NCBI RefSeq assembly: GCF_001605725.1
Contig: NZ_CP011530.1
Coordinates: 4,464,001-4,528,000 of the forward strand
Direction of reading: 5' to 3'
From: Mycobacteroides immunogenum
GTDB taxonomy: Bacteria > Actinomycetota > Actinomycetes > Mycobacteriales > Mycobacteriaceae
Length of the DNA stretch: 64,000 nucleotides
The notes below the pieces were generated by a model. The model was not told where the DNA came from, searched no databases, and saw only the letters and a program-made list of their open reading frames with translations. The translations under genes were made by a program, and so were the position numbers. Of the stretch, positions 1-64,000 are shown one piece after another (the stretch's first letter is position 1; every line of letters begins with the position of its first letter).

Positions 1-1
1 C

Positions 2-580
2 CTTCTTTTGGGATTAGTTGTCGGACTGGGCGATATCGTCGGCCGCATCCCCATGGCCGCCCTGGTCGCGGTGATGATCATGGTGTCCGTAGGCACCATG
101 GACTGGCACAGCATCAACCCGGCCACCCTGCGCCGCATGCCCCTCAGCGAGACCCTAGTCATGGCCGCCACCGTGATCGTGACCGTGGCCAGCCACAACC
201 TGGCCTACGGCGTCATCATCGGGGTAATCACCGCTATGGTGCTGTTCGCGCGCCGCGTCGCCCACATGGTCACCGTCGCCAAAACTCAACAACCCCAACA
301 AGACCCAAACACCGGCACGGTGGTGTACCGGGTCACCGGGGAACTGTTCTTCGCCTCCAGCAACGACCTGGTCTACCAATTCGACTACACCGGCGACCCC
401 GGACACATCCTCATCGATATGACCGACTCACACATCTGGGATGCCTCCACCGTCGCAGCCCTGGACGCCATCACCACCAAATACCGTGCCCGCGGCAAAC
501 ACGTGGAAATCATTGGCCTCAACCAAGACTCAGCTACCCGGCACGACCGCCTCACCGGACAACTCGGCGGCAGCCACTAA
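2..580 (+). CDS. SulP-family anion permease, C-terminal part with STAS domain (5' truncated by window edge)
   Basis: The frame is open from base 2, so the gene begins outside the window. The visible part starts with the last hydrophobic segments (for example AALVAVMIMVSVG and AYGVIIGVITAMVLFA, roughly visible residues 15-85). It ends in a STAS domain (about residues 100-180) with the typical beta strand and helix start ILIDMTDSHIWDASTVAAL. SulP proteins move sulfate, bicarbonate or related anions across the inner membrane, and the cytoplasmic STAS domain tunes activity. The substrate cannot be told from this fragment. A MerR-type regulator follows on the same strand after about 70 bases, which hints at joint regulation (inference). 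Confidence 0.85.
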   Translation, partial: LLLGLVVGLGDIVGRIPMAALVAVMIMVSVGTMDWHSINPATLRRMPLSETLVMAATVIVTVASHNLAYGVIIGVITAMVLFARRVAHMVTVAKTQQPQQDPNTGTVVYRVTGELFFASSNDLVYQFDYTGDPGHILIDMTDSHIWDASTVAALDAITTKYRARGKHVEIIGLNQDSATRHDRLTGQLGGSH

Positions 581-652
581 CTGCACTTGGCCGCTTCGGA
601 TGCTGGCTACAGTTGAGCAGCACATGAAACAAGCACGTACACAAGATCGGAG

Positions 653-1069
653 GTGCGTCGCACGTTGACTGACACAGACACCGCGAAGTTGCAGATCGGG
701 CAAGTCGCCGCCCGCACCGAACTGTCGATCCGCACCATCCGCCACTACGACGACGTCGGCCTGATCACCCCCTCGGCCCGCAGCGCAGGAGGGTTTCGCC
801 TCTACACCGAAGCCGACGTCGAACGGCTCCTGGTCATCCGGCGGATGAAGCCCCTCGACTTCACCCTCAATGAAATGAGGGACTTGCTGGAAGCTATCGA
901 CACCCTGAACACACCTAACGCCACAGCAGCTCAACGAACCGCTGCCGCCGATTACCTGCAGCAATGCCAAACCCGAACCCACGACGCCATCAATCGGCTA
1001 CGCAAACACCTCGCCTACGCCGAAGAACTCGACCGCATCCTCACCACACGCGCAAGGAAGCCGGTCTAG
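653..1069 (+). CDS. MerR-family transcriptional regulator
   Basis: The protein of about 135 residues has an N-terminal winged helix-turn-helix typical of MerR: QIGQVAARTELSIRTIRHYD, then DDVGLITPSARSAGGFRLYT. A recognition-helix region with VERLLVIRRMKPLDFTLNEM and a C-terminal coiled coil for dimerisation follow. No cysteine pair for metal binding is visible, so a metal sensor of the classical MerR or CueR kind is unlikely. The start is uncertain. GTG at 653 lies inside the AGGAGG-like Shine-Dalgarno sequence, while TTG at 665 has that sequence about 11 bases upstream and gives a protein starting LTDTDTAKLQ; I favour the latter biologically. It sits just behind the SulP gene and may regulate it. 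Confidence 0.85.
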   Translation: MRRTLTDTDTAKLQIGQVAARTELSIRTIRHYDDVGLITPSARSAGGFRLYTEADVERLLVIRRMKPLDFTLNEMRDLLEAIDTLNTPNATAAQRTAAADYLQQCQTRTHDAINRLRKHLAYAEELDRILTTRARKPV

Positions 1070-1177
1070 ACCGGGTCGGGCCTCACGCCCACACGAAGGA
1101 AGTAGTCCGCTACTCGTGCGGGCTCCTGTTCACCGGTCCTACGGTTCGGGAAGACCCACCACCCCGAGGAGCCGATC

Positions 1178-1423
1178 ATGACAACGCTTGAACGCCAAGC
1201 AATCCGGCAACCATCACACACGCCCACAACCAAAGTGGCAGCCAGCGGGACCGCCGGTGCGATCTCGGTTCTGCTGGTCTTCGTTCTCGGTAAGTTCGAC
1301 ATCCAAATACCGGGAGACGTCGGCTCCGCCATCACCGTGCTCTTCTCGGCGGCCTGCGGCTACCTGGTGCATGAACGCACCGTTGTGCAGCGGCCGGCAC
1401 CGCGAGCCAGGGATGAGAATTGA
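1178..1423 (+). CDS. Small membrane protein, holin-like in architecture
   Basis: This 81-residue protein has two hydrophobic segments, GAISVLLVFVLGKF (about 27-40) and ITVLFSAACGYLV (about 51-63), separated by IQIPGDVGSA. The tail is short and charged. The pattern of a variable N-terminus, two helices and a PGDV turn resembles small proteins found in mycobacteriophages and prophage remnants, but I cannot name a family. A GAGGAG-type ribosome binding site lies a few bases before ATG 1178. With the neighbouring MerR and SulP genes it forms an accessory patch with no menaquinone-region synteny. Phage origin is only a suggestion. Confidence 0.55.
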   Translation: MTTLERQAIRQPSHTPTTKVAASGTAGAISVLLVFVLGKFDIQIPGDVGSAITVLFSAACGYLVHERTVVQRPAPRARDEN

Positions 1424-1441
1424 CCCGCCGGACCCGCCGGA

Positions 1442-4159
1442 CTACGGGCGGTGTGCCTGCTCCTGCGGGTCGGCCAGGTCGCTCCACACGATCTTGGCAA
1501 GCTGATCGCGATCCACGACATCGAGTTTGATGCAGGCGCGGTAGATGTGCCCCTCAATGGTGCGCACCGAGAGAGTGAGCCGCTCGGCGATCTCACGGTT
1601 GCACAAGCCTTCACCGATCAGGGCCGCGATCTCACGCTCGCGCGCGGTGACCGGCAGCGGACGCGCGGCGGCCCGGATGGCTGGCGTGGCCGCACCACCA
1701 CACTGGCCGGCGATCCGCAGCGCACGCGCCGCGGACTCGGCGCTCTTGCTTCGATCCCCACTGCGACTCAGCAGCGCTACCGCCTGCGCAGCGGCATCGG
1801 CCGCCGAGAGCAGCAGGCCCGCATTCTCGAATTCGATGCTGATCTGAACCAGCGCCGCGGAATCGGATGCGCCGACGGCGAGCGCATGCCGCGCGTACAG
1901 CCCCACCAGCGGACCATGCACCCGCGGGGCAAGTGATTCCAGGCGGCGAGCCACCGTCCGGTCACCGAACCGCGCCGAGTGGTGCAGCGCTTCGGCCTCC
2001 ACCGCGTATTGCCCGGCGGTGTGTGCGGCATCGGCCGCACGACGGGCGATATCCACCGCCGACCGGTCCGCGCCGCGGGCGGCGGCCAGCCACGACTTCG
2101 CGATCAACAGCTGTGGGTCATGCAGCGCGACGAACTGCCCCGCGTGCTCGCCCGATTCGGTCAGCACACGCTCCGCGTCTTCGACCTTCCCGAGCGCCGC
2201 GTAGGCACGCGCCAGCAGTAGTCGCGCGGGCAGCTGCCACGGCAACGGCCGCTCGGCGTTGAGCGCCGCCAGCGCCTGTTCGATGGAGGAGATCGCCGTA
2301 GGGAATACACCACGGTGCACGGCGACCAGACCCGCCATGATTCGTGCTATCGCCCACGCGAGAAACTGTCCAGCGGAGGAGAACTCGGTGTACTCGGTAA
2401 CGCGGCGGTCGGCCAGCTGGAGCTGCCCGGTGTAGACGAGTGCCAGTACGTCGCAGTAACGCACCATCACCGCGATCATGCCGTCGGTGGACCGTTTCTG
2501 TGCGCGACATCTCGCCGCGATCGGCTCGAACTCGTCACCACGCCCGGCGACAGGCAGCGCGAGCCCGATACCGAATGCCGCGAATTCCACGGCCTGCCGG
2601 GGAGCCTCCGGGTCGGACAGCACGACGGTCGCGGCGGCAAGCCCGTCATCGAACTGGTTCTCGTGCACGGCCAAAGCCGCGCCCGTCGCGTCGACGACGA
2701 GTTTCAAGGCAGGATGCCGCACCCGTTCACGCAGCAGTGCCATCAGCTCGTGCGCACGCCGGACATCGCCCATCGACCAGAACGCGATGGAGACGAGCGG
2801 AAGGCCCCAGAGAACCAGGGAAAGCTCATCGAGCTGGTCCGGATCGAACTCGGCGAGCGCCTGCTCGGCTTCCTCGGGCCGGCCCTGCCACAGCAGCGCG
2901 CGCGAGAGCACTTCGGCCGCGCGCAGACCCCCATCGCGTTCGACCGCGCACCGCGCCAAGTGTTCCCCGACAGGAAGGTTGGACAGGTATACGGCGTCCT
3001 TCGCGGCGGAGACCAACAGGGCCGGATCGGTGACTTCATCACTTTCGACGGACAGTTGCGCGAGCCGAATGCGTTTGGCCGCCGAGTCGATATCGCGTTC
3101 CCGGAGTGCCCGTACCAGCTGACCACGCAGGCGCCGGGCCGATGCGGTGCCCACCCTGCGCCGAATCACCTCACCCAGCATCGGATGGCTGAACCGCACG
3201 TTGATACGACGGCCGTCGGCTTCGACACGGACAAAGCCGGTGAGCTCCGCGCCGTCCAGCGCGTCACCGCCGGCAATCTCGCACAACGTGTCGAGGTTGA
3301 GCGGTTCGCACAGGGACAGCAGTTTGAGCACGTTGAGTACATCGCCGTCCAACTGTTCGAGACGATCTCCCAGCAGCGCGGCCAAGCCCGAGGGGACGAC
3401 GGTGTTGCCGCGCAGCTGCCACACCCCGTTGACGGCGGTGAGGGATCCGGCCTCAACGGCGCCCTCCACCAGGTGGCGCAGGAACAGCGGGTTTCCACCG
3501 GATGACTCCCACATCACGTCTGCGCTCAGCCCTTCGAGCGCACCGCCGAGCACCGATTCGACCAGTGCGACACTCTGCTCCTTGGTGAACGCCTCGAGTT
3601 CGAACCGGCGTAGATAGTCGTCCTTCCACAACGCGGTGACCGCGTCCGGAACAGGCTCGCCGCTACGCACCGTGGCGACCAACCGGCTGGCATGCCCGAC
3701 AGCTATCTGATGCAGCAAGGTCGCGGAGAGGTCGTCCAGCAGATGGGCATCGTCGACTCCGATGATCGGATGTGGCGACGCGACAATGGATTCCCGTGCC
3801 GCGGCAATGAGCGCGGCCGGATCACGCGATCCGGTCGCCTGTATCCAATGGGCGAATACTCCCAATGGAATACTCCGCGACGATTCGGTACATGCCACCC
3901 AGCGAACCTGACATCCCAACGAGTCGGTGACGGTACGCGCGAGGGTCGTCTTGCCGACTCCGGCGGAGCCGACCAACACCACGCCGCACGACACACTGTC
4001 CGTCAGCGTCGAGCGAACGGCGTCGAATTCGGTTGGGCGGTCGAGCAACTGCCAGCTCCCCGACATGGGAAAAGAGTCTAGATCGCGATGGCGGTTTGCG
4101 TAAGCCGGTCCGTGGGAGGGCTTCTGCTGCCCGGCGATTTTGGTGATCGAAACTGTCAT
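1442..4159 (-). CDS. Large LuxR-family regulator with N-terminal AAA/STAND-type ATPase (LAL/MalT-like)
   Basis: The protein has about 905 residues. Residues 40-300 form an ATPase module with Walker A GSAGVGKTT (about 64-72) and Walker B IIGVDDAHLL. A long helical, TPR-like middle follows, and a C-terminal LuxR/FixJ helix-turn-helix lies at about 835-895 (TAREREIAALIGEGLCNREI, then LSVRTIEGHIYRA). Such regulators bind a ligand or protein through the central part and activate transcription in an ATP-dependent way. The open frame reaches upstream to 4252, but I start at ATG 4159 because a GAGAAGG ribosome binding site precedes it and the catalase-related gene ends only 10 bases upstream. It is therefore probably co-transcribed with that gene and autoregulated through the GAGTA-N6-TACTC sites, for which it is the obvious candidate binder (inference). 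Confidence 0.9.
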   Translation of the reverse strand: MTVSITKIAGQQKPSHGPAYANRHRDLDSFPMSGSWQLLDRPTEFDAVRSTLTDSVSCGVVLVGSAGVGKTTLARTVTDSLGCQVRWVACTESSRSIPLGVFAHWIQATGSRDPAALIAAARESIVASPHPIIGVDDAHLLDDLSATLLHQIAVGHASRLVATVRSGEPVPDAVTALWKDDYLRRFELEAFTKEQSVALVESVLGGALEGLSADVMWESSGGNPLFLRHLVEGAVEAGSLTAVNGVWQLRGNTVVPSGLAALLGDRLEQLDGDVLNVLKLLSLCEPLNLDTLCEIAGGDALDGAELTGFVRVEADGRRINVRFSHPMLGEVIRRRVGTASARRLRGQLVRALRERDIDSAAKRIRLAQLSVESDEVTDPALLVSAAKDAVYLSNLPVGEHLARCAVERDGGLRAAEVLSRALLWQGRPEEAEQALAEFDPDQLDELSLVLWGLPLVSIAFWSMGDVRRAHELMALLRERVRHPALKLVVDATGAALAVHENQFDDGLAAATVVLSDPEAPRQAVEFAAFGIGLALPVAGRGDEFEPIAARCRAQKRSTDGMIAVMVRYCDVLALVYTGQLQLADRRVTEYTEFSSAGQFLAWAIARIMAGLVAVHRGVFPTAISSIEQALAALNAERPLPWQLPARLLLARAYAALGKVEDAERVLTESGEHAGQFVALHDPQLLIAKSWLAAARGADRSAVDIARRAADAAHTAGQYAVEAEALHHSARFGDRTVARRLESLAPRVHGPLVGLYARHALAVGASDSAALVQISIEFENAGLLLSAADAAAQAVALLSRSGDRSKSAESAARALRIAGQCGGAATPAIRAAARPLPVTAREREIAALIGEGLCNREIAERLTLSVRTIEGHIYRACIKLDVVDRDQLAKIVWSDLADPQEQAHRP

Positions 4160-4169
4160 CGCAACCTTC

Positions 4170-5294
4170 TCAGTCCGGTAGATCCTGGACCCCCGCCGGC
4201 TCCATCCGCGACACCCCGTTCTTTTCATGCCTGAAGTTGCTGGATGCCTCATAAACCTTGAGTTTCAATCGATTGATCGATCCCAGCGGCCGATGCGCGG
4301 CCAGAGCGCGCCACGAATTGAAGGACAGCACATCGTCACCGAAAACCTGCCGCGCGGTGCCATATGAATCCTGCACGGGGAAGATGATTTTGGCGATACC
4401 CCGGTGCGGGGAATCCGTTTCGGGCCACGCGACGGTGGCATCCTCGAGCGGCATCGTCTTGGCATCGGTGCACAGTTGGGCCCGCAATTCATACTCAGCG
4501 CTGTTGTGCTGAAAGAACTCTGAGACCAGATGGCGGAACTCGTCGTCAGCGATATCGTCCGGCAGCAGCACTCCCTCAAGGTCCCGCACGGACTTCGACA
4601 GGGGTACGTAACTGAGTTTGGCCACATACTCCCCGTACCGCAGCGGTGCCGAGGAGTAGAAGGTATCGCCCAGGATATGCGTGTTGGGACGGACGAACAC
4701 CGCCACCGATTCCGGGAGTGAGAGTCCCACGCGTGGAAGAATTTTCGCCACCCCGCCCAGAAGGTTGCTGCCCAACCTCAGCGCGGTGTCCGGCAGGCGC
4801 GCCAGCAACCAGGCCGTCGGCATTCCCCGCCGCAGATACGCCTTGGCGTCCGCGAACAGGAACTCGCGGTGCGTAACCAGCACAAAATCCTGGGTGGTGG
4901 CCTCATCGTCCGGGAGCGTCCGCGGACCACTCACACCCAGAACCTTGATACCCAGGCCCCGCACGCCCCGAATCCGGTCGCTGCGCAGCAGGCCGGACGT
5001 GGTGGACAACCTGCAGATGACCGGGTACGCACCAGCAGTCGAGAACATTCCCTGGCGTAGGTGCGGCGGTAGATCCGGGTACACGATCAGCTCGCCACGC
5101 AAGATGCCATGACTCTTCGCGTGCGCATCCCGGACAGCATGCCGGTACTTCCGGAAGGCGCGTTCGTTGTTGGTATGCAGTACTTTGACGATCTTGTCGA
5201 TGGCTTCGTCCTCACCGGGAGGCGTCGCGTCCATCTCCTCGCTGTACGGGAGGTAGGTACGCGTGGGGTCGAGCGATTCATCCGTTGTGCTCAT
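4170..5294 (-). CDS. Catalase-related haem protein (mini-catalase / allene-oxide-synthase-like superfamily)
   Basis: The 374-residue protein is shorter than true catalases (about 480 or more). Segments matching the catalase core are AHAKSHGILRGELIVYPDL (about 57-75, probable distal His58), CRLSTTSG (about 94-101), RGVRGLGIKVLG (about 109-120) and DFVLVTHREFLFADAKAY (about 136-153). YSSAPLRYGEYVAKLSYVP is typical of bacterial catalase-family proteins. The classical R-x-x-x-Y haem-tyrosine motif is altered; Tyr348 in NRLKLKVYEAS is my candidate proximal ligand. Relatives act on organic or fatty-acid hydroperoxides, including coral allene oxide synthase and a M. avium peroxidase. Start ATG 5294 has a GGGAGGA site upstream and discards a 58-residue open extension. 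It is divergent from the dioxygenase gene and upstream of the LuxR gene. Confidence 0.82.
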   Translation of the reverse strand: MSTTDESLDPTRTYLPYSEEMDATPPGEDEAIDKIVKVLHTNNERAFRKYRHAVRDAHAKSHGILRGELIVYPDLPPHLRQGMFSTAGAYPVICRLSTTSGLLRSDRIRGVRGLGIKVLGVSGPRTLPDDEATTQDFVLVTHREFLFADAKAYLRRGMPTAWLLARLPDTALRLGSNLLGGVAKILPRVGLSLPESVAVFVRPNTHILGDTFYSSAPLRYGEYVAKLSYVPLSKSVRDLEGVLLPDDIADDEFRHLVSEFFQHNSAEYELRAQLCTDAKTMPLEDATVAWPETDSPHRGIAKIIFPVQDSYGTARQVFGDDVLSFNSWRALAAHRPLGSINRLKLKVYEASSNFRHEKNGVSRMEPAGVQDLPD

Positions 5295-5357
5295 CGCGGC
5301 CCAGTCCTCCCGTATTGGTGATGCGCTCAGTGTCGTGAATGCCGGAGGTGCGCGCAT

Positions 5358-5373
5358 GAGTACACGACTACTC
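5358..5373. promoter_or_regulatory. Operator-like inverted repeat GAGTA-N6-TACTC, site 1 (catalase-related promoter)
   Basis: Perfect 5-bp arms GAGTA and TACTC flank 6 bp (CACGAC). The centre is 71.5 bp upstream of the catalase-related start codon. On the minus strand a -10-like GACACT begins 31.5 bp from the centre. Read on that strand the right half extends to TACTCATG, as in sites 2 and 3. Probable binding site of the adjacent LuxR-type regulator (inference). Confidence 0.7.
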
Positions 5374-5457
5374 AATCCTGCGCCGCGGCTGACGCCGATG
5401 TAGGCGAAACGGCGAGGTATTCCCGGCGCTATCGGGAACCCGAATTCCACGAGGATC

Positions 5458-5473
5458 GAGTAGCCCAATACTC
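5458..5473. promoter_or_regulatory. Operator-like inverted repeat GAGTA-N6-TACTC, site 2 (dioxygenase promoter)
   Basis: Perfect arms, spacer GCCCAA, followed by ATG to give the TACTCATG extension. It lies exactly 100 bp from site 1. A -10-like CAGCAT at 5498-5503 begins 32.5 bp from the centre and ends 7 bases before ATG 5511. No ribosome binding site is visible, so the dioxygenase mRNA may be leaderless. No -35 box is evident, as expected for an activator-dependent promoter. Confidence 0.7.
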
Positions 5474-5510
5474 ATGTTCCGGCCCGCCGGAATTTGTCAG
5501 CATTACCGGT

Positions 5511-7319
5511 ATGGCGAAAAAGAATGACGCCGCCAAATCGGCCACCACACTGGCGTCGTGGCTCGCAACACGAATCGATCGGTCGATCGGGTGGTCCCGG
5601 CTTCCCACGGCATTCGGCATCGCGGTACTCATCGGGCTGCGCAACGCGCTGCGAGCCGACAACCTGTTCGACACGGGACGGGCGCCTGGCGGATCACCGC
5701 CGCCTGAGAACACCGACTACCGCAACGCCCGGACCGTCGACGGCACCTACAACAACCTTGAACACCCACTGATGGGATCGGTCGGCAGCCGCTTCGGGCG
5801 CAACGCACCCCTTGCCCAGACTTTCCCCGAGCCCCCCGAACAACTCCTGGACCCGAATCCGCGGCTGATCAGTCGCAGGCTGCTGACCCGCGACGAGTTC
5901 ATTCCGGCGACGACGCTGAACGTACTGGCCGCCGCCTGGATCCAGTTCGAGGTCCACGACTGGTTCAGCCACAACACCGTCGAGACCAAACCATGGTCCG
6001 TGCCGCTCGACGGCAGCGATCCGTGGCCACAACGCCCGATGCAAATACGCCGCACCGCACCCGACCCGTGCCCCGACGCGTCAGGCCCCCCGACGTTCGT
6101 CACGCAGGACACCCATTGGTGGGACGGATCGCAGGTCTACGGCGGCACTCGCGAGGTCGCCGAGGCACTGCGTTCCGGAAGCGGGGGCACACTGCGGATG
6201 GACGGGCAGGGCCTGCCGCCTGCCGATGTCGAGGCGCTGGCCAGCACATCGGAGACGGCCGCGAACTTTTGGGTCGGTCTGGCCGTCCTGCATTCGCTGT
6301 TCATGCGGGAACACAACGCGATCTGCGAGCATCTGGCTGCCTGCCATCCGGAAATGTCCGATCAGGAGCTGTACGACAAGGCCCGTCTGGTCAACACCGC
6401 GCTCATGGCGAAGATCCACACGATCGACTGGACTCCCGCGATAATCGGGCACCCCACCACGGTATTCGCGATGCACACCAACTGGTCCGGCATTCTCGGC
6501 GAGCGCCTGAACAACCTGTTTCAGCGTCAGCCGCATAACGCTCTCCTACGCGGCATACCCGGCTCCCCGACAAGTCTGCACAACGTGCCATATTCGCTGA
6601 CCGAAGAATTTGTCGCGGTGTACCGGATGCACCCGCTCATTCCCGACCGTTTCGTGCTGCGGTCGGCGTCTGACGATTCCGTGCTCGCCGAGCATGAATT
6701 GCCAGATCTCGCCGTTCAATACGTGCGCGCCCGCTTCAGCGAGACACCACTGGAGAACATCATCTATTCGTTCGGCCGCGCCCACCCGGGCGCACTGACT
6801 CTGCATAACTTCCCACGCCATCTACAGCGTCTGGAGCGGCCGGACGGGTCCATTTTGGACCTCGCAGCCATCGATGTGCTTCGCGTCCGTGAGCGGGGCG
6901 TCCCCCGCTACAACGAGTTCCGCCGGATGCTGCGGCTGCGGCCGGTGTCGTCTTTCGGCGAGCTCACCGACGACCCGGTGGTGGCCAAGGAGCTCGCGGC
7001 GATATACGGCGACGATGTGGAGCGGGTGGATCTGATGATCGGACTGTACGCGGAGCCCAAACCGAAGGGATTTGGCTTCAGCGACACAGCCTTTCGAATC
7101 TTCGTATTGATGGCGTCCCGGCGGCTGGAAAGCGACAGATTCTTCACGTCCGATTTCCGGCCCGAGATCTACACCCCGGAAGGCCTCGCATGGGTGAGAA
7201 ACAACTCGATGCGTTCGGTGCTGCTCCGGCACTTCCCGTCCCTGGCCGCCGCCCTGGACGGCGTCACGAATCCTTTCGCACCGTGGACACCGACATGGGC
7301 CGGCAGATCGACCGAGTAG
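5511..7319 (+). CDS. Haem-dependent fatty-acid dioxygenase, alpha-DOX/cyclooxygenase-like (animal haem peroxidase superfamily)
   Basis: The 602 residues are close to plant alpha-dioxygenase length. Diagnostic motifs are WIQFEVHDWFSH (143-154) with distal His149, THWWDGSQVYG (201-211), and VYRMHPLIPDRF (370-381). In the last, Tyr371 and His374 reproduce the Y-x-x-H pair of catalytic tyrosine radical and proximal haem histidine in alpha-DOX and cyclooxygenases. This argues for fatty-acid oxygenation giving hydroperoxides rather than plain peroxidase activity. No signal peptide is visible, so it is probably cytoplasmic or peripheral to the membrane. It diverges from the catalase-related gene, whose product could consume the hydroperoxide (inference). 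The stop codon lies inside operator site 3. Substrate and regiochemistry cannot be read from the sequence. Confidence 0.9.
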   Translation: MAKKNDAAKSATTLASWLATRIDRSIGWSRLPTAFGIAVLIGLRNALRADNLFDTGRAPGGSPPPENTDYRNARTVDGTYNNLEHPLMGSVGSRFGRNAPLAQTFPEPPEQLLDPNPRLISRRLLTRDEFIPATTLNVLAAAWIQFEVHDWFSHNTVETKPWSVPLDGSDPWPQRPMQIRRTAPDPCPDASGPPTFVTQDTHWWDGSQVYGGTREVAEALRSGSGGTLRMDGQGLPPADVEALASTSETAANFWVGLAVLHSLFMREHNAICEHLAACHPEMSDQELYDKARLVNTALMAKIHTIDWTPAIIGHPTTVFAMHTNWSGILGERLNNLFQRQPHNALLRGIPGSPTSLHNVPYSLTEEFVAVYRMHPLIPDRFVLRSASDDSVLAEHELPDLAVQYVRARFSETPLENIIYSFGRAHPGALTLHNFPRHLQRLERPDGSILDLAAIDVLRVRERGVPRYNEFRRMLRLRPVSSFGELTDDPVVAKELAAIYGDDVERVDLMIGLYAEPKPKGFGFSDTAFRIFVLMASRRLESDRFFTSDFRPEIYTPEGLAWVRNNSMRSVLLRHFPSLAAALDGVTNPFAPWTPTWAGRSTE

Positions 7320-7329
7320 GCGAATACTC
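7314..7329. promoter_or_regulatory. Operator-like inverted repeat GAGTA-N6-TACTC, site 3 (subtilase promoter)
   Basis: Perfect arms, spacer GGCGAA, followed by ATG to give TACTCATG. It overlaps the dioxygenase stop codon. The centre is 78.5 bp upstream of the subtilase start, and a -10-like CACAAT (7354-7359) begins exactly 32.5 bp from the centre, as at site 2. This suggests the protease genes have their own promoter under the same regulator. Confidence 0.7.
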
Positions 7330-7399
7330 ATGACCGACAACGGCGTTTGGGTTCACAATCATCAGATGAGCCCCACCGGATTCATGTCTTCGGTGTGCG

Positions 7400-8926
7400 A
7401 TGACTAGCCCCGTGCCCCGTGGTCCCAAGCGGCCATCGGTCATCAGCCCGATGGTCCTGGCCGACCCGCAGACGGCACCGCCCGCCGAGGCCAACGCCTT
7501 GGTCACCGACGATGACGATCGCAGGATGGTGCTGATCGAGCTTCTCGTCGGTACCGGCATCGACCCCAAGCACGTGCGCGATCAGTTCCTGCACATGTTC
7601 CATCGAGTACTGCGTGACGAGCCACCCACACCGACGCCCGTCGGGCGCCACTATGTGCGGTGCATGCTCACCCCTGATGAAATCCAGCGTCTGGTTCGCG
7701 GGGGCGCCAAGTCCCCGACCGCAAAAAGCGCACAACAAGCACTGCAATTGATCTGGCGGGTGTGGCCCGACCTGGTGGTTGAGGCACACCTGGACCGCTC
7801 ACTCACCACGATCAAGGCCGATGCGGCGATCCGCACCTATGGCTCCGGTGGAACCGGTGTCGTCTGGGCGGTGCTGGATTCGGGAATCGATGCCGAGCAC
7901 CCGCATTTCGCGGCCAACGGCACCCTCACCGCTGACTGTGTCAGACCGCTGCACAAGGACTTCACGCTTACCCCAGGTGTTTCGAAGGGGCCGCTTGTCG
8001 ACGTCTACGGACACGGCACCCATGTGGCCGGCATCATCGCGGGCGAATCCCCCACCGATCCGAAACTCATCCGGATCGCATCCACTCAACCGACTGCCGA
8101 GGGGCTACCGGAATGGGTACCGCGGGTACTGGCGCAGGGGTCGCGGCTGTCCGGGGTGGCTCCACACGCCAACCTGGTGAGCCTCAAGGTGCTCGACGAC
8201 GACGGCAAGACCCTGTCGAGCGTGCTCATCGACGCCCTCAACTACGTGCGCGAGATCAACAGCTACGGCAATGACTTACAGATCCACGGCGTGAATCTGT
8301 CTCTGGGATGCGGCTGGATGCCAAGGGACTACGCGGCGGGCCAAAGCCCGCTGTGCCGCGAACTCGATCTGCTCACCGGGTCCGGGGTGGTCTGTGTCGT
8401 GAGCGCCGGAAACCTCGGGGCCGGCACCGCGGCGGCCGGTGTGGGCGCCGCGATCATGGGAACAGCGACCGATGTCTACGGTCAGCTCTCTACCATCACC
8501 GACCCCGGGAATGCCGCCACCGCGATCACCGTCGGCTCGGTCCACCGGTACCGGCCGCACACCAGCGGGGTCACCTTCGACTCCTCAAAGGGGCCGACTC
8601 TCGATGGCCGGCGCAAACCCGACCTGGTGGCCCCCGGTGAGCGAATAACTTCCGCGGCAACCGGTCTCATGGCCAAGGGCATTGACGTGTTGAAGGACGA
8701 CGGCACCGAGGGGGCCGCCAACTACATCGAAGACAGCGGCACCTCGATGGCCGCCGCGCATGTGTCGGGTGCGATCGCCGCGTTCTTGTCGGCTCGCACG
8801 GAGTTCGTGGGTAAACCACAAGAGGTCAAGGACATCTTCCTGAAGTCGGCCGTCGACTTGGGGCGCCACGAGTTCTTTCAGGGCGCCGGTCTTGTCGACC
8901 TGATGCGCGCACTATCCAACACCTGA
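7400..8926 (+). CDS. Subtilisin-like serine protease (peptidase S8)
   Basis: The protein has 508 residues. A prodomain-like N-terminal part of about 150 residues precedes the catalytic domain. The triad is intact: Asp160 in VLDSGID, His205 in GHGTHVAG, Ser449 in GTSMAAAHVSG. The oxyanion Asn338 sits in SAGNLG. There is no signal peptide or membrane anchor, unlike mycosins (MycP), so this is not an ESX protease and probably acts inside the cell or leaves by another route. It begins a co-directional run with an alpha/beta hydrolase 17 bases downstream and a V8-like protease further on. The ribosome binding site before ATG 7400 is weak. Confidence 0.92.
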   Translation: MTSPVPRGPKRPSVISPMVLADPQTAPPAEANALVTDDDDRRMVLIELLVGTGIDPKHVRDQFLHMFHRVLRDEPPTPTPVGRHYVRCMLTPDEIQRLVRGGAKSPTAKSAQQALQLIWRVWPDLVVEAHLDRSLTTIKADAAIRTYGSGGTGVVWAVLDSGIDAEHPHFAANGTLTADCVRPLHKDFTLTPGVSKGPLVDVYGHGTHVAGIIAGESPTDPKLIRIASTQPTAEGLPEWVPRVLAQGSRLSGVAPHANLVSLKVLDDDGKTLSSVLIDALNYVREINSYGNDLQIHGVNLSLGCGWMPRDYAAGQSPLCRELDLLTGSGVVCVVSAGNLGAGTAAAGVGAAIMGTATDVYGQLSTITDPGNAATAITVGSVHRYRPHTSGVTFDSSKGPTLDGRRKPDLVAPGERITSAATGLMAKGIDVLKDDGTEGAANYIEDSGTSMAAAHVSGAIAAFLSARTEFVGKPQEVKDIFLKSAVDLGRHEFFQGAGLVDLMRALSNT

Positions 8927-8943
8927 AGACGAGCGAGTACATC

Positions 8944-10215
8944 ATGACAACCATCAAAGGATTGCCCTACTACGAACCGGATTTCAACGCCGACGGCTCG
9001 CTCAACGACGCCACCGGTGACGGCGACGGCGGATTGCCGGCCGCCGTCGCGAACGGAAGCATCACCGATCTGTTCCTGATGTCGCACGGATGGAACAACA
9101 GTGTGGCCTCCGCGCGCCAGCTCTACACCGCGATGTTCTCGCTGATCGCCGATCAGCTCGGCGCAGATACCGCCGGTGTGGCCGTCGCGGGAATCAACTG
9201 GCCATCGGTGCTGCTGCCCGACGACAGCCCGGATAGCGCGCCACCCGTACCGTCCACGGGCGCCGAGCTCGCCGCGGCGCTGGCACCGGGTTTCCCCGGC
9301 CAGGACGCGCAGCTGAAAAAGATGGGCGAGCTGCTCGATGAGAAACCGCAGCAGTCCGCCAAGCTCATCGAGTTTCACACCTTGGCCGCCGGACTCGTCA
9401 CCACTGCCGCGCAGTCACCGGAGGACAGCGGCGAGTCGGACATCGTGAAGGGCGATCCGCTCGCGGTGTTCGGGCAAGCTGCCGCCATGGCACCGAAGTC
9501 GACGGGTGCCGCACAGGGACTTGGCAATCCCTTCGCCGCGCTGTGGTCGGGGGCGCGCGAGATCCTGCGCACGATGAGCTATTACGAGATGAAGAACCGT
9601 GCGGGAGTCATCGGCCAGCACGGCCTTGGTCCGCTGCTGGGCACACTGTCGGGACCGGGCGGCCCGCCCCGCATACACCTGATCGGACACAGTTTCGGGG
9701 CGCGGCTGGTCTCCTACGCGCTGGCAGGGCTTCCGGAGGCCGGCACCAGCCCCGTCAAGTCGCTCACCCTGATCCAGGGCGCCTTCTCGCATTTCACCTT
9801 CAATCGTCAGCTGCTCTTCGATCCGGGCCGCGGGCCCGGCGGTCTCGCCGGGCTCGAAGAGCGCGTGGACGGGCCGCTGCTGTCGACATTCACCGCCGCC
9901 GACCGCGCGGTCGGCTGGTGGTATCCGGCGGCCAGCATGCTTGCGCGGCAGGACGCCCAGGCCGGACAAGACCCTTGGTTCCGCTGGGGGGCAATGGGTC
10001 ACGACGGGTACCAGCAAGACCCGGCCGCGACGACACTCGAGCTCGCGGACGCCGGAAAGCCGTACGACTTCCAGCGCGGGCGGTTCTACCGGCTTGACGC
10101 CAACAGAATCATCGCCGACGCCAGCCAATCCGCGTTCAGCGGTGCACACAGCGATATCAGGCACCCGGAAGTGGCGTGGGCAATCGTCTCGGCCGCGCGC
10201 GCAACCCAGAACTGA
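8944..10215 (+). CDS. Alpha/beta-hydrolase of lipase/esterase type
   Basis: The protein has 423 residues. SITDLFLMSHGWNNSVASAR (39-58) matches the oxyanion-side strand of serine esterases with a SHGWNN signature, and LIGHSFGARLVSYAL (246-260) is the nucleophile elbow with Ser250. A late histidine (for example in FSGAHSDIRHPEV near the C-terminus) could complete the triad. A long insertion between strand 4 and the elbow (about 85-225) is rich in Ala, Gly and Pro. There is no secretion signal. It lies 17 bases behind the subtilase and is surely co-transcribed with it. In this context it could release fatty acids for the dioxygenase (inference); no substrate can be assigned. Confidence 0.75.
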   Translation: MTTIKGLPYYEPDFNADGSLNDATGDGDGGLPAAVANGSITDLFLMSHGWNNSVASARQLYTAMFSLIADQLGADTAGVAVAGINWPSVLLPDDSPDSAPPVPSTGAELAAALAPGFPGQDAQLKKMGELLDEKPQQSAKLIEFHTLAAGLVTTAAQSPEDSGESDIVKGDPLAVFGQAAAMAPKSTGAAQGLGNPFAALWSGAREILRTMSYYEMKNRAGVIGQHGLGPLLGTLSGPGGPPRIHLIGHSFGARLVSYALAGLPEAGTSPVKSLTLIQGAFSHFTFNRQLLFDPGRGPGGLAGLEERVDGPLLSTFTAADRAVGWWYPAASMLARQDAQAGQDPWFRWGAMGHDGYQQDPAATTLELADAGKPYDFQRGRFYRLDANRIIADASQSAFSGAHSDIRHPEVAWAIVSAARATQN

Positions 10216-10245
10216 ACACGAAAACTGCTCCCGCAGTGTGAGATC

Positions 10246-10261
10246 GAGTACCGCACTACGC
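10246..10261. promoter_or_regulatory. Operator-like imperfect inverted repeat, site 4 (V8-like protease promoter)
   Basis: GAGTA-CCGCAC-TACGC has one mismatch in the right arm against sites 1-3. Its centre is 78.5 bp upstream of the V8-like start, the same distance as site 3 to the subtilase start. A -10-like CAGGAT (10285-10290) begins 31.5 bp from the centre. Without the shared geometry I would not have called it. Confidence 0.55.
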
Positions 10262-10331
10262 GTGAATCAGGCTGCGATGCCGAACAGGATGAACACGTCC
10301 TAGCTCGAACTCACCTTACGCAGGAGACAAA

Positions 10332-11276
10332 ATGGCCACCGCAGTCAAGTCGACGAATCACAAGCCGTCCGAGACCGAGTACGAAATTTCTGGGTCCGCC
10401 GGCGCGGCCGCTGTCACCGAACACGAACTACCTTCGGCGCAAGCAAGCGACGCCGATACCGAGACCACCAACGCCGCAACCCAAGCCCATGGTGAATCCA
10501 CAATCAGTGAACTGGGCTCCCCCGACGCAGTGAGCACCGACGAGTCGGAGCTTGCGCCATTGGACGCCATTCTGGGGAGTTACCCCGAGTTGGCCAACCG
10601 CGCCGAGATCATCATCGGTACCGATGATCGTGTTCGGGTCACCAACACCACCACGTTCCCCTGGCGTGCGATCTGCCACCTGATCATCACCTCCGCCAAC
10701 AACCGCACCTATGTCGGAACGGGCTGGCTGATCGCGCCCCGCACCGTGGTGACGGCGGGGCACTGCGTCTACATGCATGCCGATGGCGGATGGGTGCGCT
10801 CGATCCAGGTGATTCCAGGGCGCAATGCCGGGACCCGCCCATTCGGCACTCACGTGGGCGCCGCCTTCCGCAGCGTCACCGGCTGGACCCAGAATCAGAA
10901 TCGCGACAACGACTATGGCGCGATCATCCTGCCGGCGTCGTCGCGTCCCGGCGATCAGACGGGGTACTTCGGTTTCGCTACCCGCAATGACGATTTCCTG
11001 AAGGCCTCCGCACTGAACCTGTCCGGGTACCCCGGCGAGAAGAATGGTGAGCAGTGGTTCATGGCGCAACGCACCAAGTCGGTCTCCGACCGCGTCATCA
11101 CCTACGACATCGACACCACGGGCGGCCAGAGCGGCTCACCGGTGTGGGTATTGCAGAACGGCAACCGCTATGGCGTAGGCATTCACACCAATGGTGCCAA
11201 TTCAGGCAACTCGGCCACCCGGATCAACAGCGCCGTCTTCAACAACATGTCGACGTGGAAGAACAACGGTATGTGA
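10332..11276 (+). CDS. V8-like (glutamyl-endopeptidase type) trypsin-fold serine protease
   Basis: The protein has 314 residues. The triad is His144 in VVTAGHCV, Asp194 in RDNDYGAI and Ser267 in TTGGQSGSPVW, the last matching the GNSGSP motif of staphylococcal V8 and Bacillus glutamyl endopeptidases. Residues 1-90 are acidic and low-complexity (many Glu, Thr, Ala) and look like a propeptide. The fold seems to start at IIIGTDDR (about 93), where these enzymes are matured. There is no classical signal peptide. A CAGGAG ribosome binding site precedes the ATG. Activation by the upstream subtilase is possible (inference). It shares the operator geometry with the rest of the cluster. Confidence 0.88.
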   Translation: MATAVKSTNHKPSETEYEISGSAGAAAVTEHELPSAQASDADTETTNAATQAHGESTISELGSPDAVSTDESELAPLDAILGSYPELANRAEIIIGTDDRVRVTNTTTFPWRAICHLIITSANNRTYVGTGWLIAPRTVVTAGHCVYMHADGGWVRSIQVIPGRNAGTRPFGTHVGAAFRSVTGWTQNQNRDNDYGAIILPASSRPGDQTGYFGFATRNDDFLKASALNLSGYPGEKNGEQWFMAQRTKSVSDRVITYDIDTTGGQSGSPVWVLQNGNRYGVGIHTNGANSGNSATRINSAVFNNMSTWKNNGM

Positions 11277-11320
11277 CAAGGCATTTCAGGTAATCAGAGA
11301 ATCCGGACACAGGAGGATAC

Positions 11321-11563
11321 GTGGTCGGCGTCTCATTTCGCGACTCCGCCGGGCGTCCGATGGCCGGTGCTGTGATCAGCATCGACGCGGCGCCCGGCGA
11401 GGTCCACGATATTGCCATGGTGGCCGACGACTGGGGTGAGGTGGTCATCTCCGCGCCGGTCGCCGGTGACTATCGATTCCTCGTGTCGCACACCGGGAAG
11501 ACCTTTCATGCCACCGCACATATCGCCGAGGGACAAGATCAGCTCACGGTCACCGCCAGCTAG
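11321..11563 (+). CDS. Small beta-sandwich (Ig-like / carboxypeptidase-regulatory-like) protein
   Basis: This 80-residue protein has a strong AGGAGG site before GTG 11321. The pattern (VSFRDSAGRPMAGAVISID, then GEVVISAPVAGDYRFLVSH, then FHATAHIAEGQDQLTVTAS) is that of a single beta-sandwich domain of the carboxypeptidase-regulatory or bacterial Ig-like type. No signal peptide or catalytic residues are seen. It follows the V8-like protease by 44 bases and probably belongs to the same transcript. It may bind a partner protein or ligand of the protease cluster. No specific function can be assigned. Confidence 0.65.
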   Translation: MVGVSFRDSAGRPMAGAVISIDAAPGEVHDIAMVADDWGEVVISAPVAGDYRFLVSHTGKTFHATAHIAEGQDQLTVTAS

Positions 11564-11736
11564 GCCGTCCCGGACAGCGCGGCGCTCAAGGCCGGGGCCA
11601 TCGTCACGCTCAGCGAGCCGTAGGCCCGTGCAGCGATGGTGCCACCCGCCCGTCCACTCACGGCACCACACTGTGAACCTGAGCGCCGTTTTGATCGTGC
11701 ATAAAGAGTGCACGTCGATTCAGGGAGGTGATGACC

Positions 11737-12045
11737 ATGACAATTCAGGCACCCGCCGGCACGGCGGGCCCCGACGTCGATCTGATCTTGCTGGTCGAGC
11801 CCGGACCCGCGCATGACCTGAGGGAACACCCCGGCGGCCGCAACTCCGCGACGCCGATCGTGCAGGCCGTCGCGTCCGCGGGACACCGCATCGTGCCGCT
11901 CTACACCAATCCGGACACCGTTCCGCCGGAACTCCGGTCGATCTTTGTGGTCACCGCGCCCGCCAGCCCGGAGTTCAGTGACTTCGCCGAACGGCTGCGC
12001 ACGCTGCCCGGCGTGACATCGGCGTATCTGGATTCGGTGGCCTGA
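11737..12045 (+). CDS. Small protein resembling a free-standing subtilase propeptide (I9-like inhibitor/chaperone)
   Basis: The protein has about 102 residues. Its end, SIFVVTAPASPEFSDFAERL then RTLPGVTSAYLDSVA, has the helix and strand pattern with L-PGV-SAYLD that closes subtilisin propeptides and I9 inhibitors. The first 50 residues (DVDLILLVEPG onward) are not typical of I9. GTG 11728 and ATG 11731 are also possible starts, but AGGGAGG at 11722-11728 best serves ATG 11737. A free-standing propeptide-like protein close to a cytoplasmic subtilase could act as its inhibitor or folding helper (inference). A perfect hairpin terminator follows 40 bases after the stop. The assignment rests on a short motif. 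Confidence 0.6.
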   Translation: MTIQAPAGTAGPDVDLILLVEPGPAHDLREHPGGRNSATPIVQAVASAGHRIVPLYTNPDTVPPELRSIFVVTAPASPEFSDFAERLRTLPGVTSAYLDSVA

Positions 12046-12084
12046 CCAGTCGCCGTCGCGCGGAACCTACCGCCCGATGGAATA

Positions 12085-12114
12085 GGTCAGGCCCCCTCGA
12101 GAGGGGGCCTGACC
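12085..12114. terminator. Bidirectional hairpin terminator between accessory cluster and tRNA-Tyr
   Basis: Perfect 14-bp arms (GGTCAGGCCCCCTC and its complement) are separated by 2 bases. It sits 40 bases after the stop of the propeptide-like gene and 4 bases beyond the tRNA-Tyr 3' end, so it can end transcripts from both sides. There is no long T tract, as is common in mycobacteria. Confidence 0.75.
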
Positions 12115-12118
12115 ACTG

Positions 12119-12201
12119 TGGCGGGTGCAGGATTCGAACCTGCGTAGGCGTAAGCCGACGGATTTACAGTCCGCTCCCATTGGCCGCTCGGGCAACCCGC
12201 C
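12119..12201 (-). tRNA. tRNA-Tyr (anticodon GUA)
   Basis: 83 nt, class II with a long variable arm. On the minus strand it reads GGCGGGTTGCCCGAGCGGCC at the 5' end, has ACTGTAAATC around the anticodon, a GGTTCGAATCC T-loop and an acceptor ending CACCCGCCA. The 3' terminal CCA is not encoded. The acceptor stem pairs GGCGGGT with the 3' strand. It stands at the junction between the accessory cluster and conserved genes. Confidence 0.97.
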
Positions 12202-12293
12202 TTATCAGACGATGCAGGATACAACGATAGGGTCGGGCTAACGCAAACCGACTGGATACGGAACATGCGAAGACCGGAAAAGAGGGAGCAGTC

Positions 12294-12785
12294 ATGGCTG
12301 ATTCATCATTCGACATCGTGAGCAAGATCGACCGCCAGGAGGTCGACAACGCGCTGAACCAGGCCGCCAAGGAGCTGGCCACCCGCTTCGACTTCCGTGG
12401 CACCGACACCACCATCGCCTGGAAGGGCGACGAGGCCATCGAGCTCGTCAGCTCCACCGAGGAACGCCTGAAGGCGGCCGTCGACGTCTTCAAGGAGAAG
12501 CTGGTGCGCCGCGACATCAGCATGAAGGCCTTCGATGCCGGTGATCCGCAGCCCAGCGGCAAGACCTACCGGCTCACCGGCACGCTCAAGCAGGGCATCG
12601 ACACCGACAACGCCAAGAAGATCAACAAGATCATTCGCGACGAAGGTCCCAAGGGCGTCAAGTCGCAGGTCCAGGGTGAAGAGATCCGGGTATCGAGCAA
12701 GAAGCGCGATGATCTGCAGGCGATCATCGCGCTGCTGAAGGGCTCCGATCTGGATATCGCGTTGCAGTTCGTGAACTACCGGTAG
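12294..12785 (+). CDS. YajQ-family nucleotide-binding protein (putative c-di-GMP effector)
   Basis: The protein has 163 residues, the normal family length, starting [20 protein letters not shown], the family's typical beginning. Two ferredoxin-like halves are recognisable, with [12 protein letters not shown] in the first and [18 protein letters not shown] in the second; it ends [10 protein letters not shown]. YajQ proteins are small cytoplasmic nucleic-acid or nucleotide binders, and in Xanthomonas a member binds cyclic di-GMP and modulates a regulator. An AGAGGGAG ribosome binding site precedes ATG 12294. It corresponds to Rv0566c in order and length. Two diguanylate cyclases lie in the same window. 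Confidence 0.93.
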
Positions 12786-12797
12786 CAGAATCGATCG

Positions 12798-13442
12798 ATG
12801 ATTCCCGCCGTCTCGCCAACGCATCTGATCGGGTTTGCGGTGGTGGCGTATGCGCTCATCGTGATCCCCGGCCCCAGCGTGCTGTTCACGGTGGGCCGCT
12901 CGCTCAGTTTGGGCCGTCGATCCGGTCTGATGAGCGTGTTGGGGAACACCGCCGGTACCGCGGTGTTCCTGGTGCTGACCACAGCCGGGTTGGGCGCACT
13001 ACTGGCCGCCTCCTCGTGGGCGCTCACGGCGGTAAAACTGGCCGGCGCGGCGTACCTGATTTATCTTGGCGTGCAAGCATTTCGAGACCGCAAGTCGCTC
13101 GCGGAGGCGCTCCACGCCCGCCAGCCGGCCGTCGTCGGCCGCCAACGGGTGTTCCGGCAAGGATTCCTCGTCGGTATCACCAACCCGAAGACCGCGCTGT
13201 TCTTCGCCGCGGTGTTGCCACAGTTCGCCGACCCGGCCGCGGGCTCGGTAACGGCACAGATTTTTGTGTTCGGCCTGATGTTCGTCGCGATGGCCATGGT
13301 GTCCGATAGTTGCTGGGCACTGCTGGCCGCCGGTGCCCGCGACTGGTTCGCCCGCTCGCCCAAGCGCCTTGAGGCGGTTGGCGGCGCGGGCGGTCTCATG
13401 ATCGCCGGGCTGGGCGCCGGGGTCGCGGTCAGCTCCGCCTAG
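12798..13442 (+). CDS. LysE/RhtB-family amino-acid exporter
   Basis: The protein has 214 residues with six predicted membrane helices. The N-terminal signature AYALIVIPGPSVLFTVGRSL matches the LysE/RhtB family (P-G-P in helix 1). GNTAGTAVFLVLTTAGLGAL and GFLVGITNPKTALFFAAVLPQF (N-P-K) are further family signatures. These are secondary exporters of amino acids or derivatives; the substrate cannot be predicted here. It starts 12 bases after yajQ on the same strand and is probably co-transcribed. The next gene is convergent. Confidence 0.9.
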   Translation: MIPAVSPTHLIGFAVVAYALIVIPGPSVLFTVGRSLSLGRRSGLMSVLGNTAGTAVFLVLTTAGLGALLAASSWALTAVKLAGAAYLIYLGVQAFRDRKSLAEALHARQPAVVGRQRVFRQGFLVGITNPKTALFFAAVLPQFADPAAGSVTAQIFVFGLMFVAMAMVSDSCWALLAAGARDWFARSPKRLEAVGGAGGLMIAGLGAGVAVSSA

Positions 13443-13467
13443 CGCCGAGATGACATTGGCGTGCACC

Positions 13468-14496
13468 TCAGGAGCGGCAGGCAGCCAGCAGCTCTGCCAA
13501 CAGCGCGCGGTCCGGCTGGTACGGGGTGTTGAAGCCCAGCCGGTGCACCAGATCGCCGTAGCGGTCCTGCAATTCGCGCGCACCTTGGCCCGGGTCGGTA
13601 ACAGTGACGGTCGCCGTGTCGACAAACTCGTCATCGATCAGAGCGGCCATGGCATCCCATTCGCCCCGCTTGGAAAGCTCTTTCAGCTTCGGGCCAACCT
13701 CTGCCCTGCCATGCAGTTCCAGGATGGGCCAATAGGCCGGTGTGGACCCGTAAAACGCCAGCTGCTTGCGTACGGCGGCGCGCGCACCGGCCAGCTCGGT
13801 GTCGTCGCGCCCGATGACGAGCATCGGCGAGTGATGAATCTGAATGTCGGCAAGCATCTTTCCCGATTTCAGCGCGCCGCGGGCCAGGGTGGGACGGGTA
13901 ACCTGGGCAAGGTAGTCGGGTGTGCAGAACGGATGTGACATGAACCCGTCGGCCACCTCCCCCGCCACTTCTGTCATCCCGCTGCCGACGCCCGCCAGCC
14001 AGATCGGCGGCGGGCCAAAGGCACTCACCTCGGCCGGATCGGGCATGAACATCGGTGTCATGAGGGTGTTCTGATAGAACTCACCGCGATAGTCCAACGG
14101 CCCACGCTTCTGCCACGACTGCCAGATGGCCCGCACCGCGAGCACCATGTCCCGCATGCGGGCGGCCGGGCGGCTCCACGGCATTCCGAACCGGCGGGTG
14201 ATGTGCGGCTTGATCTGCGTACCGAGCCCCAGGATGAACCGGCCACCCGAATACGCCTGCAGGTCCCAACCAATATTCGCCAGCAGCATCGGGTTTCGCG
14301 CAAAAGCGACGGCGATCGAGGTGCCCAGCGTGACGTTCTTGGTGTGCTCGGCGGCCAGCAGTACCGGCAGGAACGGGTCGTGTGCACCCTCGAAGGTCCA
14401 GATGCCGGCATAACCTGATTCCTCGGCCCCGGCGGCATCGGCGGCCATGCTGCTCAACCCCGTTGTGAGCGTCACATCAATCAACACCCCACTCAT
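13468..14496 (-). CDS. LLM-class F420-dependent oxidoreductase
   Basis: The 342-residue TIM-barrel protein of the luciferase-like monooxygenase superfamily carries ESGYAGIWTFEGAHDPFLPV, TLGTSIAVAFARNPM, GGRFILGLGTQIKPHITRRF and PIWLAGVGSGMTEVAGEVAD, typical of mycobacterial F420-dependent members (TIGR03617-like). These use F420H2 or oxidise substrates with F420, in the cytoplasm. The open frame runs on to 15153 but that part is antisense to gpsA. I start at ATG 14496 (protein MSGVLIDVTL), the first position where the barrel begins. It diverges from gpsA with only about 50 bases between the starts. The physiological substrate is unknown. Confidence 0.88.
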   Translation of the reverse strand: MSGVLIDVTLTTGLSSMAADAAGAEESGYAGIWTFEGAHDPFLPVLLAAEHTKNVTLGTSIAVAFARNPMLLANIGWDLQAYSGGRFILGLGTQIKPHITRRFGMPWSRPAARMRDMVLAVRAIWQSWQKRGPLDYRGEFYQNTLMTPMFMPDPAEVSAFGPPPIWLAGVGSGMTEVAGEVADGFMSHPFCTPDYLAQVTRPTLARGALKSGKMLADIQIHHSPMLVIGRDDTELAGARAAVRKQLAFYGSTPAYWPILELHGRAEVGPKLKELSKRGEWDAMAALIDDEFVDTATVTVTDPGQGARELQDRYGDLVHRLGFNTPYQPDRALLAELLAACRS

Positions 14497-14545
14497 ATTG
14501 CCGAAGTGCATATTCGCGGCGCATCTGGCCCATACCCTGGCGACC

Positions 14546-15568
14546 ATGGCAGCACTTCGCGAACCGCAAGTCGTCGTCCTCGGTGGCGGATCCTGGGGCA
14601 CCACGGTGGCCTCGATTGTGGCGCGGCGCAGCCCTACGCTGCAGTGGGCCCGGTCGCCGGAGACCGTCGCCGATATCAATGAACGGCACCGTAATTCGCG
14701 ATACCTGAGCGACGAGGTGGAGCTGACCGAGAGTCTGCGTGCCACCTCGGATCTGCATGAGGCCATCGAGCAGGCCGACGTGGTGATCATGGGGGTTCCC
14801 TCGCACAGCTTCCGCGAGGTGCTCACCGAGATCGGGCAATCGCTACGCCCGTGGGTGCCCATCGTCTCGCTGGTCAAGGGCCTTGAGCAGGGCTCACGGA
14901 TGCGGATGTCGCAGATCATCGAGGAGGTCCTGCCCGGGCACCCGGCGGGCATCCTGGCCGGTCCCAATATCGCCAAGGAGGTGGCCCGTGGATATGCGGC
15001 CGCCGGTGTGGTCGCGATGCCCGACCAGCACCAGGCCGCCCGCCTGGGTGAGCTCTTCCGCACCTCCCGTTTCCGCGTGTACAGCACCAACGACGTGGTG
15101 GGTGTCGAGATGGCGGGCGCGCTCAAGAACGTCTTCGCCATCGCCAGCGGCATGGGCTACGCGATCGGCATCGGCGAGAACACCCGTGCCATGGTGATCG
15201 CGCGGGCCCTGCGGGAGATGACCAAACTCGGTGTGGCGATGGGCGGCAATCCCGAAACCTTCCCCGGCCTGGCAGGTTTGGGTGATCTCATCGTCACCTG
15301 CACGAGCTCCAGCAGCCGCAACCGGCATGTGGGTGAGGAGATCGGCAAGGGCAAGACCATCGACGAGATCATCAAATCGATGAACCAGGTGGCCGAGGGC
15401 GTGAAGGCCTCCTCGGTGGTGATGACCCTTGCCGACGAGTACGGCATCCAGATGCCGATCGCCCGGGAGGTCGACGGCGTGATCAATCAGGGCTCCACCG
15501 TGGAGCAGGCCTACCGGGGCCTCATGGCCGAGACACCCGGCCATGAGGTGCACGGCACCGGTTTCTGA
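14546..15568 (+). CDS. gpsA: NAD(P)-dependent glycerol-3-phosphate dehydrogenase
   Basis: 340 residues. The Rossmann motif VVLGGGSWGTTVA lies at 10-22. Family segments include GVPSHSFREVL, VSLVKGLEQGS, ILAGPNIAKEVARG, EMAGALKNVFAIASGMGYAIG with the catalytic lysine, and AGLGDLIVTCTSSSSRNRHVG. It reduces dihydroxyacetone phosphate to sn-glycerol 3-phosphate for phospholipid synthesis. The start ATG 14546 removes a 33-residue leader that overlaps the divergent LLM gene. It corresponds to gpdA1 (Rv0564c) by position. Confidence 0.95.
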   Translation: MAALREPQVVVLGGGSWGTTVASIVARRSPTLQWARSPETVADINERHRNSRYLSDEVELTESLRATSDLHEAIEQADVVIMGVPSHSFREVLTEIGQSLRPWVPIVSLVKGLEQGSRMRMSQIIEEVLPGHPAGILAGPNIAKEVARGYAAAGVVAMPDQHQAARLGELFRTSRFRVYSTNDVVGVEMAGALKNVFAIASGMGYAIGIGENTRAMVIARALREMTKLGVAMGGNPETFPGLAGLGDLIVTCTSSSSRNRHVGEEIGKGKTIDEIIKSMNQVAEGVKASSVVMTLADEYGIQMPIAREVDGVINQGSTVEQAYRGLMAETPGHEVHGTGF

Positions 15569-16378
15569 TCAGGACGGCAGGTACTCGGGTTTCACCACAT
15601 CGTGCAGCTCGGAGAGCGCTATCCGGCTCTGCATCGGCCCTTCGGCATATGCCGCCACTCGGTAGGGCTCGAAGGAGAACAGCAGCGCGTCGCCGTCCAG
15701 CGTGAAGTATTGAAAATTCCCCGGCTCGGGAGCCGTTCCGGTGTCGACGAATTCGGTGCCGACGCCGCCAAGCTGTGCGCGCAGATCGCTGCGCACCAGC
15801 GCGGCGATCTTGGGTAGTGCCGCCGCGGGATCGATCAATAGCGTGTCCAGGGTGATGGCCTGTTTGGTGGTGCGATCGAAGGCGAGGGTGCGAAACGCGA
15901 ATCCGGGGTGGTAGCCGCCCAGAGACTCACTGATCGAGAACCGCACGCTGTCGGAGGGGTGCGCCCCCTTGCCCTGATACGCCTCAAAGCTGACCTGAAG
16001 CGCCCAGGGCTTGCCGTCGGGTGGCGCCCCGGCACGTTCGGCCGACTTGCGGAAGCCGGCGCGAATGTTCGCCACCGTGTCGTCGACCGCCTGCTGCAGC
16101 TCCGGGAACGACGAGTCCCACTGCACGGGGACCACCAAGTGCTGGGTCGCCTGCGGCGTGGCCTCGTCGATGACGCAACCCTGTGCCGGATCCCAGCGCC
16201 CGCCATGTTTGGGACAGACAGCCTCGGCACCCGGATCGGCGATGGCCGCGGACGCCGACGTGGTCGTCGTCGCCGCGGCCGATTCCGGGGAAGCGGTTTC
16301 CCGCGGGGTTTCTCCCCGATCGCAGCCAACGAGGACGACACCGCACACGACGGCGATCAGCAGGTACCCGAGACGCAT
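15569..16378 (-). CDS. Putative lipoprotein with RsiV-like (DUF3298) domain
   Basis: About 269 residues with a lipoprotein signal: MRLGYLLIAVVCGVVLVGC, lipobox LVGC with Cys at about 19. A Thr/Ala/Ser-rich linker follows, then a CPKHGGRWDPAQGCVI segment with two cysteines. The C-terminal domain (about 80-265) has VPVQWDSSFPELQQAVDDTV and FRTLAFDRTTKQAITLDTL, resembling the DUF3298/RsiV-type extracellular domain seen in mycobacterial secreted proteins. It is predicted to be anchored on the outer face of the cytoplasmic membrane. It ends directly against the gpsA stop (convergent). No enzymatic function can be assigned. Confidence 0.75.
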   Translation of the reverse strand: MRLGYLLIAVVCGVVLVGCDRGETPRETASPESAAATTTTSASAAIADPGAEAVCPKHGGRWDPAQGCVIDEATPQATQHLVVPVQWDSSFPELQQAVDDTVANIRAGFRKSAERAGAPPDGKPWALQVSFEAYQGKGAHPSDSVRFSISESLGGYHPGFAFRTLAFDRTTKQAITLDTLLIDPAAALPKIAALVRSDLRAQLGGVGTEFVDTGTAPEPGNFQYFTLDGDALLFSFEPYRVAAYAEGPMQSRIALSELHDVVKPEYLPS

Positions 16379-16399
16379 GCAGACCAATCTAACCGGCCG

Positions 16400-16891
16400 C
16401 TAGGTGGTGTAGCTGCCACCCGGTCCGACCACGAATCCGTTCTGCCAGCGATTGTTGACGCAGGTCAGGGTGCCCCCGCCGTCCAGACCGCAGCTGACCT
16501 CCCGGTAGCTCAGCCGTGAGCCCGGCGGCAGCGGCTTGAACGGCTCCCCGCCCATGCCGTAGATCGGCCGGTCCGTGCTGGCGAAACCGGGTGCGTTGCT
16601 GCCGCTGACCAGGTTCGCGCCATTCGGGGCACCTGGCAGCGGACCGCTGCAGCCATAGCTGGCGTCGGCGCGTTTGATCAGGCACGAGATTCCGCCGGGA
16701 ATGGTGAAGCCGTAGGCGGTATCGGCCAGCGTGCTGTACTCCAGCGGTGACACCGGGGTGAGCCCGTTGACGTTCGGCAGCCCGGACGGATCCAGCGGGT
16801 TCGGGGTGTCCGGGTCGGCGGAAGCCGCGCCCGCCAACATCACGGCGGCGACGGCGCTGGTCACAGCGCCAAGGATGGGCAGGATTCGCAT
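16400..16891 (-). CDS. Secreted hypothetical protein
   Basis: 163 residues with a Sec signal peptide, MRILPILGAVTSAVAAVMLA, cleaved after AGAASA at about residue 25. The mature part has four cysteines (CLIKRADASYGC, CGLDGGGTLTC) that could form two disulfides, and ends NRWQNGFVVGPGGSYTT. It resembles small exported proteins common in mycobacteria but I do not recognise a characterised family. It is transcribed in the same direction as the DUF3298 lipoprotein 21 bases downstream, so the two may form an envelope-protein pair. Confidence 0.75.
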   Translation of the reverse strand: MRILPILGAVTSAVAAVMLAGAASADPDTPNPLDPSGLPNVNGLTPVSPLEYSTLADTAYGFTIPGGISCLIKRADASYGCSGPLPGAPNGANLVSGSNAPGFASTDRPIYGMGGEPFKPLPPGSRLSYREVSCGLDGGGTLTCVNNRWQNGFVVGPGGSYTT

Positions 16892-16928
16892 CCCGTGACC
16901 CTATCCAAGTTCGCGCGCAATCTCGCGT

Positions 16929-17996
16929 CTACTGGTCAAAGGCGATATCGACGCGGTCCGTGACCGGCACGGCCTGGCAGGCCAGGGTCAACCCCATGGC
17001 GAGGTCGGCGTCGACGAGGGTGTCGTTGCGCAGCATCCGCACCTCGCCGCCGCGCACGGTGCAGGCGCAGGCGCTACACGCGCCCTCCCGGCACGAGTAC
17101 GGCGCATCGATGCCCCGCGCGAGCAGCACGTCGAGCAACGGAGTGTTTCGGGGCCACTCGACGGTGACCCGCGCACCATCGAGTTCCACGGTCGCTTGGG
17201 CCGCGTCGCCGCCGCTTTGCGGAATCACGATGTCGGCGAACGGATCACCGGTCAGTGATTGGTAGAGCTCGAGATGAATGTGATTGGCGGGCATGCCGAC
17301 CGCCGACAGCGCGGCGCGCGCCTCGTCCATGAAGGCCGCCGGACCGCAGATGTAGGTGCTGTACCGCGTGTAGGCGGCGAAGAGTTCGGACATGGCGTCA
17401 CGGGTGGGCAGGCCGCGATCGGCTTCCAGCCAGTGCACGACCCGCAACCGGTCCGGGAACTCCACCATGATGTCGTCGATCTCGGCGCCGAAGATCACGC
17501 TCGGTGCGTCGCGGTTCGCGTAGAAGAGATACACGGTTCCGACGCCACCGAGCAGCACCGACTTGGCGATGGACAGCATCGGGGTGATGCCGCTGCCCGC
17601 GGCGATCAGCAAGAAGTCGCTGTCCAGCGAGCGCGGAACGAACACCCCGGACGGTGTGAGTACGGTGAGGCGATCACCCACACCGACGTTGTCGCACAAC
17701 CAGTTCGACGCGTATCCGCCGGGCGTGCGCTTGACCGTCACCACCAGGTCGTCGTCGAGATGGGGAGAACTGGACAGCGAGTAGCAGCGCGCCACCGAGC
17801 CCGTCTGTTCGCTCGGGATTTTCAGGGTGAGGAACTGGCCCGGCCGGTAGCGGAACGCGTCGGCGAGCGCGTCCGGCACCTCGAACACCAGGGAGACGGC
17901 ATCTCCTGTCTCCCTGATGATCTCGACGACCTCCAGCGCGTGCACATGAGGGTTTCCGGTCACCTTGGGCGTATCGGGCACGACTGTGTCTGTCAT
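16929..17996 (-). CDS. [2Fe-2S] ferredoxin-NADP reductase-type oxygenase reductase (KshB/HmpA-like)
   Basis: 355 residues. The FAD domain has FRYRPGQFLTLKI and RCYSLSSSP (R-x-Y-S), the NAD domain has LLIAAGSGITPMLSI, and the C-terminal plant-type ferredoxin has Cys302, Cys307, Cys310 (CREGACSACAC) and Cys340. This layout is the electron-transfer component of oxygenases such as 3-ketosteroid 9-alpha-hydroxylase or fatty-acid desaturases, passing NADH electrons to an iron enzyme. It is the last gene of an operon with an SDR (11 bases upstream), a Baeyer-Villiger-type monooxygenase and two AurF-like di-iron proteins, so it most likely serves the di-iron oxygenase (inference). Confidence 0.88.
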   Translation of the reverse strand: MTDTVVPDTPKVTGNPHVHALEVVEIIRETGDAVSLVFEVPDALADAFRYRPGQFLTLKIPSEQTGSVARCYSLSSSPHLDDDLVVTVKRTPGGYASNWLCDNVGVGDRLTVLTPSGVFVPRSLDSDFLLIAAGSGITPMLSIAKSVLLGGVGTVYLFYANRDAPSVIFGAEIDDIMVEFPDRLRVVHWLEADRGLPTRDAMSELFAAYTRYSTYICGPAAFMDEARAALSAVGMPANHIHLELYQSLTGDPFADIVIPQSGGDAAQATVELDGARVTVEWPRNTPLLDVLLARGIDAPYSCREGACSACACTVRGGEVRMLRNDTLVDADLAMGLTLACQAVPVTDRVDIAFDQ

Positions 17997-18007
17997 CGGC
18001 GATGCCC

Positions 18008-18871
18008 CTACAATTCGATGCCGAAGCGGGCCGCGATCTTCTTGCCCACACCGTATTTGCCCATTCCGTAGAAGGGCGCCATCAGGTCCTCGTAACGCGG
18101 CCCGATGATGCGCGGAATGGCATCGAACACGCGCGCGTCCGGACCGATCAGAACGCGCGGGCGGTCCTTCTCGACCCCCCGCAAAATGATCCGGGCCGCC
18201 GAATCAGGCCGGGTGATCGCCATGAGCTGGAATCCTTTTCGGACGGTCTCCCGGTCCACGCCGTCGGGTATGCCACGCGCGTTCGAGGCGATGTTGGTCT
18301 TGATGCCTCCGGGATGCACACAGGTGACCCCGACCGGATATTTTGCCGCCCGGATCTCCTGGCGCAGCGATTCGGTGAAGCCACGCACCGCGAATTTGGC
18401 CGCGTTGTATGCACTTTGGGACGGTATGCCCATCAGCCCGAATACCGATGACACGTTGACGAGGTGGCCGTCACCCGATTCGATCAGGTGCGGCAGAAAC
18501 GCCTTGGTGCCGTGCGCCACACCCCAGAAGTTGATGTTCATCAGCCAGTCGAAGTCATCCCATTCCATGTCCTTGACGTCGGCCGAGAGTGCCACCCCGG
18601 CGTTGTTGAACACCAGGTTCACCTGTCCGAACTCGTTCTTGACGTCGACGGCATGGGCGTAGACGGCAGCCCGGTCGGCCACGTCGAGTTCAAACGGGAT
18701 GGCCGTCGCGCCCGCTTTCTCGCAGCGGCCGGCGGTGTCGGCCACTCCGGCGGTGTCGATGTCCGAGAGCGCCAATCGCGCACCGCGCTGCGCCAGTGCC
18801 AGCGCCAGGCTGCGGCCGATACCCGAACCCGCACCGGTGATTACAGCGACCTTGTTATCGAAGTTCTTCAT
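18008..18871 (-). CDS. Short-chain dehydrogenase/reductase
   Basis: 287 residues. Cofactor motif ITGAGSGIGRS at 11-21, NNAG in VFNNAGVAL, catalytic Ser in VNVSSVFG, and YNAAK (Y-x-x-x-K). The acidic residue after strand 2 (SDIDTAG) favours NAD over NADP. The C-terminal extension with YEDLMAPFYGMGKYGVGKK resembles mycobacterial SDRs that sit next to Baeyer-Villiger monooxygenases, as in the mymA neighbourhood. It lies 24 bases after the flavin monooxygenase and 11 before the reductase in the oxygenase operon. The substrate is probably an alcohol or ketone in the same pathway (inference). Confidence 0.9.
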   Translation of the reverse strand: MKNFDNKVAVITGAGSGIGRSLALALAQRGARLALSDIDTAGVADTAGRCEKAGATAIPFELDVADRAAVYAHAVDVKNEFGQVNLVFNNAGVALSADVKDMEWDDFDWLMNINFWGVAHGTKAFLPHLIESGDGHLVNVSSVFGLMGIPSQSAYNAAKFAVRGFTESLRQEIRAAKYPVGVTCVHPGGIKTNIASNARGIPDGVDRETVRKGFQLMAITRPDSAARIILRGVEKDRPRVLIGPDARVFDAIPRIIGPRYEDLMAPFYGMGKYGVGKKIAARFGIEL

Positions 18872-18895
18872 CGTTTCTCGCTTCTCTTGGGCGGA

Positions 18896-20500
18896 CTACT
18901 GTGCGGCCATGCTTGGCGAGGTCTGCCGGGGACCGTTCGCGAGCGGGATGGTCTTGCGTACGGCAGGACGCACCGCTCCCGCGAACTCGTATTCGGTGGG
19001 ATCGACTTTCCTTGTCTGCGACCAGTATTCGAACGTGAATCCGGACCACAGCGTCCGGTTCTGGCCGTGCTCGTCCAGATACCAGCTCTGGCAGCCGCCG
19101 CTGTTCCACACCGATCCCTGTAGCTTGCGCTGAACCTCGGCGTTGAACCGATCCTGCGCTTCCCGGGTGGGCACGATCGCCTGAGCGTAGGCCTCATCGA
19201 CCTGTTTGATCGCCTCGGTGACGTAGTGGATCTGCGACTCGATCATGAACACGATCGAGTTGTGGCCCAGGCCGGTGTTGGGCCCCAGCAGGAAGAACAG
19301 GTTGGGCATGCCGGCGATGGTGATGCCGCGATGTGCGGTGACGCCTTCCGTCGACCATCGATCGCCGAGGTCCTCGCCGCCCTGCCCCTTGAGGTCCAGG
19401 TACTTGTACGAGTCGGTGACGTGGAATCCGGTGCCGAAGATGATGGCATCGACCTTGCGCTCGACTCCGTCACCGGTGACGACGCCGTCGGCGGTCACCC
19501 GCGCGATGGACTCGGTGACCAATTCGGTCTTCGGATTGTCGATGGCCTTGTAGTAAGTGGCCGATCCGAGCAGACGTTTACATCCGGCCCGGTAGTCGGG
19601 GGTGACCTTACGGCGTACCCCGGGATCGGAGATCTGACTCTTGATGTACGCACGGCCCAGCAGCTCAACACCTTTCAGCAGGGCCGGGCGCCGGTTCATC
19701 GCATACGCGCCCGCTTCCGCGCCGAAGTACATGCCGCTGCGGAACAGCGCACGCAATCCCGGAACGCGGGCGAACGCGCGTTTGACCAGTGGACTGAACT
19801 CGATATTGGTGCGCGGTAGCACCCACGGCGGTGTGCGCTGAAAAAGTTTGAGCTCCCCGACCTTCCCGACAATCTCGGGGACGAACTGAATCGCGCTGGC
19901 ACCCGTCCCGATAACGGCAACCCTCTTGCCGGTCAGGTCATAGTCGTGGTTCCACTGCGCGGAGTGAAAGACGGGACCCTGGAAGCGGTCCAGGCCGTCG
20001 ATCTCCGGGATGCTCGGGATGTGCAGTGCGCCGACACCGGAGATGAGGAACTGGCAGATGTACTCCTGCCCGCCCTCGGTGAAGACATGCCAGCGGTATT
20101 CGTCCTCGTCCCAATAGCCGCGGGTGACCCTCGTGTTGAAGGTGGCGTGCCGGTAGAGATCGTAGGTGGTGGCCACTTCCTTGAGGTAGTCGAAAATTTC
20201 GGGCTGCCGGGAGAACAGCTGGTCCCAATGGGATCGCGGCTCGAACGAGAATGAGTACAGGTGTGTCGGGACATCGCAGGCCGCACCGGGATAGGTGTTA
20301 TCGCGCCAGGTTCCGCCCATCTCCCCGGCCTTTTCGAGGATGTGGAACGGCACCGCCATCTTCTGCAGGGCGATGGCCGCCCCGATTCCGGAGAAGCCCG
20401 TCCCGACAATCAGTGCACGTATCCGGATGGGCGCCGATGAACCGCTCTCGCTCACGGTATCGGGCCGCTGTCCTTCGTACGAGGTCTCGGTAACAGTCAT
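18896..20500 (-). CDS. Flavin-containing monooxygenase, Baeyer-Villiger type (EthA/MymA-like)
   Basis: 534 residues from ATG 20500. FAD motif IVGTGFSGIGAA at 31-42, the Baeyer-Villiger fingerprint FQGPVFHSAQW at 173-183 (F-x-G-x-x-x-H-x-x-x-W), and the second nucleotide motif VIGTGASAIQF just after. It inserts oxygen next to a ketone carbon using NADPH and O2. Its place beside gpsA and yajQ matches the monooxygenase Rv0565c as I recall it, an EthA relative. It is in the oxygenase operon behind two AurF-like genes. The ribosome binding site is poor. The upstream open frame to 20557 is not needed. Confidence 0.92.
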   Translation of the reverse strand: MTVTETSYEGQRPDTVSESGSSAPIRIRALIVGTGFSGIGAAIALQKMAVPFHILEKAGEMGGTWRDNTYPGAACDVPTHLYSFSFEPRSHWDQLFSRQPEIFDYLKEVATTYDLYRHATFNTRVTRGYWDEDEYRWHVFTEGGQEYICQFLISGVGALHIPSIPEIDGLDRFQGPVFHSAQWNHDYDLTGKRVAVIGTGASAIQFVPEIVGKVGELKLFQRTPPWVLPRTNIEFSPLVKRAFARVPGLRALFRSGMYFGAEAGAYAMNRRPALLKGVELLGRAYIKSQISDPGVRRKVTPDYRAGCKRLLGSATYYKAIDNPKTELVTESIARVTADGVVTGDGVERKVDAIIFGTGFHVTDSYKYLDLKGQGGEDLGDRWSTEGVTAHRGITIAGMPNLFFLLGPNTGLGHNSIVFMIESQIHYVTEAIKQVDEAYAQAIVPTREAQDRFNAEVQRKLQGSVWNSGGCQSWYLDEHGQNRTLWSGFTFEYWSQTRKVDPTEYEFAGAVRPAVRKTIPLANGPRQTSPSMAAQ

Positions 20501-20589
20501 GTGGCGCAATCTCTTTCTATTTCGCTGAGGGACCTTGACATGGCTGAACCGGCCCATTGCGCCGGCAATGAGCCAGTTCGCGCGTCCGT

Positions 20590-21573
20590 TTACCGCGCCT
20601 TGATCTCGGCCAGAATGTCTTCCGGCATCGCGCGCGACATCCGCAACAGCCGGCCGGTGAGCTTGCCATCCAGGAATCCGATCTCATGCATGAAGCGCAT
20701 CAGCGGCTCCGAAACCCAGGTCGCGTTCTCGCGATAGTGCGGCGAGGTCAGGAACGCGAAGAATCCCCGCAGCGGGTGGATGCCCACCGATCGATAGGCC
20801 TTCGGGTTGAAGAGCACCGGATAAACACCGATCACCGATAGCGCGAAGATCGCCCGGTGAATCGCGTTGGAGACCGGTCCCCGCTCGGCGATCTGCCGCA
20901 CCAGTTCCTCACGCGCATAGGTGATATGCCGCGCCTCTTCCAACACGTGGATCTTCATGAGCTGGCGCGCATGCGGCTGCACCGTCTCATCCATCATCGT
21001 TTCCCGCTGCGCACGGTCCAGCACTTCCTCGACCAGCAGCAGGTTCCCCAGCCCCGAGGGTCCCAACGGCACCAACCCGAGCAGCCTGATGACGCGTGTC
21101 GCAAATTTGGGGTAGGTGTACGGCTCGATGCCCATCTTGTTCACCGGGCGTCCGAACATCGTGGAATGGCGGGCTTCCTCACTGACCTCGGTCAGCGCGT
21201 ACCGGCCATGGTCGGTCGCTCCCCCGTTCTGTTCAACCACCTGCCGCCACAGCATGGCGCTGAGCCCGGTCTCGACGTATATGCCGAAACTCAAGACCGA
21301 ACCGAGCTCGTGACGGGTCAGCTCGATACGTTGTTCCTGAGTCAGCTTGTCCCACAGCTTGGTTCCATATAGGGAGGTGCGGTGCGGGGTGGCCCAGTAA
21401 AGGCCGGGCACCGGCGGGGCATCCCAGTCGATGTCAACCTCACCGTCGTATGCCCGGTCAGCCGCCGAACGCAATAGCCGCTGCGCAGTCTTTTCCCGCT
21501 CCCCCACGGACTTGCCCCGCACCGACGAGGCGCCGGCCTCGTGCAGAGCCCTCGGCTGGTCGATGGTCGTCAT
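20590..21573 (-). CDS. AurF-like di-iron oxygenase (ligand-complete paralogue)
   Basis: 327 residues of the p-aminobenzoate N-oxygenase (AurF) di-iron family. The seven expected ligands are present: Glu101 (YVETGLS), Glu133 and His136 (SEEARHSTM), Glu182 or Glu183 (VEEVLDRA), and His209, Glu213, His216 (IHVLEEARHI) with the exact H-x3-E-x2-H spacing of AurF. Family members oxidise amines or hydroxylate with O2 and external electrons; the [2Fe-2S] reductase gene at the operon end may supply these. A degenerate paralogue lies immediately upstream. The 12-mer TTAAGTATCCGT lies 28 bases before the start codon. Substrate unknown. Confidence 0.88.
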   Translation of the reverse strand: MTTIDQPRALHEAGASSVRGKSVGEREKTAQRLLRSAADRAYDGEVDIDWDAPPVPGLYWATPHRTSLYGTKLWDKLTQEQRIELTRHELGSVLSFGIYVETGLSAMLWRQVVEQNGGATDHGRYALTEVSEEARHSTMFGRPVNKMGIEPYTYPKFATRVIRLLGLVPLGPSGLGNLLLVEEVLDRAQRETMMDETVQPHARQLMKIHVLEEARHITYAREELVRQIAERGPVSNAIHRAIFALSVIGVYPVLFNPKAYRSVGIHPLRGFFAFLTSPHYRENATWVSEPLMRFMHEIGFLDGKLTGRLLRMSRAMPEDILAEIKAR

Positions 21574-21600
21574 TGTCCCGCCCTCCAGTTGTGCATTACT

Positions 21601-21612
21601 TTAAGTATCCGT
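21601..21612. promoter_or_regulatory. 12-bp motif TTAAGTATCCGT, copy 1 (upstream of ligand-complete AurF-like gene)
   Basis: Identical to the 12-mer at 22679-22690. It lies 28 bases upstream of the start codon of the minus-strand AurF-like gene at 21573. Here it is part of a short inverted repeat AAGTA-TCCGT-TACTT. The same location relative to two paralogous genes suggests an operator or core promoter element. Confidence 0.55.
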
Positions 21613-21669
21613 TACTTGCTATACCGCTAATCTGAGTCTCGGCCTGGCACGCCGGTTTGTCAATGCCCG

Positions 21670-22653
21670 TCAGAGGAGGCCGTGACCTCCGAGAATTGCC
21701 CTGGCGGTGCCGGTTCTGAACATGCCCGCGTCCTCGGCGACGTCGAAGTATCGACTCAGCAATACCGCGTTGCGGTGACGAATGTTGTGGCTGCGCGCGG
21801 CCGCACGACGCCCCGTTCGCGAAGTCAGGCCCACGCCGGGGTAGACCTGCGGCCGGACGATCAACGACGTCGTCAGCACCGTCAACATCGCCAGCGACGC
21901 ATCGGCCCCCGCCGCCGGCAGATACCTGCGCGACTGCACGGCCCGGTACAGCTCATCCTCGGCGAATTCCAGCTGACGATGACTCACCAGGACACAGATC
22001 TTCGCGACCTGGCGAACCACAGGCTGGGCCAGCTCGTCGGCCTCCAACTCCACCATCAACTGATGAATCAGACTGTGTAACAACAGAATGAAGCCGCGAC
22101 CCAGCGGACCGTGCGGTATGAGCGGCACACAGAATCGCTGCAGGCGCTGCACGGCCATCGGAGCGGGCTGCAGTTCCAACCCCGTTTTGTTGATCAGCCG
22201 GCCCACCATGGTGGCGTTACGGCTGATGTCGCGGACACTGGCCAACAGAAACCGCGTGTAGTCATCGGCGAGCGTGTTGCCCTCGATGACGTCGCGGAAC
22301 ATCAACGAGGCCAGTGCCCCCTGCGCATCCATCACGAAACTGAGCAGGCTGACCAGTTCCCGGCGCGCCAATTCACCCTGCCGCGCGTCCGAGAGCGTGT
22401 CCCATTCCGGGGTCCCGTAGATCGACACCCGATGAGCAGCCAGCCAATGTTTCCCCGAGTCCAGCGGCGCATCCCAGTCGATATCCAGCTCAGGGTCATA
22501 GCTGAGTTCGGTTGCCTCGAAAAGCAATCGGCGGGCGGTGTGCAGCCGGTCTCCCACCTTCCGGCGGCGGCTAGGCACTCGACCGTCCACGGTGATGGCC
22601 GGGGTGAACTCATAGTCGGCGTAGTTGATGTCTTTGTAGCTGCTGGACGTCAC
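21670..22653 (-). CDS. AurF-like paralogue lacking all metal ligands (probable pseudoenzyme)
   Basis: 327 residues, collinear with the downstream AurF-like protein (shared DIDWDAP, WxAxHRxSxYGT, GRxxNKxGxE). Every metal-ligand position is changed: Glu101 to Gln111, Glu133 to Ile143, His136 to Asn146, Glu182/183 to His193/Ser194, His209 to Cys220, Glu213 to Ser224, His216 to Gln227. The frame is intact with normal codon use and no stop, so it is a maintained protein rather than a decaying gene. It probably cannot hold a di-iron centre and may be a structural or regulatory partner (inference). Start GTG 22653. First gene of the oxygenase operon. Confidence 0.85.
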   Translation of the reverse strand: MTSSSYKDINYADYEFTPAITVDGRVPSRRRKVGDRLHTARRLLFEATELSYDPELDIDWDAPLDSGKHWLAAHRVSIYGTPEWDTLSDARQGELARRELVSLLSFVMDAQGALASLMFRDVIEGNTLADDYTRFLLASVRDISRNATMVGRLINKTGLELQPAPMAVQRLQRFCVPLIPHGPLGRGFILLLHSLIHQLMVELEADELAQPVVRQVAKICVLVSHRQLEFAEDELYRAVQSRRYLPAAGADASLAMLTVLTTSLIVRPQVYPGVGLTSRTGRRAAARSHNIRHRNAVLLSRYFDVAEDAGMFRTGTARAILGGHGLL

Positions 22654-22678
22654 GTCACTGCCTTCTGATCAGCCAAGA

Positions 22679-22690
22679 TTAAGTATCCGT
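22679..22690. promoter_or_regulatory. 12-bp motif TTAAGTATCCGT, copy 2 (upstream of degenerate AurF-like gene)
   Basis: The same 12-mer as at 21601-21612, 26 bases upstream of the GTG start of the degenerate AurF paralogue. It is followed by ATCCAAAAGTATGGGGTACT, which adds another AAGTAT copy and a partial inverted half. It lies in the divergent region shared with the DUF4873-like gene and may regulate both. Confidence 0.55.
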
Positions 22691-22788
22691 ATCCAAAAGT
22701 ATGGGGTACTGTCTGTTACGACTATGTGAGCGAGTCTGTCGGGACGGCGTCCCGATTGTCAAGAGGCAACCAAGCCGGACGGAGCGTC

Positions 22789-23154
22789 ATGAGCCTTTCC
22801 CGCCAGGACGACGCCAATAGCGTCTTCACCCACAGCCCGCATGACGATTCGGACTACATCGGCGACGCGACGGTCACCGTTCGTGGTGTCGATATCCCCG
22901 TGCAGCTGGAACTCAAGGGCTATAGCGAGCCGATCGACGGCGTCTTTCGCTGGATCGGCCGCATCAGGCCGAACGCGCGGCTGACCGAGATCGTCGGTGA
23001 CGAGGCTCGCGTCAAGGCCACCATCCGCACCTCACACAGCGCCCGGGACGCGTTCATCGGCGATCCCGACCCCTGGAATCGGTACCGGGTGATCGGCAAG
23101 AGCACCCCGCCGTTCCATGTGCCCACTAACCTCTCGGAAGTCGAAGCGCAGTAA
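22789..23154 (+). CDS. DUF4873-like protein
   Basis: About 121 residues: YIGDATVTVRGVDIPVQLEL, then GYSEPIDGVFRWIGRI, then IRTSHSARDAFIGDPDPWNR and a PPFHVPT end. This pattern matches DUF4873, a small domain that in actinobacteria occurs alone or fused to the C-terminus of flavin monooxygenases. Its position, divergent from an operon with a Baeyer-Villiger-type enzyme, fits that link. The frame is open from GTG 22726, but ATG 22789 has a GGAGC site at good distance, so I start there. Molecular function unknown. Confidence 0.75.
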   Translation: MSLSRQDDANSVFTHSPHDDSDYIGDATVTVRGVDIPVQLELKGYSEPIDGVFRWIGRIRPNARLTEIVGDEARVKATIRTSHSARDAFIGDPDPWNRYRVIGKSTPPFHVPTNLSEVEAQ

Positions 23155-23166
23155 AGACTTTCGCCG

Positions 23167-23748
23167 TCAGTCCGTCCGCGCGCGGATGAGGGCGATCAGC
23201 TCAGCTTCCACCTCACGCAAGGGCTGCACCGAGTGCGCGGCCTGCGCTTGCAACAGTGCGCCCTCGATCGCACTGACGGCCAGTGAAGCCAGGCTGTCAA
23301 CCCCCTCACGCACCCCGGAATCCCGAAAAGACTCCGCGAGCCGAACGCGCATTCCCACGAAGGCGTCGTGGGCGGCGGCCCGGATCTGGGCCTCCCCCGG
23401 ACCGGCGAGCGCGGCCGCGGCGTGCGGGCAACCGGTGTCGAAGTCGTGCGTCTGCAGCTGATTGACCCACCATCCGATGAACTTGGTGAGCAGGTATTCG
23501 GCATCACCACGAGCGCGCAGCGCATCGAGGAAACCGTTGGCCAGTCCGGAGGCCTCCCGCTCGGCCGCGGCGATGAGTTCGGCCTTGCCCTCCGGGAAGT
23601 GCTGATAGATGGAGTTACGTGCGGTGCCACTGCGTTTGAGTAGGTCGGCAAGGCCGGTGGCGTGCACACCGCGCTCGCGCATCATGGCGATCGCACTGTC
23701 GATCAACCGCTGCCGTGGACCGGGCGCCACCTCACCCTCCTCACTCAT
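23167..23748 (-). CDS. TetR-family repressor (LmrA/YxaF-like)
   Basis: About 193 residues. The N-terminal helix-turn-helix RQRLIDSAIAMMRERGVHAT, GLADLLKRSGTARNSIYQHF, PEGKAELI matches the LmrA/YxaF subgroup (S-I-Y-x-H-F-P-x-G-K). CPHAAAALAG in the ligand domain is also common there. The start is ATG 23748; TTG 23757 would add VH upstream. Operator-like palindromes lie directly before this codon and 35 bp further on, so it probably represses itself and the divergent thioesterase gene. The inducing ligand is unknown. Confidence 0.9.
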   Translation of the reverse strand: MSEEGEVAPGPRQRLIDSAIAMMRERGVHATGLADLLKRSGTARNSIYQHFPEGKAELIAAAEREASGLANGFLDALRARGDAEYLLTKFIGWWVNQLQTHDFDTGCPHAAAALAGPGEAQIRAAAHDAFVGMRVRLAESFRDSGVREGVDSLASLAVSAIEGALLQAQAAHSVQPLREVEAELIALIRARTD

Positions 23749-23766
23749 ATGGACCAATTGGTCTAT
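23749..23766. promoter_or_regulatory. TetR operator-like palindrome 1
   Basis: 18 bp ATGGACCAATTGGTCTAT with a perfect 12-bp core GACCAATTGGTC and one mismatched outer pair. It abuts the TetR start codon, so it would cover the transcription start. It resembles LmrA-type operators (TAGACC-N-GGTCTA style). The centre is 35 bp from palindrome 2. Confidence 0.75.
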
Positions 23767-23783
23767 GCCCTGCTACCGTCGGT

Positions 23784-23801
23784 ATGGACCAATCAGTCTA
23801 C
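23784..23801. promoter_or_regulatory. TetR operator-like palindrome 2
   Basis: 18 bp ATGGACCAATCAGTCTAC, the same left half as palindrome 1 and a degenerate right half. It lies 15 bases before the thioesterase start. A -10-like TACCGT (23774-23779) sits between the two palindromes, which fits repression of the thioesterase promoter. Confidence 0.65.
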
Positions 23802-23815
23802 GCGGAAGGGTGGCC

Positions 23816-24256
23816 ATGACCACGGAAATCGAGAGCCTGTCCGGGCTGGAGCTGCTCCGCAGCATGGGCGGGACGGTAGACGGGATGCCTCCCATCGCCC
23901 GTCTGCTCGGCATGCGGCTGGAGGACATCGAGTTCGGGACGGTGTCGTTCAGCGTGGTCACCCGGCCCGAGTTCGCCAATCCGCTGGGCACCTTGCACGG
24001 CGGCATCTGCGCCACGCTGCTGGACTCGGTGCTGGGCTGTGCGGTGCACTCCACACTGGAGCCCGGAATCGGTTATGGGACATTGGAACTCAAGGTGAAC
24101 TACGTGCGCACCGTCCCGGTCGACGGCGAGCGACTGATCGCGACGGGCACGGTGCTGCACCCAGGCCGCCGGGTCGCGACGGCCGAGGGCAAGGTCGTCG
24201 ACTCCCAGGGCAGGCTGGTGGCGCACGGCACAACCACCGTCATGGTGTACCGCTGA
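23816..24256 (+). CDS. PaaI-family hotdog thioesterase
   Basis: 146 residues. The hotdog signature FANPLGTLHGGICATLLDSV holds the catalytic-site H-G-G and the following acidic residue. LELKVNYVRTVPVDGERLIA and a terminal HGTTTVMVYR complete the fold. These enzymes hydrolyse acyl- or aryl-CoA esters in the cytoplasm. I start at ATG 23816, which follows an AAGGG site and the TetR operators; the longer open frame overlaps the TetR gene. The stop overlaps the next start (TGATG), so the next gene is translationally coupled. Confidence 0.9.
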   Translation: MTTEIESLSGLELLRSMGGTVDGMPPIARLLGMRLEDIEFGTVSFSVVTRPEFANPLGTLHGGICATLLDSVLGCAVHSTLEPGIGYGTLELKVNYVRTVPVDGERLIATGTVLHPGRRVATAEGKVVDSQGRLVAHGTTTVMVYR

Positions 24257-24816
24257 TGAGCGCGAGCGAAGAAGATCGGGCACAGATGAGCGCGGAGGAC
24301 TTCACGCGCGCCTCGACAGCCATCGAGGCGATAATCGCGGCGGTGCGTCCCGATCAATGGGATACCGCGACGCCGTGCACGGAGTGGAATCTGCGACAGC
24401 TGGTCGACCATCTCGTCGAGGTGAACTACTCGCTTTCCGGGCGCTTCGGCGGAATCAGCAGCGGTGCCGCCGATGAGCCGGCGGCCGCGTATCGGCTGTC
24501 CGCACAGGCGTTGCGTGACGCGCTGACGTTGCCTGGCGTGCTGGATCAGACCTATCCCGGCCCGTTCGCGCACACCACCGGCGACCGGCAACTGCAGGTC
24601 CGCATGGCCGATCTGCTGACGCACGGCTGGGACCTGGCGCAAGCCAGCGGAGTTCCCGCCGATCTGCCCGCCGACTTGGTCGAGGACGCGTTGGGTTTCG
24701 TGGAGAAACTCGCCGGGGCGTTCGCGCGATCAGGAAAGTTCGGCGCCCCGCAGCCCGTCGCCCCGGATGCTCCGGTACTCGACAGGCTGGCTGCGTTGAG
24801 CGGCCGGGTGGTCTAG
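24256..24816 (+). CDS. TIGR03086-type DinB/maleylpyruvate-isomerase-like protein
   Basis: 186 residues. The pattern DQWDTATPCTEWNLRQLVDHLV with later GPFAHTTGDRQLQVRMADLLTHGWDLAQASG matches actinobacterial TIGR03086 proteins of the DinB/mycothiol-dependent isomerase fold. Metal-ligand histidines are expected at HLV (about 54) and THGWDLA (about 126-132), both present. Members are putative metal and thiol-dependent enzymes of mostly unknown reaction. The start ATG 24256 overlaps the thioesterase stop, making the two genes one TetR-controlled unit. Confidence 0.82.
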   Translation: MSASEEDRAQMSAEDFTRASTAIEAIIAAVRPDQWDTATPCTEWNLRQLVDHLVEVNYSLSGRFGGISSGAADEPAAAYRLSAQALRDALTLPGVLDQTYPGPFAHTTGDRQLQVRMADLLTHGWDLAQASGVPADLPADLVEDALGFVEKLAGAFARSGKFGAPQPVAPDAPVLDRLAALSGRVV

Positions 24817-24835
24817 CTCTCCACCGAGCGGCTAC

Positions 24836-25696
24836 TCAGAAGCGGGCCATATCCTCGAGGCGCGCAATACGATCGGCCATCGGTGGATGCGTCGAGAACA
24901 GCGACGCCACCCGATCGCTGGCCCGGAACGGGTTGGCGATCATCAGATGCGACTGGCTGGCCAGCTGCGGCTCGGGCGGCAACGGCGCGGCCTGCACCCC
25001 ACCGGAGATCTTGCGCAGCGCCGAGGCAAGCGCCAGCGGATCACCGGTGAGCTCGGCGCCGGATTGGTCGGCCTGATACTCCCGGGAACGCGACACCGCC
25101 ATTTTCACCACCGTGGCGGCTATGGGCCCCAGCATCGACACCAGGAAAAGCGCAAAGGGGTTGGGCCGGTTCTCGTCACCGCCGCCGAAGAAATTCAGGA
25201 ACATCGCCATATTGGCCAGGCCCGAGATGACGGCTGCGAGGGCACCGGCGACGCTGGAGATCAGGATGTCGCGGTTGTACACGTGCGAGAGCTCGTGCCC
25301 CAGCACCGCGCGCAGTTCACGCTCACTGAGCAAGTCCAGGATGCCGGTCGTGCAACACACCGCGGCGTTGCGCGGATTGCGGCCCGTGGCGAACGCATTG
25401 GGCGCATTGGTATCGCTGATGTAGAGCCGCGGCATGGGTTGACGGGCGACGGTAGCCAGCTCCCGCACGATCCGGTACATGGCCGGCTGCTGCAACTCGG
25501 TGACCGGCTGGGCGTGCATGGCGCGCAGCGCCAGGGTATCGCTCTTGAAGTACACGTACGCGTTCATGCCGACGGCGAACACGATGGCCAGCAGCAAGAT
25601 GCTCTTGCTGTGGAACAGCGAGCCGATGAACACGATCATCGCCGACATGCCGCCCAGCAGCAGCACTGTCTTGAGTCCGTTGGCGTGGCCGTGCAT
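24836..25696 (-). CDS. htpX: HtpX membrane metalloprotease
   Basis: 286 residues. Two N-terminal membrane helices ([19 protein letters not shown] and [18 protein letters not shown]), the zinc motif H134-E-L-S-H138 in [13 protein letters not shown], a further hydrophobic pair at 150-190, and the third-ligand helix [19 protein letters not shown]. The family takes part in membrane-protein quality control under stress. ATG 25696 is chosen over the upstream extension. It corresponds to Rv0563 by order. Confidence 0.95.
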
Positions 25697-25779
25697 CGCT
25701 ATCCTCTCGTTCGCTCGACGGGTGTTACCAGGTGTCACTCAAGCTAACGAAGAAAGATCTAGCAGGGTTCCGCGGCGCG

Positions 25780-26784
25780 CTACCCGTGGCGGCGCACGGT
25801 GTACTCGATGAGCACGCCCAGCGCGTCACGAGCATCACCCGGTGGCAGCTCCACCAGCTCCGCCTTGGCGCGGTCGGCGTAGTCGATGACGACGGACTTG
25901 GCCTGCACAAGCCCGTTCGAGGCACGCAGCAGGGTGAGCGCCTCTTCCACTTCGGCATCGTCGGTGATCGGCGCCGCCAGCAGGACGCGCAACCGGTCGG
26001 CGTCGGGCCCGGTATCGCGCAGGGCGTACAACATCGGAAGGGTGTGCACACCCTCACGAAGGTCAGTGCCGGGAGTCTTGCCCGACTCGTCGGTGAGGCT
26101 CTCGATGTCGATGATGTCATCGGAGATCTGGAAGGCGGTGCCCACGATGGCGCCCAGACGGCTCAGCCGTTCGATCTGCTCGTCGTCGCAGCGCGAGGTC
26201 ATGGCGCCGAACCGGCCCGCCGCCGCGATCAGTGATCCGGTCTTCTCGTGGATCACCTTGAGGTAGTGCTCGGTCTCGTCGCCGCCCTCGGGCACCCCGA
26301 CGGTTTCCCGCATCTGCCCGGTGACCAGCTCGCCGAAGGTCTCGGCGACGATCCGCACGGCCGTGGGACCCAGCCGGGACACCAGCCCCGAGGCCGTGGC
26401 CAGCAGGTAGTCACCCGCGAGGATGGCCACGTTGTTACCCCAGCGGGCGTTGGCACTGGGCACCCCGCGCCGCTTCTGCGCCTCGTCCATGACGTCGTCG
26501 TGATACAGCGTCGCCAGGTGGATGAGCTCGCACACCGCGCCGGCGAGAATCACCTCGTCGTTGTCCGGATCGGGACCGGTCTGGGCCGCCAGCACCGTGA
26601 ACAGCGGGCGGAACCGCTTACCCCCGGCGTGGAAAAGGTGCAGCACAGACTCGGTCAACAACGGGTCGGACTGCCCCAGCTCGGTCACGATGAGGGTTTC
26701 GATGGCGGCCAAATGGTCGCGCACCTTTGCGGCGAATACGGGATCACCGAGGTCAACTCCGGCCACCGTGGTCGAGTTACTCAC
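25780..26784 (-). CDS. grcC1: Polyprenyl diphosphate synthase (trans-isoprenyl type)
   Basis: 334 residues. First aspartate-rich motif DDVMD in LYHDDVMDEAQKRRG and second DDIID in QISDDIIDIES, with GGKRFRPLF near the N-terminus and EKTGSLIAAAGRFGA. It condenses isopentenyl diphosphate with allylic primers to make the long prenyl tail, most likely the nonaprenyl group of menaquinone given the surrounding men genes. The start is GTG 26784; the longer frame would run through menJ. It shares a 20-bp divergent promoter with menJ and appears leaderless. Corresponds to Rv0562. Confidence 0.93.
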   Translation of the reverse strand: MSNSTTVAGVDLGDPVFAAKVRDHLAAIETLIVTELGQSDPLLTESVLHLFHAGGKRFRPLFTVLAAQTGPDPDNDEVILAGAVCELIHLATLYHDDVMDEAQKRRGVPSANARWGNNVAILAGDYLLATASGLVSRLGPTAVRIVAETFGELVTGQMRETVGVPEGGDETEHYLKVIHEKTGSLIAAAGRFGAMTSRCDDEQIERLSRLGAIVGTAFQISDDIIDIESLTDESGKTPGTDLREGVHTLPMLYALRDTGPDADRLRVLLAAPITDDAEVEEALTLLRASNGLVQAKSVVIDYADRAKAELVELPPGDARDALGVLIEYTVRRHG

Positions 26785-26790
26785 CGGTCC

Positions 26791-26798
26791 AACATACT
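26791..26798. promoter_or_regulatory. Overlapping divergent -10 elements for grcC1 and menJ
   Basis: On the minus strand TATGTT (26796-26791) ends 6 bases before GTG 26784. On the plus strand CATACT (26793-26798) ends 6 bases before GTG 26805. The two hexamers overlap by 4 bp. Only 20 bp separate the start codons, leaving no room for leaders, so both transcripts should be leaderless and the two promoters mutually exclusive. Confidence 0.65.
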
Positions 26799-26804
26799 GG
26801 GAAG

Positions 26805-28034
26805 GTGCAGACCTCAGCGGACCTGGTCGTCGTCGGTGCCGGCCCAGCCGGATCGGCAGCCGCGGCATGGGCGGCCCGCTCCGGGCGCGAAGTGGTCTTG
26901 GTCGATTCGGCGGTGTTCCCCCGAGACAAGACCTGTGGCGACGGATTGACCCCACGCGCGGTCGAACAACTCGAGTTGCTGGGCCTGCGCTCATGGCTCG
27001 ATGAGCACATCCAGTACCGGGGCCTGCGCCTGCACGGATTTGGCGGAAGTATCGAAGTCCCTTGGCCCGGGCCGTCTTTCGGAGGAACCGGCAGTGCGGT
27101 GCGCCGCACCGAGTTGGACGACAAGATCCGGCAGGTGGCCGTCGACTCGGGCGCCACGATGGCCGCGGCGACCAAGGCCGTTGACGCGGAGCGTGACTCG
27201 GCGGGCCGGATCACCTCGGTGCGGGTGCTCGATGACAGCGGCCCCAGGGACATCGCGTGCAAGGCCGTCATCGTCGCCGACGGGGTGCGCTCCCCCCTCG
27301 GGAAAGTCCTGGGCCGTGAGTGGCACAAGGACACCGTGTACGCCGTCGCGGGCCGCGCGTACATCGAGTCGGCGCGCGGCGACGAGGAATGGATGACCTC
27401 ACATCTGGAACTGCGGTCCCCCGAGGGGGACGTGTTACCCGGATATGGCTGGATCTTCCCGCTGGGGGGCGGACAGATCAACATCGGTGTGGGCGCCCTG
27501 GCCACCTCCAAACGGCCCGCCGACGCGGCGCTACGTCCGCTTATCGAGTACTACACCGAGCTGCGGCGTGAGGACTTCGGCCTCAGCGGGCGGCTGCAAT
27601 CGATCGCGTCGGCGCTGTTGCCGATGGGCGGTGCGGTATCCGGTGTCGCGGGACCCAATTGGATGTTGATCGGCGACGCGGCAGCATGTGTCAATCCGCT
27701 CAACGGCGAGGGTATCGACTATGGGCTGGAGACCGGTCACCTGGCCGCCGAGGTGCTGGACGCCGACGATTACGCGCAGCTGTGGCCGGAGCTGTTGCGG
27801 GACCGCTATGGCCGCTCGTTCTCCATCGCGCGCCGGCTTGCCGCGCTGCTCACGTTGCCGCGATTCCTGCCTGTGATGGGGCCGGTCGGCATGCGCTCGG
27901 CGGTGTTGATGCGAATTGCCGTGCGGCTCATGGGGAATCTGGTGACCGACGAGGATCACGATGTGATCGCACGCGCCTGGCGGATTGCCGGCGGCGGCTC
28001 CCGGCGTCTGGATTCGCGCCCGCCGTTCAGCTGA
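26805..28034 (+). CDS. menJ: Menaquinone reductase MenJ (geranylgeranyl-reductase family flavoprotein)
   Basis: 409 residues. FAD motif VVVGAGPAGSAAAAWAARSG at the N-terminus, KTCGDGLTPRAVEQLELLGL typical of geranylgeranyl reductases, and the second FAD motif MLIGDAAACVNPLNGEGIDY. It saturates one isoprene unit of menaquinone, giving the dihydro form of mycobacteria. The start is GTG 26805, directly after the shared promoter. Corresponds to Rv0561c. It converges on menG, with 11 bases between the stops. Confidence 0.93.
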   Translation: MQTSADLVVVGAGPAGSAAAAWAARSGREVVLVDSAVFPRDKTCGDGLTPRAVEQLELLGLRSWLDEHIQYRGLRLHGFGGSIEVPWPGPSFGGTGSAVRRTELDDKIRQVAVDSGATMAAATKAVDAERDSAGRITSVRVLDDSGPRDIACKAVIVADGVRSPLGKVLGREWHKDTVYAVAGRAYIESARGDEEWMTSHLELRSPEGDVLPGYGWIFPLGGGQINIGVGALATSKRPADAALRPLIEYYTELRREDFGLSGRLQSIASALLPMGGAVSGVAGPNWMLIGDAAACVNPLNGEGIDYGLETGHLAAEVLDADDYAQLWPELLRDRYGRSFSIARRLAALLTLPRFLPVMGPVGMRSAVLMRIAVRLMGNLVTDEDHDVIARAWRIAGGGSRRLDSRPPFS

Positions 28035-28045
28035 TTTGCCCGCGG

Positions 28046-28729
28046 TTAGAGGGTGGCGACATGCAGGGCGACGATGCCGCCGGTGAGATTGCGCCACCGC
28101 ACATTCGACCACCCCGCCGACTCGATGCGGTGGGCCAGCGCCTCCTGATCCGGCCACGCCCGGATCGACTCGGCCAGGTACACGTAGGCATCCGGGTTGC
28201 TACTGACGGCGCGCGCCACCTCAGGCAGCGTCTTCATCAGGTACTCCATGTACAGCGTGCGGAACGCCCGGTTTACCGGAGTTGAGAACTCGCATACCGC
28301 AAGGCGGCCACCAGGTTTGGTGACGCGGGCCATTTCCCGCAATCCCTCGACGTGATCGACGACGTTGCGTAGCCCGAAACTGATGGTCACCGCATCGAAC
28401 GAATGGTCCGCGAACGGCAGCCGCGTCGCGTCTCCGGCCACTTTCGGCACGTCGCGCTGAGCGCCCGCCTTGAGCATGCCGACAGAAAAGTCTGCCGCCA
28501 CGCACCACGCCCCGGATTGGGTGAGCTCCGCGGTCGAGACAGCCGTGCCCGCGGCGATATCGAGCACCTTGTCGCCGGGCTTCAACTTCAGCGCCGCCCG
28601 GGTAGCCCGGCGCCAGAATCGGTCCTGCCCAAACGAGAGCACGGTATTGGTGATGTCGTATCGCTTGGCCACCGCGTCAAACATCGACGCTACCTCGTGC
28701 GGATCCTTTTCCAGGGTGGCGCGGTTCAT
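28046..28729 (-). CDS. menG: Demethylmenaquinone C-methyltransferase
   Basis: 227 residues. [20 protein letters not shown] and [20 protein letters not shown] are the typical UbiE/MenG start. The S-adenosylmethionine motif is [16 protein letters not shown], followed by [20 protein letters not shown] and [20 protein letters not shown]. It carries out the last methylation of menaquinone. ATG 28729 is chosen; the open extension to 28858 has no coding features. Corresponds to Rv0558. Confidence 0.94.
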
Positions 28730-28824
28730 ACCGTGACGGTACAGGGCAGGGCGTTCGGACGCCGACACACTGTCGGCGCGATCAGGGCCGCACCAAGACT
28801 CCGCGTGCCACCTACTTCCAGCCC

Positions 28825-29991
28825 CTATGCCCCGGGATAACTCGGATAGCACGTGCACGACCGGGGCACACGCTGATTCTTGCGGGTGCGCTTGGCCTCA
28901 TAAAGGCTGAAATCAGCTTCTCGCGAGAGTGATTCGAATGTGAAGTCTTCATCATGCGTGTACTGCCAGGCCGAGCCGACGCTGATCGACACCGTGGCCT
29001 CGGCCGTGTTCAACGAGGAGTCGCAGATCCGGGCACGCACCGTATCGACGTCCTCGGAACGGTCCAGGAAGGCCACGATCATGAACTCGTCTCCGCCGAT
29101 GCGAGCAGCGAAATCGCGGTTGCGGATGCCGCCGGCGAGGGTGTCGGCGACATACTTCAAGGTGGAGTCGCCGACGTCATGGCCGTAGGTGTCATTGACC
29201 TCCTTGAAACGGTCGATGTCGATCACGAACACCGCCACGATGGCAGGTGGCGGTTCGCCGCGCAGCCGGGCCCGCATGGCTGATTGCACACCGCGCCGGT
29301 TGAGCAGGCCTGTCAGCGGATCATGGTGGGCGGCAATGGCGTTTCTATAGATGGACTTACGCATTCCCTCAATGACCGCCTGAATGACGATGGGCAAGAA
29401 CACCACATTCGAGTACGCCGGCGCGTTGTAGATGTACAGTTCGGACAGGGTCGCGGCACCGGCGTGCAGATTCCCCAGTGTGAGCGCGGTGATCACCGCG
29501 GTAGCGAAGAGACAGTGCGCGGCCAGCACCCGCCATCCCAGCAGGAACGCCGCGAAGATCCCGATCAGAGCCAGGTGATTGGTGGCACCGAGCTGCGACG
29601 CGGGCTGAGAACACATGCTGGCGCCGACGGCGGTCGCAGTGTCGGCCCAGAAGACGAATGCGATGGCCCAGGGCCGGCTGGGCCAGGGACGCACAATCCA
29701 TGCCACCCCTACCAGCAACGCCGAACCAGCCGCGATGCCATGCACTACCCGCGGCCAGAGCCCCTGTGGGCCCAGCGGGTTGAACTGCGCGATCACCGCC
29801 AGCACGGTCATCGAAATACACAGCACCCCGATGGCGATCTTTAACCGCGCGGTGTTTCTCGTCGTTTCCAGGGCAGTGGTGAGAAATCGATAGGACACGC
29901 CATACCGCCGACCGTTCAATACGGGGCGTGATTCGATTATCATTTTGTCGGTCTCACGCCGCATTGCGTTGCGCGGTGCCGTCCCGTTCAT
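28825..29991 (-). CDS. Membrane-bound diguanylate cyclase (GGDEF)
   Basis: Up to 388 residues. The N-terminal half holds about six hydrophobic helices ([52 protein letters not shown] and others) forming a membrane sensor. The GGDEF domain starts at [13 protein letters not shown], with [20 protein letters not shown] and the intact active site RIGGDEFMI. It should make cyclic di-GMP from GTP. No clear RxxD inhibitory site is visible before GGDEF. The start could be ATG 29991 or the later MIIESRP at 29943. A close paralogue lies at 37.6-38.7 kb. Confidence 0.9.
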
Positions 29992-30369
29992 TATTGACAG
30001 CTCAGGCAGTAAAAATGGCCTTTGACGGCCAAAATTCGCCGCTGACCAGCGAAACCCGTTTCCTCAAAATGCCATTGTGATCTTGACAATAAAACCGATC
30101 TATAGCTCGATACTCCATGATTCATCACCAATCCACCTCAGTAGTTGCCGTCACCAACTCATAAGGAAAGGCATCGCCCCGACTGTGACATAATCACCGG
30201 CACGATCAATTCTCTCTGCATTCTTGTAACGGCCACCGTACCAGTGTGGCCATGACCGTTACCAGTTTCCAGTAATCGCGTGGCGGCCATTGTTCGGCCT
30301 ACCTCCGGTGGCCGGCAGAATCATTCCCCCCGACTTCGGGCCGGTCTGGGCGACCTCCCGGAGCAAAAG
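29992..30369. other. Intergenic region of 378 bp, no gene seen
   Basis: This stretch separates the diguanylate cyclase start from the 3' end of the mannosyltransferase gene. Its 5' two thirds are clearly more AT-rich than the surroundings (for example CAATAAAACCGATCTATAGC near 30087). I find no ORF with mycobacterial codon bias, no tRNA and no convincing riboswitch or terminator. It probably holds the cyclase promoter. Confidence 0.5.
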
Positions 30370-31512
30370 TCAGGCAGTCATGATGCCGCGGCCCAGCGTG
30401 GTGCCCGCCGCGGCGGCATAGTGCTCCAGCAGCTCATCACAGATGGCGGGCCAAGTGCGTGCGAGCACTCCCCGGCGCGCGGCCGCCGAGAATCGGCTGC
30501 GGGTGGCCGGTTGCACCAAATGATCAACCGCCATGCTCAACCGCGCCTCGAAGTCGGCCACCGGCAGCAGCATGCCGTTGCGGCCGGGGATCACCAAGTC
30601 CCTCGGCCCACCGGCATCCGGCGCGATGGACGGCACCCCACTGGCCAATGCCTCCTGCACCGCCTGACAGAACGTCTCGTGCTCGCCCGGATGGATGAAG
30701 ACATCGAGGCTGGCATACGCCCGCGACAACGCCGATCCGGTCAGTTCGCCGGTGAATATCGCTGCGGGCATCAGCTTTTCGAGCGCATCCCGCTCGACGC
30801 CGCCACCCACGATGACCAGCTGCACATCGTCGCGCGCCGCCAGCACCGCCAGACGCTCGACATGCTTTTCAGGCGCAAGCCGCCCAACAAACCCGACAAT
30901 CGGCTTGCCCTCGGGCGACCAGGATCGGCGCAGCTCCTCGTCACGCGCCGAGGGGGCGAAGCGTTCGATATCGACACCGCGGGACCACCGGAACACTCTC
31001 GGAATTCCGTGCGCAGCAAGGTCTTCCATCGCGGACGACGAGGGAGCCAGGGTACGGTCGGCGCGTCCGTGTAGATGCCTTGTCCAGCGCCAGGCGGCAC
31101 GCGCGGCGAATCCGGCACCGTAGCTGTCCGCGAATCCCGCCACGTCGGTCTGATAGACAGCCACGACCGGGATGTCGAGATGCTGCGCGGCGCGCAGTCC
31201 GCCGTATCCCAGCACGAACGGCGAAGCCAGATGCACCACGTCGGGGGCAAACTCCCGGAAAATCCGGACCATGCGCGGTTGCGGGACGCCCAGCGGCAGA
31301 GTGCTCACCTTGGGGAACATGATGGCGGGCACCCGGTGCACGGGAACGCCGTTGTGCTCGGTCCCGGCGGGTGCCTGTCCACGCGGGGTATCCGGCGCGA
31401 TGACGATGGCCTCATGCCCGGTGCGGCGGAAGTGCTCCAGCACCCGCAGCACCGAGTTGGAGACTCCGTTGACGTTCGGCAAGAACGACTCGGCGACGAT
31501 CGCGATGCGCAC
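30370..31512 (-). CDS. mgtA: GDP-mannose-dependent alpha-mannosyltransferase (GT4)
   Basis: 380 residues of GT-B fold. [20 protein letters not shown] is the family start (acceptor domain with glycine loop). The donor domain has [16 protein letters not shown] and the E-x7-E motif [20 protein letters not shown]. The homologue (Rv0557, MgtA) adds mannose to glycolipid acceptors in lipomannan-related synthesis at the cytoplasmic face of the membrane. It is placed in the same order next to menD and menG as in M. tuberculosis. Confidence 0.92.
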
Positions 31513-31573
31513 ATCGACAGCATGTCAGGATCAACTGGCAGTTAGGTTGCCCCCAGGCATACGTCACGCAAAC

Positions 31574-32014
31574 TTACACATGAACGGGCGCCGGACCGCG
31601 GCGCCGCATCCAGGCAAGCCCCAGCAGTATCGTCCCGGCAACCGTCCACACCACCACGATGATGGAACCAGCCGGAATGATCGACAGCGATGCGTTACGT
31701 CCTTGCACGCGAACCAGATCCGGGTTGGACTTGTCGTACTCGACATAGATGCGCATGCCCGGACTGAGCTCCGACGGATAGAGAACGCCCAATTCCGGCC
31801 GGTACGTGACTCGTTCGGGCGTGACGAACTCGATGGTGGACCGCCGCGGCCCCGCGCTGAGCACCTCGGCCAACGCGACGCCCATATCGCGTTCGATGGC
31901 TTTGTCGTTACGCCAGGCACCGGCGACCAACAGCAGCGACTGCAGTGTCATCAGGCCCGCCAGGATCAGCACCCCGATGCGGAATCTCTTGATGACGCGG
32001 GAGCGCCGGTTCAC
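31574..32014 (-). CDS. DUF3592 membrane protein
   Basis: About 146 residues. One membrane helix near the N-terminus ([20 protein letters not shown]) and one near the C-terminus ([20 protein letters not shown]) flank an extracytoplasmic beta domain with [20 protein letters not shown] and [20 protein letters not shown], the DUF3592 pattern. The GTG start at 32014 overlaps the menD stop (GTGA), so it is translationally coupled to menD. Corresponds to Rv0556. Function unknown; it could be a small envelope or quinone-related factor. Confidence 0.82.
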
Positions 32015-33633
32015 AGCGCGGCCCTGATCGCGGCATGCAGCTCGCGCAGGGTCGAGCGATCGGCCTTGACCTCCAGAACCCTGATGCCCCGGGCCGGTTC
32101 GTCCAGGGCGGGCCCCAGCTCCTCCACCGAGATGGATTGCGAATCCACATGATAGGCCCGGCACAGCGCCGCGATGTCGACATCATGCGGGGTACCGAAG
32201 ATGCGCGACGATACATCGTGGAATCGCGGGTCACCCTGCTCCAACAGCTCGAAAATGCCGCCGCCGTTATCATTTGAGACCACGATGGTCAGATTCTCGG
32301 GCTGCGGCTCGGTCGGGCCGATCAACAGGCCCGAGCTGTCATGCACAAACGTCAGGTCGCCGATCAACGCCACCGTACGGCCGCCCTTGTGCGCCAACGC
32401 GGCACCGATGGCGGTCGAAATCGTGCCGTCGATACCGGCCACTCCTCGGTTGGAGCGCACGCGCACGTCTTTGGCGCCCCACGGAACCAGCGCGGCGTCG
32501 CGGACCGGGTTGGACGCGCCGAGAACCAGCTGGTCGCCGTCACGCAGTGACCCGCAGACCTGTGCCGCCACATGTAAACCCGTGGTGAGGGGGTGTGTGC
32601 TCAGTTGGCCACGGACCGCGCCGAGCGCCTTCTGATGCGCATGAGTACACCGCTGCAGCCATGCCGCGTCGGGGTTTCCGGATGCGACGGCCCTGGTCCC
32701 GGTGGCTTGTGAGTTGCCGGACACATCGGGCCAGCGTGGGCCGGTGGTCAACGCGTACACCGGAATCCGGCTGTCGGCCAACAACGCCGACACTTGCCGA
32801 TGCAGCGTCGGCCGCCCCAGCATGATCACCTGCTGTGGATGCAGCAAGGTGAGCGCCAGCGGATGAAGCGGGTTATCTGGTTGCGGCGCAGTCGGTTCAG
32901 CCACCGTGGGCAGCATCGAGAGATTCGGGTGGGTACCCGCACCATGCCCGGCGATCACCACGGTATCGAGCGTCAGATCGATGTCGACAGGTTCGTCGAA
33001 CGTCACGTCCGGCGTGTACGTCCACGGCACACCGCCTGGGCGTCCCTCCGGCACCGGGCCGCCATCGCGGTCCGGTACGAGCGGTTCCCGCAGCGGGATG
33101 TCGAACTGCACGGGTCCAGCATTCGCGGTACGGGATCCCTTGGCGGCAGCCAGAACTCGGCAGGTAGCCGAGCGCCAATGCGGGTTCTGTGCCTCGATCT
33201 TCTCCGAGCCTTCTTCGGCCAGACCGATACTGATCGCCGCGCGCACCTGGGTACCGAAGTACCCGAGCTGCTCCATGGTCTGGTTGGCTCCGGTGCCCAG
33301 CAGTTCGTACGGACGATTGGCCGACAAGACGATCAAAGGCACCCGGGCGTAGTTCGCTTCCACAACCGCCGGACCCAGGTTCGCCACCGCCGTTCCGGAC
33401 GTCATCGCCACCGGCACCGGTGCACCGCTGGACGCGGCAAGCCCTACGGCCAGGAAGCCGGCGGTGCGCTCATCGATGCGCACGTGCAGACGTAGCCTGC
33501 CGGCCTTATCCGCGTCGTGCAGCGCGAAGGCCAGCGGGGCGTTCCGCGAACCAGGGCACAGCACCACGTCGCGGACGCCACCGCGGATCAGCTCGTCGAC
33601 TACGGCATGGGCCTGTGCGGTCGACGGGTTCAT
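32011..33633 (-). CDS. menD: SEPHCHC synthase (MenD, ThDP enzyme)
   Basis: 540 residues. [20 protein letters not shown] and [20 protein letters not shown] are the MenD start, with [17 protein letters not shown] and [15 protein letters not shown]. The C-terminal cofactor region is [17 protein letters not shown] (G-D-x-T-F-x-H-D), then [19 protein letters not shown]. It joins 2-oxoglutarate to isochorismate in menaquinone synthesis. It sits in a bpoC-like/menD/DUF3592 run on the minus strand, 12 bases after the hydrolase gene. Confidence 0.96.
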
Positions 33634-33645
33634 GCCATCAGGGTG

Positions 33646-34482
33646 TCATACCGTCCGAGCGGTGCTCGCAAAGAACTCCAGGATCACGCGATTGACCTCG
33701 TCGGGACGCTCGATGAAGCCCAGGTGCCCCGCGTCGGAGATCTCGACATACTTACCGCCGGGGATCGCGTCGGCCACCTCCTTGCCCAGATAGGGAGGCA
33801 GGGTCATGTCGTCGGTGAATCCGATCACCAGCGACGGGACCTTGATTCCGGCGTAGGCGCCCGGCCTGTCGGGGGCCGGTATGGCGCTGCGCTGATGATC
33901 AATGCCGCCCGATGCCGGTTCCGGCCACAGCGTGAACATGTCGATCCAGTCTTTGATGGCCGCATCGTTGTTCAGGGTCTTCGGGGAGAAGTTCAGCATC
34001 AACCGCATCGCTGCCTGGTATGCCGCCGGCACCTCGACACCGGAGGCGGACAGCTCGAGCTCGGCCTTGCGGAAGAACGACCGCGTCGCGTCCTCGCGCC
34101 CCCGCGTCCCCATGAAGACCGCCGCGGTCACCAGATCAGGACGGGTGAGCGTGAGCTCCTGGGCGACGAGCGCTCCCATGGAGAAGCCCACCAGCCGTGC
34201 CGGGGCGGCGCCGAGGTCTTCGATGAGCGCCGCGGTGTCGTCCACCATGTCCTGCAGGGTGAACCCGTCAGCGGACTCTGTGGTCGGAGGTATGCCCCGG
34301 TTGTTGAACGTGATGGTGCGATAACCGGCGGCGCGAAAGGCCGGCACCTGGTGCAGATGCCAACTGCGGCCCGCGCCACCGCGCCCGGAGATGAAGACGA
34401 CGGGATCACCTGAGGCGCCGAGCGCCAGGGGCCCACGATCGTCGTAACTGATCTGGATGCCGTTGATGTTCGCGAGAGGCAC
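33646..34482 (-). CDS. bpoC: Alpha/beta-hydrolase (BpoC-like), candidate MenH
   Basis: About 278 residues from GTG 34482. GDPVVFISGRGGAGRSWHLH gives the oxyanion region, ARLVGFSMGALVAQEL the nucleophile elbow with serine, LVIGFTDDMTLP the acid and SDAGHLGFIERP the histidine. It was historically named a non-haem bromoperoxidase, but this is a serine-hydrolase triad. It stands between menC and menD, where many bacteria carry menH (SHCHC synthase, the same fold), so a MenH role is a reasonable inference. Corresponds to Rv0554. Confidence 0.85.
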   Translation of the reverse strand: MPLANINGIQISYDDRGPLALGASGDPVVFISGRGGAGRSWHLHQVPAFRAAGYRTITFNNRGIPPTTESADGFTLQDMVDDTAALIEDLGAAPARLVGFSMGALVAQELTLTRPDLVTAAVFMGTRGREDATRSFFRKAELELSASGVEVPAAYQAAMRLMLNFSPKTLNNDAAIKDWIDMFTLWPEPASGGIDHQRSAIPAPDRPGAYAGIKVPSLVIGFTDDMTLPPYLGKEVADAIPGGKYVEISDAGHLGFIERPDEVNRVILEFFASTARTV

Positions 34483-34493
34483 GTTGATTGAAC

Positions 34494-35462
34494 CTACCGG
34501 TTCAGCAGCGCGTAGCACTCGGCCACTCTGCGCCGCCACCAATCACGCCGGTCAACGGGTGCCGCGAGCGCGGTCAACCGGGCCGGGTCGGGAGCGACCA
34601 ATGCGGCCGGAAGGTGGCCATCCACCAACGGCGGTACATCCGCTACGTCGTCCACGAAGAATCCCCCGGTACCCAATCCACACGCGTGCCCCAGCACCGG
34701 CAGCGCCGCCGCCGCCCGCAGACCGATGCCAATGCCCACCGCGCTATCCAGCGCACTGGAGATCACCACCGGCATGCCGATGCGTTCGGCGATGCCCAGC
34801 AGGGCGCTCACCCCGCCGAGGGGCGCCACCTTGAGCACCGCGATATCGGCCGCTCGCGCCTGCGCGACACGGAGCGGATCGCTTGCCCGCCTGATGCTTT
34901 CGTCCGCCGCAATCGGTACACCCGGCAGCCTGCGGCGCAGTTCGGCCAGCTCTTCCACGCTGACGCAGGGTTGCTCGGCGTATTCCAGAGCACCGTCGCG
35001 AGTCAGCGCGGTCAACGCCCGGATGGCCTGTTCAACGGTCCAACCACCATTCGCGTCCACCCGCACCGTGCTGATGTGGGCGCGCACCGCTTCCACGCGG
35101 GCGATATCGTCGGCGAGCGTCTGGCCCGGCTCTGCCACCTTGACCTTGGCGGTCCGCGCACCCGGGAAGCGTGCCAATACCGCGGGTACGTCGGCGGCGG
35201 GCACCGCGGGCACCGTCGCGTTGACCGGGATGCGGTCGCGGCGCGGCGCGGGAAGCTCGCGATATGCGGCCTCGATGGCCGCGGCCAGCCACGCGGAGGC
35301 CTCGGGCGGTTCGTACTCGGGGAAGGCACCGAACTCGCCCCACCCCGCCGGGCCGTCGATCAGCGCGACCTCACGAGTCGTGATGCCGCGAAATCGCACC
35401 CGCATGGGCAGGGCGACCACATGCAGCCGGTCGAGCACATCCTCCAACGCGGGCAGCTCCAC
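34494..35462 (-). CDS. menC: o-Succinylbenzoate synthase
   Basis: 322 residues of the enolase superfamily: LDRLHVVALPMRVRFRGITT at the N-terminus, TAKVKVAEPG with the K-x-K catalytic lysine, VRVDANGGW and ALEYAEQPC with metal-binding acids, GVPIAADESIR and DIAVLKVAPLGG with the second lysine. It dehydrates SHCHC to o-succinylbenzoate. The start is GTG 35462 (VELPALEDVLDRL), matching the known Rv0553 start region; the open frame continues upstream without homology. 11 bases separate it from the hydrolase gene. Confidence 0.93.
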   Translation of the reverse strand: MELPALEDVLDRLHVVALPMRVRFRGITTREVALIDGPAGWGEFGAFPEYEPPEASAWLAAAIEAAYRELPAPRRDRIPVNATVPAVPAADVPAVLARFPGARTAKVKVAEPGQTLADDIARVEAVRAHISTVRVDANGGWTVEQAIRALTALTRDGALEYAEQPCVSVEELAELRRRLPGVPIAADESIRRASDPLRVAQARAADIAVLKVAPLGGVSALLGIAERIGMPVVISSALDSAVGIGIGLRAAAALPVLGHACGLGTGGFFVDDVADVPPLVDGHLPAALVAPDPARLTALAAPVDRRDWWRRRVAECYALLNR

Positions 35463-35596
35463 ATCCGCGATCGTCGCACGCGACGTGGAGCGACCGCCCC
35501 ACCGGCCCGAAGTGACTTTCGGATCTAGTGCGTCCCCGTATCGGCTGCCAATCTGCCCTCGGGGCAGATTGGCGCGAAGAGTGCGAAGGAGAGGGC

Positions 35597-35929
35597 ATGA
35601 CAACGGCTCACGGAGTCGCGGGATTTCAAGCTGGTTGCCGGTGCGGGGGCTGTTCCTCGGCCGAGTCACGACGGCTGCGGGAAATCGGCGAGCTGGAACG
35701 GGAACGCTGGGAGCCCATCAATCAACGTGCCACCCGGCGGTCTCAGCACTACTTCGCCGACGCGTCCGATCATCCGCTGAACTGGCAGAAGCCGTGGACC
35801 AAGGACGAGATCAACACCGTGCTCGATTCGTCGTCGACGGCCGCGCAGGTCGCGACGCGACTGGGCCGCTCGGTTGGCGCGATTCACGCGGCCCGCCGGA
35901 GATTCCGGGCACGGCCGCGCCGTAACTAG
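35597..35929 (+). CDS. Small putative DNA-binding protein with CRCxxC motif and C-terminal helix-turn-helix
   Basis: 110 residues with a GAAGGAGAGGG site before ATG 35597. The N-terminus HGVAGFQAGCRCGGCSSAES is a cysteine cluster that recalls an H-G-x-x-x-Y/F-x-x-G-C-R-C-x-x-C motif of small actinophage and actinobacterial proteins. The C-terminus WTKDEINTVLDSSSTAAQVA, TRLGRSVGAIHAARRRFRAR looks like a SANT/helix-turn-helix with a basic tail. It stands alone on the plus strand between menC and a decayed fragment, a point where M. tuberculosis has other genes. Function unknown, likely nucleic-acid binding. Confidence 0.65.
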   Translation: MTTAHGVAGFQAGCRCGGCSSAESRRLREIGELERERWEPINQRATRRSQHYFADASDHPLNWQKPWTKDEINTVLDSSSTAAQVATRLGRSVGAIHAARRRFRARPRRN

Positions 35930-36040
35930 CCCACCACCGCCATCTCGCGCAAGCTCGCCGAGCTGGGACTCAACGCCGTCGTGGCCGAGGAGCAGGTGAC
36001 CCGCCGGCTCGGCGACATTCTGCGGGGCAAAACTCACTGA
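35930..36040 (+). pseudogene. Decayed coding fragment, no usable start
   Basis: 36 codons with strong mycobacterial codon bias ending in TGA at 36038-36040 read TTAISRKLAELGLNAVVAEE followed by QVTRRLGDILRGKTH. The frame begins right after the TAG of the preceding small gene and is in phase with it, with no start codon at the head. It looks like the 3' end of a lost gene whose front has been removed, or a former C-terminal extension of the preceding protein. I do not recognise the family. Confidence 0.45.
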
Positions 36041-36241
36041 CCCGGCTGAAAATCCAAAACCCGCGACCTTGTCAGCATCTGGTGTACAACGTAAACTAGA
36101 GTGGGTAATCGGGCGCGTGCACGCCGTATGTGGCGGCGAGAACTGCCTGGCGATGGTGGCGCCCGTCGACCTTCTTCGGCGGGCGTCGCCGCATGACGTC
36201 CGCCCCAAAAGGTCATCCGCACAATCGCGTTGGAGGTTTTC

Positions 36242-37039
36242 ATGTTGGTTCGGCGCATTGCCCGCCCGCTGCTCGGCTCGTACTTCATCGCTGCGGGTTT
36301 GAATGGTTGGCGCGAGGCGGCGGCACCTGCCGCCGAGCCTGTGGTGCCCGGAGCCCGAAACATGTTGCCCCAGGGTGTCACTCGATACTTGCCGGATGAT
36401 CCTCAGGTGTATGCGCGGGTCAACAAGGCACTGCAGCTGATTGGCGGATTGGCGTTGGCCAGCGGAAAGCTGCCACGGATCTCCGCACTGGTACTCGCGG
36501 GCACTCTGGTGCCAACCACAGTGGCCGAAAACCAATTCTGGCAGGAGTCCGACCCCGCGGCGCGTGCGCAACAACGCGCTCATTTCTGGAAGAACACGTC
36601 CATACTGGGCGGCCTGATCATCGCGGGAATAGACACCGAGGGCCGTCCGGGACTGTCATGGCGCGCCCGGCGGGCCACCCGCCACGCGGCCGCAGTGGTG
36701 GCCTCTGTCGTTCCCACAACAAATGACACGGCACCGTCCCTTACCGACAAAATAAATGAATTTGGCGACGCCACAAGGTCATTGGCAGAGAGGGCGAGCG
36801 AACGCTGGGATGAGGTGTCCGAAACCATAGGCGAGGGCGCTTCCACACTGAGCGAGATCGCCCGCCACAAGGCGCCCATATTGGCCGATTACGCCCGCGA
36901 CAAGGGCAACCAGCTCGCGAAGGTCGCGCAAGAGCAAGGCAACACGCTTGCCGACGCCGCGTCGCAGCGTGGCCGTAAGATCGCCGACCATGCCGCACAC
37001 CTGCGGTCAGAACTGAAAGACGCCGCGACGCGTAGCTAG
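36242..37039 (+). CDS. DoxX-family membrane protein with C-terminal 11-residue amphipathic repeats
   Basis: 265 residues. The N-terminal half is DoxX-like: MLVRRIARPLLGSYFIAAGL, then LQLIGGLALASGKLPRISAL, VLAGTLVPTTVAE and FWKNTSILGGLIIAGID, about four membrane segments. After a linker, residues 175-262 form eight consecutive 11-residue units (for example GDATRSLAERA, RDKGNQLAKVA, QEQGNTLADAA, SQRGRKIADHA), always with Leu/Val/Ile at position 7 and mostly Ala at position 11. Such 11-mer helices are known from synuclein, perilipin and LEA-type proteins that lie on lipid surfaces. GGAGG before ATG 36242 fixes the start. Confidence 0.8.
   Translation: MLVRRIARPLLGSYFIAAGLNGWREAAAPAAEPVVPGARNMLPQGVTRYLPDDPQVYARVNKALQLIGGLALASGKLPRISALVLAGTLVPTTVAENQFWQESDPAARAQQRAHFWKNTSILGGLIIAGIDTEGRPGLSWRARRATRHAAAVVASVVPTTNDTAPSLTDKINEFGDATRSLAERASERWDEVSETIGEGASTLSEIARHKAPILADYARDKGNQLAKVAQEQGNTLADAASQRGRKIADHAAHLRSELKDAATRS
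36764..37027 (+). repeat. Eight 11-residue protein repeats inside the DoxX-family gene
   Basis: Eight in-frame 33-bp units encode an amphipathic 11-mer pattern. The DNA units are diverged, so this is an old repeat kept at the protein level rather than a recent tandem duplication. Confidence 0.75.
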
Positions 37040-37117
37040 CTCCACCGCACCAACCCTGATCCATTCCTGGCGCCAAACCTCTAGCCAAACGGCACATCGC
37101 AGGAGTACCGTGATGTC

Positions 37118-37567
37118 ATGTCAGTTGACATAAAACCCGTTCCCAAATGGCTCAAGTACTTCAACAAGGTTGTCATCGGCGGGCATAAGGTGGGCCTCAA
37201 ATTGCCGATGGTGGTCCTGACAGTTCCGGGCGCCAAATCCGGCAAACCGCGCTCGACCCCCATCACCCCGTTCACACTGGAAGGCCAGCGCTACGCCGTC
37301 GGCGGCGTACCGGGATCGGCCTGGATTGCCAACGCGCGTAAGGCCAAAGAGGGCACCCTGACCCAGGGGCGGCACACCCAGCGGGTCCGTATCGTCGAGC
37401 TGTCTGCCGAGGATGCCCGTCCGGTGCTGCGCGCCTTCCCCATCGAGGTGCCCACCGGGGTCGGCTTCATCAGAAACGCCGGGCTGGTCAAGGAGGGCAC
37501 ACCGGACGAGTTCGAGGCATTGGCCGGGATCGCCGCCGTATTCCGGTTCGATCCGGTGGGAAGCTAG
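37118..37567 (+). CDS. Deazaflavin(F420)-dependent nitroreductase-family protein (DUF385/Ddn-like)
   Basis: 149 residues. KLPMVVLTVPGAKSGKPRST and RYAVGGVPGSAWIANARKA match the split beta-barrel Ddn/DUF385 family, which binds F420 and reduces quinones or other substrates; the phosphate-binding T-x-G-x-K-S-G is seen as TVPGAKSGK. There is no membrane anchor. The stop overlaps that of the convergent diguanylate cyclase gene by 4 bp. It could work near the membrane on menaquinone-like substrates, as shown for Ddn, but this is not proven here. Confidence 0.85.
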   Translation: MSVDIKPVPKWLKYFNKVVIGGHKVGLKLPMVVLTVPGAKSGKPRSTPITPFTLEGQRYAVGGVPGSAWIANARKAKEGTLTQGRHTQRVRIVELSAEDARPVLRAFPIEVPTGVGFIRNAGLVKEGTPDEFEALAGIAAVFRFDPVGS

Positions 37568-38745
37568 GCGCCCGAACGCCACACATACCGAACCTCGGAG
37601 TCGTGGCCCGGATACAAGATCCGGGATTGATCTCCTCCGTCGCGTTTCGCCTCGTACATCGCGCGATCGGCGCAGGCGGTCAGGATGTCGATCGCATCCT
37701 GCGACGTGGTCGACACCACGCCCGAGATGGCTTGCGCCGCAACACCCACACTCGCCGTGACGGCGATACCCGCCGGCATCGAAGCCGTGACGGCCTCCCG
37801 GAGCCGGGCGGCGAACTCGGCGACGGCCTGCGCCGGGCAGACCGTCACCACCAGGAATTCCTCACCTCCCGAGCGGCCGACCACAGCTGCCCCGATGGAC
37901 CCGGACGTGAGCGCGGTGGCCAGGTCGACGAGCACCCGGTCCCCCGTGCCATGGCCGTACCGATCGTTGATCGACTTGAATCTGTCGATATCGACAATGG
38001 CAGCGGCGATCACCTGATCGCCCTCCAACGAATGCTCACGCCGCAGCCCGTTGTAGAGGCCCTGCCAGGCAGCGTAGATGCCGCGCCGGTTGAGCAGCCC
38101 GGTCAGCGGGTCACGCTGCGCGGCAAGCGCATCCAGACGCACCACGGCGATCCCGAATTGAATGACCGCCGGAATCAGCACCACCACCAGCAGCATGCTG
38201 GTCACCTTCACCAGCGCCGTCATCGCCGCGCCGACCGTGCCCTCGGCGAACAGCCGGGACGACAACGCGACGATCATCGGAGCGCACCAGGCGATATGGG
38301 CCACCAACAGCCGGTTCGCCAGGAAGAAGCTGACGTACGCCCCGACGGGGGTGAACAGCACCGTCCCCACCAGGCCCGCGAGCGGATCGGAGTCCTGCCA
38401 ACAAGCGACCGCGATGCCGATATCGGCGAAGGCGACGAACGCTACGGCTTCGCGCAGCGACGGCCACGGCCCAACCACCCAGCGCAGCGCCCACCCGAGT
38501 GAGCCGAGCGCACAGATGCCGACAATCACCCGGCCCACCGTGCTGCGCGGCCCGGTGTCGCTGAACTGCACAGCGACGCAGATCGCGGCGAAAATCAGCG
38601 CATACCCACCGATCAGGTTGCGCACGGTCCGATCGAGCTTGCGTGCGTGGAGGAACCCCCGCAGCCACCCCGTCGGCACCGGTTCGGTCCACCATTGGCG
38701 CAGAAAGCCCATCCAGGCGGTGGAGCGGACGTAGGTAAGGATCAC
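37564..38745 (-). CDS. Membrane-bound diguanylate cyclase (GGEEF), second copy
   Basis: 393 residues with the same design as the cyclase at 28.8-30.0 kb: about six membrane helices (LIGGYALIFAAICVAVQFSD, VIVGICALGSLGWALRWVV and so on), then [40 protein letters not shown] and an intact RSGGEEFLVV active site. It should synthesise cyclic di-GMP. The GTG start at 38745 overlaps the pirin stop (GTGA), so translation is coupled to the pirin gene. Confidence 0.9.
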   Translation of the reverse strand: MILTYVRSTAWMGFLRQWWTEPVPTGWLRGFLHARKLDRTVRNLIGGYALIFAAICVAVQFSDTGPRSTVGRVIVGICALGSLGWALRWVVGPWPSLREAVAFVAFADIGIAVACWQDSDPLAGLVGTVLFTPVGAYVSFFLANRLLVAHIAWCAPMIVALSSRLFAEGTVGAAMTALVKVTSMLLVVVLIPAVIQFGIAVVRLDALAAQRDPLTGLLNRRGIYAAWQGLYNGLRREHSLEGDQVIAAAIVDIDRFKSINDRYGHGTGDRVLVDLATALTSGSIGAAVVGRSGGEEFLVVTVCPAQAVAEFAARLREAVTASMPAGIAVTASVGVAAQAISGVVSTTSQDAIDILTACADRAMYEAKRDGGDQSRILYPGHDSEVRYVWRSGA

Positions 38746-39758
38746 GGCGCCGCGTTACCAGGGTTGGCAGTCGGGGCGTTTCGCCGCGGCACCATCCGCA
38801 CCTTCGGCAGCGGCGGGGCGGGTAGGCGGGACACCGCTCCCTGGTAGCCATCCACCCGGCCGAAGCGTTCGGACTCGGCCCGCCATTCCTCGCGGAACTC
38901 CGCGATTTCATCATGGTCGCGGCCCACGAAATTCCACCACATCACGATCTGCTCGCCGAACGGCCTGCCGCCCAACAGAATCGCCCGTGCTGTGTCGTTC
39001 GTCGGATTGGTCATGGTGAGTTGCCCCACCCCGGTACCCACGTAGCCCAGCTCGCCGCGCGAAAGCAGGGTGCCGGAAAACTCAATGGTCTCGGTATCGA
39101 CCAGCAGCCCGTGTTCGAAACCGGTGTCGACATCGAAGCGCACCGTGCTGTGCGGCTCCAGCAGCAACTCCGCACCGAGTAGCGCGGTGGCGGTGCGCAC
39201 CGGCGAGACCTGCCCCGCCAATGTTCCCAGAAAAACTCGCAGGCTCACCCCGCCGGCGGTGACGGCCTCGGGCGCGTAATGCTGGAATTCGCGTGCCGCA
39301 TCGCGGGATTCGTCGGGCAGCGCGACCCATAGCTGCACGCCGTGCAGCACGGTGGTCTGGGCCGTCGACACCTCCGAGTGACAGATGCCGTGCCCGCCCG
39401 TCATCAGGTTCAGCTCCCCCGGACGCACCATCGCATGCACCCCATTGCTATCGCGGTGCTCGATTTCACCGGTGAACAGCCAGCTCACCGTCTGTAACCC
39501 GGTGTGCGGGTGCGGGGCCACATCCATGCCGCCGGTCTGGGTGATGTCGTCAGGTCCGTAATGGTCGGCGAAGCACCACGCGCCGATCAGCGACCGCTGA
39601 GCCTGCGGCAGCGTGCGCAGCACCGTCATGGCACGCGGCCCGCCGAGCGGAACCTCTCGGGGCGTGAGTATTTCAACGACGGGACGTCCGGCGCCGTCAC
39701 GTGGGCACGGGCCACCCTCGCATCGAGTCTCCGTGGGTGTGGTCTCGGTGTTGCTCAT
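38742..39758 (-). CDS. Pirin-family protein
   Basis: 338 residues of bicupin fold. The metal site is seen in MDVAPHPHTGLQTVSWLFTG (two His) and MTGGHGICHSEVS (His and Glu). The C-terminal pirin domain has LGGRPFGEQIVMWWNFVGRD. Bacterial pirins bind Fe or Ni and show quercetin dioxygenase activity or act as regulators. I start at ATG 39758 (MSNTETTPTE); the upstream open frame overlaps the divergent GNAT gene. It is coupled to the diguanylate cyclase by a 4-bp overlap. Confidence 0.9.
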   Translation of the reverse strand: MSNTETTPTETRCEGGPCPRDGAGRPVVEILTPREVPLGGPRAMTVLRTLPQAQRSLIGAWCFADHYGPDDITQTGGMDVAPHPHTGLQTVSWLFTGEIEHRDSNGVHAMVRPGELNLMTGGHGICHSEVSTAQTTVLHGVQLWVALPDESRDAAREFQHYAPEAVTAGGVSLRVFLGTLAGQVSPVRTATALLGAELLLEPHSTVRFDVDTGFEHGLLVDTETIEFSGTLLSRGELGYVGTGVGQLTMTNPTNDTARAILLGGRPFGEQIVMWWNFVGRDHDEIAEFREEWRAESERFGRVDGYQGAVSRLPAPPLPKVRMVPRRNAPTANPGNAAP

Positions 39759-39807
39759 GCCTTCATCATCGGCCGAATTCGCGGCATGTGCGGCATAGTT
39801 GGTCACC

Positions 39808-40152
39808 ATGGACGAATCCGAAGCCACGGTCACCGATGCGCCCGCCAACCATCGATTCGAGATAACCGCAGACGGCGAGCTCGCCGGTTTCACCGAGTAC
39901 CTGGATACCTCCCTGGACGGCACCGCGGTACGGATCTTCTTCCACACCGAGATCGATGAGAAATTCGGTGGGCGTGGCCTGGCCGGGACCTTGGTGCGGT
40001 CCGCCCTGACCACCTCGCGGTCCACGGGCCGCATGATCGTCCCGGTGTGCCCCTACGTCAGGAAGTTCGTCGGCAAGAATCACGAGTTCGACGACATCCT
40101 CAGCCCCGTGACCCGGGAGGCACTCGCGGCGGTCGAGGCACGCCAGGGATGA
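39808..40152 (+). CDS. GNAT-like N-acetyltransferase (NATD1/YjdJ type)
   Basis: 114 residues. NHRFEITADGELAGFTEYLD, FFHTEIDEKFGGRGLAGTLV and IVPVCPYVRKFVGKNHEFDD are the short GNAT signature of the NATD1/YjdJ group, with GGRGLAG as the acetyl-CoA loop and the conserved VPVCPYVRKF strand. The substrate is unknown. The ATG at 39808 is preferred to TTG 39799. The stop overlaps the start of the disrupted AhpD-like gene (ATGA). Confidence 0.88.
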   Translation: MDESEATVTDAPANHRFEITADGELAGFTEYLDTSLDGTAVRIFFHTEIDEKFGGRGLAGTLVRSALTTSRSTGRMIVPVCPYVRKFVGKNHEFDDILSPVTREALAAVEARQG

Positions 40153-40606
40153 GCGAGCATCGCGTCTACATCGACAAACAGTCCCCCTCCGTCTATCAGG
40201 GGCTGACCAAGGCCGCCGCCGAACTTCGCGCGCGCGCCGCCGACGCAGGGCTCTCGCGAACAACGCTGGAACTGGTCAACATAGGGTATCCCAGCTCAAC
40301 CGCTGCCTCTTTTGCCTTGACCTGCACACCCGCATCGCCCTGGAAGAGGGCGAGTCGCCTCAGCGGATCGCCGTGCTTCCGGTGTGGCAGGAGGCCGAGC
40401 TGTTCAGCGATGTGGAGCGTGCCGCCCTGACCATTGCCGAGGCCGTGACGGAAGTCACCGAGCATCACCTCTCCGACGAGCAATACACCGCCGTACGCGC
40501 ACACCTGACGGACGATCAGGTATCGGCGCTGGTCTGGTCGGCGATCATGATCAACACGTTCAACCGGATCTCGATTCTGAGCCGCCACCCGATCAAGCCC
40601 CGCTGA
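40149..40606 (+). pseudogene. AhpD/carboxymuconolactone-decarboxylase-like protein, disrupted by a frameshift
   Basis: Frame 1 starts at ATG 40149 (MSEHRVYIDKQSPSVYQGLT) and runs normally to LELVN at 40280. Homologous sequence then continues in another frame from 40283 (RVSQLNRCLFCLDLHTRIAL, then the rest to PIKPR and the stop at 40604-40606). One base is missing around 40281-40286 (ATAGGG). The active-site C-x-x-C (CLFCLDLH) lies after the shift, so the encoded protein would be inactive unless the shift is a sequencing error or bypassed. The intact product would be about 151 residues, an alkylhydroperoxidase-like protein. The start overlaps the GNAT stop. Confidence 0.8.
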
Positions 40607-40712
40607 CCGGCGGGCTCGGTCCGGGAATACACCCCCACCGTCATGGGTTAGGTTTCTTGAGCGAGAGTAATTATCTGGTCAAGGACATATCTCACGGGGA
40701 AGGTATTCGACG

Positions 40713-41408
40713 ATGCCTCAGGTGCGTGCCACACATTTCCGCAAGACAGCGCGCTCGGTCGTGGTGACGGCCGCACTTGCCACCACACTGTCCGGGTGCA
40801 CCGTCTATCAGACGCTCACCAAGCCCACCGAGGTTCCTCAAACCACCGTCGCGCCCACCGTCAGCGACCAGGAGCAGATCCGTCAGGTGACGGCCGAAAT
40901 GGGCAAGGCCCTGGCCGGTCTCGACTTGGATGCCGGTAACGCGCTGACCTGTCCGCGCTACCAGGTGTCGAGCCGCACCGCCGACTCCAAGCTGGTCCCG
41001 TCGATCAATTCCTGGAAGGGCACCCAGGACGCGCTCATGTACGGCGATACCTCGACCCTGGCCAGCGATGTGGCGCAACAGTTCCCCAGCGCGGGCAGCG
41101 GTGAGCGGGCCTCCCTTGTCAGGGCGATCGTCAACCGCGACCAGTTCTCGTACTCCACCGGCGTCCTACAAATCCTGCGCGAATCCACCGCCGTCGGGAA
41201 GTTCGCGATCGACAACATCAAAATCGTCGGCGACAGCGCCACCGGGGATATCACCGCGACCTACAGCTTCGGCGGCTCCGGCACCCAAACCCAAACGAAG
41301 CCGAACCAATTCCGCAAGGAAGACGGCAAGTGGGCATGGTGCCAGCAGCCGCCGCCGGGCCTGTTCACCCAGTGGACCAGCCCCGCGAGCGCGCAGACCT
41401 CGGCGTAA
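40713..41408 (+). CDS. Putative lipoprotein, function unknown
   Basis: 231 residues. The signal peptide MPQVRATHFRKTARSVVVTA continues to ALATTLSGC with lipobox TLSGC (Cys about 29). The mature part has helical SDQEQIRQVTAEMGKALAGL and a Cys pair (LTCPRYQV, WCQQPP). The domain (about 45-215) resembles the small LppX- or low-molecular-weight antigen-like mycobacterial NTF2-type lipoproteins only loosely. It is predicted to sit on the outside of the cytoplasmic membrane. It lies upstream of menB on the same strand with a hairpin between them. Confidence 0.75.
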   Translation: MPQVRATHFRKTARSVVVTAALATTLSGCTVYQTLTKPTEVPQTTVAPTVSDQEQIRQVTAEMGKALAGLDLDAGNALTCPRYQVSSRTADSKLVPSINSWKGTQDALMYGDTSTLASDVAQQFPSAGSGERASLVRAIVNRDQFSYSTGVLQILRESTAVGKFAIDNIKIVGDSATGDITATYSFGGSGTQTQTKPNQFRKEDGKWAWCQQPPPGLFTQWTSPASAQTSA

Positions 41409-41426
41409 TCGTTCGCGGGTAGCGTC

Positions 41427-41449
41427 GGCCGACCGCGTACCGGTCGGCC
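41427..41449. terminator. Hairpin between lipoprotein gene and menB
   Basis: Perfect 9-bp arms GGCCGACCG and CGGTCGGCC with loop CGTAC. There is no T tract. It could be a mycobacterial I-shaped terminator for the lipoprotein gene or part of the menB leader, as it ends 15 bases before the menB start. Confidence 0.5.
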
Positions 41450-41464
41450 TCTAGAGTCGGAGCC

Positions 41465-42397
<933 letters not shown>

Positions 42398-42407
42398 CCC
42401 CCCCGTC

Positions 42408-42468
42408 GGCGAGCATGCCCAAATGCGCCAAATTCGGGTGTATTGAGGCATATTTCAGCATGCTCGCC
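42408..42468. repeat. Long imperfect palindrome filling the menB/SDR convergent gap
   Basis: Outer arms GGCGAGCATGC (42408-42418) and GCATGCTCGCC (42458-42468) are perfect. The pairing continues inwards with mismatches (CCAAATGCGCC against GAGGCATATTTCA). Almost the entire 79-bp gap between two convergent stop codons is this structure. It could be a bidirectional terminator or a dispersed palindromic element. Confidence 0.65.
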
Positions 42469-42476
42469 AAGAGAAG

Positions 42477-43307
42477 TTAGGCGCGCTCCATCCAGAAGTC
42501 GAGCTCCAGGTCCTCTTCGGCGCACTCGCGATACTTCGAGAAATCGGTGACGCCCGCCCCGGCGAGCACCTCGTCATCGATGAAGCAGTTCCCGGTGACC
42601 TCACGGCTGGGCTTGGTCAAAATTTCGTACGCGGCATCGGCCATGATCTGCGCCGAGCGGCAGCGGGCAACCAGCTCGGCGCCCAGGATGTTGCGGATGG
42701 CGGCGGTGTCGATGGTGGTGCGCGGCCACAGCGCATTCGAGGCGATACCGTACTCGCGCAGCTCGGCGGCCAGCCCGATGGCCACCAGGCTCATGGAGAA
42801 CTTCGAGATGGTGTAGGCAGTGGTGGTCCGCTCGAACCACTTAGGCGCCAAGGTGATTGGCGGCGACAAGGTCAGGATGTGCGGATTGTCGGCCTCCTTG
42901 AGTGCCCCGATGGCCGACGTGGACAACGAGAACGAGCCGCGCGCGTTGATGTCCTGCATCAGGTCGTAGGCCTTCATCGAAATGGATTCCGAAGGAGCCA
43001 GATTGAGCGCGCTGGCGTTGTTGACCACGATGTCGATCCCACCGAACTTCTCGACGGTCTGGGCGACCGCCGAGGCGACTACCTCGTCGTCACGGACGTC
43101 TCCCAGCAGCGGCAGGGCATGACCTCCGGCGGCCTCGATTTCCTCTGCGGCGGTGTAGATGGTGCCGGGGAGCTTGGGGTGCGGCTCGGCGGTCTTGGCC
43201 ATGATTGCCACGTTCGCGCCGTCCTGCGCCGCACGAAGCGCGATGGCCAGCCCGATACCGCGGCTGCCTCCCGACATGATGATGGTCTTACCCGCCAGTG
43301 ATCCCAT
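42477..43307 (-). CDS. Short-chain dehydrogenase (HSDL2-like)
   Basis: 276 residues. IIMSGGSRGIGLAIALRAAQ cofactor loop, NNASALNLAP, SPPITLAPKWFERTTTAYTI with Y-T-I-S-K as the catalytic Tyr/Lys, and the typical HSDL2-type segments VAIMAKTAEPHPKLPGTIYT and GNCFIDDEVL. The human counterpart is a peroxisomal or mitochondrial reductase of unclear substrate; in actinobacteria the family is common in lipid metabolism. ATG 43307 has AAGGAC upstream. It diverges from another SDR with a palindrome between them. Confidence 0.88.
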   Translation of the reverse strand: MGSLAGKTIIMSGGSRGIGLAIALRAAQDGANVAIMAKTAEPHPKLPGTIYTAAEEIEAAGGHALPLLGDVRDDEVVASAVAQTVEKFGGIDIVVNNASALNLAPSESISMKAYDLMQDINARGSFSLSTSAIGALKEADNPHILTLSPPITLAPKWFERTTTAYTISKFSMSLVAIGLAAELREYGIASNALWPRTTIDTAAIRNILGAELVARCRSAQIMADAAYEILTKPSREVTGNCFIDDEVLAGAGVTDFSKYRECAEEDLELDFWMERA

Positions 43308-43428
43308 AAGCCACGTCCTTGTCGTCATAGGGTGAGTGAGGTCAGCGTAGGACACCGCCGATACGCGAAACCGGGCGAGACATAGGTCACCGGGACCCGG
43401 CATTTCGCGTGCATCGAAAGAGGCATAC

Positions 43429-43452
43429 AGTTCTTACTCGTGAGTAAGAACT
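43429..43452. promoter_or_regulatory. 24-bp palindrome overlapping an SDR start codon
   Basis: Perfect 11-bp arms AGTTCTTACTC and GAGTAAGAACT around a central GT. The GTG start of the plus-strand SDR (43440) is at the centre. A TANNNT hexamer TACAGT (43426-43431) overlaps the left arm and ends 8 bases before the GTG, so the palindrome would cover the start site of a leaderless message. The arms fit a TetR-type operator (TTACTC-N2-GAGTAA). Confidence 0.65.
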
Positions 43453-44327
43453 CGGTCAGCAGCCGTGTGAGCACAGCCCTCGCCCGCGCGGTCATGCAGC
43501 CATATCCCAGCCCCGCACTGCTGCGGGCGAAGTTTGATCCCAACTACGGGGTCTCTCTCAAGGGCAAGCGTGTGCTCATCACCGGAGCCTCCTCCGGCAT
43601 CGGTGAAGACGCCGCTTATCGGTTCGGCAAGCTCGGCGCCAAGGTCATCGTGGTGGCCCGGCGCGAGGACCTGTTGAACGAGGTCGCGGCGCGCATCACC
43701 GCCGACGGCGGCGAGGCCGACGCCATCGCATGCGACCTCTCCGACCTGGACGCCATCGACAAACTCGTCGAGACGGTGAACGAGCGCCACGGCGGTCTCG
43801 ACATTCTGATCAACAACGCCGGCCGTTCCATCCGGCGCGCCACCTACGAGTCCCTGGACCGCTGGCACGACGCCGAGCGGACCATGCAGCTCAACTACTT
43901 CTCACCGCTACGGCTGATCCGCGGCTTCGCTCCCGGCATGGTGGAGCGGCGCAGCGGCCACATCATCAACGTGGCCACCTGGGGCGTGCTCAACGATGTG
44001 GTGCCAAAGTTCGCGGTGTACAACGCCTCCAAGGCGGCGCTGTCGACCCTGAGCCGCACCGTGGACGTCGAGTACGGCAAGTACAACGTGCACACCAGCA
44101 CGCTCTACTTCCCCTTGGTGCGCACCCCGATGATCGCGCCCACCGAGGCCTTCACCGACGCCCCGGCGCTGACCTCGGCCGAGGCAGCCGAATGGATGGT
44201 GCTGGCCGCCCGGGTGCGGCCGGCCCGCATCGCCCCGCGCTTCTCGGTGTTCGCCGCGACGGTGAACGCGGTGGCACCCGAGCTGGTGACGCGGATGGCG
44301 CGCTCGGGGCCCGAAACCCTGGGCTAG
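43440..44327 (+). CDS. Short-chain dehydrogenase/reductase (Rv0547c-like)
   Basis: 295 residues. KRVLITGASSGIGEDAAYRF cofactor site, NNAGRSIRRATYESLDRWHD, VATWG in the Ser position, and YNASK. An N-terminal extension with YPSPALLRAKFDP precedes the fold, as in mycobacterial acyl-chain-modifying SDRs. Note that the usual catalytic serine region (INVATWGVLN) has Thr, not Ser. Length and position match Rv0547c. GTG 43440 lies within the palindrome. Substrate unknown. Confidence 0.87.
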   Translation: MSKNSVSSRVSTALARAVMQPYPSPALLRAKFDPNYGVSLKGKRVLITGASSGIGEDAAYRFGKLGAKVIVVARREDLLNEVAARITADGGEADAIACDLSDLDAIDKLVETVNERHGGLDILINNAGRSIRRATYESLDRWHDAERTMQLNYFSPLRLIRGFAPGMVERRSGHIINVATWGVLNDVVPKFAVYNASKAALSTLSRTVDVEYGKYNVHTSTLYFPLVRTPMIAPTEAFTDAPALTSAEAAEWMVLAARVRPARIAPRFSVFAATVNAVAPELVTRMARSGPETLG

Positions 44328-44354
44328 GACCGTGCGCCGTGGTAGACACGGCTC

Positions 44355-44741
44355 ATGGAGATATTGTCCAGCCGAATACTGTTGCGTCCTAAGGATTATG
44401 ACGCGACGTTGGCCTTCTACCGGGACACGCTGGGGCTGGCCGTCGCCCGTGACTACGGGGCGGGCATGGTGTTCTTCGCCGGACAGTCGCTCATCGAGAT
44501 CGCCGGGCACGGCCGCCCGGACAGTCCCCCGCCGCCGTTTCCGGGTGCGCTCTGGCTCCAGGTGCGTGACGTCTACGCGACCCAGACCGAGCTGGAAAGC
44601 CGCGGGGCGTCGATATCTCGCGTCGCGCGACAAGAGCCGTGGGGTCTGCATGAGATGCATGTCGCGGCGCCCGACGGCATCACGCTGATCTTCGTGCAGA
44701 TCCCCCCGGACCACCCGCTACGCAAAGACACCCGGCAGTAA
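44355..44741 (+). CDS. Glyoxalase/VOC-fold protein
   Basis: 128 residues with two beta-alpha-beta-beta-beta modules: SSRILLRPKDYDATLAFYRD, TLGLAVARDYGAGMVFFAGQ, IEIAGHG and LWLQVRDVYATQTELESRG, EMHVAAPDGITLIFVQ. Possible metal-site residues are few: His47-like in AGHGR and Glu in HEMHV. It may be a metal-dependent lyase or dioxygenase; no substrate can be inferred. Same length and place as Rv0546c. It is followed by a strong terminator. Confidence 0.85.
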   Translation: MEILSSRILLRPKDYDATLAFYRDTLGLAVARDYGAGMVFFAGQSLIEIAGHGRPDSPPPPFPGALWLQVRDVYATQTELESRGASISRVARQEPWGLHEMHVAAPDGITLIFVQIPPDHPLRKDTRQ

Positions 44742-44760
44742 CTCCTGCCGGGTGTCTTTT
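44724..44760. terminator. Rho-independent terminator after the VOC gene
   Basis: Perfect 15-bp stem AAAGACACCCGGCAG / CTGCCGGGTGTCTTT with loop TAACTC, ending in TTTT on the plus strand and with AAA at its other side. The left arm overlaps the end of the VOC gene. It can also stop the minus-strand PitA/small-membrane-protein transcript ending 12 bases away. Confidence 0.9.
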
Positions 44761-44771
44761 ATGGGTCTTGG

Positions 44772-45053
44772 CTACTTCTTCAGGAACGGGAAGAAGTCAA
44801 CGCCGGTGTGGTGAATGATCGTCGTCCGGGTGATCCAGAGCAGCGCGAGGACGACGACCGCACCAACCAGGGTGAACAGCGCCAGTCCCAGGAACTTCAC
44901 GGCCGGGTTCGGGGCGACCACGGTGCCGTCGTCATTGGTGCCACCGGCACCCGACGAGTAGGCGACCAGACCCGCCGCGAAGACGGCAGGCAGACCCGCA
45001 CCGAGAATCAGCCCAACCACGAGCACCTTGCCGATGGCTTCCAAGTAGTTCAT
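44772..45053 (-). CDS. Small membrane protein linked to pitA (Rv0544c-like)
   Basis: 93 residues from ATG 45053 with GAAGGAA upstream. Two membrane segments: VLVVGLILGAGLPAVFAAGL (about 9-30) and FLGLALFTLVGAVVVLALLW (about 54-73), with an extracytoplasmic SGAGGTNDDGTVVAPNPA loop between them and a short tail. It follows pitA by 28 bases on the same strand, the same order as in M. tuberculosis. It may be a small partner of the phosphate permease (inference). Confidence 0.82.
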   Translation of the reverse strand: MNYLEAIGKVLVVGLILGAGLPAVFAAGLVAYSSGAGGTNDDGTVVAPNPAVKFLGLALFTLVGAVVVLALLWITRTTIIHHTGVDFFPFLKK

Positions 45054-45081
45054 CGAGGATTCCTTCTCTTCGCTGGGGTGG

Positions 45082-46371
45082 CTAGACCGAAGCCGTGTCG
45101 TTGGCGGAGTCCTTCTTCGGAGCATCCTTGACCGACACCTCGTCGGACGCTTCGAGCTCGACCTCACGAACATCGGCGGGGACCACCGAGTTGGTGGATT
45201 CGTCCCAATCGGCGTTGACATTGCTGGAGTCGACCTTCTCCTGCTGCGCACGCCACCACATGTAGCCGGAGAGCACCACCAGCAGGGCGAAGATGATCAG
45301 GTCGCCGACCATCGGGGTGGTGAGGTTGCCGATGAAATGCGACAACCAGTAGGACAGTGCGCCGACGACGCCCGCAGCGGGCAGGGTGACCAGCCAGGCC
45401 AGCACCATGCGGCCGGCCACGGCCCAGCGCACCTCGGCACCCGGCTTACCAACGCCGGTACCGAGAATCGAACCGGTCGCAACGTGGGTGGTGGACAGTG
45501 CCATACCGGCGGCGCTCGAGCTCAGGATGATCGCTGCCGAGGACGCTTCGGCAGCCAGACCCTGCGGGGACTCGATCTCAACAAGGCCCTTGCCCAGGGT
45601 GCGGATGACCCGCCACCCACCGAGGTAGGTGCCCAGGCCGATAGCAAGCGCGCAGCTGGCGATGATCCAGAACGGCAGGCCGGTCTCCTTGACGTTGCCG
45701 GTCAGGTGGCCGGTGGTGATGAGCGCCAAGGCGATGACACCCATGGTCTTCTGCGCGTCGTTGGTGCCGTGGGACAGTGCGACGAGGGACGCAGTCGCAA
45801 TCTGACCCCAGCGGAAGCCTTCCTCGCGGCGCTTCTTCACCACGTTGCGGGTGATGCGGTAGACCAGCCAGGTGCCCGCGGCGGCGACCAGACCCGCGAT
45901 GAGCGGAGCGGCGACGGCCGGGATGATCACCTTCTGCAGGATGCCGTCCCACTTGACGCCCGCGGTTCCGATCGCGGCGAGCGCGGCACCGATGAGACCA
46001 CCGAAGAGCGCGTGCGACGAGCTGGACGGGATGCCGAACAGCCAGGTCAGCAGGTTCCACAGGATGCCGCCGATGAGGCCCGCGAAGATGATTGTCAGAC
46101 CCATGGACGGGGTGATGTTGGGCAGCAGGTGCCCCGTCTTGCTGTCCTGCACCTTGATGACCGACGTGGTCACGGTGACGGCGACCTCAACGGAGAGGAA
46201 GGCGCCGACCAGGTTCAGAACGCCCGCCAACAGGACCGCGGTCTTGGGCTTGAGAGCGCCCGTTGCGATGGACGTGGCCATGGCGTTACCGGTGTCATGG
46301 AACCCGTTGGTGAAGTCGAAGGCCAGCGCTGTTGCGATCAGCAGCACCAGAATGATCATGGTTGCGTCCAT
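45082..46371 (-). CDS. pitA: PiT-family inorganic phosphate transporter
   Basis: 429 residues, about ten membrane helices. The two PiT signatures are GFHDTGNAMATSIATGALKP near the N-terminus (G-x-x-D-x-x-N-A) and LSHGTNDAQKTMGVIALALI in the middle (S-H-G-x-N-D-A-Q-K). ISSSSHALFGGLIGAALAAI-like PSSSSHALFGG is also typical. It is a low-affinity proton- or cation-coupled phosphate importer. The acidic C-terminal tail (about 380-429) is cytoplasmic. Corresponds to Rv0545c. Confidence 0.95.
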   Translation of the reverse strand: MDATMIILVLLIATALAFDFTNGFHDTGNAMATSIATGALKPKTAVLLAGVLNLVGAFLSVEVAVTVTTSVIKVQDSKTGHLLPNITPSMGLTIIFAGLIGGILWNLLTWLFGIPSSSSHALFGGLIGAALAAIGTAGVKWDGILQKVIIPAVAAPLIAGLVAAAGTWLVYRITRNVVKKRREEGFRWGQIATASLVALSHGTNDAQKTMGVIALALITTGHLTGNVKETGLPFWIIASCALAIGLGTYLGGWRVIRTLGKGLVEIESPQGLAAEASSAAIILSSSAAGMALSTTHVATGSILGTGVGKPGAEVRWAVAGRMVLAWLVTLPAAGVVGALSYWLSHFIGNLTTPMVGDLIIFALLVVLSGYMWWRAQQEKVDSSNVNADWDESTNSVVPADVREVELEASDEVSVKDAPKKDSANDTASV

Positions 46372-46634
46372 GGCGCTAATTCTGGGGCAAAGGACTTGAC
46401 TTTGACCAGCTGATGACCGACCAAGTTTGGGCGCTGACCGGCCAGTTTGATATTTCCCGCAAGGAGTTCACATTCCGTTAACCTTTTAGGTGCGGACTGT
46501 TCGGGCTGCTCGCGCGTTTCGGCACCCGGTACCGCTAGGTTTTGGCTGGCGACAACGGGCATCAACAGCACTACCATCGCTAGACAGTCGACAAGATCCA
46601 GGACGGCCGCCCGTCCCTACAGGAGTTAGAGGCC

Positions 46635-46976
46635 GTGAACGCATTTCTGAACAAGATCGTCACCTGGCTTCGGGCGGGGTACCCCGAGGGTGTCCCGCCA
46701 CCCGACTATGTCCCGCTACTGGCACTGCTGGGGCGCCGCCTCTCCAATGACGAGGTCAAGACCGTGGCCCGCGAGCTCATGGCCCGGGGCGACTTCGACA
46801 ACATCGACATCGGGGTGCTCATCACCCAGATCACCGACGAGCTGCCCACCGGCGACGACATCGAGCGTATCCGCGAGCGACTGGCGAAAAAGGGCTGGCC
46901 CCTTGATGATCCACGCGAGCCCGCGGACCACGGCGACGAGCCGGGCTCCGGTCAGGCCTCTGACCATTCCGCGTGA
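46635..46976 (+). CDS. DUF3349 protein (Rv0543c-like)
   Basis: 113 residues. FLNKIVTWLRAGYPEGVPPP, DYVPLLALLGRRLSNDEVKT and FDNIDIGVLITQITDELPTG follow the DUF3349 all-helical fold known from mycobacterial structural genomics; the C-terminal 25 residues are disordered and acidic. Function unknown. GTG 46635 is the start. The stop overlaps the menE start (GTGA), so it is coupled to menE. Confidence 0.88.
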   Translation: MNAFLNKIVTWLRAGYPEGVPPPDYVPLLALLGRRLSNDEVKTVARELMARGDFDNIDIGVLITQITDELPTGDDIERIRERLAKKGWPLDDPREPADHGDEPGSGQASDHSA

Positions 46977-48121
46977 CGCGGCTACTACGCGCGTTGCCCG
47001 TGCCCAGCGGGCAGACCATGCTCGGCCTGCTGCCCCGCCTGGCTGAGCTATTGGACGGCCGCGGTGACGCGGTACTACCCGTACCCGCCGACGACGCCGA
47101 ACACGCACATTTCCTGGCCGCCGAACTTTCCGCCGACGAGCCCATCGCCGACGATGTGGCCGTAGTGGTCTCGACCTCCGGAACCACCGGAAAGCCCAAG
47201 GGCGCCATGCTTACCGGATCGGCATTGGCCGCCAGCGGTGCGGCGACACACACCCGCCTGGGCGGCGCCGGCCAATGGCTGCTGGCTCTGCCGCCACACC
47301 ACATTGCCGGGATGCAGGTGCTGCTGCGCAGCATCCAGGCCGGCACCGATCCCGTGGTGCTCGACGTTTCGGCAGGGTTCTGCCTCCCTGACTTTGTGCG
47401 AGCCGCCTCCGAGATGACCGCGAGTCGGCGGTATATCTCTTTGGTGGCAACACAATTGGTCAAAGCGCTGGATGACCCCGCAGCCTCAGAAACGCTCGCC
47501 GCATTCGACGCGGTGCTGTTGGGTGGCGGTCCGCTACCCGCCATCGTGGCCATCAAGGCGGCCCAGGCGCGCATCCCCGTGGTCCGAACGTACGGCATGA
47601 GCGAGACCTGCGGCGGATGCGTGTACGACGGCGTCGCTCTCGACGGAGTCCAGGTGCGGATCGGCCCGGAGGGGCGAATCAGCCTGGGGGGCGCCACCGT
47701 GGCGGCGGGCTATCGAAACATGCCAGAACACAAGGCTTTTGCCGAGAATGGCTGGTTTCACACCGATGACTTCGGCGAGTTCGAGGAGGGGCGCCTACGG
47801 GTACTGGGACGCCTGGACGAGGCCATCAGCACCGGCGGGCTCACCGTGGTGCCGCAGCTGGTGGAGGCCGCCCTCGGCGCGCATCCGTTGGTGGCCGAAT
47901 GCGCCGTCTTCGGCGTGCCCGACGACCGGCTCGGCCAGCGCGTGGCCGCCGCGATAGTGCCCTCGGCGGCGGGTGCGCCCACACTGGACGAATTGCGCGA
48001 GCACGTGACCGCCACGCTCGACGGCACCGCGGCACCGCGCGAACTGCACCTGCTCGACGAACTACCCCGCCGTGGCATCGGAAAACTGGACCGCCGGGCA
48101 CTCGTCAAACGCTTCTCTTGA
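46973..48121 (+). CDS. menE: o-Succinylbenzoate-CoA ligase
   Basis: 382 residues, a compact ANL-superfamily enzyme. P-loop VVVSTSGTTGKPKGAMLTGS, LLALPPHHIAGMQVLLRSIQ, VLLGGGPLP, RTYGMSETCGGCVYDG (Y-G-M-S-E-T), WFHTDDFGEF and the C-terminal lysine in RRGIGKLDRRALVKRF. It activates o-succinylbenzoate with ATP and CoA. Corresponds to Rv0542c. Translation is coupled to the DUF3349 gene. Confidence 0.95.
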   Translation: MTRLLRALPVPSGQTMLGLLPRLAELLDGRGDAVLPVPADDAEHAHFLAAELSADEPIADDVAVVVSTSGTTGKPKGAMLTGSALAASGAATHTRLGGAGQWLLALPPHHIAGMQVLLRSIQAGTDPVVLDVSAGFCLPDFVRAASEMTASRRYISLVATQLVKALDDPAASETLAAFDAVLLGGGPLPAIVAIKAAQARIPVVRTYGMSETCGGCVYDGVALDGVQVRIGPEGRISLGGATVAAGYRNMPEHKAFAENGWFHTDDFGEFEEGRLRVLGRLDEAISTGGLTVVPQLVEAALGAHPLVAECAVFGVPDDRLGQRVAAAIVPSAAGAPTLDELREHVTATLDGTAAPRELHLLDELPRRGIGKLDRRALVKRFS

Positions 48122-48155
48122 CCTCAAGTTCACTTGAGCCCATACCGTTGGCGCC

Positions 48156-48674
48156 ATGACACTTGAACAGTTTGCGTTGGGCTCGGCGCCGTTGGTCCGC
48201 GACGGAGAACGCGAAATCGTCAGTACCGCAACCGGAAACAAGACCGGGCTGGTGATGGACTCCAACGCGACAGGCGGCGCGGTCAGTGTGCTCAGCATCT
48301 ACCTACCGCAGGGCGCGGACGGTGCTGCCCCACATTTCCATACCCGCTCCACCGAACTGTTCTACCTCGTATCCGGACGCCTCGAGGTGTTGGTGGGCGA
48401 TCGCATCGAGGTACTCGAGCAGGGTGACACCTTGCTGGTTCCGCGGCTGATGCCACACGCATTCGGGGCCACCGGCGACAGCGATGCCAATATCTTCACG
48501 GTGCTTTCCCCCGGCGTGCAGCGCTTCGACTACTTTCGGTTGCTGGACCGAATCGTGCACGGCCAGGCCGATATCAGCGAGTTAGAGGCAACACCAGAGG
48601 TATACGACAATCACTTCACGAAGAGCCCGGTGTGGGCCGAGGGGCGCGGGCTATCGGCGCTGGATGCCGTGTGA
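48156..48674 (+). CDS. Cupin-domain protein
   Basis: 172 residues. Cupin motif 1 GAAPHFHTRSTELFYLVSGR (H-x-H-x4-E) and motif 2 DTLLVPRLMPHAFGAT with His are both intact, so a metal site is likely. The family (quercetinase-like single cupins) includes dioxygenases and isomerases. The substrate is unknown. It lies 34 bases after menE on the same strand and could be co-transcribed. Confidence 0.85.
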   Translation: MTLEQFALGSAPLVRDGEREIVSTATGNKTGLVMDSNATGGAVSVLSIYLPQGADGAAPHFHTRSTELFYLVSGRLEVLVGDRIEVLEQGDTLLVPRLMPHAFGATGDSDANIFTVLSPGVQRFDYFRLLDRIVHGQADISELEATPEVYDNHFTKSPVWAEGRGLSALDAV

Positions 48675-49133
48675 TCACCCGGCCTCGGCAACTGCCTTGA
48701 TCCGATTCAGAGTCTCGCGCATACCGTTTCGGTTGGTGCGCCCGCGCGCCCAGCCGAGTAATGCCCAGTAGATCCGCACCGGCAATGACGGTGTCAGTGC
48801 GAAGGATTCCGTGACATCGGTACCGTCACCGGCAGGCTCAAACTGATAGCGCCAGGTGTTGACGGTCTTTCCGTTCGGCAAGAGCACGGCGAAGGCAAAG
48901 GAGCGATCCCGATCGCATTCGACGATCCGGCACACCGTCCAGTAGACGGGCCCCTTCTGATTGCGTTTCACATGCCCGCGAAAGCGCACTCCCACAGCGG
49001 GCTCGGTAGCACCGTCGAGCCACTCGGCCTCAAAGGTCTCCGGACTGAACTTGCCTGTATTGGTGATATCGCTGACCAGCCCCCAGATTTTCTCGGCGGG
49101 AGCGGCGATGTGCACCGTGACCGAATCACGCAT
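48675..49133 (-). CDS. SRPBCC/START-like ligand-binding protein
   Basis: 152 residues from ATG 49133. The SRPBCC fold is seen in DSVTVHIAAPAEKIWGLVSD, ITNTGKFSPETFEAEWLDGA, VGVRFRGHVKRNQKGPVYWT and ESFALTPSLPVRIYWALLGW with a final amphipathic helix. Such polyketide-cyclase-like proteins bind hydrophobic ligands, in mycobacteria often lipids. No catalytic residue can be named. The stop is adjacent to that of the cupin gene (convergent). Confidence 0.85.
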   Translation of the reverse strand: MRDSVTVHIAAPAEKIWGLVSDITNTGKFSPETFEAEWLDGATEPAVGVRFRGHVKRNQKGPVYWTVCRIVECDRDRSFAFAVLLPNGKTVNTWRYQFEPAGDGTDVTESFALTPSLPVRIYWALLGWARGRTNRNGMRETLNRIKAVAEAG

Positions 49134-49185
49134 GGCGTTACGGTACTCGCGATGAATCCGGATGCCCGGCCGGGTCTGTATCCGC

Positions 49186-49683
49186 ATGACCCTTACCTCT
49201 CACCTTGATCAGCGGTTCAGTGAGCCAGGCGCCAGCGCACCGGCATGGAGCGAGGTGTCGGCGCTGCTGGCCACCGCACAGTCGTACTGGATCACCACGG
49301 TGCGGACCGACGGCAGCCCGCATGTGACCCCGCTCGTAGGAATATGGCAGCGGGAATCCTTCGCTTTCTGTACCGGCCCCACCGAACAGAAGGCCCGCAA
49401 CCTCGAGTCCAACAAGGCGGTGGCAATCACGACCGGCGCCGCTACCTGGAACGACGGGCACGATGTCGTCGTCGAAGGGACCGCAGAACGCGTGACCGAC
49501 CCGGCCGCACTGGCACACCTCGCGGACGCCTACTTCCAAAAGTATGGCGAGGACTGGAGATTCACCCCGAGCGAGGGCGGATTCGGCACAGGTGACCAGT
49601 TCGCGGTGGTGTACCGGGTGGTGCCGTCCAAGGTGCTCTCCTTCACCAAGAACCCGCACGGCCAAACGCGCTACACCCGCTAG
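49186..49683 (+). CDS. Pyridoxamine-5'-phosphate-oxidase-fold protein (FMN/F420-binding type)
   Basis: 165 residues. SALLATAQSYWITTVRTDGS, PHVTPLVGIWQRESFAFCTG and EQKARNLESNKAVAITTGAA follow the split-barrel FMN/F420-dependent family. The absence of the PLP-oxidase C-terminal signature points to the F420-type (FDOR-B) group rather than PdxH. ATG 49186 is used; the extension to 49162 overlaps the divergent gene leader. Ends convergently with the MTA phosphorylase gene (4-bp overlap). Confidence 0.85.
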   Translation: MTLTSHLDQRFSEPGASAPAWSEVSALLATAQSYWITTVRTDGSPHVTPLVGIWQRESFAFCTGPTEQKARNLESNKAVAITTGAATWNDGHDVVVEGTAERVTDPAALAHLADAYFQKYGEDWRFTPSEGGFGTGDQFAVVYRVVPSKVLSFTKNPHGQTRYTR

Positions 49684-50453
49684 GGCAGCTCGATGGGGAG
49701 TTTGACACCGTCATGCGCACGGCAGTGCGCACACGTGTCGACGGATTCGGTGGCGGTGACCGCGGTGCGCACCAGCTCCTTGAACCCGCCGATGTTCCGT
49801 TCGAATTCCGCGAACACATCCACCGCCCGGACACCCTGGCCATGTTCGACACCGGCATCCAGGTCAGTGACCAAGGCGATTGCGGCGTAGCAGATTTCGA
49901 GTTCGCGAGCCAGGACGGCCTCGGGATAGCCGGTCATGTTGACCAGCGTGAATCCCTGCGAGGCATACCACCGGCTCTCGGCGCGGGTCGAGAACCTCGG
50001 CCCCTGCACCACCACCATGGTGCCGCCGTCGACCGTACCGGGCTGCAGCGAAACCGCGCGCAGCCCCGGGCAGTACGGGTCGGCGAACTCCACGTGAATG
50101 CCGCCGCTGTCGAAGTAGGTCTGCTCTCGTCCGCTGGTGCGATCCACCAGCTGATCGGGTACCACGATGGCGCCGGGTCCCAGGTCCGCGGTGAGGCTGC
50201 CCACCGCACACGGCGCGAAAACCCGCCGTACACCCAGTGCCCGCAAGGCCCACATGTTGGCGCGGTAGGGCACGGTGTGCGGTGAGAATTCATGACGGCT
50301 GCCATGCCGCGGCAAGAAAGCCACCTCCCGCTCCCCCACCAGGCCGACCGTGATGGGCGCGCTGGGCTGACCGTACGGCGTCGCCGGGGTGACTGTCCGC
50401 ACCGGTTTGTCGAAGAACGAATAGAAACCGCTTCCACCTATCACCGCGAGCAT
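49680..50453 (-). CDS. mtnP: S-methyl-5'-thioadenosine phosphorylase-type nucleoside phosphorylase
   Basis: 257 residues. LAVIGGSGFYSFFDKPVRTV (phosphate loop GGSGFY), LPRHGSRHEFSPHTVPYRAN (R-H-G-x-x-H), VPDQLVDRTSGREQTYFDSG, VVVQGPRFSTRAESRWY and LVNMTGYPEAVLARELEICY with substrate contacts. It splits 5'-methylthioadenosine into adenine and ribose-1-phosphate in methionine salvage. Corresponds to Rv0535. Confidence 0.93.
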   Translation of the reverse strand: MLAVIGGSGFYSFFDKPVRTVTPATPYGQPSAPITVGLVGEREVAFLPRHGSRHEFSPHTVPYRANMWALRALGVRRVFAPCAVGSLTADLGPGAIVVPDQLVDRTSGREQTYFDSGGIHVEFADPYCPGLRAVSLQPGTVDGGTMVVVQGPRFSTRAESRWYASQGFTLVNMTGYPEAVLARELEICYAAIALVTDLDAGVEHGQGVRAVDVFAEFERNIGGFKELVRTAVTATESVDTCAHCRAHDGVKLPIELP

Positions 50454-50608
50454 CCCGCTATTGTCGTTTATCGCCTGAGCCCCAATCCATCTGGGGGTGA
50501 AAGTACGAGCTCCGCAATGTATTAGTCGTCCCGGCGGGCGCGAAGGTTCCCGCAGGAATTCAGAGAAATCGGCAATTACTCGAATTCGACAGATTTATCC
50601 GGCAAGCC

Positions 50609-50636
50609 TTGACGAATCGGCTACCGCGATTACCGT
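50609..50636 (+). promoter_or_regulatory. Sigma-A-like promoter of the lipoprotein superoxide dismutase gene
   Basis: TTGACG (50609-50614), 16-bp spacer, TACCGT (50631-50636), then GGAGAC and GTG 50643. The start codon lies 6 bases after the -10 box, so the message is probably leaderless. Confidence 0.7.
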
Positions 50637-50642
50637 GGAGAC

Positions 50643-51392
50643 GTGAATTCGATTGAGTATCAACTACATCGAAGACAGTTTTTGATAGCGGCCGCGGTAT
50701 CGGCGGGCGCCCTCGCGCTCGCGTCGTGCACCGACCAGCCCCACGAGCAAGCAGCCCCCTCCAAGGAGAACGGCGTGTATCAATTACCGAATCTTGACTG
50801 GGATTATGCGGCCCTCGAGCCGCATATCTCCGGTGAGATCAATCAACTACACCACGACAAACACCATGCCGCCTACGTCAAGGGCGCCAACGAGGCAGTG
50901 GAGCAGCTCGCCCAGGCGCGCGAGAAGGGCGACAACGCGGCCATCGTGCTGCTGGAGAAGAATCTCGCCTTCAATCTTGGTGGGCACGCGAACCATTCGA
51001 TTTGGTGGAAGAACCTGTCACCACATGGCGGCGACAAACCCGTAGGCGAGCTCGCGAGTGCCATCGACGAGCAATTCGGCGGGTTCGATAAATTCCGTGA
51101 CCAATTCTCCGCGGCGGCCAACGGAGTGCAGGGCTCGGGCTGGGCGTGGCTGGGATACGACACGCTGGGCAAGAAGCTGCTGACGTTCCAGATGTACGAC
51201 CAACAATCCAATGTGCCGTTCGGAACGATTCCGCTCCTCGGCCTCGATGTTTTCGAGCACGCCTACTACCTGCAATACAAGAACGTGAAAGCTGACTACA
51301 TCAAGGCATTCTGGAACGTGGTCAATTGGCCCGATGTTCAGGCGCGTTTCGCCGCGGCGGTGTCCAAGACACCGGGTCTCATCTTTCCGTAG
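50643..51392 (+). CDS. Superoxide dismutase (Fe/Mn) with Tat-type lipoprotein signal peptide
   Basis: 249 residues. The first 29 form a Tat-like lipoprotein signal: twin Arg10-Arg11 in [10 protein letters not shown], hydrophobic [12 protein letters not shown], lipobox ALASC with Cys29. The rest is a complete Fe/Mn superoxide dismutase very close to mycobacterial SodA ([20 protein letters not shown]), with metal ligands His70, His118, Asp202, His206. Two differences from SodA (from memory): Gln187 where SodA has active-site His145, and DVFEH (Phe204) for DMWEH. It should be an exported, membrane-anchored enzyme detoxifying external superoxide. Not the secreted housekeeping SodA, which has no such signal. 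Confidence 0.9.
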
Positions 51393-51432
51393 CGTCCGGG
51401 ACGCCCGGTTCACGCCATGGCAGGATTTGCCC

Positions 51433-52305
51433 ATGGCCAGCATCGCGCAGTGGATCGAAGGTTCCCGCCCCCGCACGTGGCCCAATGCGGTGGCCCCCGT
51501 CATCGCGGGTACCGGCGCCGCGGCGGCGGCAAGCTCGCCCATCTGGTGGAAAGCAATTCTCGCGTTGGCCGTATCGGTCTGCATGATCATCGGCGTCAAT
51601 TTCGCCAACGACTACTCCGACGGCATCCGCGGGACCGATGACGACAGAGTGGGCCCGCTGCGGCTGGTGGGATCGCGGGTGGCGTCACCTGCCGCGGTCA
51701 AGGCCGTCGCCGTCGGATTCCTGGCGCTGGGCGCGGCGGCCGGACTAGCCCTGGCCATCGCCACCGCGTGGTGGCTGGTGGCGGTCGGAGCGGCCTGTGT
51801 CGCCGGGGCCTGGTTCTACACCGGCGGGTCGAAACCATACGGATACAGCGGTTTCGGTGAAATCGCCGTATTCGTGTTTTTCGGCCTGGTCGCGGTGCTG
51901 GGTACCGAGTACGTCCAGATCTTGGCCATCAGCCCCATCGGCGTCGCGCTGGCGGTAGCCATCGGCAGCTTCTCCAGCGCGGTGCTGGTCGCCAACAATC
52001 TGCGCGATATCCCCACCGACCGTGAATCCGGGAAGATCACCCTGGCGGTCCGGCTGGGCGATGCGCGCACCCGGGTCCTGTTCCCGGCACTGCTCACCGT
52101 TCCGGTTCTGGTCAGCATTGGGCTGGGCTTCGGGCACCCCTGGCGCCTGTTGGGACTTGTGATGCTGCCCCTGATGGTCAAGGCCGCACGCCCGGTGGTC
52201 ACCAAAGCGCAAGGGCCAGCCTTGATCCCGACGCTGCGCGATACCGGACTGGCGATGCTCGGCTGGGCGATTCTGACCGCCTCGGCCCTCATCTGGCTCA
52301 GCTAG
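51433..52305 (+). CDS. menA: 1,4-Dihydroxy-2-naphthoate polyprenyltransferase
   Basis: 290 residues of the UbiA superfamily. [20 protein letters not shown] start, first aspartate motif [20 protein letters not shown], second motif [20 protein letters not shown], about eight or nine membrane helices. It attaches the prenyl tail (from the grcC1 product) to dihydroxynaphthoate in the membrane. ATG 51433 is chosen; the upstream extension overlaps the dismutase gene. Corresponds to Rv0534c. Confidence 0.95.
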
Positions 52306-52505
52306 GCGGCCTGATCGAGCAGGCCCACCACGGCGTGCCGTAGTTCATCGGCGGGTACCCGCTCGGTGATGACGGCCAGTGCGACCGGGTCACCGCCACG
52401 CAAGATACCGAGCACCACGTGCTCGCATCCGATCCAGTTGTCCTTGTGGGCAATGGCCTCGCGCAGCGCCAGCTCCAGGCACTTCTTGGCCGATGAGTTG
52501 AACAT
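52302..52505 (-). CDS. Orphan, short Clp N-terminal (R) domain protein
   Basis: 67 residues from ATG 52505: [60 protein letters not shown]. This is one half of the double repeat that makes up a ClpC N-domain, with no ATPase. The first MF-x4-K-x3-ALREA matches the start of repeat 1. It could be a substrate decoy or adaptor for ClpC, or a truncated copy of the usual 150-180-residue ClpS-like orphan. A 13-bp inverted repeat lies directly before its start. It overlaps the convergent menA stop by 4 bp. Confidence 0.75.
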
Positions 52506-52506
52506 G

Positions 52507-52569
52507 CGTCGACACGCCGTGTATTGCAAGAGTTACTCGGAAATCACGTCAGAAAGCGGCGTGTCGACG
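52507..52569. repeat. 13-bp inverted repeat flanking the Clp-N gene leader
   Basis: Arms CGTCGACACGCCG (52507-52519) and CGGCGTGTCGACG (52557-52569), perfect, separated by 37 bp. The inner arm ends one base before the Clp-N start codon. Both arms lie in the short gap before the DUF4229 stop. It could be a pair of operator half-sites or an mRNA hairpin masking the start codon. Confidence 0.65.
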
Positions 52570-52578
52570 GAAGGTGAG

Positions 52579-52887
52579 TTAGGAGTCCTTGGGCTTTTCG
52601 CCGCGCAGCCGCGCCTGCAGATCGGCACGCTCGGCCCGGCGCCGCTCGTCGACAACCGCGATGCTCGCGGTCACCCGGCGGCGCAGCGGCGCGAACACCG
52701 CCATGCCCAGCGGCAGCGCGATGATCAGAGCGAACAAGATCGCGATGGCCAACGGAAAGTCCTCGTATCCGATGAGCCGAGCCACCCAGAAGATGACAAG
52801 CGTCAAGACGACCGCGAGACCCAGCCGCGCCACTGTGTACAACGCGATGTCGATAGCGAGCCGGCTCCCCGGCGACCGTTCAGCCAC
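52579..52887 (-). CDS. DUF4229 membrane protein
   Basis: 102 residues. Two membrane helices (LAVVLTLVIFWVARLIG and AIAILFALIIALPLGMAVFA), then a basic, helical cytoplasmic tail (RRRVTASIAVVDERRRAERADL). Matches DUF4229 in length and pattern. GTG 52887. Function unknown; the position between menA and the cytochrome c genes corresponds to the Rv0531 region. Confidence 0.8.
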   Translation of the reverse strand: MAERSPGSRLAIDIALYTVARLGLAVVLTLVIFWVARLIGYEDFPLAIAILFALIIALPLGMAVFAPLRRRVTASIAVVDERRRAERADLQARLRGEKPKDS

Positions 52888-52965
52888 GTCACCACCCTAT
52901 CGCTGCACCGAATTTCCGCCGTCGCCGCGCGTATATTCGGAGTTAGTTGTTCAGGAGGGTTTGTT

Positions 52966-53127
52966 GTGTATTACGTGTTCATCGCGATCGTGCTCGGTGC
53001 GCTGCTCTACGCCGGGTGGCGCATCAGCCAGTCGATCCCGGCCCGTCCGCAAACTCGCGTGACCGGCCCCGACGACGATCCCGAGTTCCTCTGGCGCATC
53101 GGCAAGGACAACCCGTCCGGGCACTGA
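52966..53127 (+). CDS. Tiny single-pass membrane protein (Rv0530A-like)
   Basis: 53 residues: VYYVFIAIVLGALLYAGWRI as a membrane helix, then a cytoplasmic RPQTRVTGPDDDPEFLWRIG segment. A CAGGAGGG site 8 bases before GTG 52966 supports expression. A protein of the same size lies at this place in M. tuberculosis (Rv0530A). Function unknown. Confidence 0.75.
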   Translation: MYYVFIAIVLGALLYAGWRISQSIPARPQTRVTGPDDDPEFLWRIGKDNPSGH

Positions 53128-53157
53128 CGGTGTGCGGCCCAGCGGCCGCGGCACCGG

Positions 53158-54669
53158 CTAGCCCTGGAACGTCTGCTGCTGGCGCTGAGTACCGGTGAAG
53201 CCCTGCGCCACGACGGCGGCAAGCTCGATGAGCGCGCGCCGTGTCTGCGGTCGCAGCCGGTCCAGGCTGATCTCGGCGCCCTCTTCCAGGTGCGGATCGA
53301 ACGGCACCAAACGCACCGCGCGGCACCGCCGCGAGAAGTGATCGACGACCTTCTGCATATCGACCTTGCCCGAACGCGGCCGCACCGCGTTGATGACGGC
53401 GACCGAACGGCGCACCAGCTCCCGATGTCCGTGGGCGTCGAGCCAGTCCAGGGTGGCTGACGCACTGCGCGCGCCGTCGACCGAACCGGAGCTAATGACC
53501 ACCAACGTGTCGGCCTGCTCCAGCACCGACGACATGGCCGAGTGCATGAGTCCGGTACCGCAGTCGGTGAGTACCACGCTGTAGAAACGCTCGAGGATCT
53601 CCAGGGTGCGCGAGTAGTCCTCGGCACTGAATGCCTCGGATACCGCCGGGTCGCTTTCCGAAGCGAGCACCTCGAGACGGCTGGGTCCCTGCGAGGTGTA
53701 GCTACGCACATCGCTGTAGCGCTGGATCGAGTTGGCATCCCGCAACAGGTGACGCACCGTTGCCGGGGTCTCCAGCGGCACCTTCTGACTCAGCGTGCCG
53801 CGGTCCGGGTTGGCGTCGACGGCGATGACACGGTCACCGCGGATGGACGCGAAGGTGGCACCCAACGTGGCGGTGACGGTGGTCTTGCCCACGCCACCCT
53901 TGAGGCTGAGCAGCGCGATCTTGTAGCAGCCCTGCAGCGGCTGGTTCACCTGTGCGACGAGGTCGTTTTCCTCGGTCTTCTTGGTGCCCTCGCCAAGGTT
54001 GACCGTCCCGAACGACGCGCGGTAGACCGTCTTGCGCCACCCGGCGGACGGCGCCGGCTTGTGCGGGCGCAACAACGCGGACGTCGACAGGTCGCGTGAG
54101 GACGGCGGCAGCTCGGGCCGCACCTGCCCACCGATGCCGGTCTGTTGACCACCGACCGGGGTGTAGTAGCGGGAGGCGCCGGGCGCAGGCTGCTGGGCCT
54201 GCTGCGGGATACCCGATGCGGGAGTGTCGCTGGCCCAGCGGTCGGCCGTGAACGGCGTCGGCTGTGCGGGTTGGTCAGCGGAATCGCTGAACCGGTTGTC
54301 GGCCCGGAAGCCACCCGGCCCGCCGGACGATCCTGCCGCACCGATCGCGGTGGGGTCGGCGGTCTCCTGGCCACCCGACGGTGTGAAATCCAGCGGCGCG
54401 AACGAGCCACCCAGGCTGTTCAGCGAAGGTACCGCCGGATCGTGCCCCAGACCTGCGATGTCCTGCTGCGGCGCGAACGGGTCCTGGAACGGGACGGCCT
54501 GGAATTGCTGGGTCATCTCATGCGGCTGCTGTGGCGTCCTCTGGCCGTACATGACCGGCTGCGCAGGCTCCTGAGCTGCCCATGGCGGGGCCGTTGGTCC
54601 ACCCTGCGCCTCGTCGGCGGCGTATGGCGACGGTCCATCCGGCGCGCGGTGCGCGGGATAGTCAGACAT
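53158..54669 (-). CDS. MinD/ParA-like P-loop ATPase with long disordered N-terminus
   Basis: 503 residues. The first about 240 are Pro/Gln/Gly/Ala-rich and disordered (YGQRTPQQPHEMTQQFQAVP), then a deviant Walker A KIALLSLKGGVGKTTVTATL at about 247-266 and a MinD-type fold with VIAVDANPDRGTLSQKVPLE, SVVLTDCGTGLMHSA and VINAVRPRSGKVDM. Such MinD-like ATPases occur with ESX secretion and septum placement. Here no ESX genes are present; position and design match Rv0530. It probably works near the membrane in a scaffold role (inference). Confidence 0.88.
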   Translation of the reverse strand: MSDYPAHRAPDGPSPYAADEAQGGPTAPPWAAQEPAQPVMYGQRTPQQPHEMTQQFQAVPFQDPFAPQQDIAGLGHDPAVPSLNSLGGSFAPLDFTPSGGQETADPTAIGAAGSSGGPGGFRADNRFSDSADQPAQPTPFTADRWASDTPASGIPQQAQQPAPGASRYYTPVGGQQTGIGGQVRPELPPSSRDLSTSALLRPHKPAPSAGWRKTVYRASFGTVNLGEGTKKTEENDLVAQVNQPLQGCYKIALLSLKGGVGKTTVTATLGATFASIRGDRVIAVDANPDRGTLSQKVPLETPATVRHLLRDANSIQRYSDVRSYTSQGPSRLEVLASESDPAVSEAFSAEDYSRTLEILERFYSVVLTDCGTGLMHSAMSSVLEQADTLVVISSGSVDGARSASATLDWLDAHGHRELVRRSVAVINAVRPRSGKVDMQKVVDHFSRRCRAVRLVPFDPHLEEGAEISLDRLRPQTRRALIELAAVVAQGFTGTQRQQQTFQG

Positions 54670-54792
54670 CGGTCCCCCAATGCATTGGTTGGATGTGCAG
54701 TTCGGACACGGAGAGTTCGGAACGGCCGTTCAGAACGACTCAGCATCGCACCCTATCGCAGGTGCCATGAACCGATCCGGCGGAACAGTTCG

Positions 54793-55764
54793 CTAGCTCA
54801 CACCAGCGTACGAGTGAAGACCGACAGTCACCAGGTTGACGAAGAACAGGTTGAACACCATGGCTACGAATCCGGCCACATTGATCCACGCGGCCTTCTT
54901 GTCCCGCCACCCGGCGGTGGATCGCGCGTGCAGGTAGGCGGCATAGATAACCCAGGCAACGAACGAGACGGTTTCCTTGGGGTCCCACGCCCAGAACCTT
55001 CCCCACGCCTCCTCGGCCCAGATGGCACCGAAGATCACGCCGAATCCGAAGATGGGAAAGCCGAAGATGGTGGTCCGATAGGCCAGCCGGTCGAGGGCCT
55101 GGGCATCGGGCAGCCGCTGCACGAATGAGTTGTCGGGCAGGTACATCTTGGCCAGGAACAAGATGCTTGCCACCCCGGCCACCAGGAAAACACCCGATCC
55201 CAGGCTCACCACCGAGACGTGGATGGGCAGCCAGTACGACTGCAGAGCCGGCATCACCGGGGCGGCATAGGTGTAGAGGTAACGGCCGGACACCGCGAGC
55301 AGGATGAGCACCGGGATCAACACGAAGACCCAGAGCGCCCGTCGCCCTTCCGCGTTGCCGCGTGGGCGCAGCACTATCGCCGCCGTCACCAGACCGCACG
55401 CACAGGTGAGGTTGATGAACTCATACATGTTGCCCCAGGGCACGCGGGTGGTGGCCGCTCCACGCAGCACGATGCACAGCAGCAGCAGCCCGATACCCAG
55501 GTACACAAGGGCCTGTCCGGCGCCGCCGATCCGCTCGACCGGGGGACGCTTGCCCTGCGGCACCACCAGGCCCGGCTGGTTCTCGTCGGCGGATACCACC
55601 TCACCACCGGCGCTGACCAGCTCCCGCTCGGCGGCCTTATTGCTCTGCTGGTAGGCCAGCTCGATGGCCAATAGCACCAGCGCGCCGACCATCACCACGA
55701 TCGCCGAGGTGAAGGCGTAGTCGGAGAACTTGGCCAGATTCACATCGATATTGGTCGAATTCAT
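54793..55764 (-). CDS. ccsB: Cytochrome c synthase subunit CcsB (ResC/CcsA-type)
   Basis: 323 residues, about eight helices. The haem-handling signature WGRFWAWDPKETVSFVAWVI (tryptophan-rich W-x-W-D-x-K) lies near the C-terminus, with histidines nearby (LHARSTAGW, HVSVVSLG). With ResB it forms the system II complex that attaches haem to apocytochrome c outside the membrane. The ATG start overlaps the resB stop (ATGA). Corresponds to Rv0529. Confidence 0.94.
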   Translation of the reverse strand: MNSTNIDVNLAKFSDYAFTSAIVVMVGALVLLAIELAYQQSNKAAERELVSAGGEVVSADENQPGLVVPQGKRPPVERIGGAGQALVYLGIGLLLLCIVLRGAATTRVPWGNMYEFINLTCACGLVTAAIVLRPRGNAEGRRALWVFVLIPVLILLAVSGRYLYTYAAPVMPALQSYWLPIHVSVVSLGSGVFLVAGVASILFLAKMYLPDNSFVQRLPDAQALDRLAYRTTIFGFPIFGFGVIFGAIWAEEAWGRFWAWDPKETVSFVAWVIYAAYLHARSTAGWRDKKAAWINVAGFVAMVFNLFFVNLVTVGLHSYAGVS

Positions 55765-57368
55765 TCGGCATCCTCATCTTTGTGGCCGGTCGCGGCCCCG
55801 GCTGTGCCCAGCCGGGGCAGACCCTCAAGGCAGCGGTCGCACAACCGCTCAAACTCGTCGCCCCACCCGGAGCTGTCGGTACGCGCCAGCCCTCCCAGCT
55901 CGACGTTTACCGTACCCGCGGTGGCGCCCGGGGTCAGCCGCGCCCACACCCGGCGGCGCTTGATGACCAATGAGACCACCAGGCCCGCCATCATGGTCAG
56001 GGCGAAGATCAGCACCCACAGTTGAGCGGGGTCGCGCGACACCTGCAAATTGACGAAGTTGACGGCGCCGTCGAACCTGACGATCGTGCCGTCGTTGAGC
56101 TTGACCGATTGCCCGGGCAGCAGGTTGGCCCGCGCCACCTGATTGAGGCGCTTCTGCTCGATCATGCGGGGGTCGAGGTCGAATATCGACTGCGCCCGGC
56201 CGGAGTCCAGCCCGGTGTCGCCGCGGTAGATATTGATGGCCACCGCGGGCTTACGCATCTCCGGGAAGCTCGAAGAGAGCAGCGTCCCGTGCAGCTGTTC
56301 GGTGGGCGCGAACAATCCCTGGATGGCGATCTGATTCTTGCGGCGCACATTGGGGTCCGGGTAGGTCCCGGCAGGCGGATCGATGCGCACGGCTCCCGAC
56401 GACAGCAGTGTGGTCGGGTCGTCGGGTCGCCATTGGATGGTCTCGCTGCGTTTACGTCCGTCGGGGAAGGTGACCGTGAACGTGGGCGCATAGCCGTACC
56501 CGAGCAGGTACACGCGGTTGCCATTGACGCGCAGCGGATGGTTCATGGCCAGCCGATCCGGCCGCCACCCGTTGTTCTGGATGTCGTCGCCGGCCTGGTA
56601 CTCGATATTCGATTCGAATGAATGCGCCTGTCCGGAGGCAAGATACGTGGCCTTGAAGTCCTTGACCTTGACGCATACCGGGTCCAGATTGGTGCCGTCC
56701 ACGGTGTTTCCGGCCCGGAACGAATCGAAGGCCGCCGGTGATGACGAACAGAATCCCGGGCCGCCGTTGGCGATGACGATGACATTGCCCTCGTATCCGA
56801 AGAGCTTGCCGACCGCGAATGACACCAGCAGCCCCACCAGGGACAGGTGGAAGACCAGGTTCCCGAACTCGCGCAGATAACCCTTCTCCGCGGAGATCTC
56901 AGTGATCTCGCCGTTTACCCGGGTGCTTCGGCGCCAGCCACGCAGCCGGGTGGAAATCGTCTCGGCCAGCTGCTCCTGATCCGCGGTCACCGTTTGTTCG
57001 GCGTGTTTGGGCAGCCGTCCCAGGTTGCGCGGCACCGGGACCGGCTGCGTACGAAGGGCCTTGGCGTGCTCGACGGTCCGGGGAATGATGCATCCCACCA
57101 GCGAGATGAACAGCAGCACGTAGATCGCGGTGAACCAGAAGCTGGAGAACACGTCGAAGGCCTGTACCCGGTCCAGCCAGGGACCGATGGTCGAGTGTTC
57201 GGTCAGATACTCGTCGACCTTGGCCTGGTTGAGCGCGCGTTGCGGCAGCATCGCGCCGGGGATCGCACCCAGCGCCAGCAACACCAGCAAGGCCAGCGCG
57301 GTACCCATCGAGGTCAGTCCACGCCAGGTGTTGCGCGCATACGCAAGAAGACGCTTCGCGATGGTCAT
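55761..57368 (-). CDS. resB: Cytochrome c biogenesis protein ResB
   Basis: 535 residues. Three N-terminal helices (TSMGTALALLVLLALGAIPG, FSSFWFTAIYVLLFISLVGC and FHLSLVGLLVSFAVGKLFGY), a large extracytoplasmic domain (GYGYAPTFTVTFPDGRKRSE) and a C-terminal helix LWVLIFALTMMAGLVVSLVI. It receives haem and apocytochrome together with CcsB. Coupled by 4-bp overlaps to ccdA upstream and ccsB downstream. Corresponds to Rv0528. Confidence 0.94.
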   Translation of the reverse strand: MTIAKRLLAYARNTWRGLTSMGTALALLVLLALGAIPGAMLPQRALNQAKVDEYLTEHSTIGPWLDRVQAFDVFSSFWFTAIYVLLFISLVGCIIPRTVEHAKALRTQPVPVPRNLGRLPKHAEQTVTADQEQLAETISTRLRGWRRSTRVNGEITEISAEKGYLREFGNLVFHLSLVGLLVSFAVGKLFGYEGNVIVIANGGPGFCSSSPAAFDSFRAGNTVDGTNLDPVCVKVKDFKATYLASGQAHSFESNIEYQAGDDIQNNGWRPDRLAMNHPLRVNGNRVYLLGYGYAPTFTVTFPDGRKRSETIQWRPDDPTTLLSSGAVRIDPPAGTYPDPNVRRKNQIAIQGLFAPTEQLHGTLLSSSFPEMRKPAVAINIYRGDTGLDSGRAQSIFDLDPRMIEQKRLNQVARANLLPGQSVKLNDGTIVRFDGAVNFVNLQVSRDPAQLWVLIFALTMMAGLVVSLVIKRRRVWARLTPGATAGTVNVELGGLARTDSSGWGDEFERLCDRCLEGLPRLGTAGAATGHKDEDAE

Positions 57369-58159
57369 CAGATGGGCAACCTCGCGTCCGAAACGAATGA
57401 ATCCCGCACCCAGGCAACGAAATCAGCCCAAACGCCGGTCACCAGCGCTACCCCGACGGCCAGCAGCGCGATGCCCCCGATGATCTGGATGGTCCGGGTG
57501 TGCCGCCGCAACCAGTCCATACCGCGCACCGCGCGCGCCGAACCGAAGGCCAGCAGCAGGAACGGGATGCCCAGCCCCAGGCAGTAGGCGATCACCAGCG
57601 CGATCCCGCGCGCCACGTCGGCGCCCTCGGTGGCCGAGGCCACCGCGACGACACCGGTCAGCGTGGGCCCCAGGCACGGGGTCCAGCCGAGCGCGAATAC
57701 CGCGCCCAGCAGCGGCGCACCGGCCACCGTCGACACACGACGCGGCGTGAAGCGGATATCGCGCTGCAAGGCCGGCACCAGACCGATGAACACCAGGCCC
57801 ATCGCGATGGTGACCACTCCCCCGATGCGTTGCAGCAGCACCTGATTGGTGATCAGCGTGGTCGTCATACCCATCACCGCGACGGTGCCCAACAGGAACA
57901 CCGCGGTGAATCCCGCCACGAACAGCAGCGCCGACCCGGTGACGCGCAACCGGTCATATCTCGCGCTCGCTCCGTCCGCCGGCCTATCGTCGGCGCCCAC
58001 CACCGCGGCCAGATAGGACAGGTACCCCGGCACCAGCGGGATCACGCACGGCGACGCGAAGGACACCAGCCCGGCGAGCGCGCACGCCCCCAGGGCCAGC
58101 AACAGCGGTCCGCTGGTCGCCGCGTGCTGAAACGCAGAACCGGCGTCGGCAAGAATCAC
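57368..58159 (-). CDS. ccdA: CcdA-type thiol-disulfide membrane transporter
   Basis: 263 residues, about six helices. The two redox cysteines are in [20 protein letters not shown] and [20 protein letters not shown] (both P-C motifs), which is diagnostic of CcdA/DsbD-beta. It shuttles electrons from cytoplasmic thioredoxin to the TlpA-like protein outside. The GTG start at 58159 overlaps the tlpA stop; the longer frame upstream is a shadow of tlpA. Corresponds to Rv0527. Confidence 0.94.
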
Positions 58160-58755
58160 TTCACGTCCCCCGCAGGCTCTTTCGCCAGGCGCTGAACTAC
58201 CGGCAGCAGATCTTGGGTCAGCAGCTCGCGCAGAAACACCGCGGCCACCCGATGGTGACGGTCCAGCACCAGCGTCGCGGGAATGGCTCCCGTCGGGAAC
58301 TTCTTGCCGAACGCGATGAGCGTGCGCATGGACGGGTCGTAGATGGACGGATACGGCACCTTGCGGTCGGTCACGAAGTCTTGCGCCTTGGTGATCTCGT
58401 TGTCCCGCACGTTGATACCGAGGAAATCCACCCCTTGGGCGTGGGTTGAGTTGTACACGTCTTGTAGCGCCGAGAACTCCGAGCGGCAGGGACCGCACCA
58501 CTGCCCCCACACATTGATGACGACAACCTTGCCGGGGAAGTCGCCCAGCGACAGTGTCTTGGTGGGGTCCAGCAGGCTCGGCCCCGTGATGGGCCCGGTG
58601 GTCTGACGGGATTCGGGCGGGTCGTAGAAGATATCGGTCTTGCCGCCGGGTGAGACGAATTGGAACTGTCCACCGCGCGCCACCGCATCATCACCGGTGG
58701 AACACCCGGTGATGAGCAGGGTCAGCGCGGCCATCGCCGCGACCACACGTCGCAC
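58156..58755 (-). CDS. TlpA-like thioredoxin lipoprotein (cytochrome c maturation)
   Basis: 199 residues. Lipoprotein signal [18 protein letters not shown] (lipobox ITGC, Cys18), then a thioredoxin fold with active site [18 protein letters not shown] (W-C-G-P-C), and the cis-proline region [12 protein letters not shown]. It keeps the haem-binding cysteines of apocytochrome c reduced, with electrons from CcdA. Coupled to ccdA by a GTGA overlap. The GTG start at 58755 is 3 bases after the phosphoglycerate-mutase-like stop. Corresponds to Rv0526. Confidence 0.93.
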
Positions 58756-58758
58756 TCG

Positions 58759-59364
58759 CTATCCCGCCGGTTCGGAGTAGACGACATCGGCGAGCTGTTC
58801 GCCGTCGAACACCAGGGAGGTGAGCGATGCGACATTGCACTGACGCTTACGCGGGTCGTGCCATAGCTTCTTGCCCAGCAGGTACTGGCGGGCGGTCCAG
58901 ACCGGCAGCTGGTGGCTGACACACACCGCCTCGGCGCCTTGGGCACCGACCCGGGCCCGGTCGATCGCCGCCGTCATCCGGGATGCGATATCGCGGTAGG
59001 GCTCGCCCCACGACGGTGTGAACGGATCGCGCAGCTTCCACCAATTGCGGGGGTCACGCAGCGCGCCGTCCCCCACCGACACCTTCATGCCCTCGAACGA
59101 GTTGCCCGCCTCGATGAGGTCGTCATCGGTGACGATGGTCAGTCCGTGAGCTTCGGCGATGGGGGTAGCCGTCTGCTGCGCCCGTAGCAGCGGCGAGGCC
59201 ACCACTGTGACGATCTTATTGCCCACCAGCGACTTCGCCACCTTGGCGGCCTGTTCCTGCCCCTTGTCCGAGAGCCGGAAATTCGGCAGCCGGCCGTACA
59301 GGATGCCCTCGGGGTTGAGTACCTCGCCATGGCGCATCAAATGAACGATGGTGCGGGCGGTCAC
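58759..59364 (-). CDS. Histidine phosphatase / phosphoglycerate-mutase-like protein
   Basis: 201 residues. Catalytic IVHLMRHGEVLNPEGILYGR (R-H-G), TVVASPLLRAQQTATPIAEA and the second histidine in AVCVSHQLPVW. This branch includes broad phosphatases and acts in the cytoplasm; not an obvious glycolytic mutase. It lies between hemL and tlpA on one transcript (2- and 3-base gaps). Corresponds to Rv0525. Confidence 0.9.
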   Translation of the reverse strand: MTARTIVHLMRHGEVLNPEGILYGRLPNFRLSDKGQEQAAKVAKSLVGNKIVTVVASPLLRAQQTATPIAEAHGLTIVTDDDLIEAGNSFEGMKVSVGDGALRDPRNWWKLRDPFTPSWGEPYRDIASRMTAAIDRARVGAQGAEAVCVSHQLPVWTARQYLLGKKLWHDPRKRQCNVASLTSLVFDGEQLADVVYSEPAG

Positions 59365-59366
59365 AG

Positions 59367-60707
59367 TCAGTTCTCCTCGGCAGCGGCTGCGGCGCGGGCA
59401 GCGGCGGGCAACGCGTCGGCGATACGGTCGAACGCCTCGTCATCGAGAGCGGTGGACACGAACCAGGTCTCGAACGCGCTCGCCGGCGGGTACACGCCAC
59501 GGCTCAGCAGCGCATGGAAGAACGCGGGGTAGCGCCAGGTTTCGGTGGCCTTGGCACTCTGGAAGTCCTGCACCGGCTCGGCACCGAAGAACACACTGAA
59601 CATGTTGCCGGCGCGGCCGATCTGGTGCGTCACCCCCTCGGCATCCAGCGCGGCGGTGAGCAGCGCGACGATCGCATCGGCGTTGCGGTCAAGTGTCTCA
59701 TAGGCTTTCGCGTCGGCAGCGCGCAGCGACGCGAGCCCGGCCGCGACCGCCACCGGGTTACCCGACAGCGTGCCCGCCTGATACACCGGGCCCAACGGGG
59801 CCAGCCGGTCCATGATGTCGGCGCGACCGCCGAACGCCGCGGCGGGCATGCCGCCGCTCATCACCTTGCCGAACGTGACCAGATCGCCGGCCACCTGATC
59901 GATGCCGTACCAGCCCGAACGGCTGACCCGGAAACCCGTCATGACCTCGTCCATGATGAGCAGTGCGCCATGGTTTTCGGTGATGCGCCGCAGTCCGGCG
60001 TTGAAGTCCGGCCCCGGTGCCACGGTGCCCATGTTCCCGGCGGCGGCCTCGGTGATGACGGCCGCGATCTGATCGCCCTGTTCGGCGAAGACGCGGGCCA
60101 CCGCGCCAATGTCGTTGTACGGCAACACGATAGTGTCGGCCGCAGAAGCGCCGGTGACACCGGGCGAGGAGGGCAGCCCGAAGGTGGCCAGGCCGGACCC
60201 GGCCTCGGCCAGCAGCGCGTCGGCGTGCCCGTGGTAACAGCCGGCGAACTTGACGATCTTGGGGCGACCGGTGAATCCGCGGGCCAGACGCACCGCGCTC
60301 ATGGTGGCCTCGGTGCCCGAGTTGACCAGACGCACCTTCTCCACCGGCTGAACACGGTCGATGATTTCGCGGGCCAGCTCGATCTCGGCCTCAACCGGCG
60401 CACCATAGGACAACCCCGCCTGCGCGGCGTCACGGACGGCCTCCACCACCGCGGGATGCGCGTGACCGAGGATCAGCGGCCCCCAGGAGCAGACCAGGTC
60501 GACGTACCGGTTGTCGTCGACATCGGTGAGCCAGCATCCGGCACCCGACTTGATGAACCGCGGGACTCCGCCGACCGCGGCGAACGCGCGCACCGGCGAG
60601 TTCACTCCACCTGGGATGACGGCCGAAGCGTCGGCGAACAGACGTGCGGAGTTGGGAGTCTCATCAGACACGGCATCCAGTGTCTCAGCTGATGCCAAAT
60701 CGTCCAC
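59367..60707 (-). CDS. hemL: Glutamate-1-semialdehyde 2,1-aminomutase
   Basis: 446 residues of a fold-type I PLP enzyme. [20 protein letters not shown] at the start, [40 protein letters not shown] and the PLP lysine Lys281 in [19 protein letters not shown]. It makes 5-aminolaevulinate for haem. It heads the operon with the mutase-like gene and the cytochrome c maturation genes, so haem supply and haem attachment are co-expressed. Start ATG 60707; MSD-type later starts are less likely. Corresponds to Rv0524. Confidence 0.96.
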
Positions 60708-60723
60708 TACAGGGTGTAGTGGA

Positions 60724-61113
60724 TCAGGCAGGTCTCAGCGCAAAAGTGGGGTGATCGGCGTCGTCGGGCAGCTGGGCGAAGTAGCCGTCGACAACCTTCC
60801 CGGCCTTGGGCTTGTAGGCGGCGATGATGGGAGCGCGGTCGGCCACCGGGACCTCGGTGGCCGCGTACACGGTGCTGACCCCCTTCACGGTCAGCGTCAC
60901 CTGCGGGTTGGCCCTGATGTTCTTGACCCATTGGCTCTCCCCACGGGTGGACACCAGGTACTTCACGCCGTCGACGTCCACGGTGGCCACCGGGATCTGC
61001 TGCGGCTCGCCGCTGACCCGTTTGGTGATGGTGAGGGTCTCGCCGATATTGGCGGCCATCGCGACCCGGTTGAAGACCTTGCGCACAAACCACGGGGGCT
61101 TGAGGTATGCCAT
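60724..61113 (-). CDS. Deazaflavin(F420)-type nitroreductase-family protein
   Basis: 129 residues. [40 protein letters not shown] and VTLTVKGV show the split-barrel DUF385/Ddn-like fold, though the usual T-x-G-x-K-S-G phosphate loop is TKRVSGEPQ here, that is, changed. F420 binding is therefore less certain. It diverges from a second family member whose start is only 22 bases away, so the two share a tiny promoter region. Confidence 0.8.
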
Positions 61114-61134
61114 GGATCACAGTTTGATGGTGGT

Positions 61135-61506
61135 ATGCAGATACCGCAATCGGTCGCGCGCTTCAACAAGTACGTCACCAACCCGGTTCAGCGCCTCTGG
61201 GCGGGCTGGGCTCCGAGCTTCGCCATCATCGAACATAAGGGCCGCAAGTCCGGCAAGGAGTTCCGGACTCCGGTCACCGCGTTCAAGACTCCCGACGGCG
61301 TCGCCATCCTGCTGACCTACGGTCCTGATCGGGACTGGCTCAAGAACCTGCAGGCCGCCGGTGGCGGGCGGGTGGTGCGCCTGGGCAAGACACACGACGT
61401 GATCAACCCCCGGGTGGTCAGCCGTGACGAGGCCGCGGCCCTGGTGAAGAGCCGCGCCTTCGGGCGGCTGCCGTTCGAGCAGGCCGTGCTGCTGACCTAC
61501 GCCTAG
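61135..61506 (+). CDS. Deazaflavin(F420)-type nitroreductase-family protein
   Basis: 123 residues from ATG 61135. FAIIEHKGRKSGKEFRTPVT has the family phosphate loop H-K-G-R-K-S-G, followed by GVAILLTYGPDRDWLKNLQA and AAGGGRVVRLGKTHDVINPR. Typical small DUF385 protein, expected to bind F420 or another cofactor. The open frame upstream to 60511 overlaps hemL and is not real. Substrate unknown. Confidence 0.85.
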   Translation: MQIPQSVARFNKYVTNPVQRLWAGWAPSFAIIEHKGRKSGKEFRTPVTAFKTPDGVAILLTYGPDRDWLKNLQAAGGGRVVRLGKTHDVINPRVVSRDEAAALVKSRAFGRLPFEQAVLLTYA

Positions 61507-61526
61507 GTTTCCTCCGCCGTACGTGA

Positions 61527-63602
61527 CTACCAGATCTTCACGAACTTGTCCGGCGGGTTCACCATGGCATCGCCTGCCAGACAACCGAATTCGGCGGCAA
61601 ACGGTGCGACGTTGGGTATCACGCCATTGATCCGCAGCGCGGGCGGGGAATGCGGGTCGCTGGCCAGCTGGGTGATGGCAGCCTCGGGACGCTGCTTGTC
61701 CCGCCAGATCCGTGCGTAGTTCAGGAAGAACCGCTGCTTCTCGTTGAAGCCGACGATGCCCTGCGCCTTCTCGGCGTCCTTGTTCTTGGCCAGCTCGGCC
61801 ACCAGCGCGTCGTAGGCCGTGTTCACACCGCCCAGATCGGCGATGTTCTCACCCAGGGTCAGTTTGCCGTCGACGTGCAGGTCGGGACGGCCCGGAATCG
61901 GCGCGTAGGCGTTGAACTGCTCCACCAGCCGGTTGGCGCGTTTGTCGAACTCCTCGCGATCGTTCGGCGTCCACCAATTGACCCGATTGCCCTCGCCATC
62001 GAACTGGCTGCCTTCGTCGTCGAACGCGTGGGTGAATTCGTGGCCGATCACCGCGCCGATTCCGCCGTAGTTGAAGGCCGGATCACCCTTTGCGTCGTAG
62101 AACGGCGCCTGCAGGATCGCCGCGGGAATGGTGATGCTGTTCTCGGTGGGGTCGTACTGCGCGTTGACCGTCTGTGGCGTCATCCCCCACAGCGACCGGT
62201 CGGTGGGGCGCCCGATCTTGGCCATCTCGAAGTCGTAGTTGAACTTCAGCGCGGCGGCCCGGTCGGTGTAGAAGTTGTCGCCGGTCAGCTTCAGCTGGGA
62301 GAAGTCACGATTCTTGTCGGGAAAGCCCACCTTGAGAAGTAGCTTGTCCCACTTGCCCTTTGCGGCGAGTTTGGTCTGTGGGCTCATCCAGTCGACGGCT
62401 TCGATGCGCTTGCGCAGCGCCTCCTTGACGTTGCCCACCACCTCGGTTGCCGCTTGCTTGTCACGGTCGCTGAACATCCGGCCGACGTACAGCTGTCCCA
62501 GTGCCGGACCGATCAGCTTGTTGACGCTCTCCAGGCCCTGTTCCCAGCGTTGCTTCTGCGCCGTCGTGCCGGTGAGTACCGACTTGTAGGTGAAGGCGTT
62601 GTCGCGGAACGCCTTCGACAACGCATCCGCCGATCGGCGTACCGCATGGAAGGTCAGGTACGACTTCCAGGTGTCCAGATCGGTGGCGGTGAGCAGCCGA
62701 TCGAACGTCGTGAAGAACTCGGTTTCGGCAAGCGAGAACGGCCGGTCCGCCGGAGCGCCCTGCGCCCTCAGATAGGCACCCCACTCGAAGTGCGGTGTCA
62801 CCGCATCGGCCTGCGCTACCGTGACCAACTTGTACTGGTTGGCCGGATCGCGTTCCTGTACCGGACTCAGTGACGCTGCCGCCAAGGCGGATTCGAGAGT
62901 GGCCACCTGCTCGGTGCGCGCCTTGGCGAGTTCTTGGTCGTCACCGATCAGGCCGAATGTCGACGCGATGTAGGTGCGGTAGGCCTCGAACACCGCCGCG
63001 TACTTCGGATCGGTGTAATAGTCCTTGGTGGGCATGCCCAACGCATCGGCTCGGGCATAGCCGATCTGCTCGGTGGCGTTGGCGTAGTCGGCGCCGGCCT
63101 CGAACCCGAACACCAGATGTTGTCCGGTGGCGGCGTCGGCGGCCAAGAAGGCGACGAGTTCCTCGGGTGTCTTGATCTGATCGATCGCGGCGAGCGTCGG
63201 CCGGATGGGGTCGTATCCGGCCGCGTCCAGCTTCGCGTCGTCGGTGGCGGCCCGGTACAGCAGACCCACCTGGTAATTGACCGACTGATGATCGGCGGTA
63301 CCCAGCCCCGACACCGCACCGTCGACGATCTCGTGCTGAACCTTGCGGGACTCATCGCTCAGCATGTCGAAGCTGCCGTAGCTGGATTTGTCCGCCGGGA
63401 TGGTGGCCTGGTCGATCCACTTGGCATTCACAAACCCATTGAGGTCGGTGCACGCGGCAAAACGCATGCTCAATTGGGTGTTCTCGAATGTCGGAATCGG
63501 CGTGTCGGCCGCCACCTGGCTGGTGGGCTGGTCACGGGTACAGCCGGAGAGGGAAACGGTCAGCACAAGCGCCGCCACTCCGGCGGATCGACTCAGACGC
63601 AT
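61527..63602 (-). CDS. M13-family zinc metalloendopeptidase, lipoprotein
   Basis: 691 residues from ATG 63602. Lipoprotein signal MRLSRSAGVAALVLTVSLSG with Cys about 21 (lipobox LSGC). Long neprilysin-like N-terminal domain, then the zinc site H521-E-F-T-H525 in AVIGHEFTHAFDDEGSQFDG and the third ligand Glu585 in LTLGENIADLGGV; also NSITIPAAILQAPFYD and a C-terminal Trp. M13 enzymes cleave peptides up to about 40 residues outside the membrane. An alternative start MVGM lies 9 bases upstream. The divergent TSUP gene begins about 108 bases away. Confidence 0.93.
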   Translation of the reverse strand: MRLSRSAGVAALVLTVSLSGCTRDQPTSQVAADTPIPTFENTQLSMRFAACTDLNGFVNAKWIDQATIPADKSSYGSFDMLSDESRKVQHEIVDGAVSGLGTADHQSVNYQVGLLYRAATDDAKLDAAGYDPIRPTLAAIDQIKTPEELVAFLAADAATGQHLVFGFEAGADYANATEQIGYARADALGMPTKDYYTDPKYAAVFEAYRTYIASTFGLIGDDQELAKARTEQVATLESALAAASLSPVQERDPANQYKLVTVAQADAVTPHFEWGAYLRAQGAPADRPFSLAETEFFTTFDRLLTATDLDTWKSYLTFHAVRRSADALSKAFRDNAFTYKSVLTGTTAQKQRWEQGLESVNKLIGPALGQLYVGRMFSDRDKQAATEVVGNVKEALRKRIEAVDWMSPQTKLAAKGKWDKLLLKVGFPDKNRDFSQLKLTGDNFYTDRAAALKFNYDFEMAKIGRPTDRSLWGMTPQTVNAQYDPTENSITIPAAILQAPFYDAKGDPAFNYGGIGAVIGHEFTHAFDDEGSQFDGEGNRVNWWTPNDREEFDKRANRLVEQFNAYAPIPGRPDLHVDGKLTLGENIADLGGVNTAYDALVAELAKNKDAEKAQGIVGFNEKQRFFLNYARIWRDKQRPEAAITQLASDPHSPPALRINGVIPNVAPFAAEFGCLAGDAMVNPPDKFVKIW

Positions 63603-63696
63603 GCCCACCATTTTGCCCATCCATGCCGCCGGGTCGAGCCGCACCCTGTGGCGGGTTTCACTGACAGCGGGAATTGGTTCGACTGGCTAACGGTCG

Positions 63697-63702
63697 TACG
63701 CT
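63697..63702 (+). promoter_or_regulatory. -10-like element for the TSUP gene
   Basis: TACGCT fits TANNNT and ends 7 bases before GTG 63710, which predicts a leaderless mRNA. No ribosome binding site lies before that GTG. Confidence 0.5.
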
Positions 63703-63709
63703 GGCACGA

Positions 63710-64000
63710 GTGCCGGTGCAAGAGATGATCCTGGTGGCGCTCGCGGCATTCGGCGCTGGTGCGATCAACGTGGTTGCCGGGTCAGGCACCCTCATCACCT
63801 TCCCCACCCTCATCGCCTTTGGCTACCCACCCGTGGTGGCCACGATGTCGAACGCCATCGGACTGACCGTCGGCAGCATGACGGGCGTGTGGGGGTACCG
63901 CCGGGAACTCTCGGGGCAATGGCCCCGGCTCAAGTGGCAGATTCCCGCGGTACTGCTCGGTGCGCTCATCGGATCGTTCCTGCTGTTGCATCTGCCCGAG
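63710..64000 (+). CDS. TauE/SafE (TSUP)-family membrane permease, 3' truncated by window edge
   Basis: 97 codons from GTG 63710 to the last base; no stop inside the window. Visible are VALAAFGAGAINVVAGSGTL, ITFPTLIAFGYPPVVATMSN and AVLLGALIGSFLLLHLP, the N-terminal half of a TSUP protein with the G-x-x-x-G-x-G-G-x-x-x-x-P family pattern around GAGAINVVAGSGTLITFP. Such permeases export sulfite, sulfoacetate or similar organosulfur anions. ATG 63725 is an alternative start. The adjacent M13 gene is divergent. Confidence 0.85.
   Translation, partial: MPVQEMILVALAAFGAGAINVVAGSGTLITFPTLIAFGYPPVVATMSNAIGLTVGSMTGVWGYRRELSGQWPRLKWQIPAVLLGALIGSFLLLHLPE

Follow-up and report, generated by a model that had tools for sequence, protein, structure and literature searches.

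LuxR/NarL/DevR-type activators bind palindromes near -42, and their known boxes differ from GAGTA/TACTC half-sites with N6 spacing. The target DNA of LAL regulators is poorly defined: the MalT box is a short, non-palindromic GGA[TG]GA, and no consensus could be predicted for the Streptomyces LAL SCO6993 (PMC9628970). Alpha-dioxygenases yield 2-hydroperoxy acids as well as Cn-1 aldehydes, and in plants they are induced by stress (PMC9305512). The features found here in the window (the whole 64-kb stretch of DNA that was analysed) are presented in Table 1.

The LuxR-type ATPase resembles MalT and the LAL regulators of actinomycetes in its N-terminal AAA/STAND ATPase, long middle region and C-terminal GerE HTH, and in being cluster-situated. 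The P-loop ATPase domain scores 30.6 bits with AAA_22 (cut-off 27), GerE scores 39.7 bits, and at 905 aa (about 900 being typical of LALs) the protein aligns to its homologues over nearly the full length. AbsR2 is its best-scoring NCBIfam relative (E=8e-64), but at 216 bits it lies far below the equivalog cut-off of 850. The difference from MalT and the LALs is that here one sharp 16-bp palindrome stands at a fixed promoter distance, conserved across genera. With the LuxR/NarL/DevR-type activators the system shares the GerE HTH and a dyad operator adjoining the probable -35; the solved relatives of the HTH are response-regulator HTHs including EsrB, VraR and DevR. Unlike those activators, the protein has no receiver or autoinducer domain detectable with Pfam.

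Concerning the enzymes, DIOX is a relative of the fatty-acid alpha-dioxygenases, with putative activity. Its best solved relatives are the plant alpha-dioxygenases 4kvj (E=7e-117, over residues 23-593) and 4hhr (E=6e-109), and the next class is lactoperoxidase (8s6c, E=4e-36). In contrast to the plant and cyanobacterial pathway, the gene belongs to a bacterial operon that also encodes a catalase-like protein and an ATPase regulator. CAT is catalase-related only (Pfam Catalase 20 bits, cut-off 25). It lies 10 bp upstream of the LuxR gene in the same direction, and the pairing proposed by the first-pass annotation holds across genera: the two genes adjoin in every scanned cluster having both. 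The LuxR gene is found within the DIOX-CAT operons of the compared loci. The small ORF is kept beside it in the Mycobacteroides group, the alpha/beta-hydrolase-like gene probably belongs to the S8 operon, and the adjacency of the transthyretin-like gene to V8 is conserved.

Table 1 Genes of the cluster and candidate operators in the window
Feature	Position	Strand	Basis or promoter elements
Operator, fifth copy, one mismatch	1100-1115	+	-35-like GTGCGG 1116-1121; -10-like TACGGT 1140-1145; 18-bp spacer
Small ORF, 81 aa, one apparent membrane segment by eye	1178-1423	+	tblastn 72-86% identity in related clusters
LuxR-type ATPase regulator (LAL/STAND type)	1442-4159	-	Pfam: AAA domain, TPR-like region, C-terminal GerE HTH (residues 838-890)
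Catalase-related haem protein gene (CAT)	4170-5294	-	Pfam Catalase E=4e-4, below cut-off
Operator, CAT-LuxR promoter, TTGAGTAGTCGTGTACTCATG on minus strand	5358-5373	-	-35-like ATGCGC 5357-5352; -10 GACACT 5334-5329; 17-bp spacer
Operator, dioxygenase promoter	5458-5473	+	-35-like ATGTTC 5474-5479; -10 CAGCAT 5498-5503; 18-bp spacer
Fatty-acid alpha-dioxygenase-type haem enzyme (DIOX), animal haem peroxidase superfamily	5511-7319	+	Pfam An_peroxidase E=7e-111
Operator, subtilase promoter	7314-7329	+	-35-like ATGACC 7330-7335; -10 CACAAT 7354-7359; 18-bp spacer
Subtilase (S8)	7400-8926	+	Pfam
Alpha/beta-hydrolase-like gene	8944-10215	+	Pfam E=9.5e-5, below cut-off
Operator, V8-like protease promoter, one mismatch	10246-10261	+	-35-like GTGAAT 10262-10267; -10 CAGGAT 10285-10290; 17-bp spacer
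Trypsin/V8-like serine protease	10332-11276	+	Pfam
Small carboxypeptidase-regulatory-like (transthyretin-like) protein, downstream of V8	11321-11563	+	Pfam E=2e-5, below cut-off

Operator sites and their conservation

Rescanning the window returned the four GAGTA-N6-TACTC copies of the first-pass annotation (three perfect, one with a single mismatch) at exactly the coordinates it gave. Its -10-like hexamers, their distances of 31.5-32.5 bp from the sites and the 78.5 bp from the last two sites to their start codons were re-measured and are correct. Its count of four, with none elsewhere in the window, was too low: there are at least six sites, the fifth a one-mismatch copy, AAGTAGTCCGCTACTC, at 1100-1115, and the sixth 1.8 kb beyond the window. 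The fifth ends 24 nt before TACGGT and precedes the small ORF. The subtilase operator overlaps the DIOX stop codon. The dioxygenase ATG lies 7 nt past its -10, and thus a leaderless mRNA is predicted.

Matches with at most one mismatch number five in the window against 0.30 expected, a count reached by none of 100 shuffles. The 5.57-Mb genome has 5 perfect copies, three of them inside the window, vs 2 for the reversed control pattern. With up to one mismatch the counts are 41 vs 44, so the bare one-mismatch motif is uninformative genome-wide, and position and flanks carry the information. Regulon finding by a bare one-mismatch scan was therefore dropped; instead, a matrix built from sites outside the Mycobacteroides group was used to score all 41. 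This matrix fixes a 17-bp spacer, hence the low scores of the S8 (13.7) and 1100 (11.7) sites against a best score of 33.2.

All five window sites are kept in the clusters of all nine Mycobacteroides-group genomes, with 12-15 of 16 columns invariant (15 at site 1100-1115). At each of the five sites the site columns are more conserved than the flanks, though less clearly at S8 than elsewhere, in an ungapped comparison which understates flank conservation; overlap with DIOX codons could explain part of the conservation of the S8 site. Outside this group, 35 operons of other genera and other mycobacteria contain DIOX, CAT and LuxR, several of them closely related to one another. GAGTA-N6-TACTC ranks first among 21,504 palindromes upstream of these operons; within 500 bp an exact site is found in 19/35 and a site with at most one mismatch in 31/35, whereas dioxygenase paralogues without such a regulator alongside give 0/12 and 2/12, respectively. 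Four DIOX-CAT-LuxR clusters added later (L182, L187, L189 and L190), two of which start with an extra gene, have no site with at most one mismatch within 500 bp of DIOX and bring the count to 31/39. L182 has an exact site 0.9 kb upstream, L190 a one-mismatch site 1.1 kb upstream, L187 a one-mismatch site before its first LuxR copy, and L189 a site with two mismatches. Six CAT-LuxR clusters lack DIOX; of these, L056 alone has a site with at most one mismatch, L061 and L186 have sites with two mismatches, and L046, L191 and L192 have no site.

Promoter architecture

The consensus promoter reads TC-GAGTAGYCSACTACTC-RTGNC-N17/18-nAnAMT. The RTG lies directly 3' of TACTC, 17-18 bp before the -10. 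It hardly varies from genus to genus (positions 17-19: T in 32/33 and G in 33/33 sites) and is asymmetric to the dyad. The TACTCATG extension is probably a -35 element abutting the operator, and the earlier statement that no -35 boxes are visible is probably wrong. The extension was also considered as part of the dyad and rejected: the left flank ATC does not mirror it, and it is placed as a -35 would be. A41 and T45 occur jointly in 27/33 sites (next-best offset 7/33) and, out of sample, in 13/21, with 6/21 more at +1. The first-pass annotation had named a fixed distance to the start as a test, and the -10 geometry is conserved. The first T is absent from both the -10 (0/33 at position 40) and the -35 (0/33 at position 17). 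The operator abuts the probable -35 and is centred near -44, as for a LuxR-type activator.

The 33-site matrix was built without L114, L115, L116 and L037 (gene-nearest operator ambiguous or degenerate), L117 (matched site reads as in L115) and L104 (no site within 500 bp). It takes in L056 and L061 (CAT-LuxR only; the L061 entry is the two-mismatch site) and the dioxygenase paralogues L121 and L122. For L097, L098, L102, L105 and L107 the one- or two-mismatch site nearest the gene was picked ahead of the tabulation of -10 positions; L033 and L055 are a single record, which enters the count once.

The reader of the operator

Across 401 genomes the strict operator has 65 matches against 4 for the reversed control, and the regulator subfamily is present in 44 of the 46 genomes with a strict operator compared with 154 of all 401 (Fisher P=3e-18). 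The association is mostly between genera; inside the genus of the window it is 6/21 vs 2/31 (P=0.04). A strict site is absent from 110 of the 154 regulator-bearing genomes, looser sites not being counted. That every strict site adjoins a regulator was rejected: at least 28 of the 65 share a contig with a listed regulator match, at least 17 of these within 8 kb. Among LuxR homologues without DIOX or CAT beside them, L179 and L181 carry an exact copy immediately past the LuxR gene; L062, L173-L178 and L180 (59-61% identity) have no site in 16-18 kb, save one stray one-mismatch copy. The paralogues L121 and L122, whose genomes have the cluster elsewhere, have one-mismatch sites, and L123 and L124, likewise from cluster genomes, have none. 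A correlation between recognition helix and site presence is suggestive only: the compared loci are related and not independent, and both L216 (GHVYRACQ, no site) and L182 (GHVYRASF, exact sites) count against it.

Could the operator be read by a regulator encoded elsewhere (a paralogous LAL/LuxR, TetR or MerR), the adjacent LuxR gene being merely a target? LAL paralogues of 34-36% identity in other mycobacteria do have a site beside the gene (exact in L220 and L221, one mismatch in L245, L251 and L252), and G424 and G429 pair strict sites with LALs of only 31-35% identity. The half-site is thus not private to this LuxR orthologue; a broader set of LuxR-ATPase (LAL) regulators, paralogues included, seems to share it. 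In the window's genome, the search gave no second close relative matching along the length of the LuxR protein, only HTH-level matches (E>=9e-10), of which one sits in a 999-residue open frame and might be a distant LAL. Against a reader elsewhere, LuxR is the regulator gene common to the compared clusters, and the MerR-family gene at 653-1069 is not conserved, with no relative in 20 loci (E<=1e-8) or 59 loci (E<=1e-12). MerR proteins act between -35 and -10. We regard a reader elsewhere as rather unlikely; conservation, -10 geometry, co-occurrence and the lack of a second close relative argue for the LuxR-type ATPase, which the first-pass annotation had named as the natural candidate.

That the protein represses, or is dual-acting, at these sites is quite improbable. 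The site adjoins promoter elements, and some LAL proteins repress, as described for SCO6993 of Streptomyces (PMC9628970). However, the operator lies upstream of the -35 and -10 and does not cover them, and both elements lack the first T, as in activator-dependent promoters. The position near -44 is also like that of LuxR/NarL-type activators. Coincidence, or common descent of neutral intergenic DNA, would agree with the genome-wide one-mismatch count; yet the sites recur in the same place across genera at a fixed -10 distance in DNA otherwise little conserved, and the palindrome ranking and the site footprints point the same way. In our view recurrence, geometry and footprints refute this explanation, to which we give almost no credence.

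Proposed circuit and its meaning

We consider it highly probable that the cluster's LuxR-type ATPase (LAL/STAND) has GAGTAGYCSACTACTC as its operator; it would activate the cluster promoters. We infer that a C-terminal GerE HTH dimer would bind the palindrome directly upstream of the -35-like RTGNC, centred near -44, and that the ATPase part, switched on by an inducer (perhaps a fatty-acid-derived oxylipin), would recruit RNA polymerase to the weak promoter (RTGNC-17/18 bp-nAnAMT). The regulator would activate its own catalase-like/LuxR operon, a positive feedback, as well as the divergent alpha-dioxygenase gene, the subtilase-hydrolase and V8-protease operons and the small membrane-protein gene. 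It would probably also activate a neprosin-like protease gene in trans; among the targets predicted at a distance are neprosin, M4 protease, endonuclease and patatin genes.

It is possible, though doubtful, that GAGTAGYCSACTACTC abutting RTGNC is an operator code common to a large Mycobacteriales LuxR-ATPase clade, commanding a conserved arsenal switched on by a signal. This arsenal would comprise oxylipin-forming haem dioxygenases together with proteases, nucleases and phospholipases, and the signal could be, for example, a lipid oxidation product. If true, it would parallel, in bacteria, the alpha-dioxygenase response that pathogens induce in plants.

No prior description of the operator or regulon was found in searches of open-licence papers. 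The recurrence of this operator next to this regulator gene in many related bacteria points to a new gene-control circuit, in which one testable switch would tie a plant-like alpha-dioxygenase to a set of hydrolases. A sharp operator with a promoter grammar would allow regulons to be assigned directly by sequence, in a lineage which includes opportunistic pathogens.

Operator sites and their conservation within the Mycobacteroides group

The genes of the cluster are listed in the table, together with genes that follow the operator elsewhere. All four GAGTA-N6-TACTC palindromes of the first-pass annotation were found; its statement that no others lie in the window does not hold, as a fifth (1100-1115, before the small ORF at 1178-1423) had been overlooked. 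Five matches at ≤1 mismatch in the window compare with 0.30 expected, and none of 100 shuffles reached five: the palindromes are well beyond chance there. The window's genome (G000, 5.57 Mb) has five perfect copies, three within this cluster, vs two for the reversed control; at one mismatch there are 41 matches vs 44 for the control, and therefore rarity alone is no proof at that level.

Genes of the cluster (window coordinates) and examples of genes following strict operators in other genera (predicted targets)
Feature	Location	Strand	Assignment
LuxR-type ATPase (LuxR), 905 aa	1442-4159	-	AAA, TPR-like and GerE parts (Pfam)
Catalase-related gene (CAT)	4170-5294	-	Pfam score under cut-off
Animal-haem-peroxidase family enzyme (DIOX)	5511-7319	+	nearest solved relatives are plant fatty-acid alpha-dioxygenases
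Subtilase (S8)	7400-8926		Pfam; first after DIOX
Alpha/beta-hydrolase-like			Pfam; second after DIOX
Trypsin/V8-like protease (V8)	10332-11276		Pfam; third after DIOX
Small transthyretin-like protein			Pfam; fourth after DIOX
Target	L194		haem peroxidase (Pfam)
Target	L198, L203 (11563-13596)		trypsin-like domain fused to DNA/RNA non-specific endonuclease (Pfam)
Target	L200		endonuclease (Pfam)
Target	L204		M4 protease (Pfam)
Target	L208		patatin (Pfam)
Target	L203		LCAT-like hydrolase (Pfam)
Target	L195		CotH kinase (Pfam)
Targets	L196, L206		MFS transporters (Pfam)
Target	L199		TetR regulator (Pfam)

The Mycobacteroides group comprises the closest named records of CAT (Mycobacteroides sp. 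LB1, CBMA 271 and three 'Mycobacterium sp.' D16 records, 89-90%) and genomes with 89-96% identical clusters. Nine group genomes were compared (the window, L031, L032, L034, L035 and L052-L055), and all five sites are retained in 9/9, each within one mismatch, which is the conservation with orthologous clusters that had been named as a check. At the five sites 15, 12, 14, 12 and 15 of 16 columns are invariant, compared with 30, 16, 42, 20 and 11 of 74 in the ungapped flanks; the contrast is weakest at S8, where site and dioxygenase codons overlap. A sixth site (G000 4462210, 1.8 kb before the window) is within one mismatch in L031, L032, L034, L035 and L052-L054 and has two mismatches in L055. 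Within L051:6211-6745 this site precedes a small ORF that is a paralogue of the ORF at window 11737-12042 (63%, 92 residues); the window ORF, unlike its paralogue, has no operator at ≤1 mismatch.

Some further features of these genes were seen. No obvious signal peptide is visible by eye in the subtilase or the V8-like protease (window 7400-11276), which is odd for secreted proteases. In L055 (Mycobacteroides sp. CBMA 271, the same record as L033) the V8 operator is retained, now before the transthyretin-like gene, and the V8 gene has no tblastn match. In L189:3033-5966 and L190:2918-6304 a single open frame, roughly 980-1015 or more residues long, encodes both the dioxygenase and the catalase-like part, and frames of this kind also occur in G439, G022, G472, G049, G061 and others; these are apparent natural fusions of both enzymes. 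LuxR matches fall in two pieces in different frames in L187 (G060), L113 (G432) and L120 (G233), as broken genes or assembly errors; two such copies flank DIOX-CAT in G060.

Conservation across genera and promoter architecture

Orthologous dioxygenase-catalase-LuxR operons are found in other mycobacteria, Nocardia, Gordonia, Millisia and one further genus; the dioxygenase, more distant paralogues included, is present at E≤1e-120 in 46 of the 401 family genomes. For 35 operons outside the group, every one of the 1,024 half-sites was tallied at spacers from 0 to 20 over the upstream 500 bp. GAGTA with N6 ranked first (exact in 19/35, ≤1 mismatch in 31/35); shifted forms of it aside, the best rival reached 5 of the 35. 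Among the four misses, two-mismatch sites are in place at L097 and L107, L100 has its site ahead of a longer operon's first gene, and L104 has no nearby site. In four DIOX-CAT-LuxR clusters added later, additional to the 35, the 500 bp next to DIOX likewise contain no site at ≤1 mismatch. An extra ORF separates site from DIOX, as in L100, both in L189, whose site has two mismatches, and in L190, where it has one. The site of L182 is exact and lies 0.9 kb upstream, with no clear gene between, and in L187 a one-mismatch site precedes the first, broken LuxR copy.

The 12 dioxygenase paralogues without adjoining LuxR have no exact operator, and two (L121, L122) have one at ≤1 mismatch; in both of their genomes the cluster is present elsewhere, which hints at action in trans. 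No site is present at L123 and L124, paralogues whose genomes likewise carry the cluster. Regarding the six CAT-LuxR clusters without DIOX, a good site is found in L056 only, two-mismatch sites in L061 and L186, and none in L046, L191 and L192. L179 and L181, LuxR homologues without DIOX or CAT, have an exact site directly past the LuxR gene.

Two conserved blocks, TC-GAGTAGYCSACTACTC-RTG and nAnAMT (positions 40-45), separated by an unconserved gap, emerge from a matrix of 33 non-group sites. In 27/33 sites A at 41 is combined with T at 45 (next offset 7); at 21 further strict sites that did not enter the matrix the pair holds in 13, and one base further in 6. In RTG, T is found in 32/33 and G in 33/33. 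Since RTG is 17 bp upstream of the -10 and has no mirror image on the left side, it is probably the -35 (RTGNC for TTGAC), abutted by an operator centred near -44; the earlier statement that no -35 boxes are visible is probably wrong. The first base of the -10 is T in 0/33 sites (2/21 out of sample). We infer that weak boxes beneath an upstream-bound dimer have the look of an activator-dependent promoter. Window spacers are 17 bp at CAT and V8 and 18 bp at DIOX, S8 and the small ORF. A leaderless message is predicted for the dioxygenase, since its ATG is 7 nt past the -10.

The probable regulator and the predicted wider regulon

There are 65 matches to the strict operator, GAGTAG-N4-CTACTC-RTG, with two places counted on each strand, and they fall in 46 of the 401 genomes; the reversed pattern has 4. 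The LuxR subfamily (E≤1e-160) is present in 44/46 of these genomes vs 154/401 overall (Fisher P=3e-18, relatedness not corrected for); within the window's genus the figures are 6/21 vs 2/31 (P=0.04). At least 17 of the 65 matches lie ≤8 kb from a subfamily gene; for four of these the distance to its match end is 28-52 bp. In G000 the three further hits match the HTH region only (E≥9e-10), one of them within an open frame of 999 residues.

The recognition helix SVRT[IV]EGHIYRACIKL is almost constant among operator-bearing orthologues. Among eight homologues at 59-61%, whose helices are GHVYRACIKL-like, one stray match is the only site; L182 is an exception to this pattern. Among distant LuxR-type large ATPase regulators (LALs, 34-36%), a site lies beside the gene in 2/2 with a GHIYRAMAKTG helix (L220, L221) and in 3/4 with GHVYRACQRV (L245, L251, L252; not L216), 19-47 bp beyond the gene end in all but L252 (~100 bp before the start). 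At L220:4108 and L221:4153 (G476 and G407) the exact operator is 22-37 bp beyond the LAL match end and so ahead of the next gene. No site is present within the ~1.5 kb flank of sixteen loci, some overlapping, that have GHLYR-x-F-x-KL helices. Taken together, co-occurrence, helix patterns and sites beside distant LALs point to the HTH of this type of regulator as the most likely reader; several paralogous LAL clades probably have the half-site in common.

When the 41 G000 sites at ≤1 mismatch were scored with a matrix trained outside the group, the top site, 3024805(-) (L154), lay far from the cluster, before a neprosin-like protease gene (Pfam Neprosin, E=4e-54). V8, CAT and DIOX follow, then 3702854(+), 964224(+), after which no clear gene follows, and the sixth site. 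The 3702854 site (L158), which recurs in G088 and G092 (L169, L170), precedes a 174-aa ORF with no Pfam match and an MspA-porin-like ORF (by eye); a second operator-like site lies 4 kb away at G000 3706788. Strict-site targets were examined at 20 loci, mostly from genomes holding two or more sites; downstream genes were chosen by a simple ORF rule, and of the 28 located targets 20 were run against Pfam, six of these 20 without a match at E≤0.01.

Judged from sequence, the operator is genuine and conserved. The core of the LuxR-centred reading stands once three points are corrected: sites are more numerous, a -35 is probably present, and a wider regulator set probably shares the half-site. The genes under the operator very probably form a regulon, as predicted here, and the theme of its putative targets is lipid oxidation and macromolecule breakdown.
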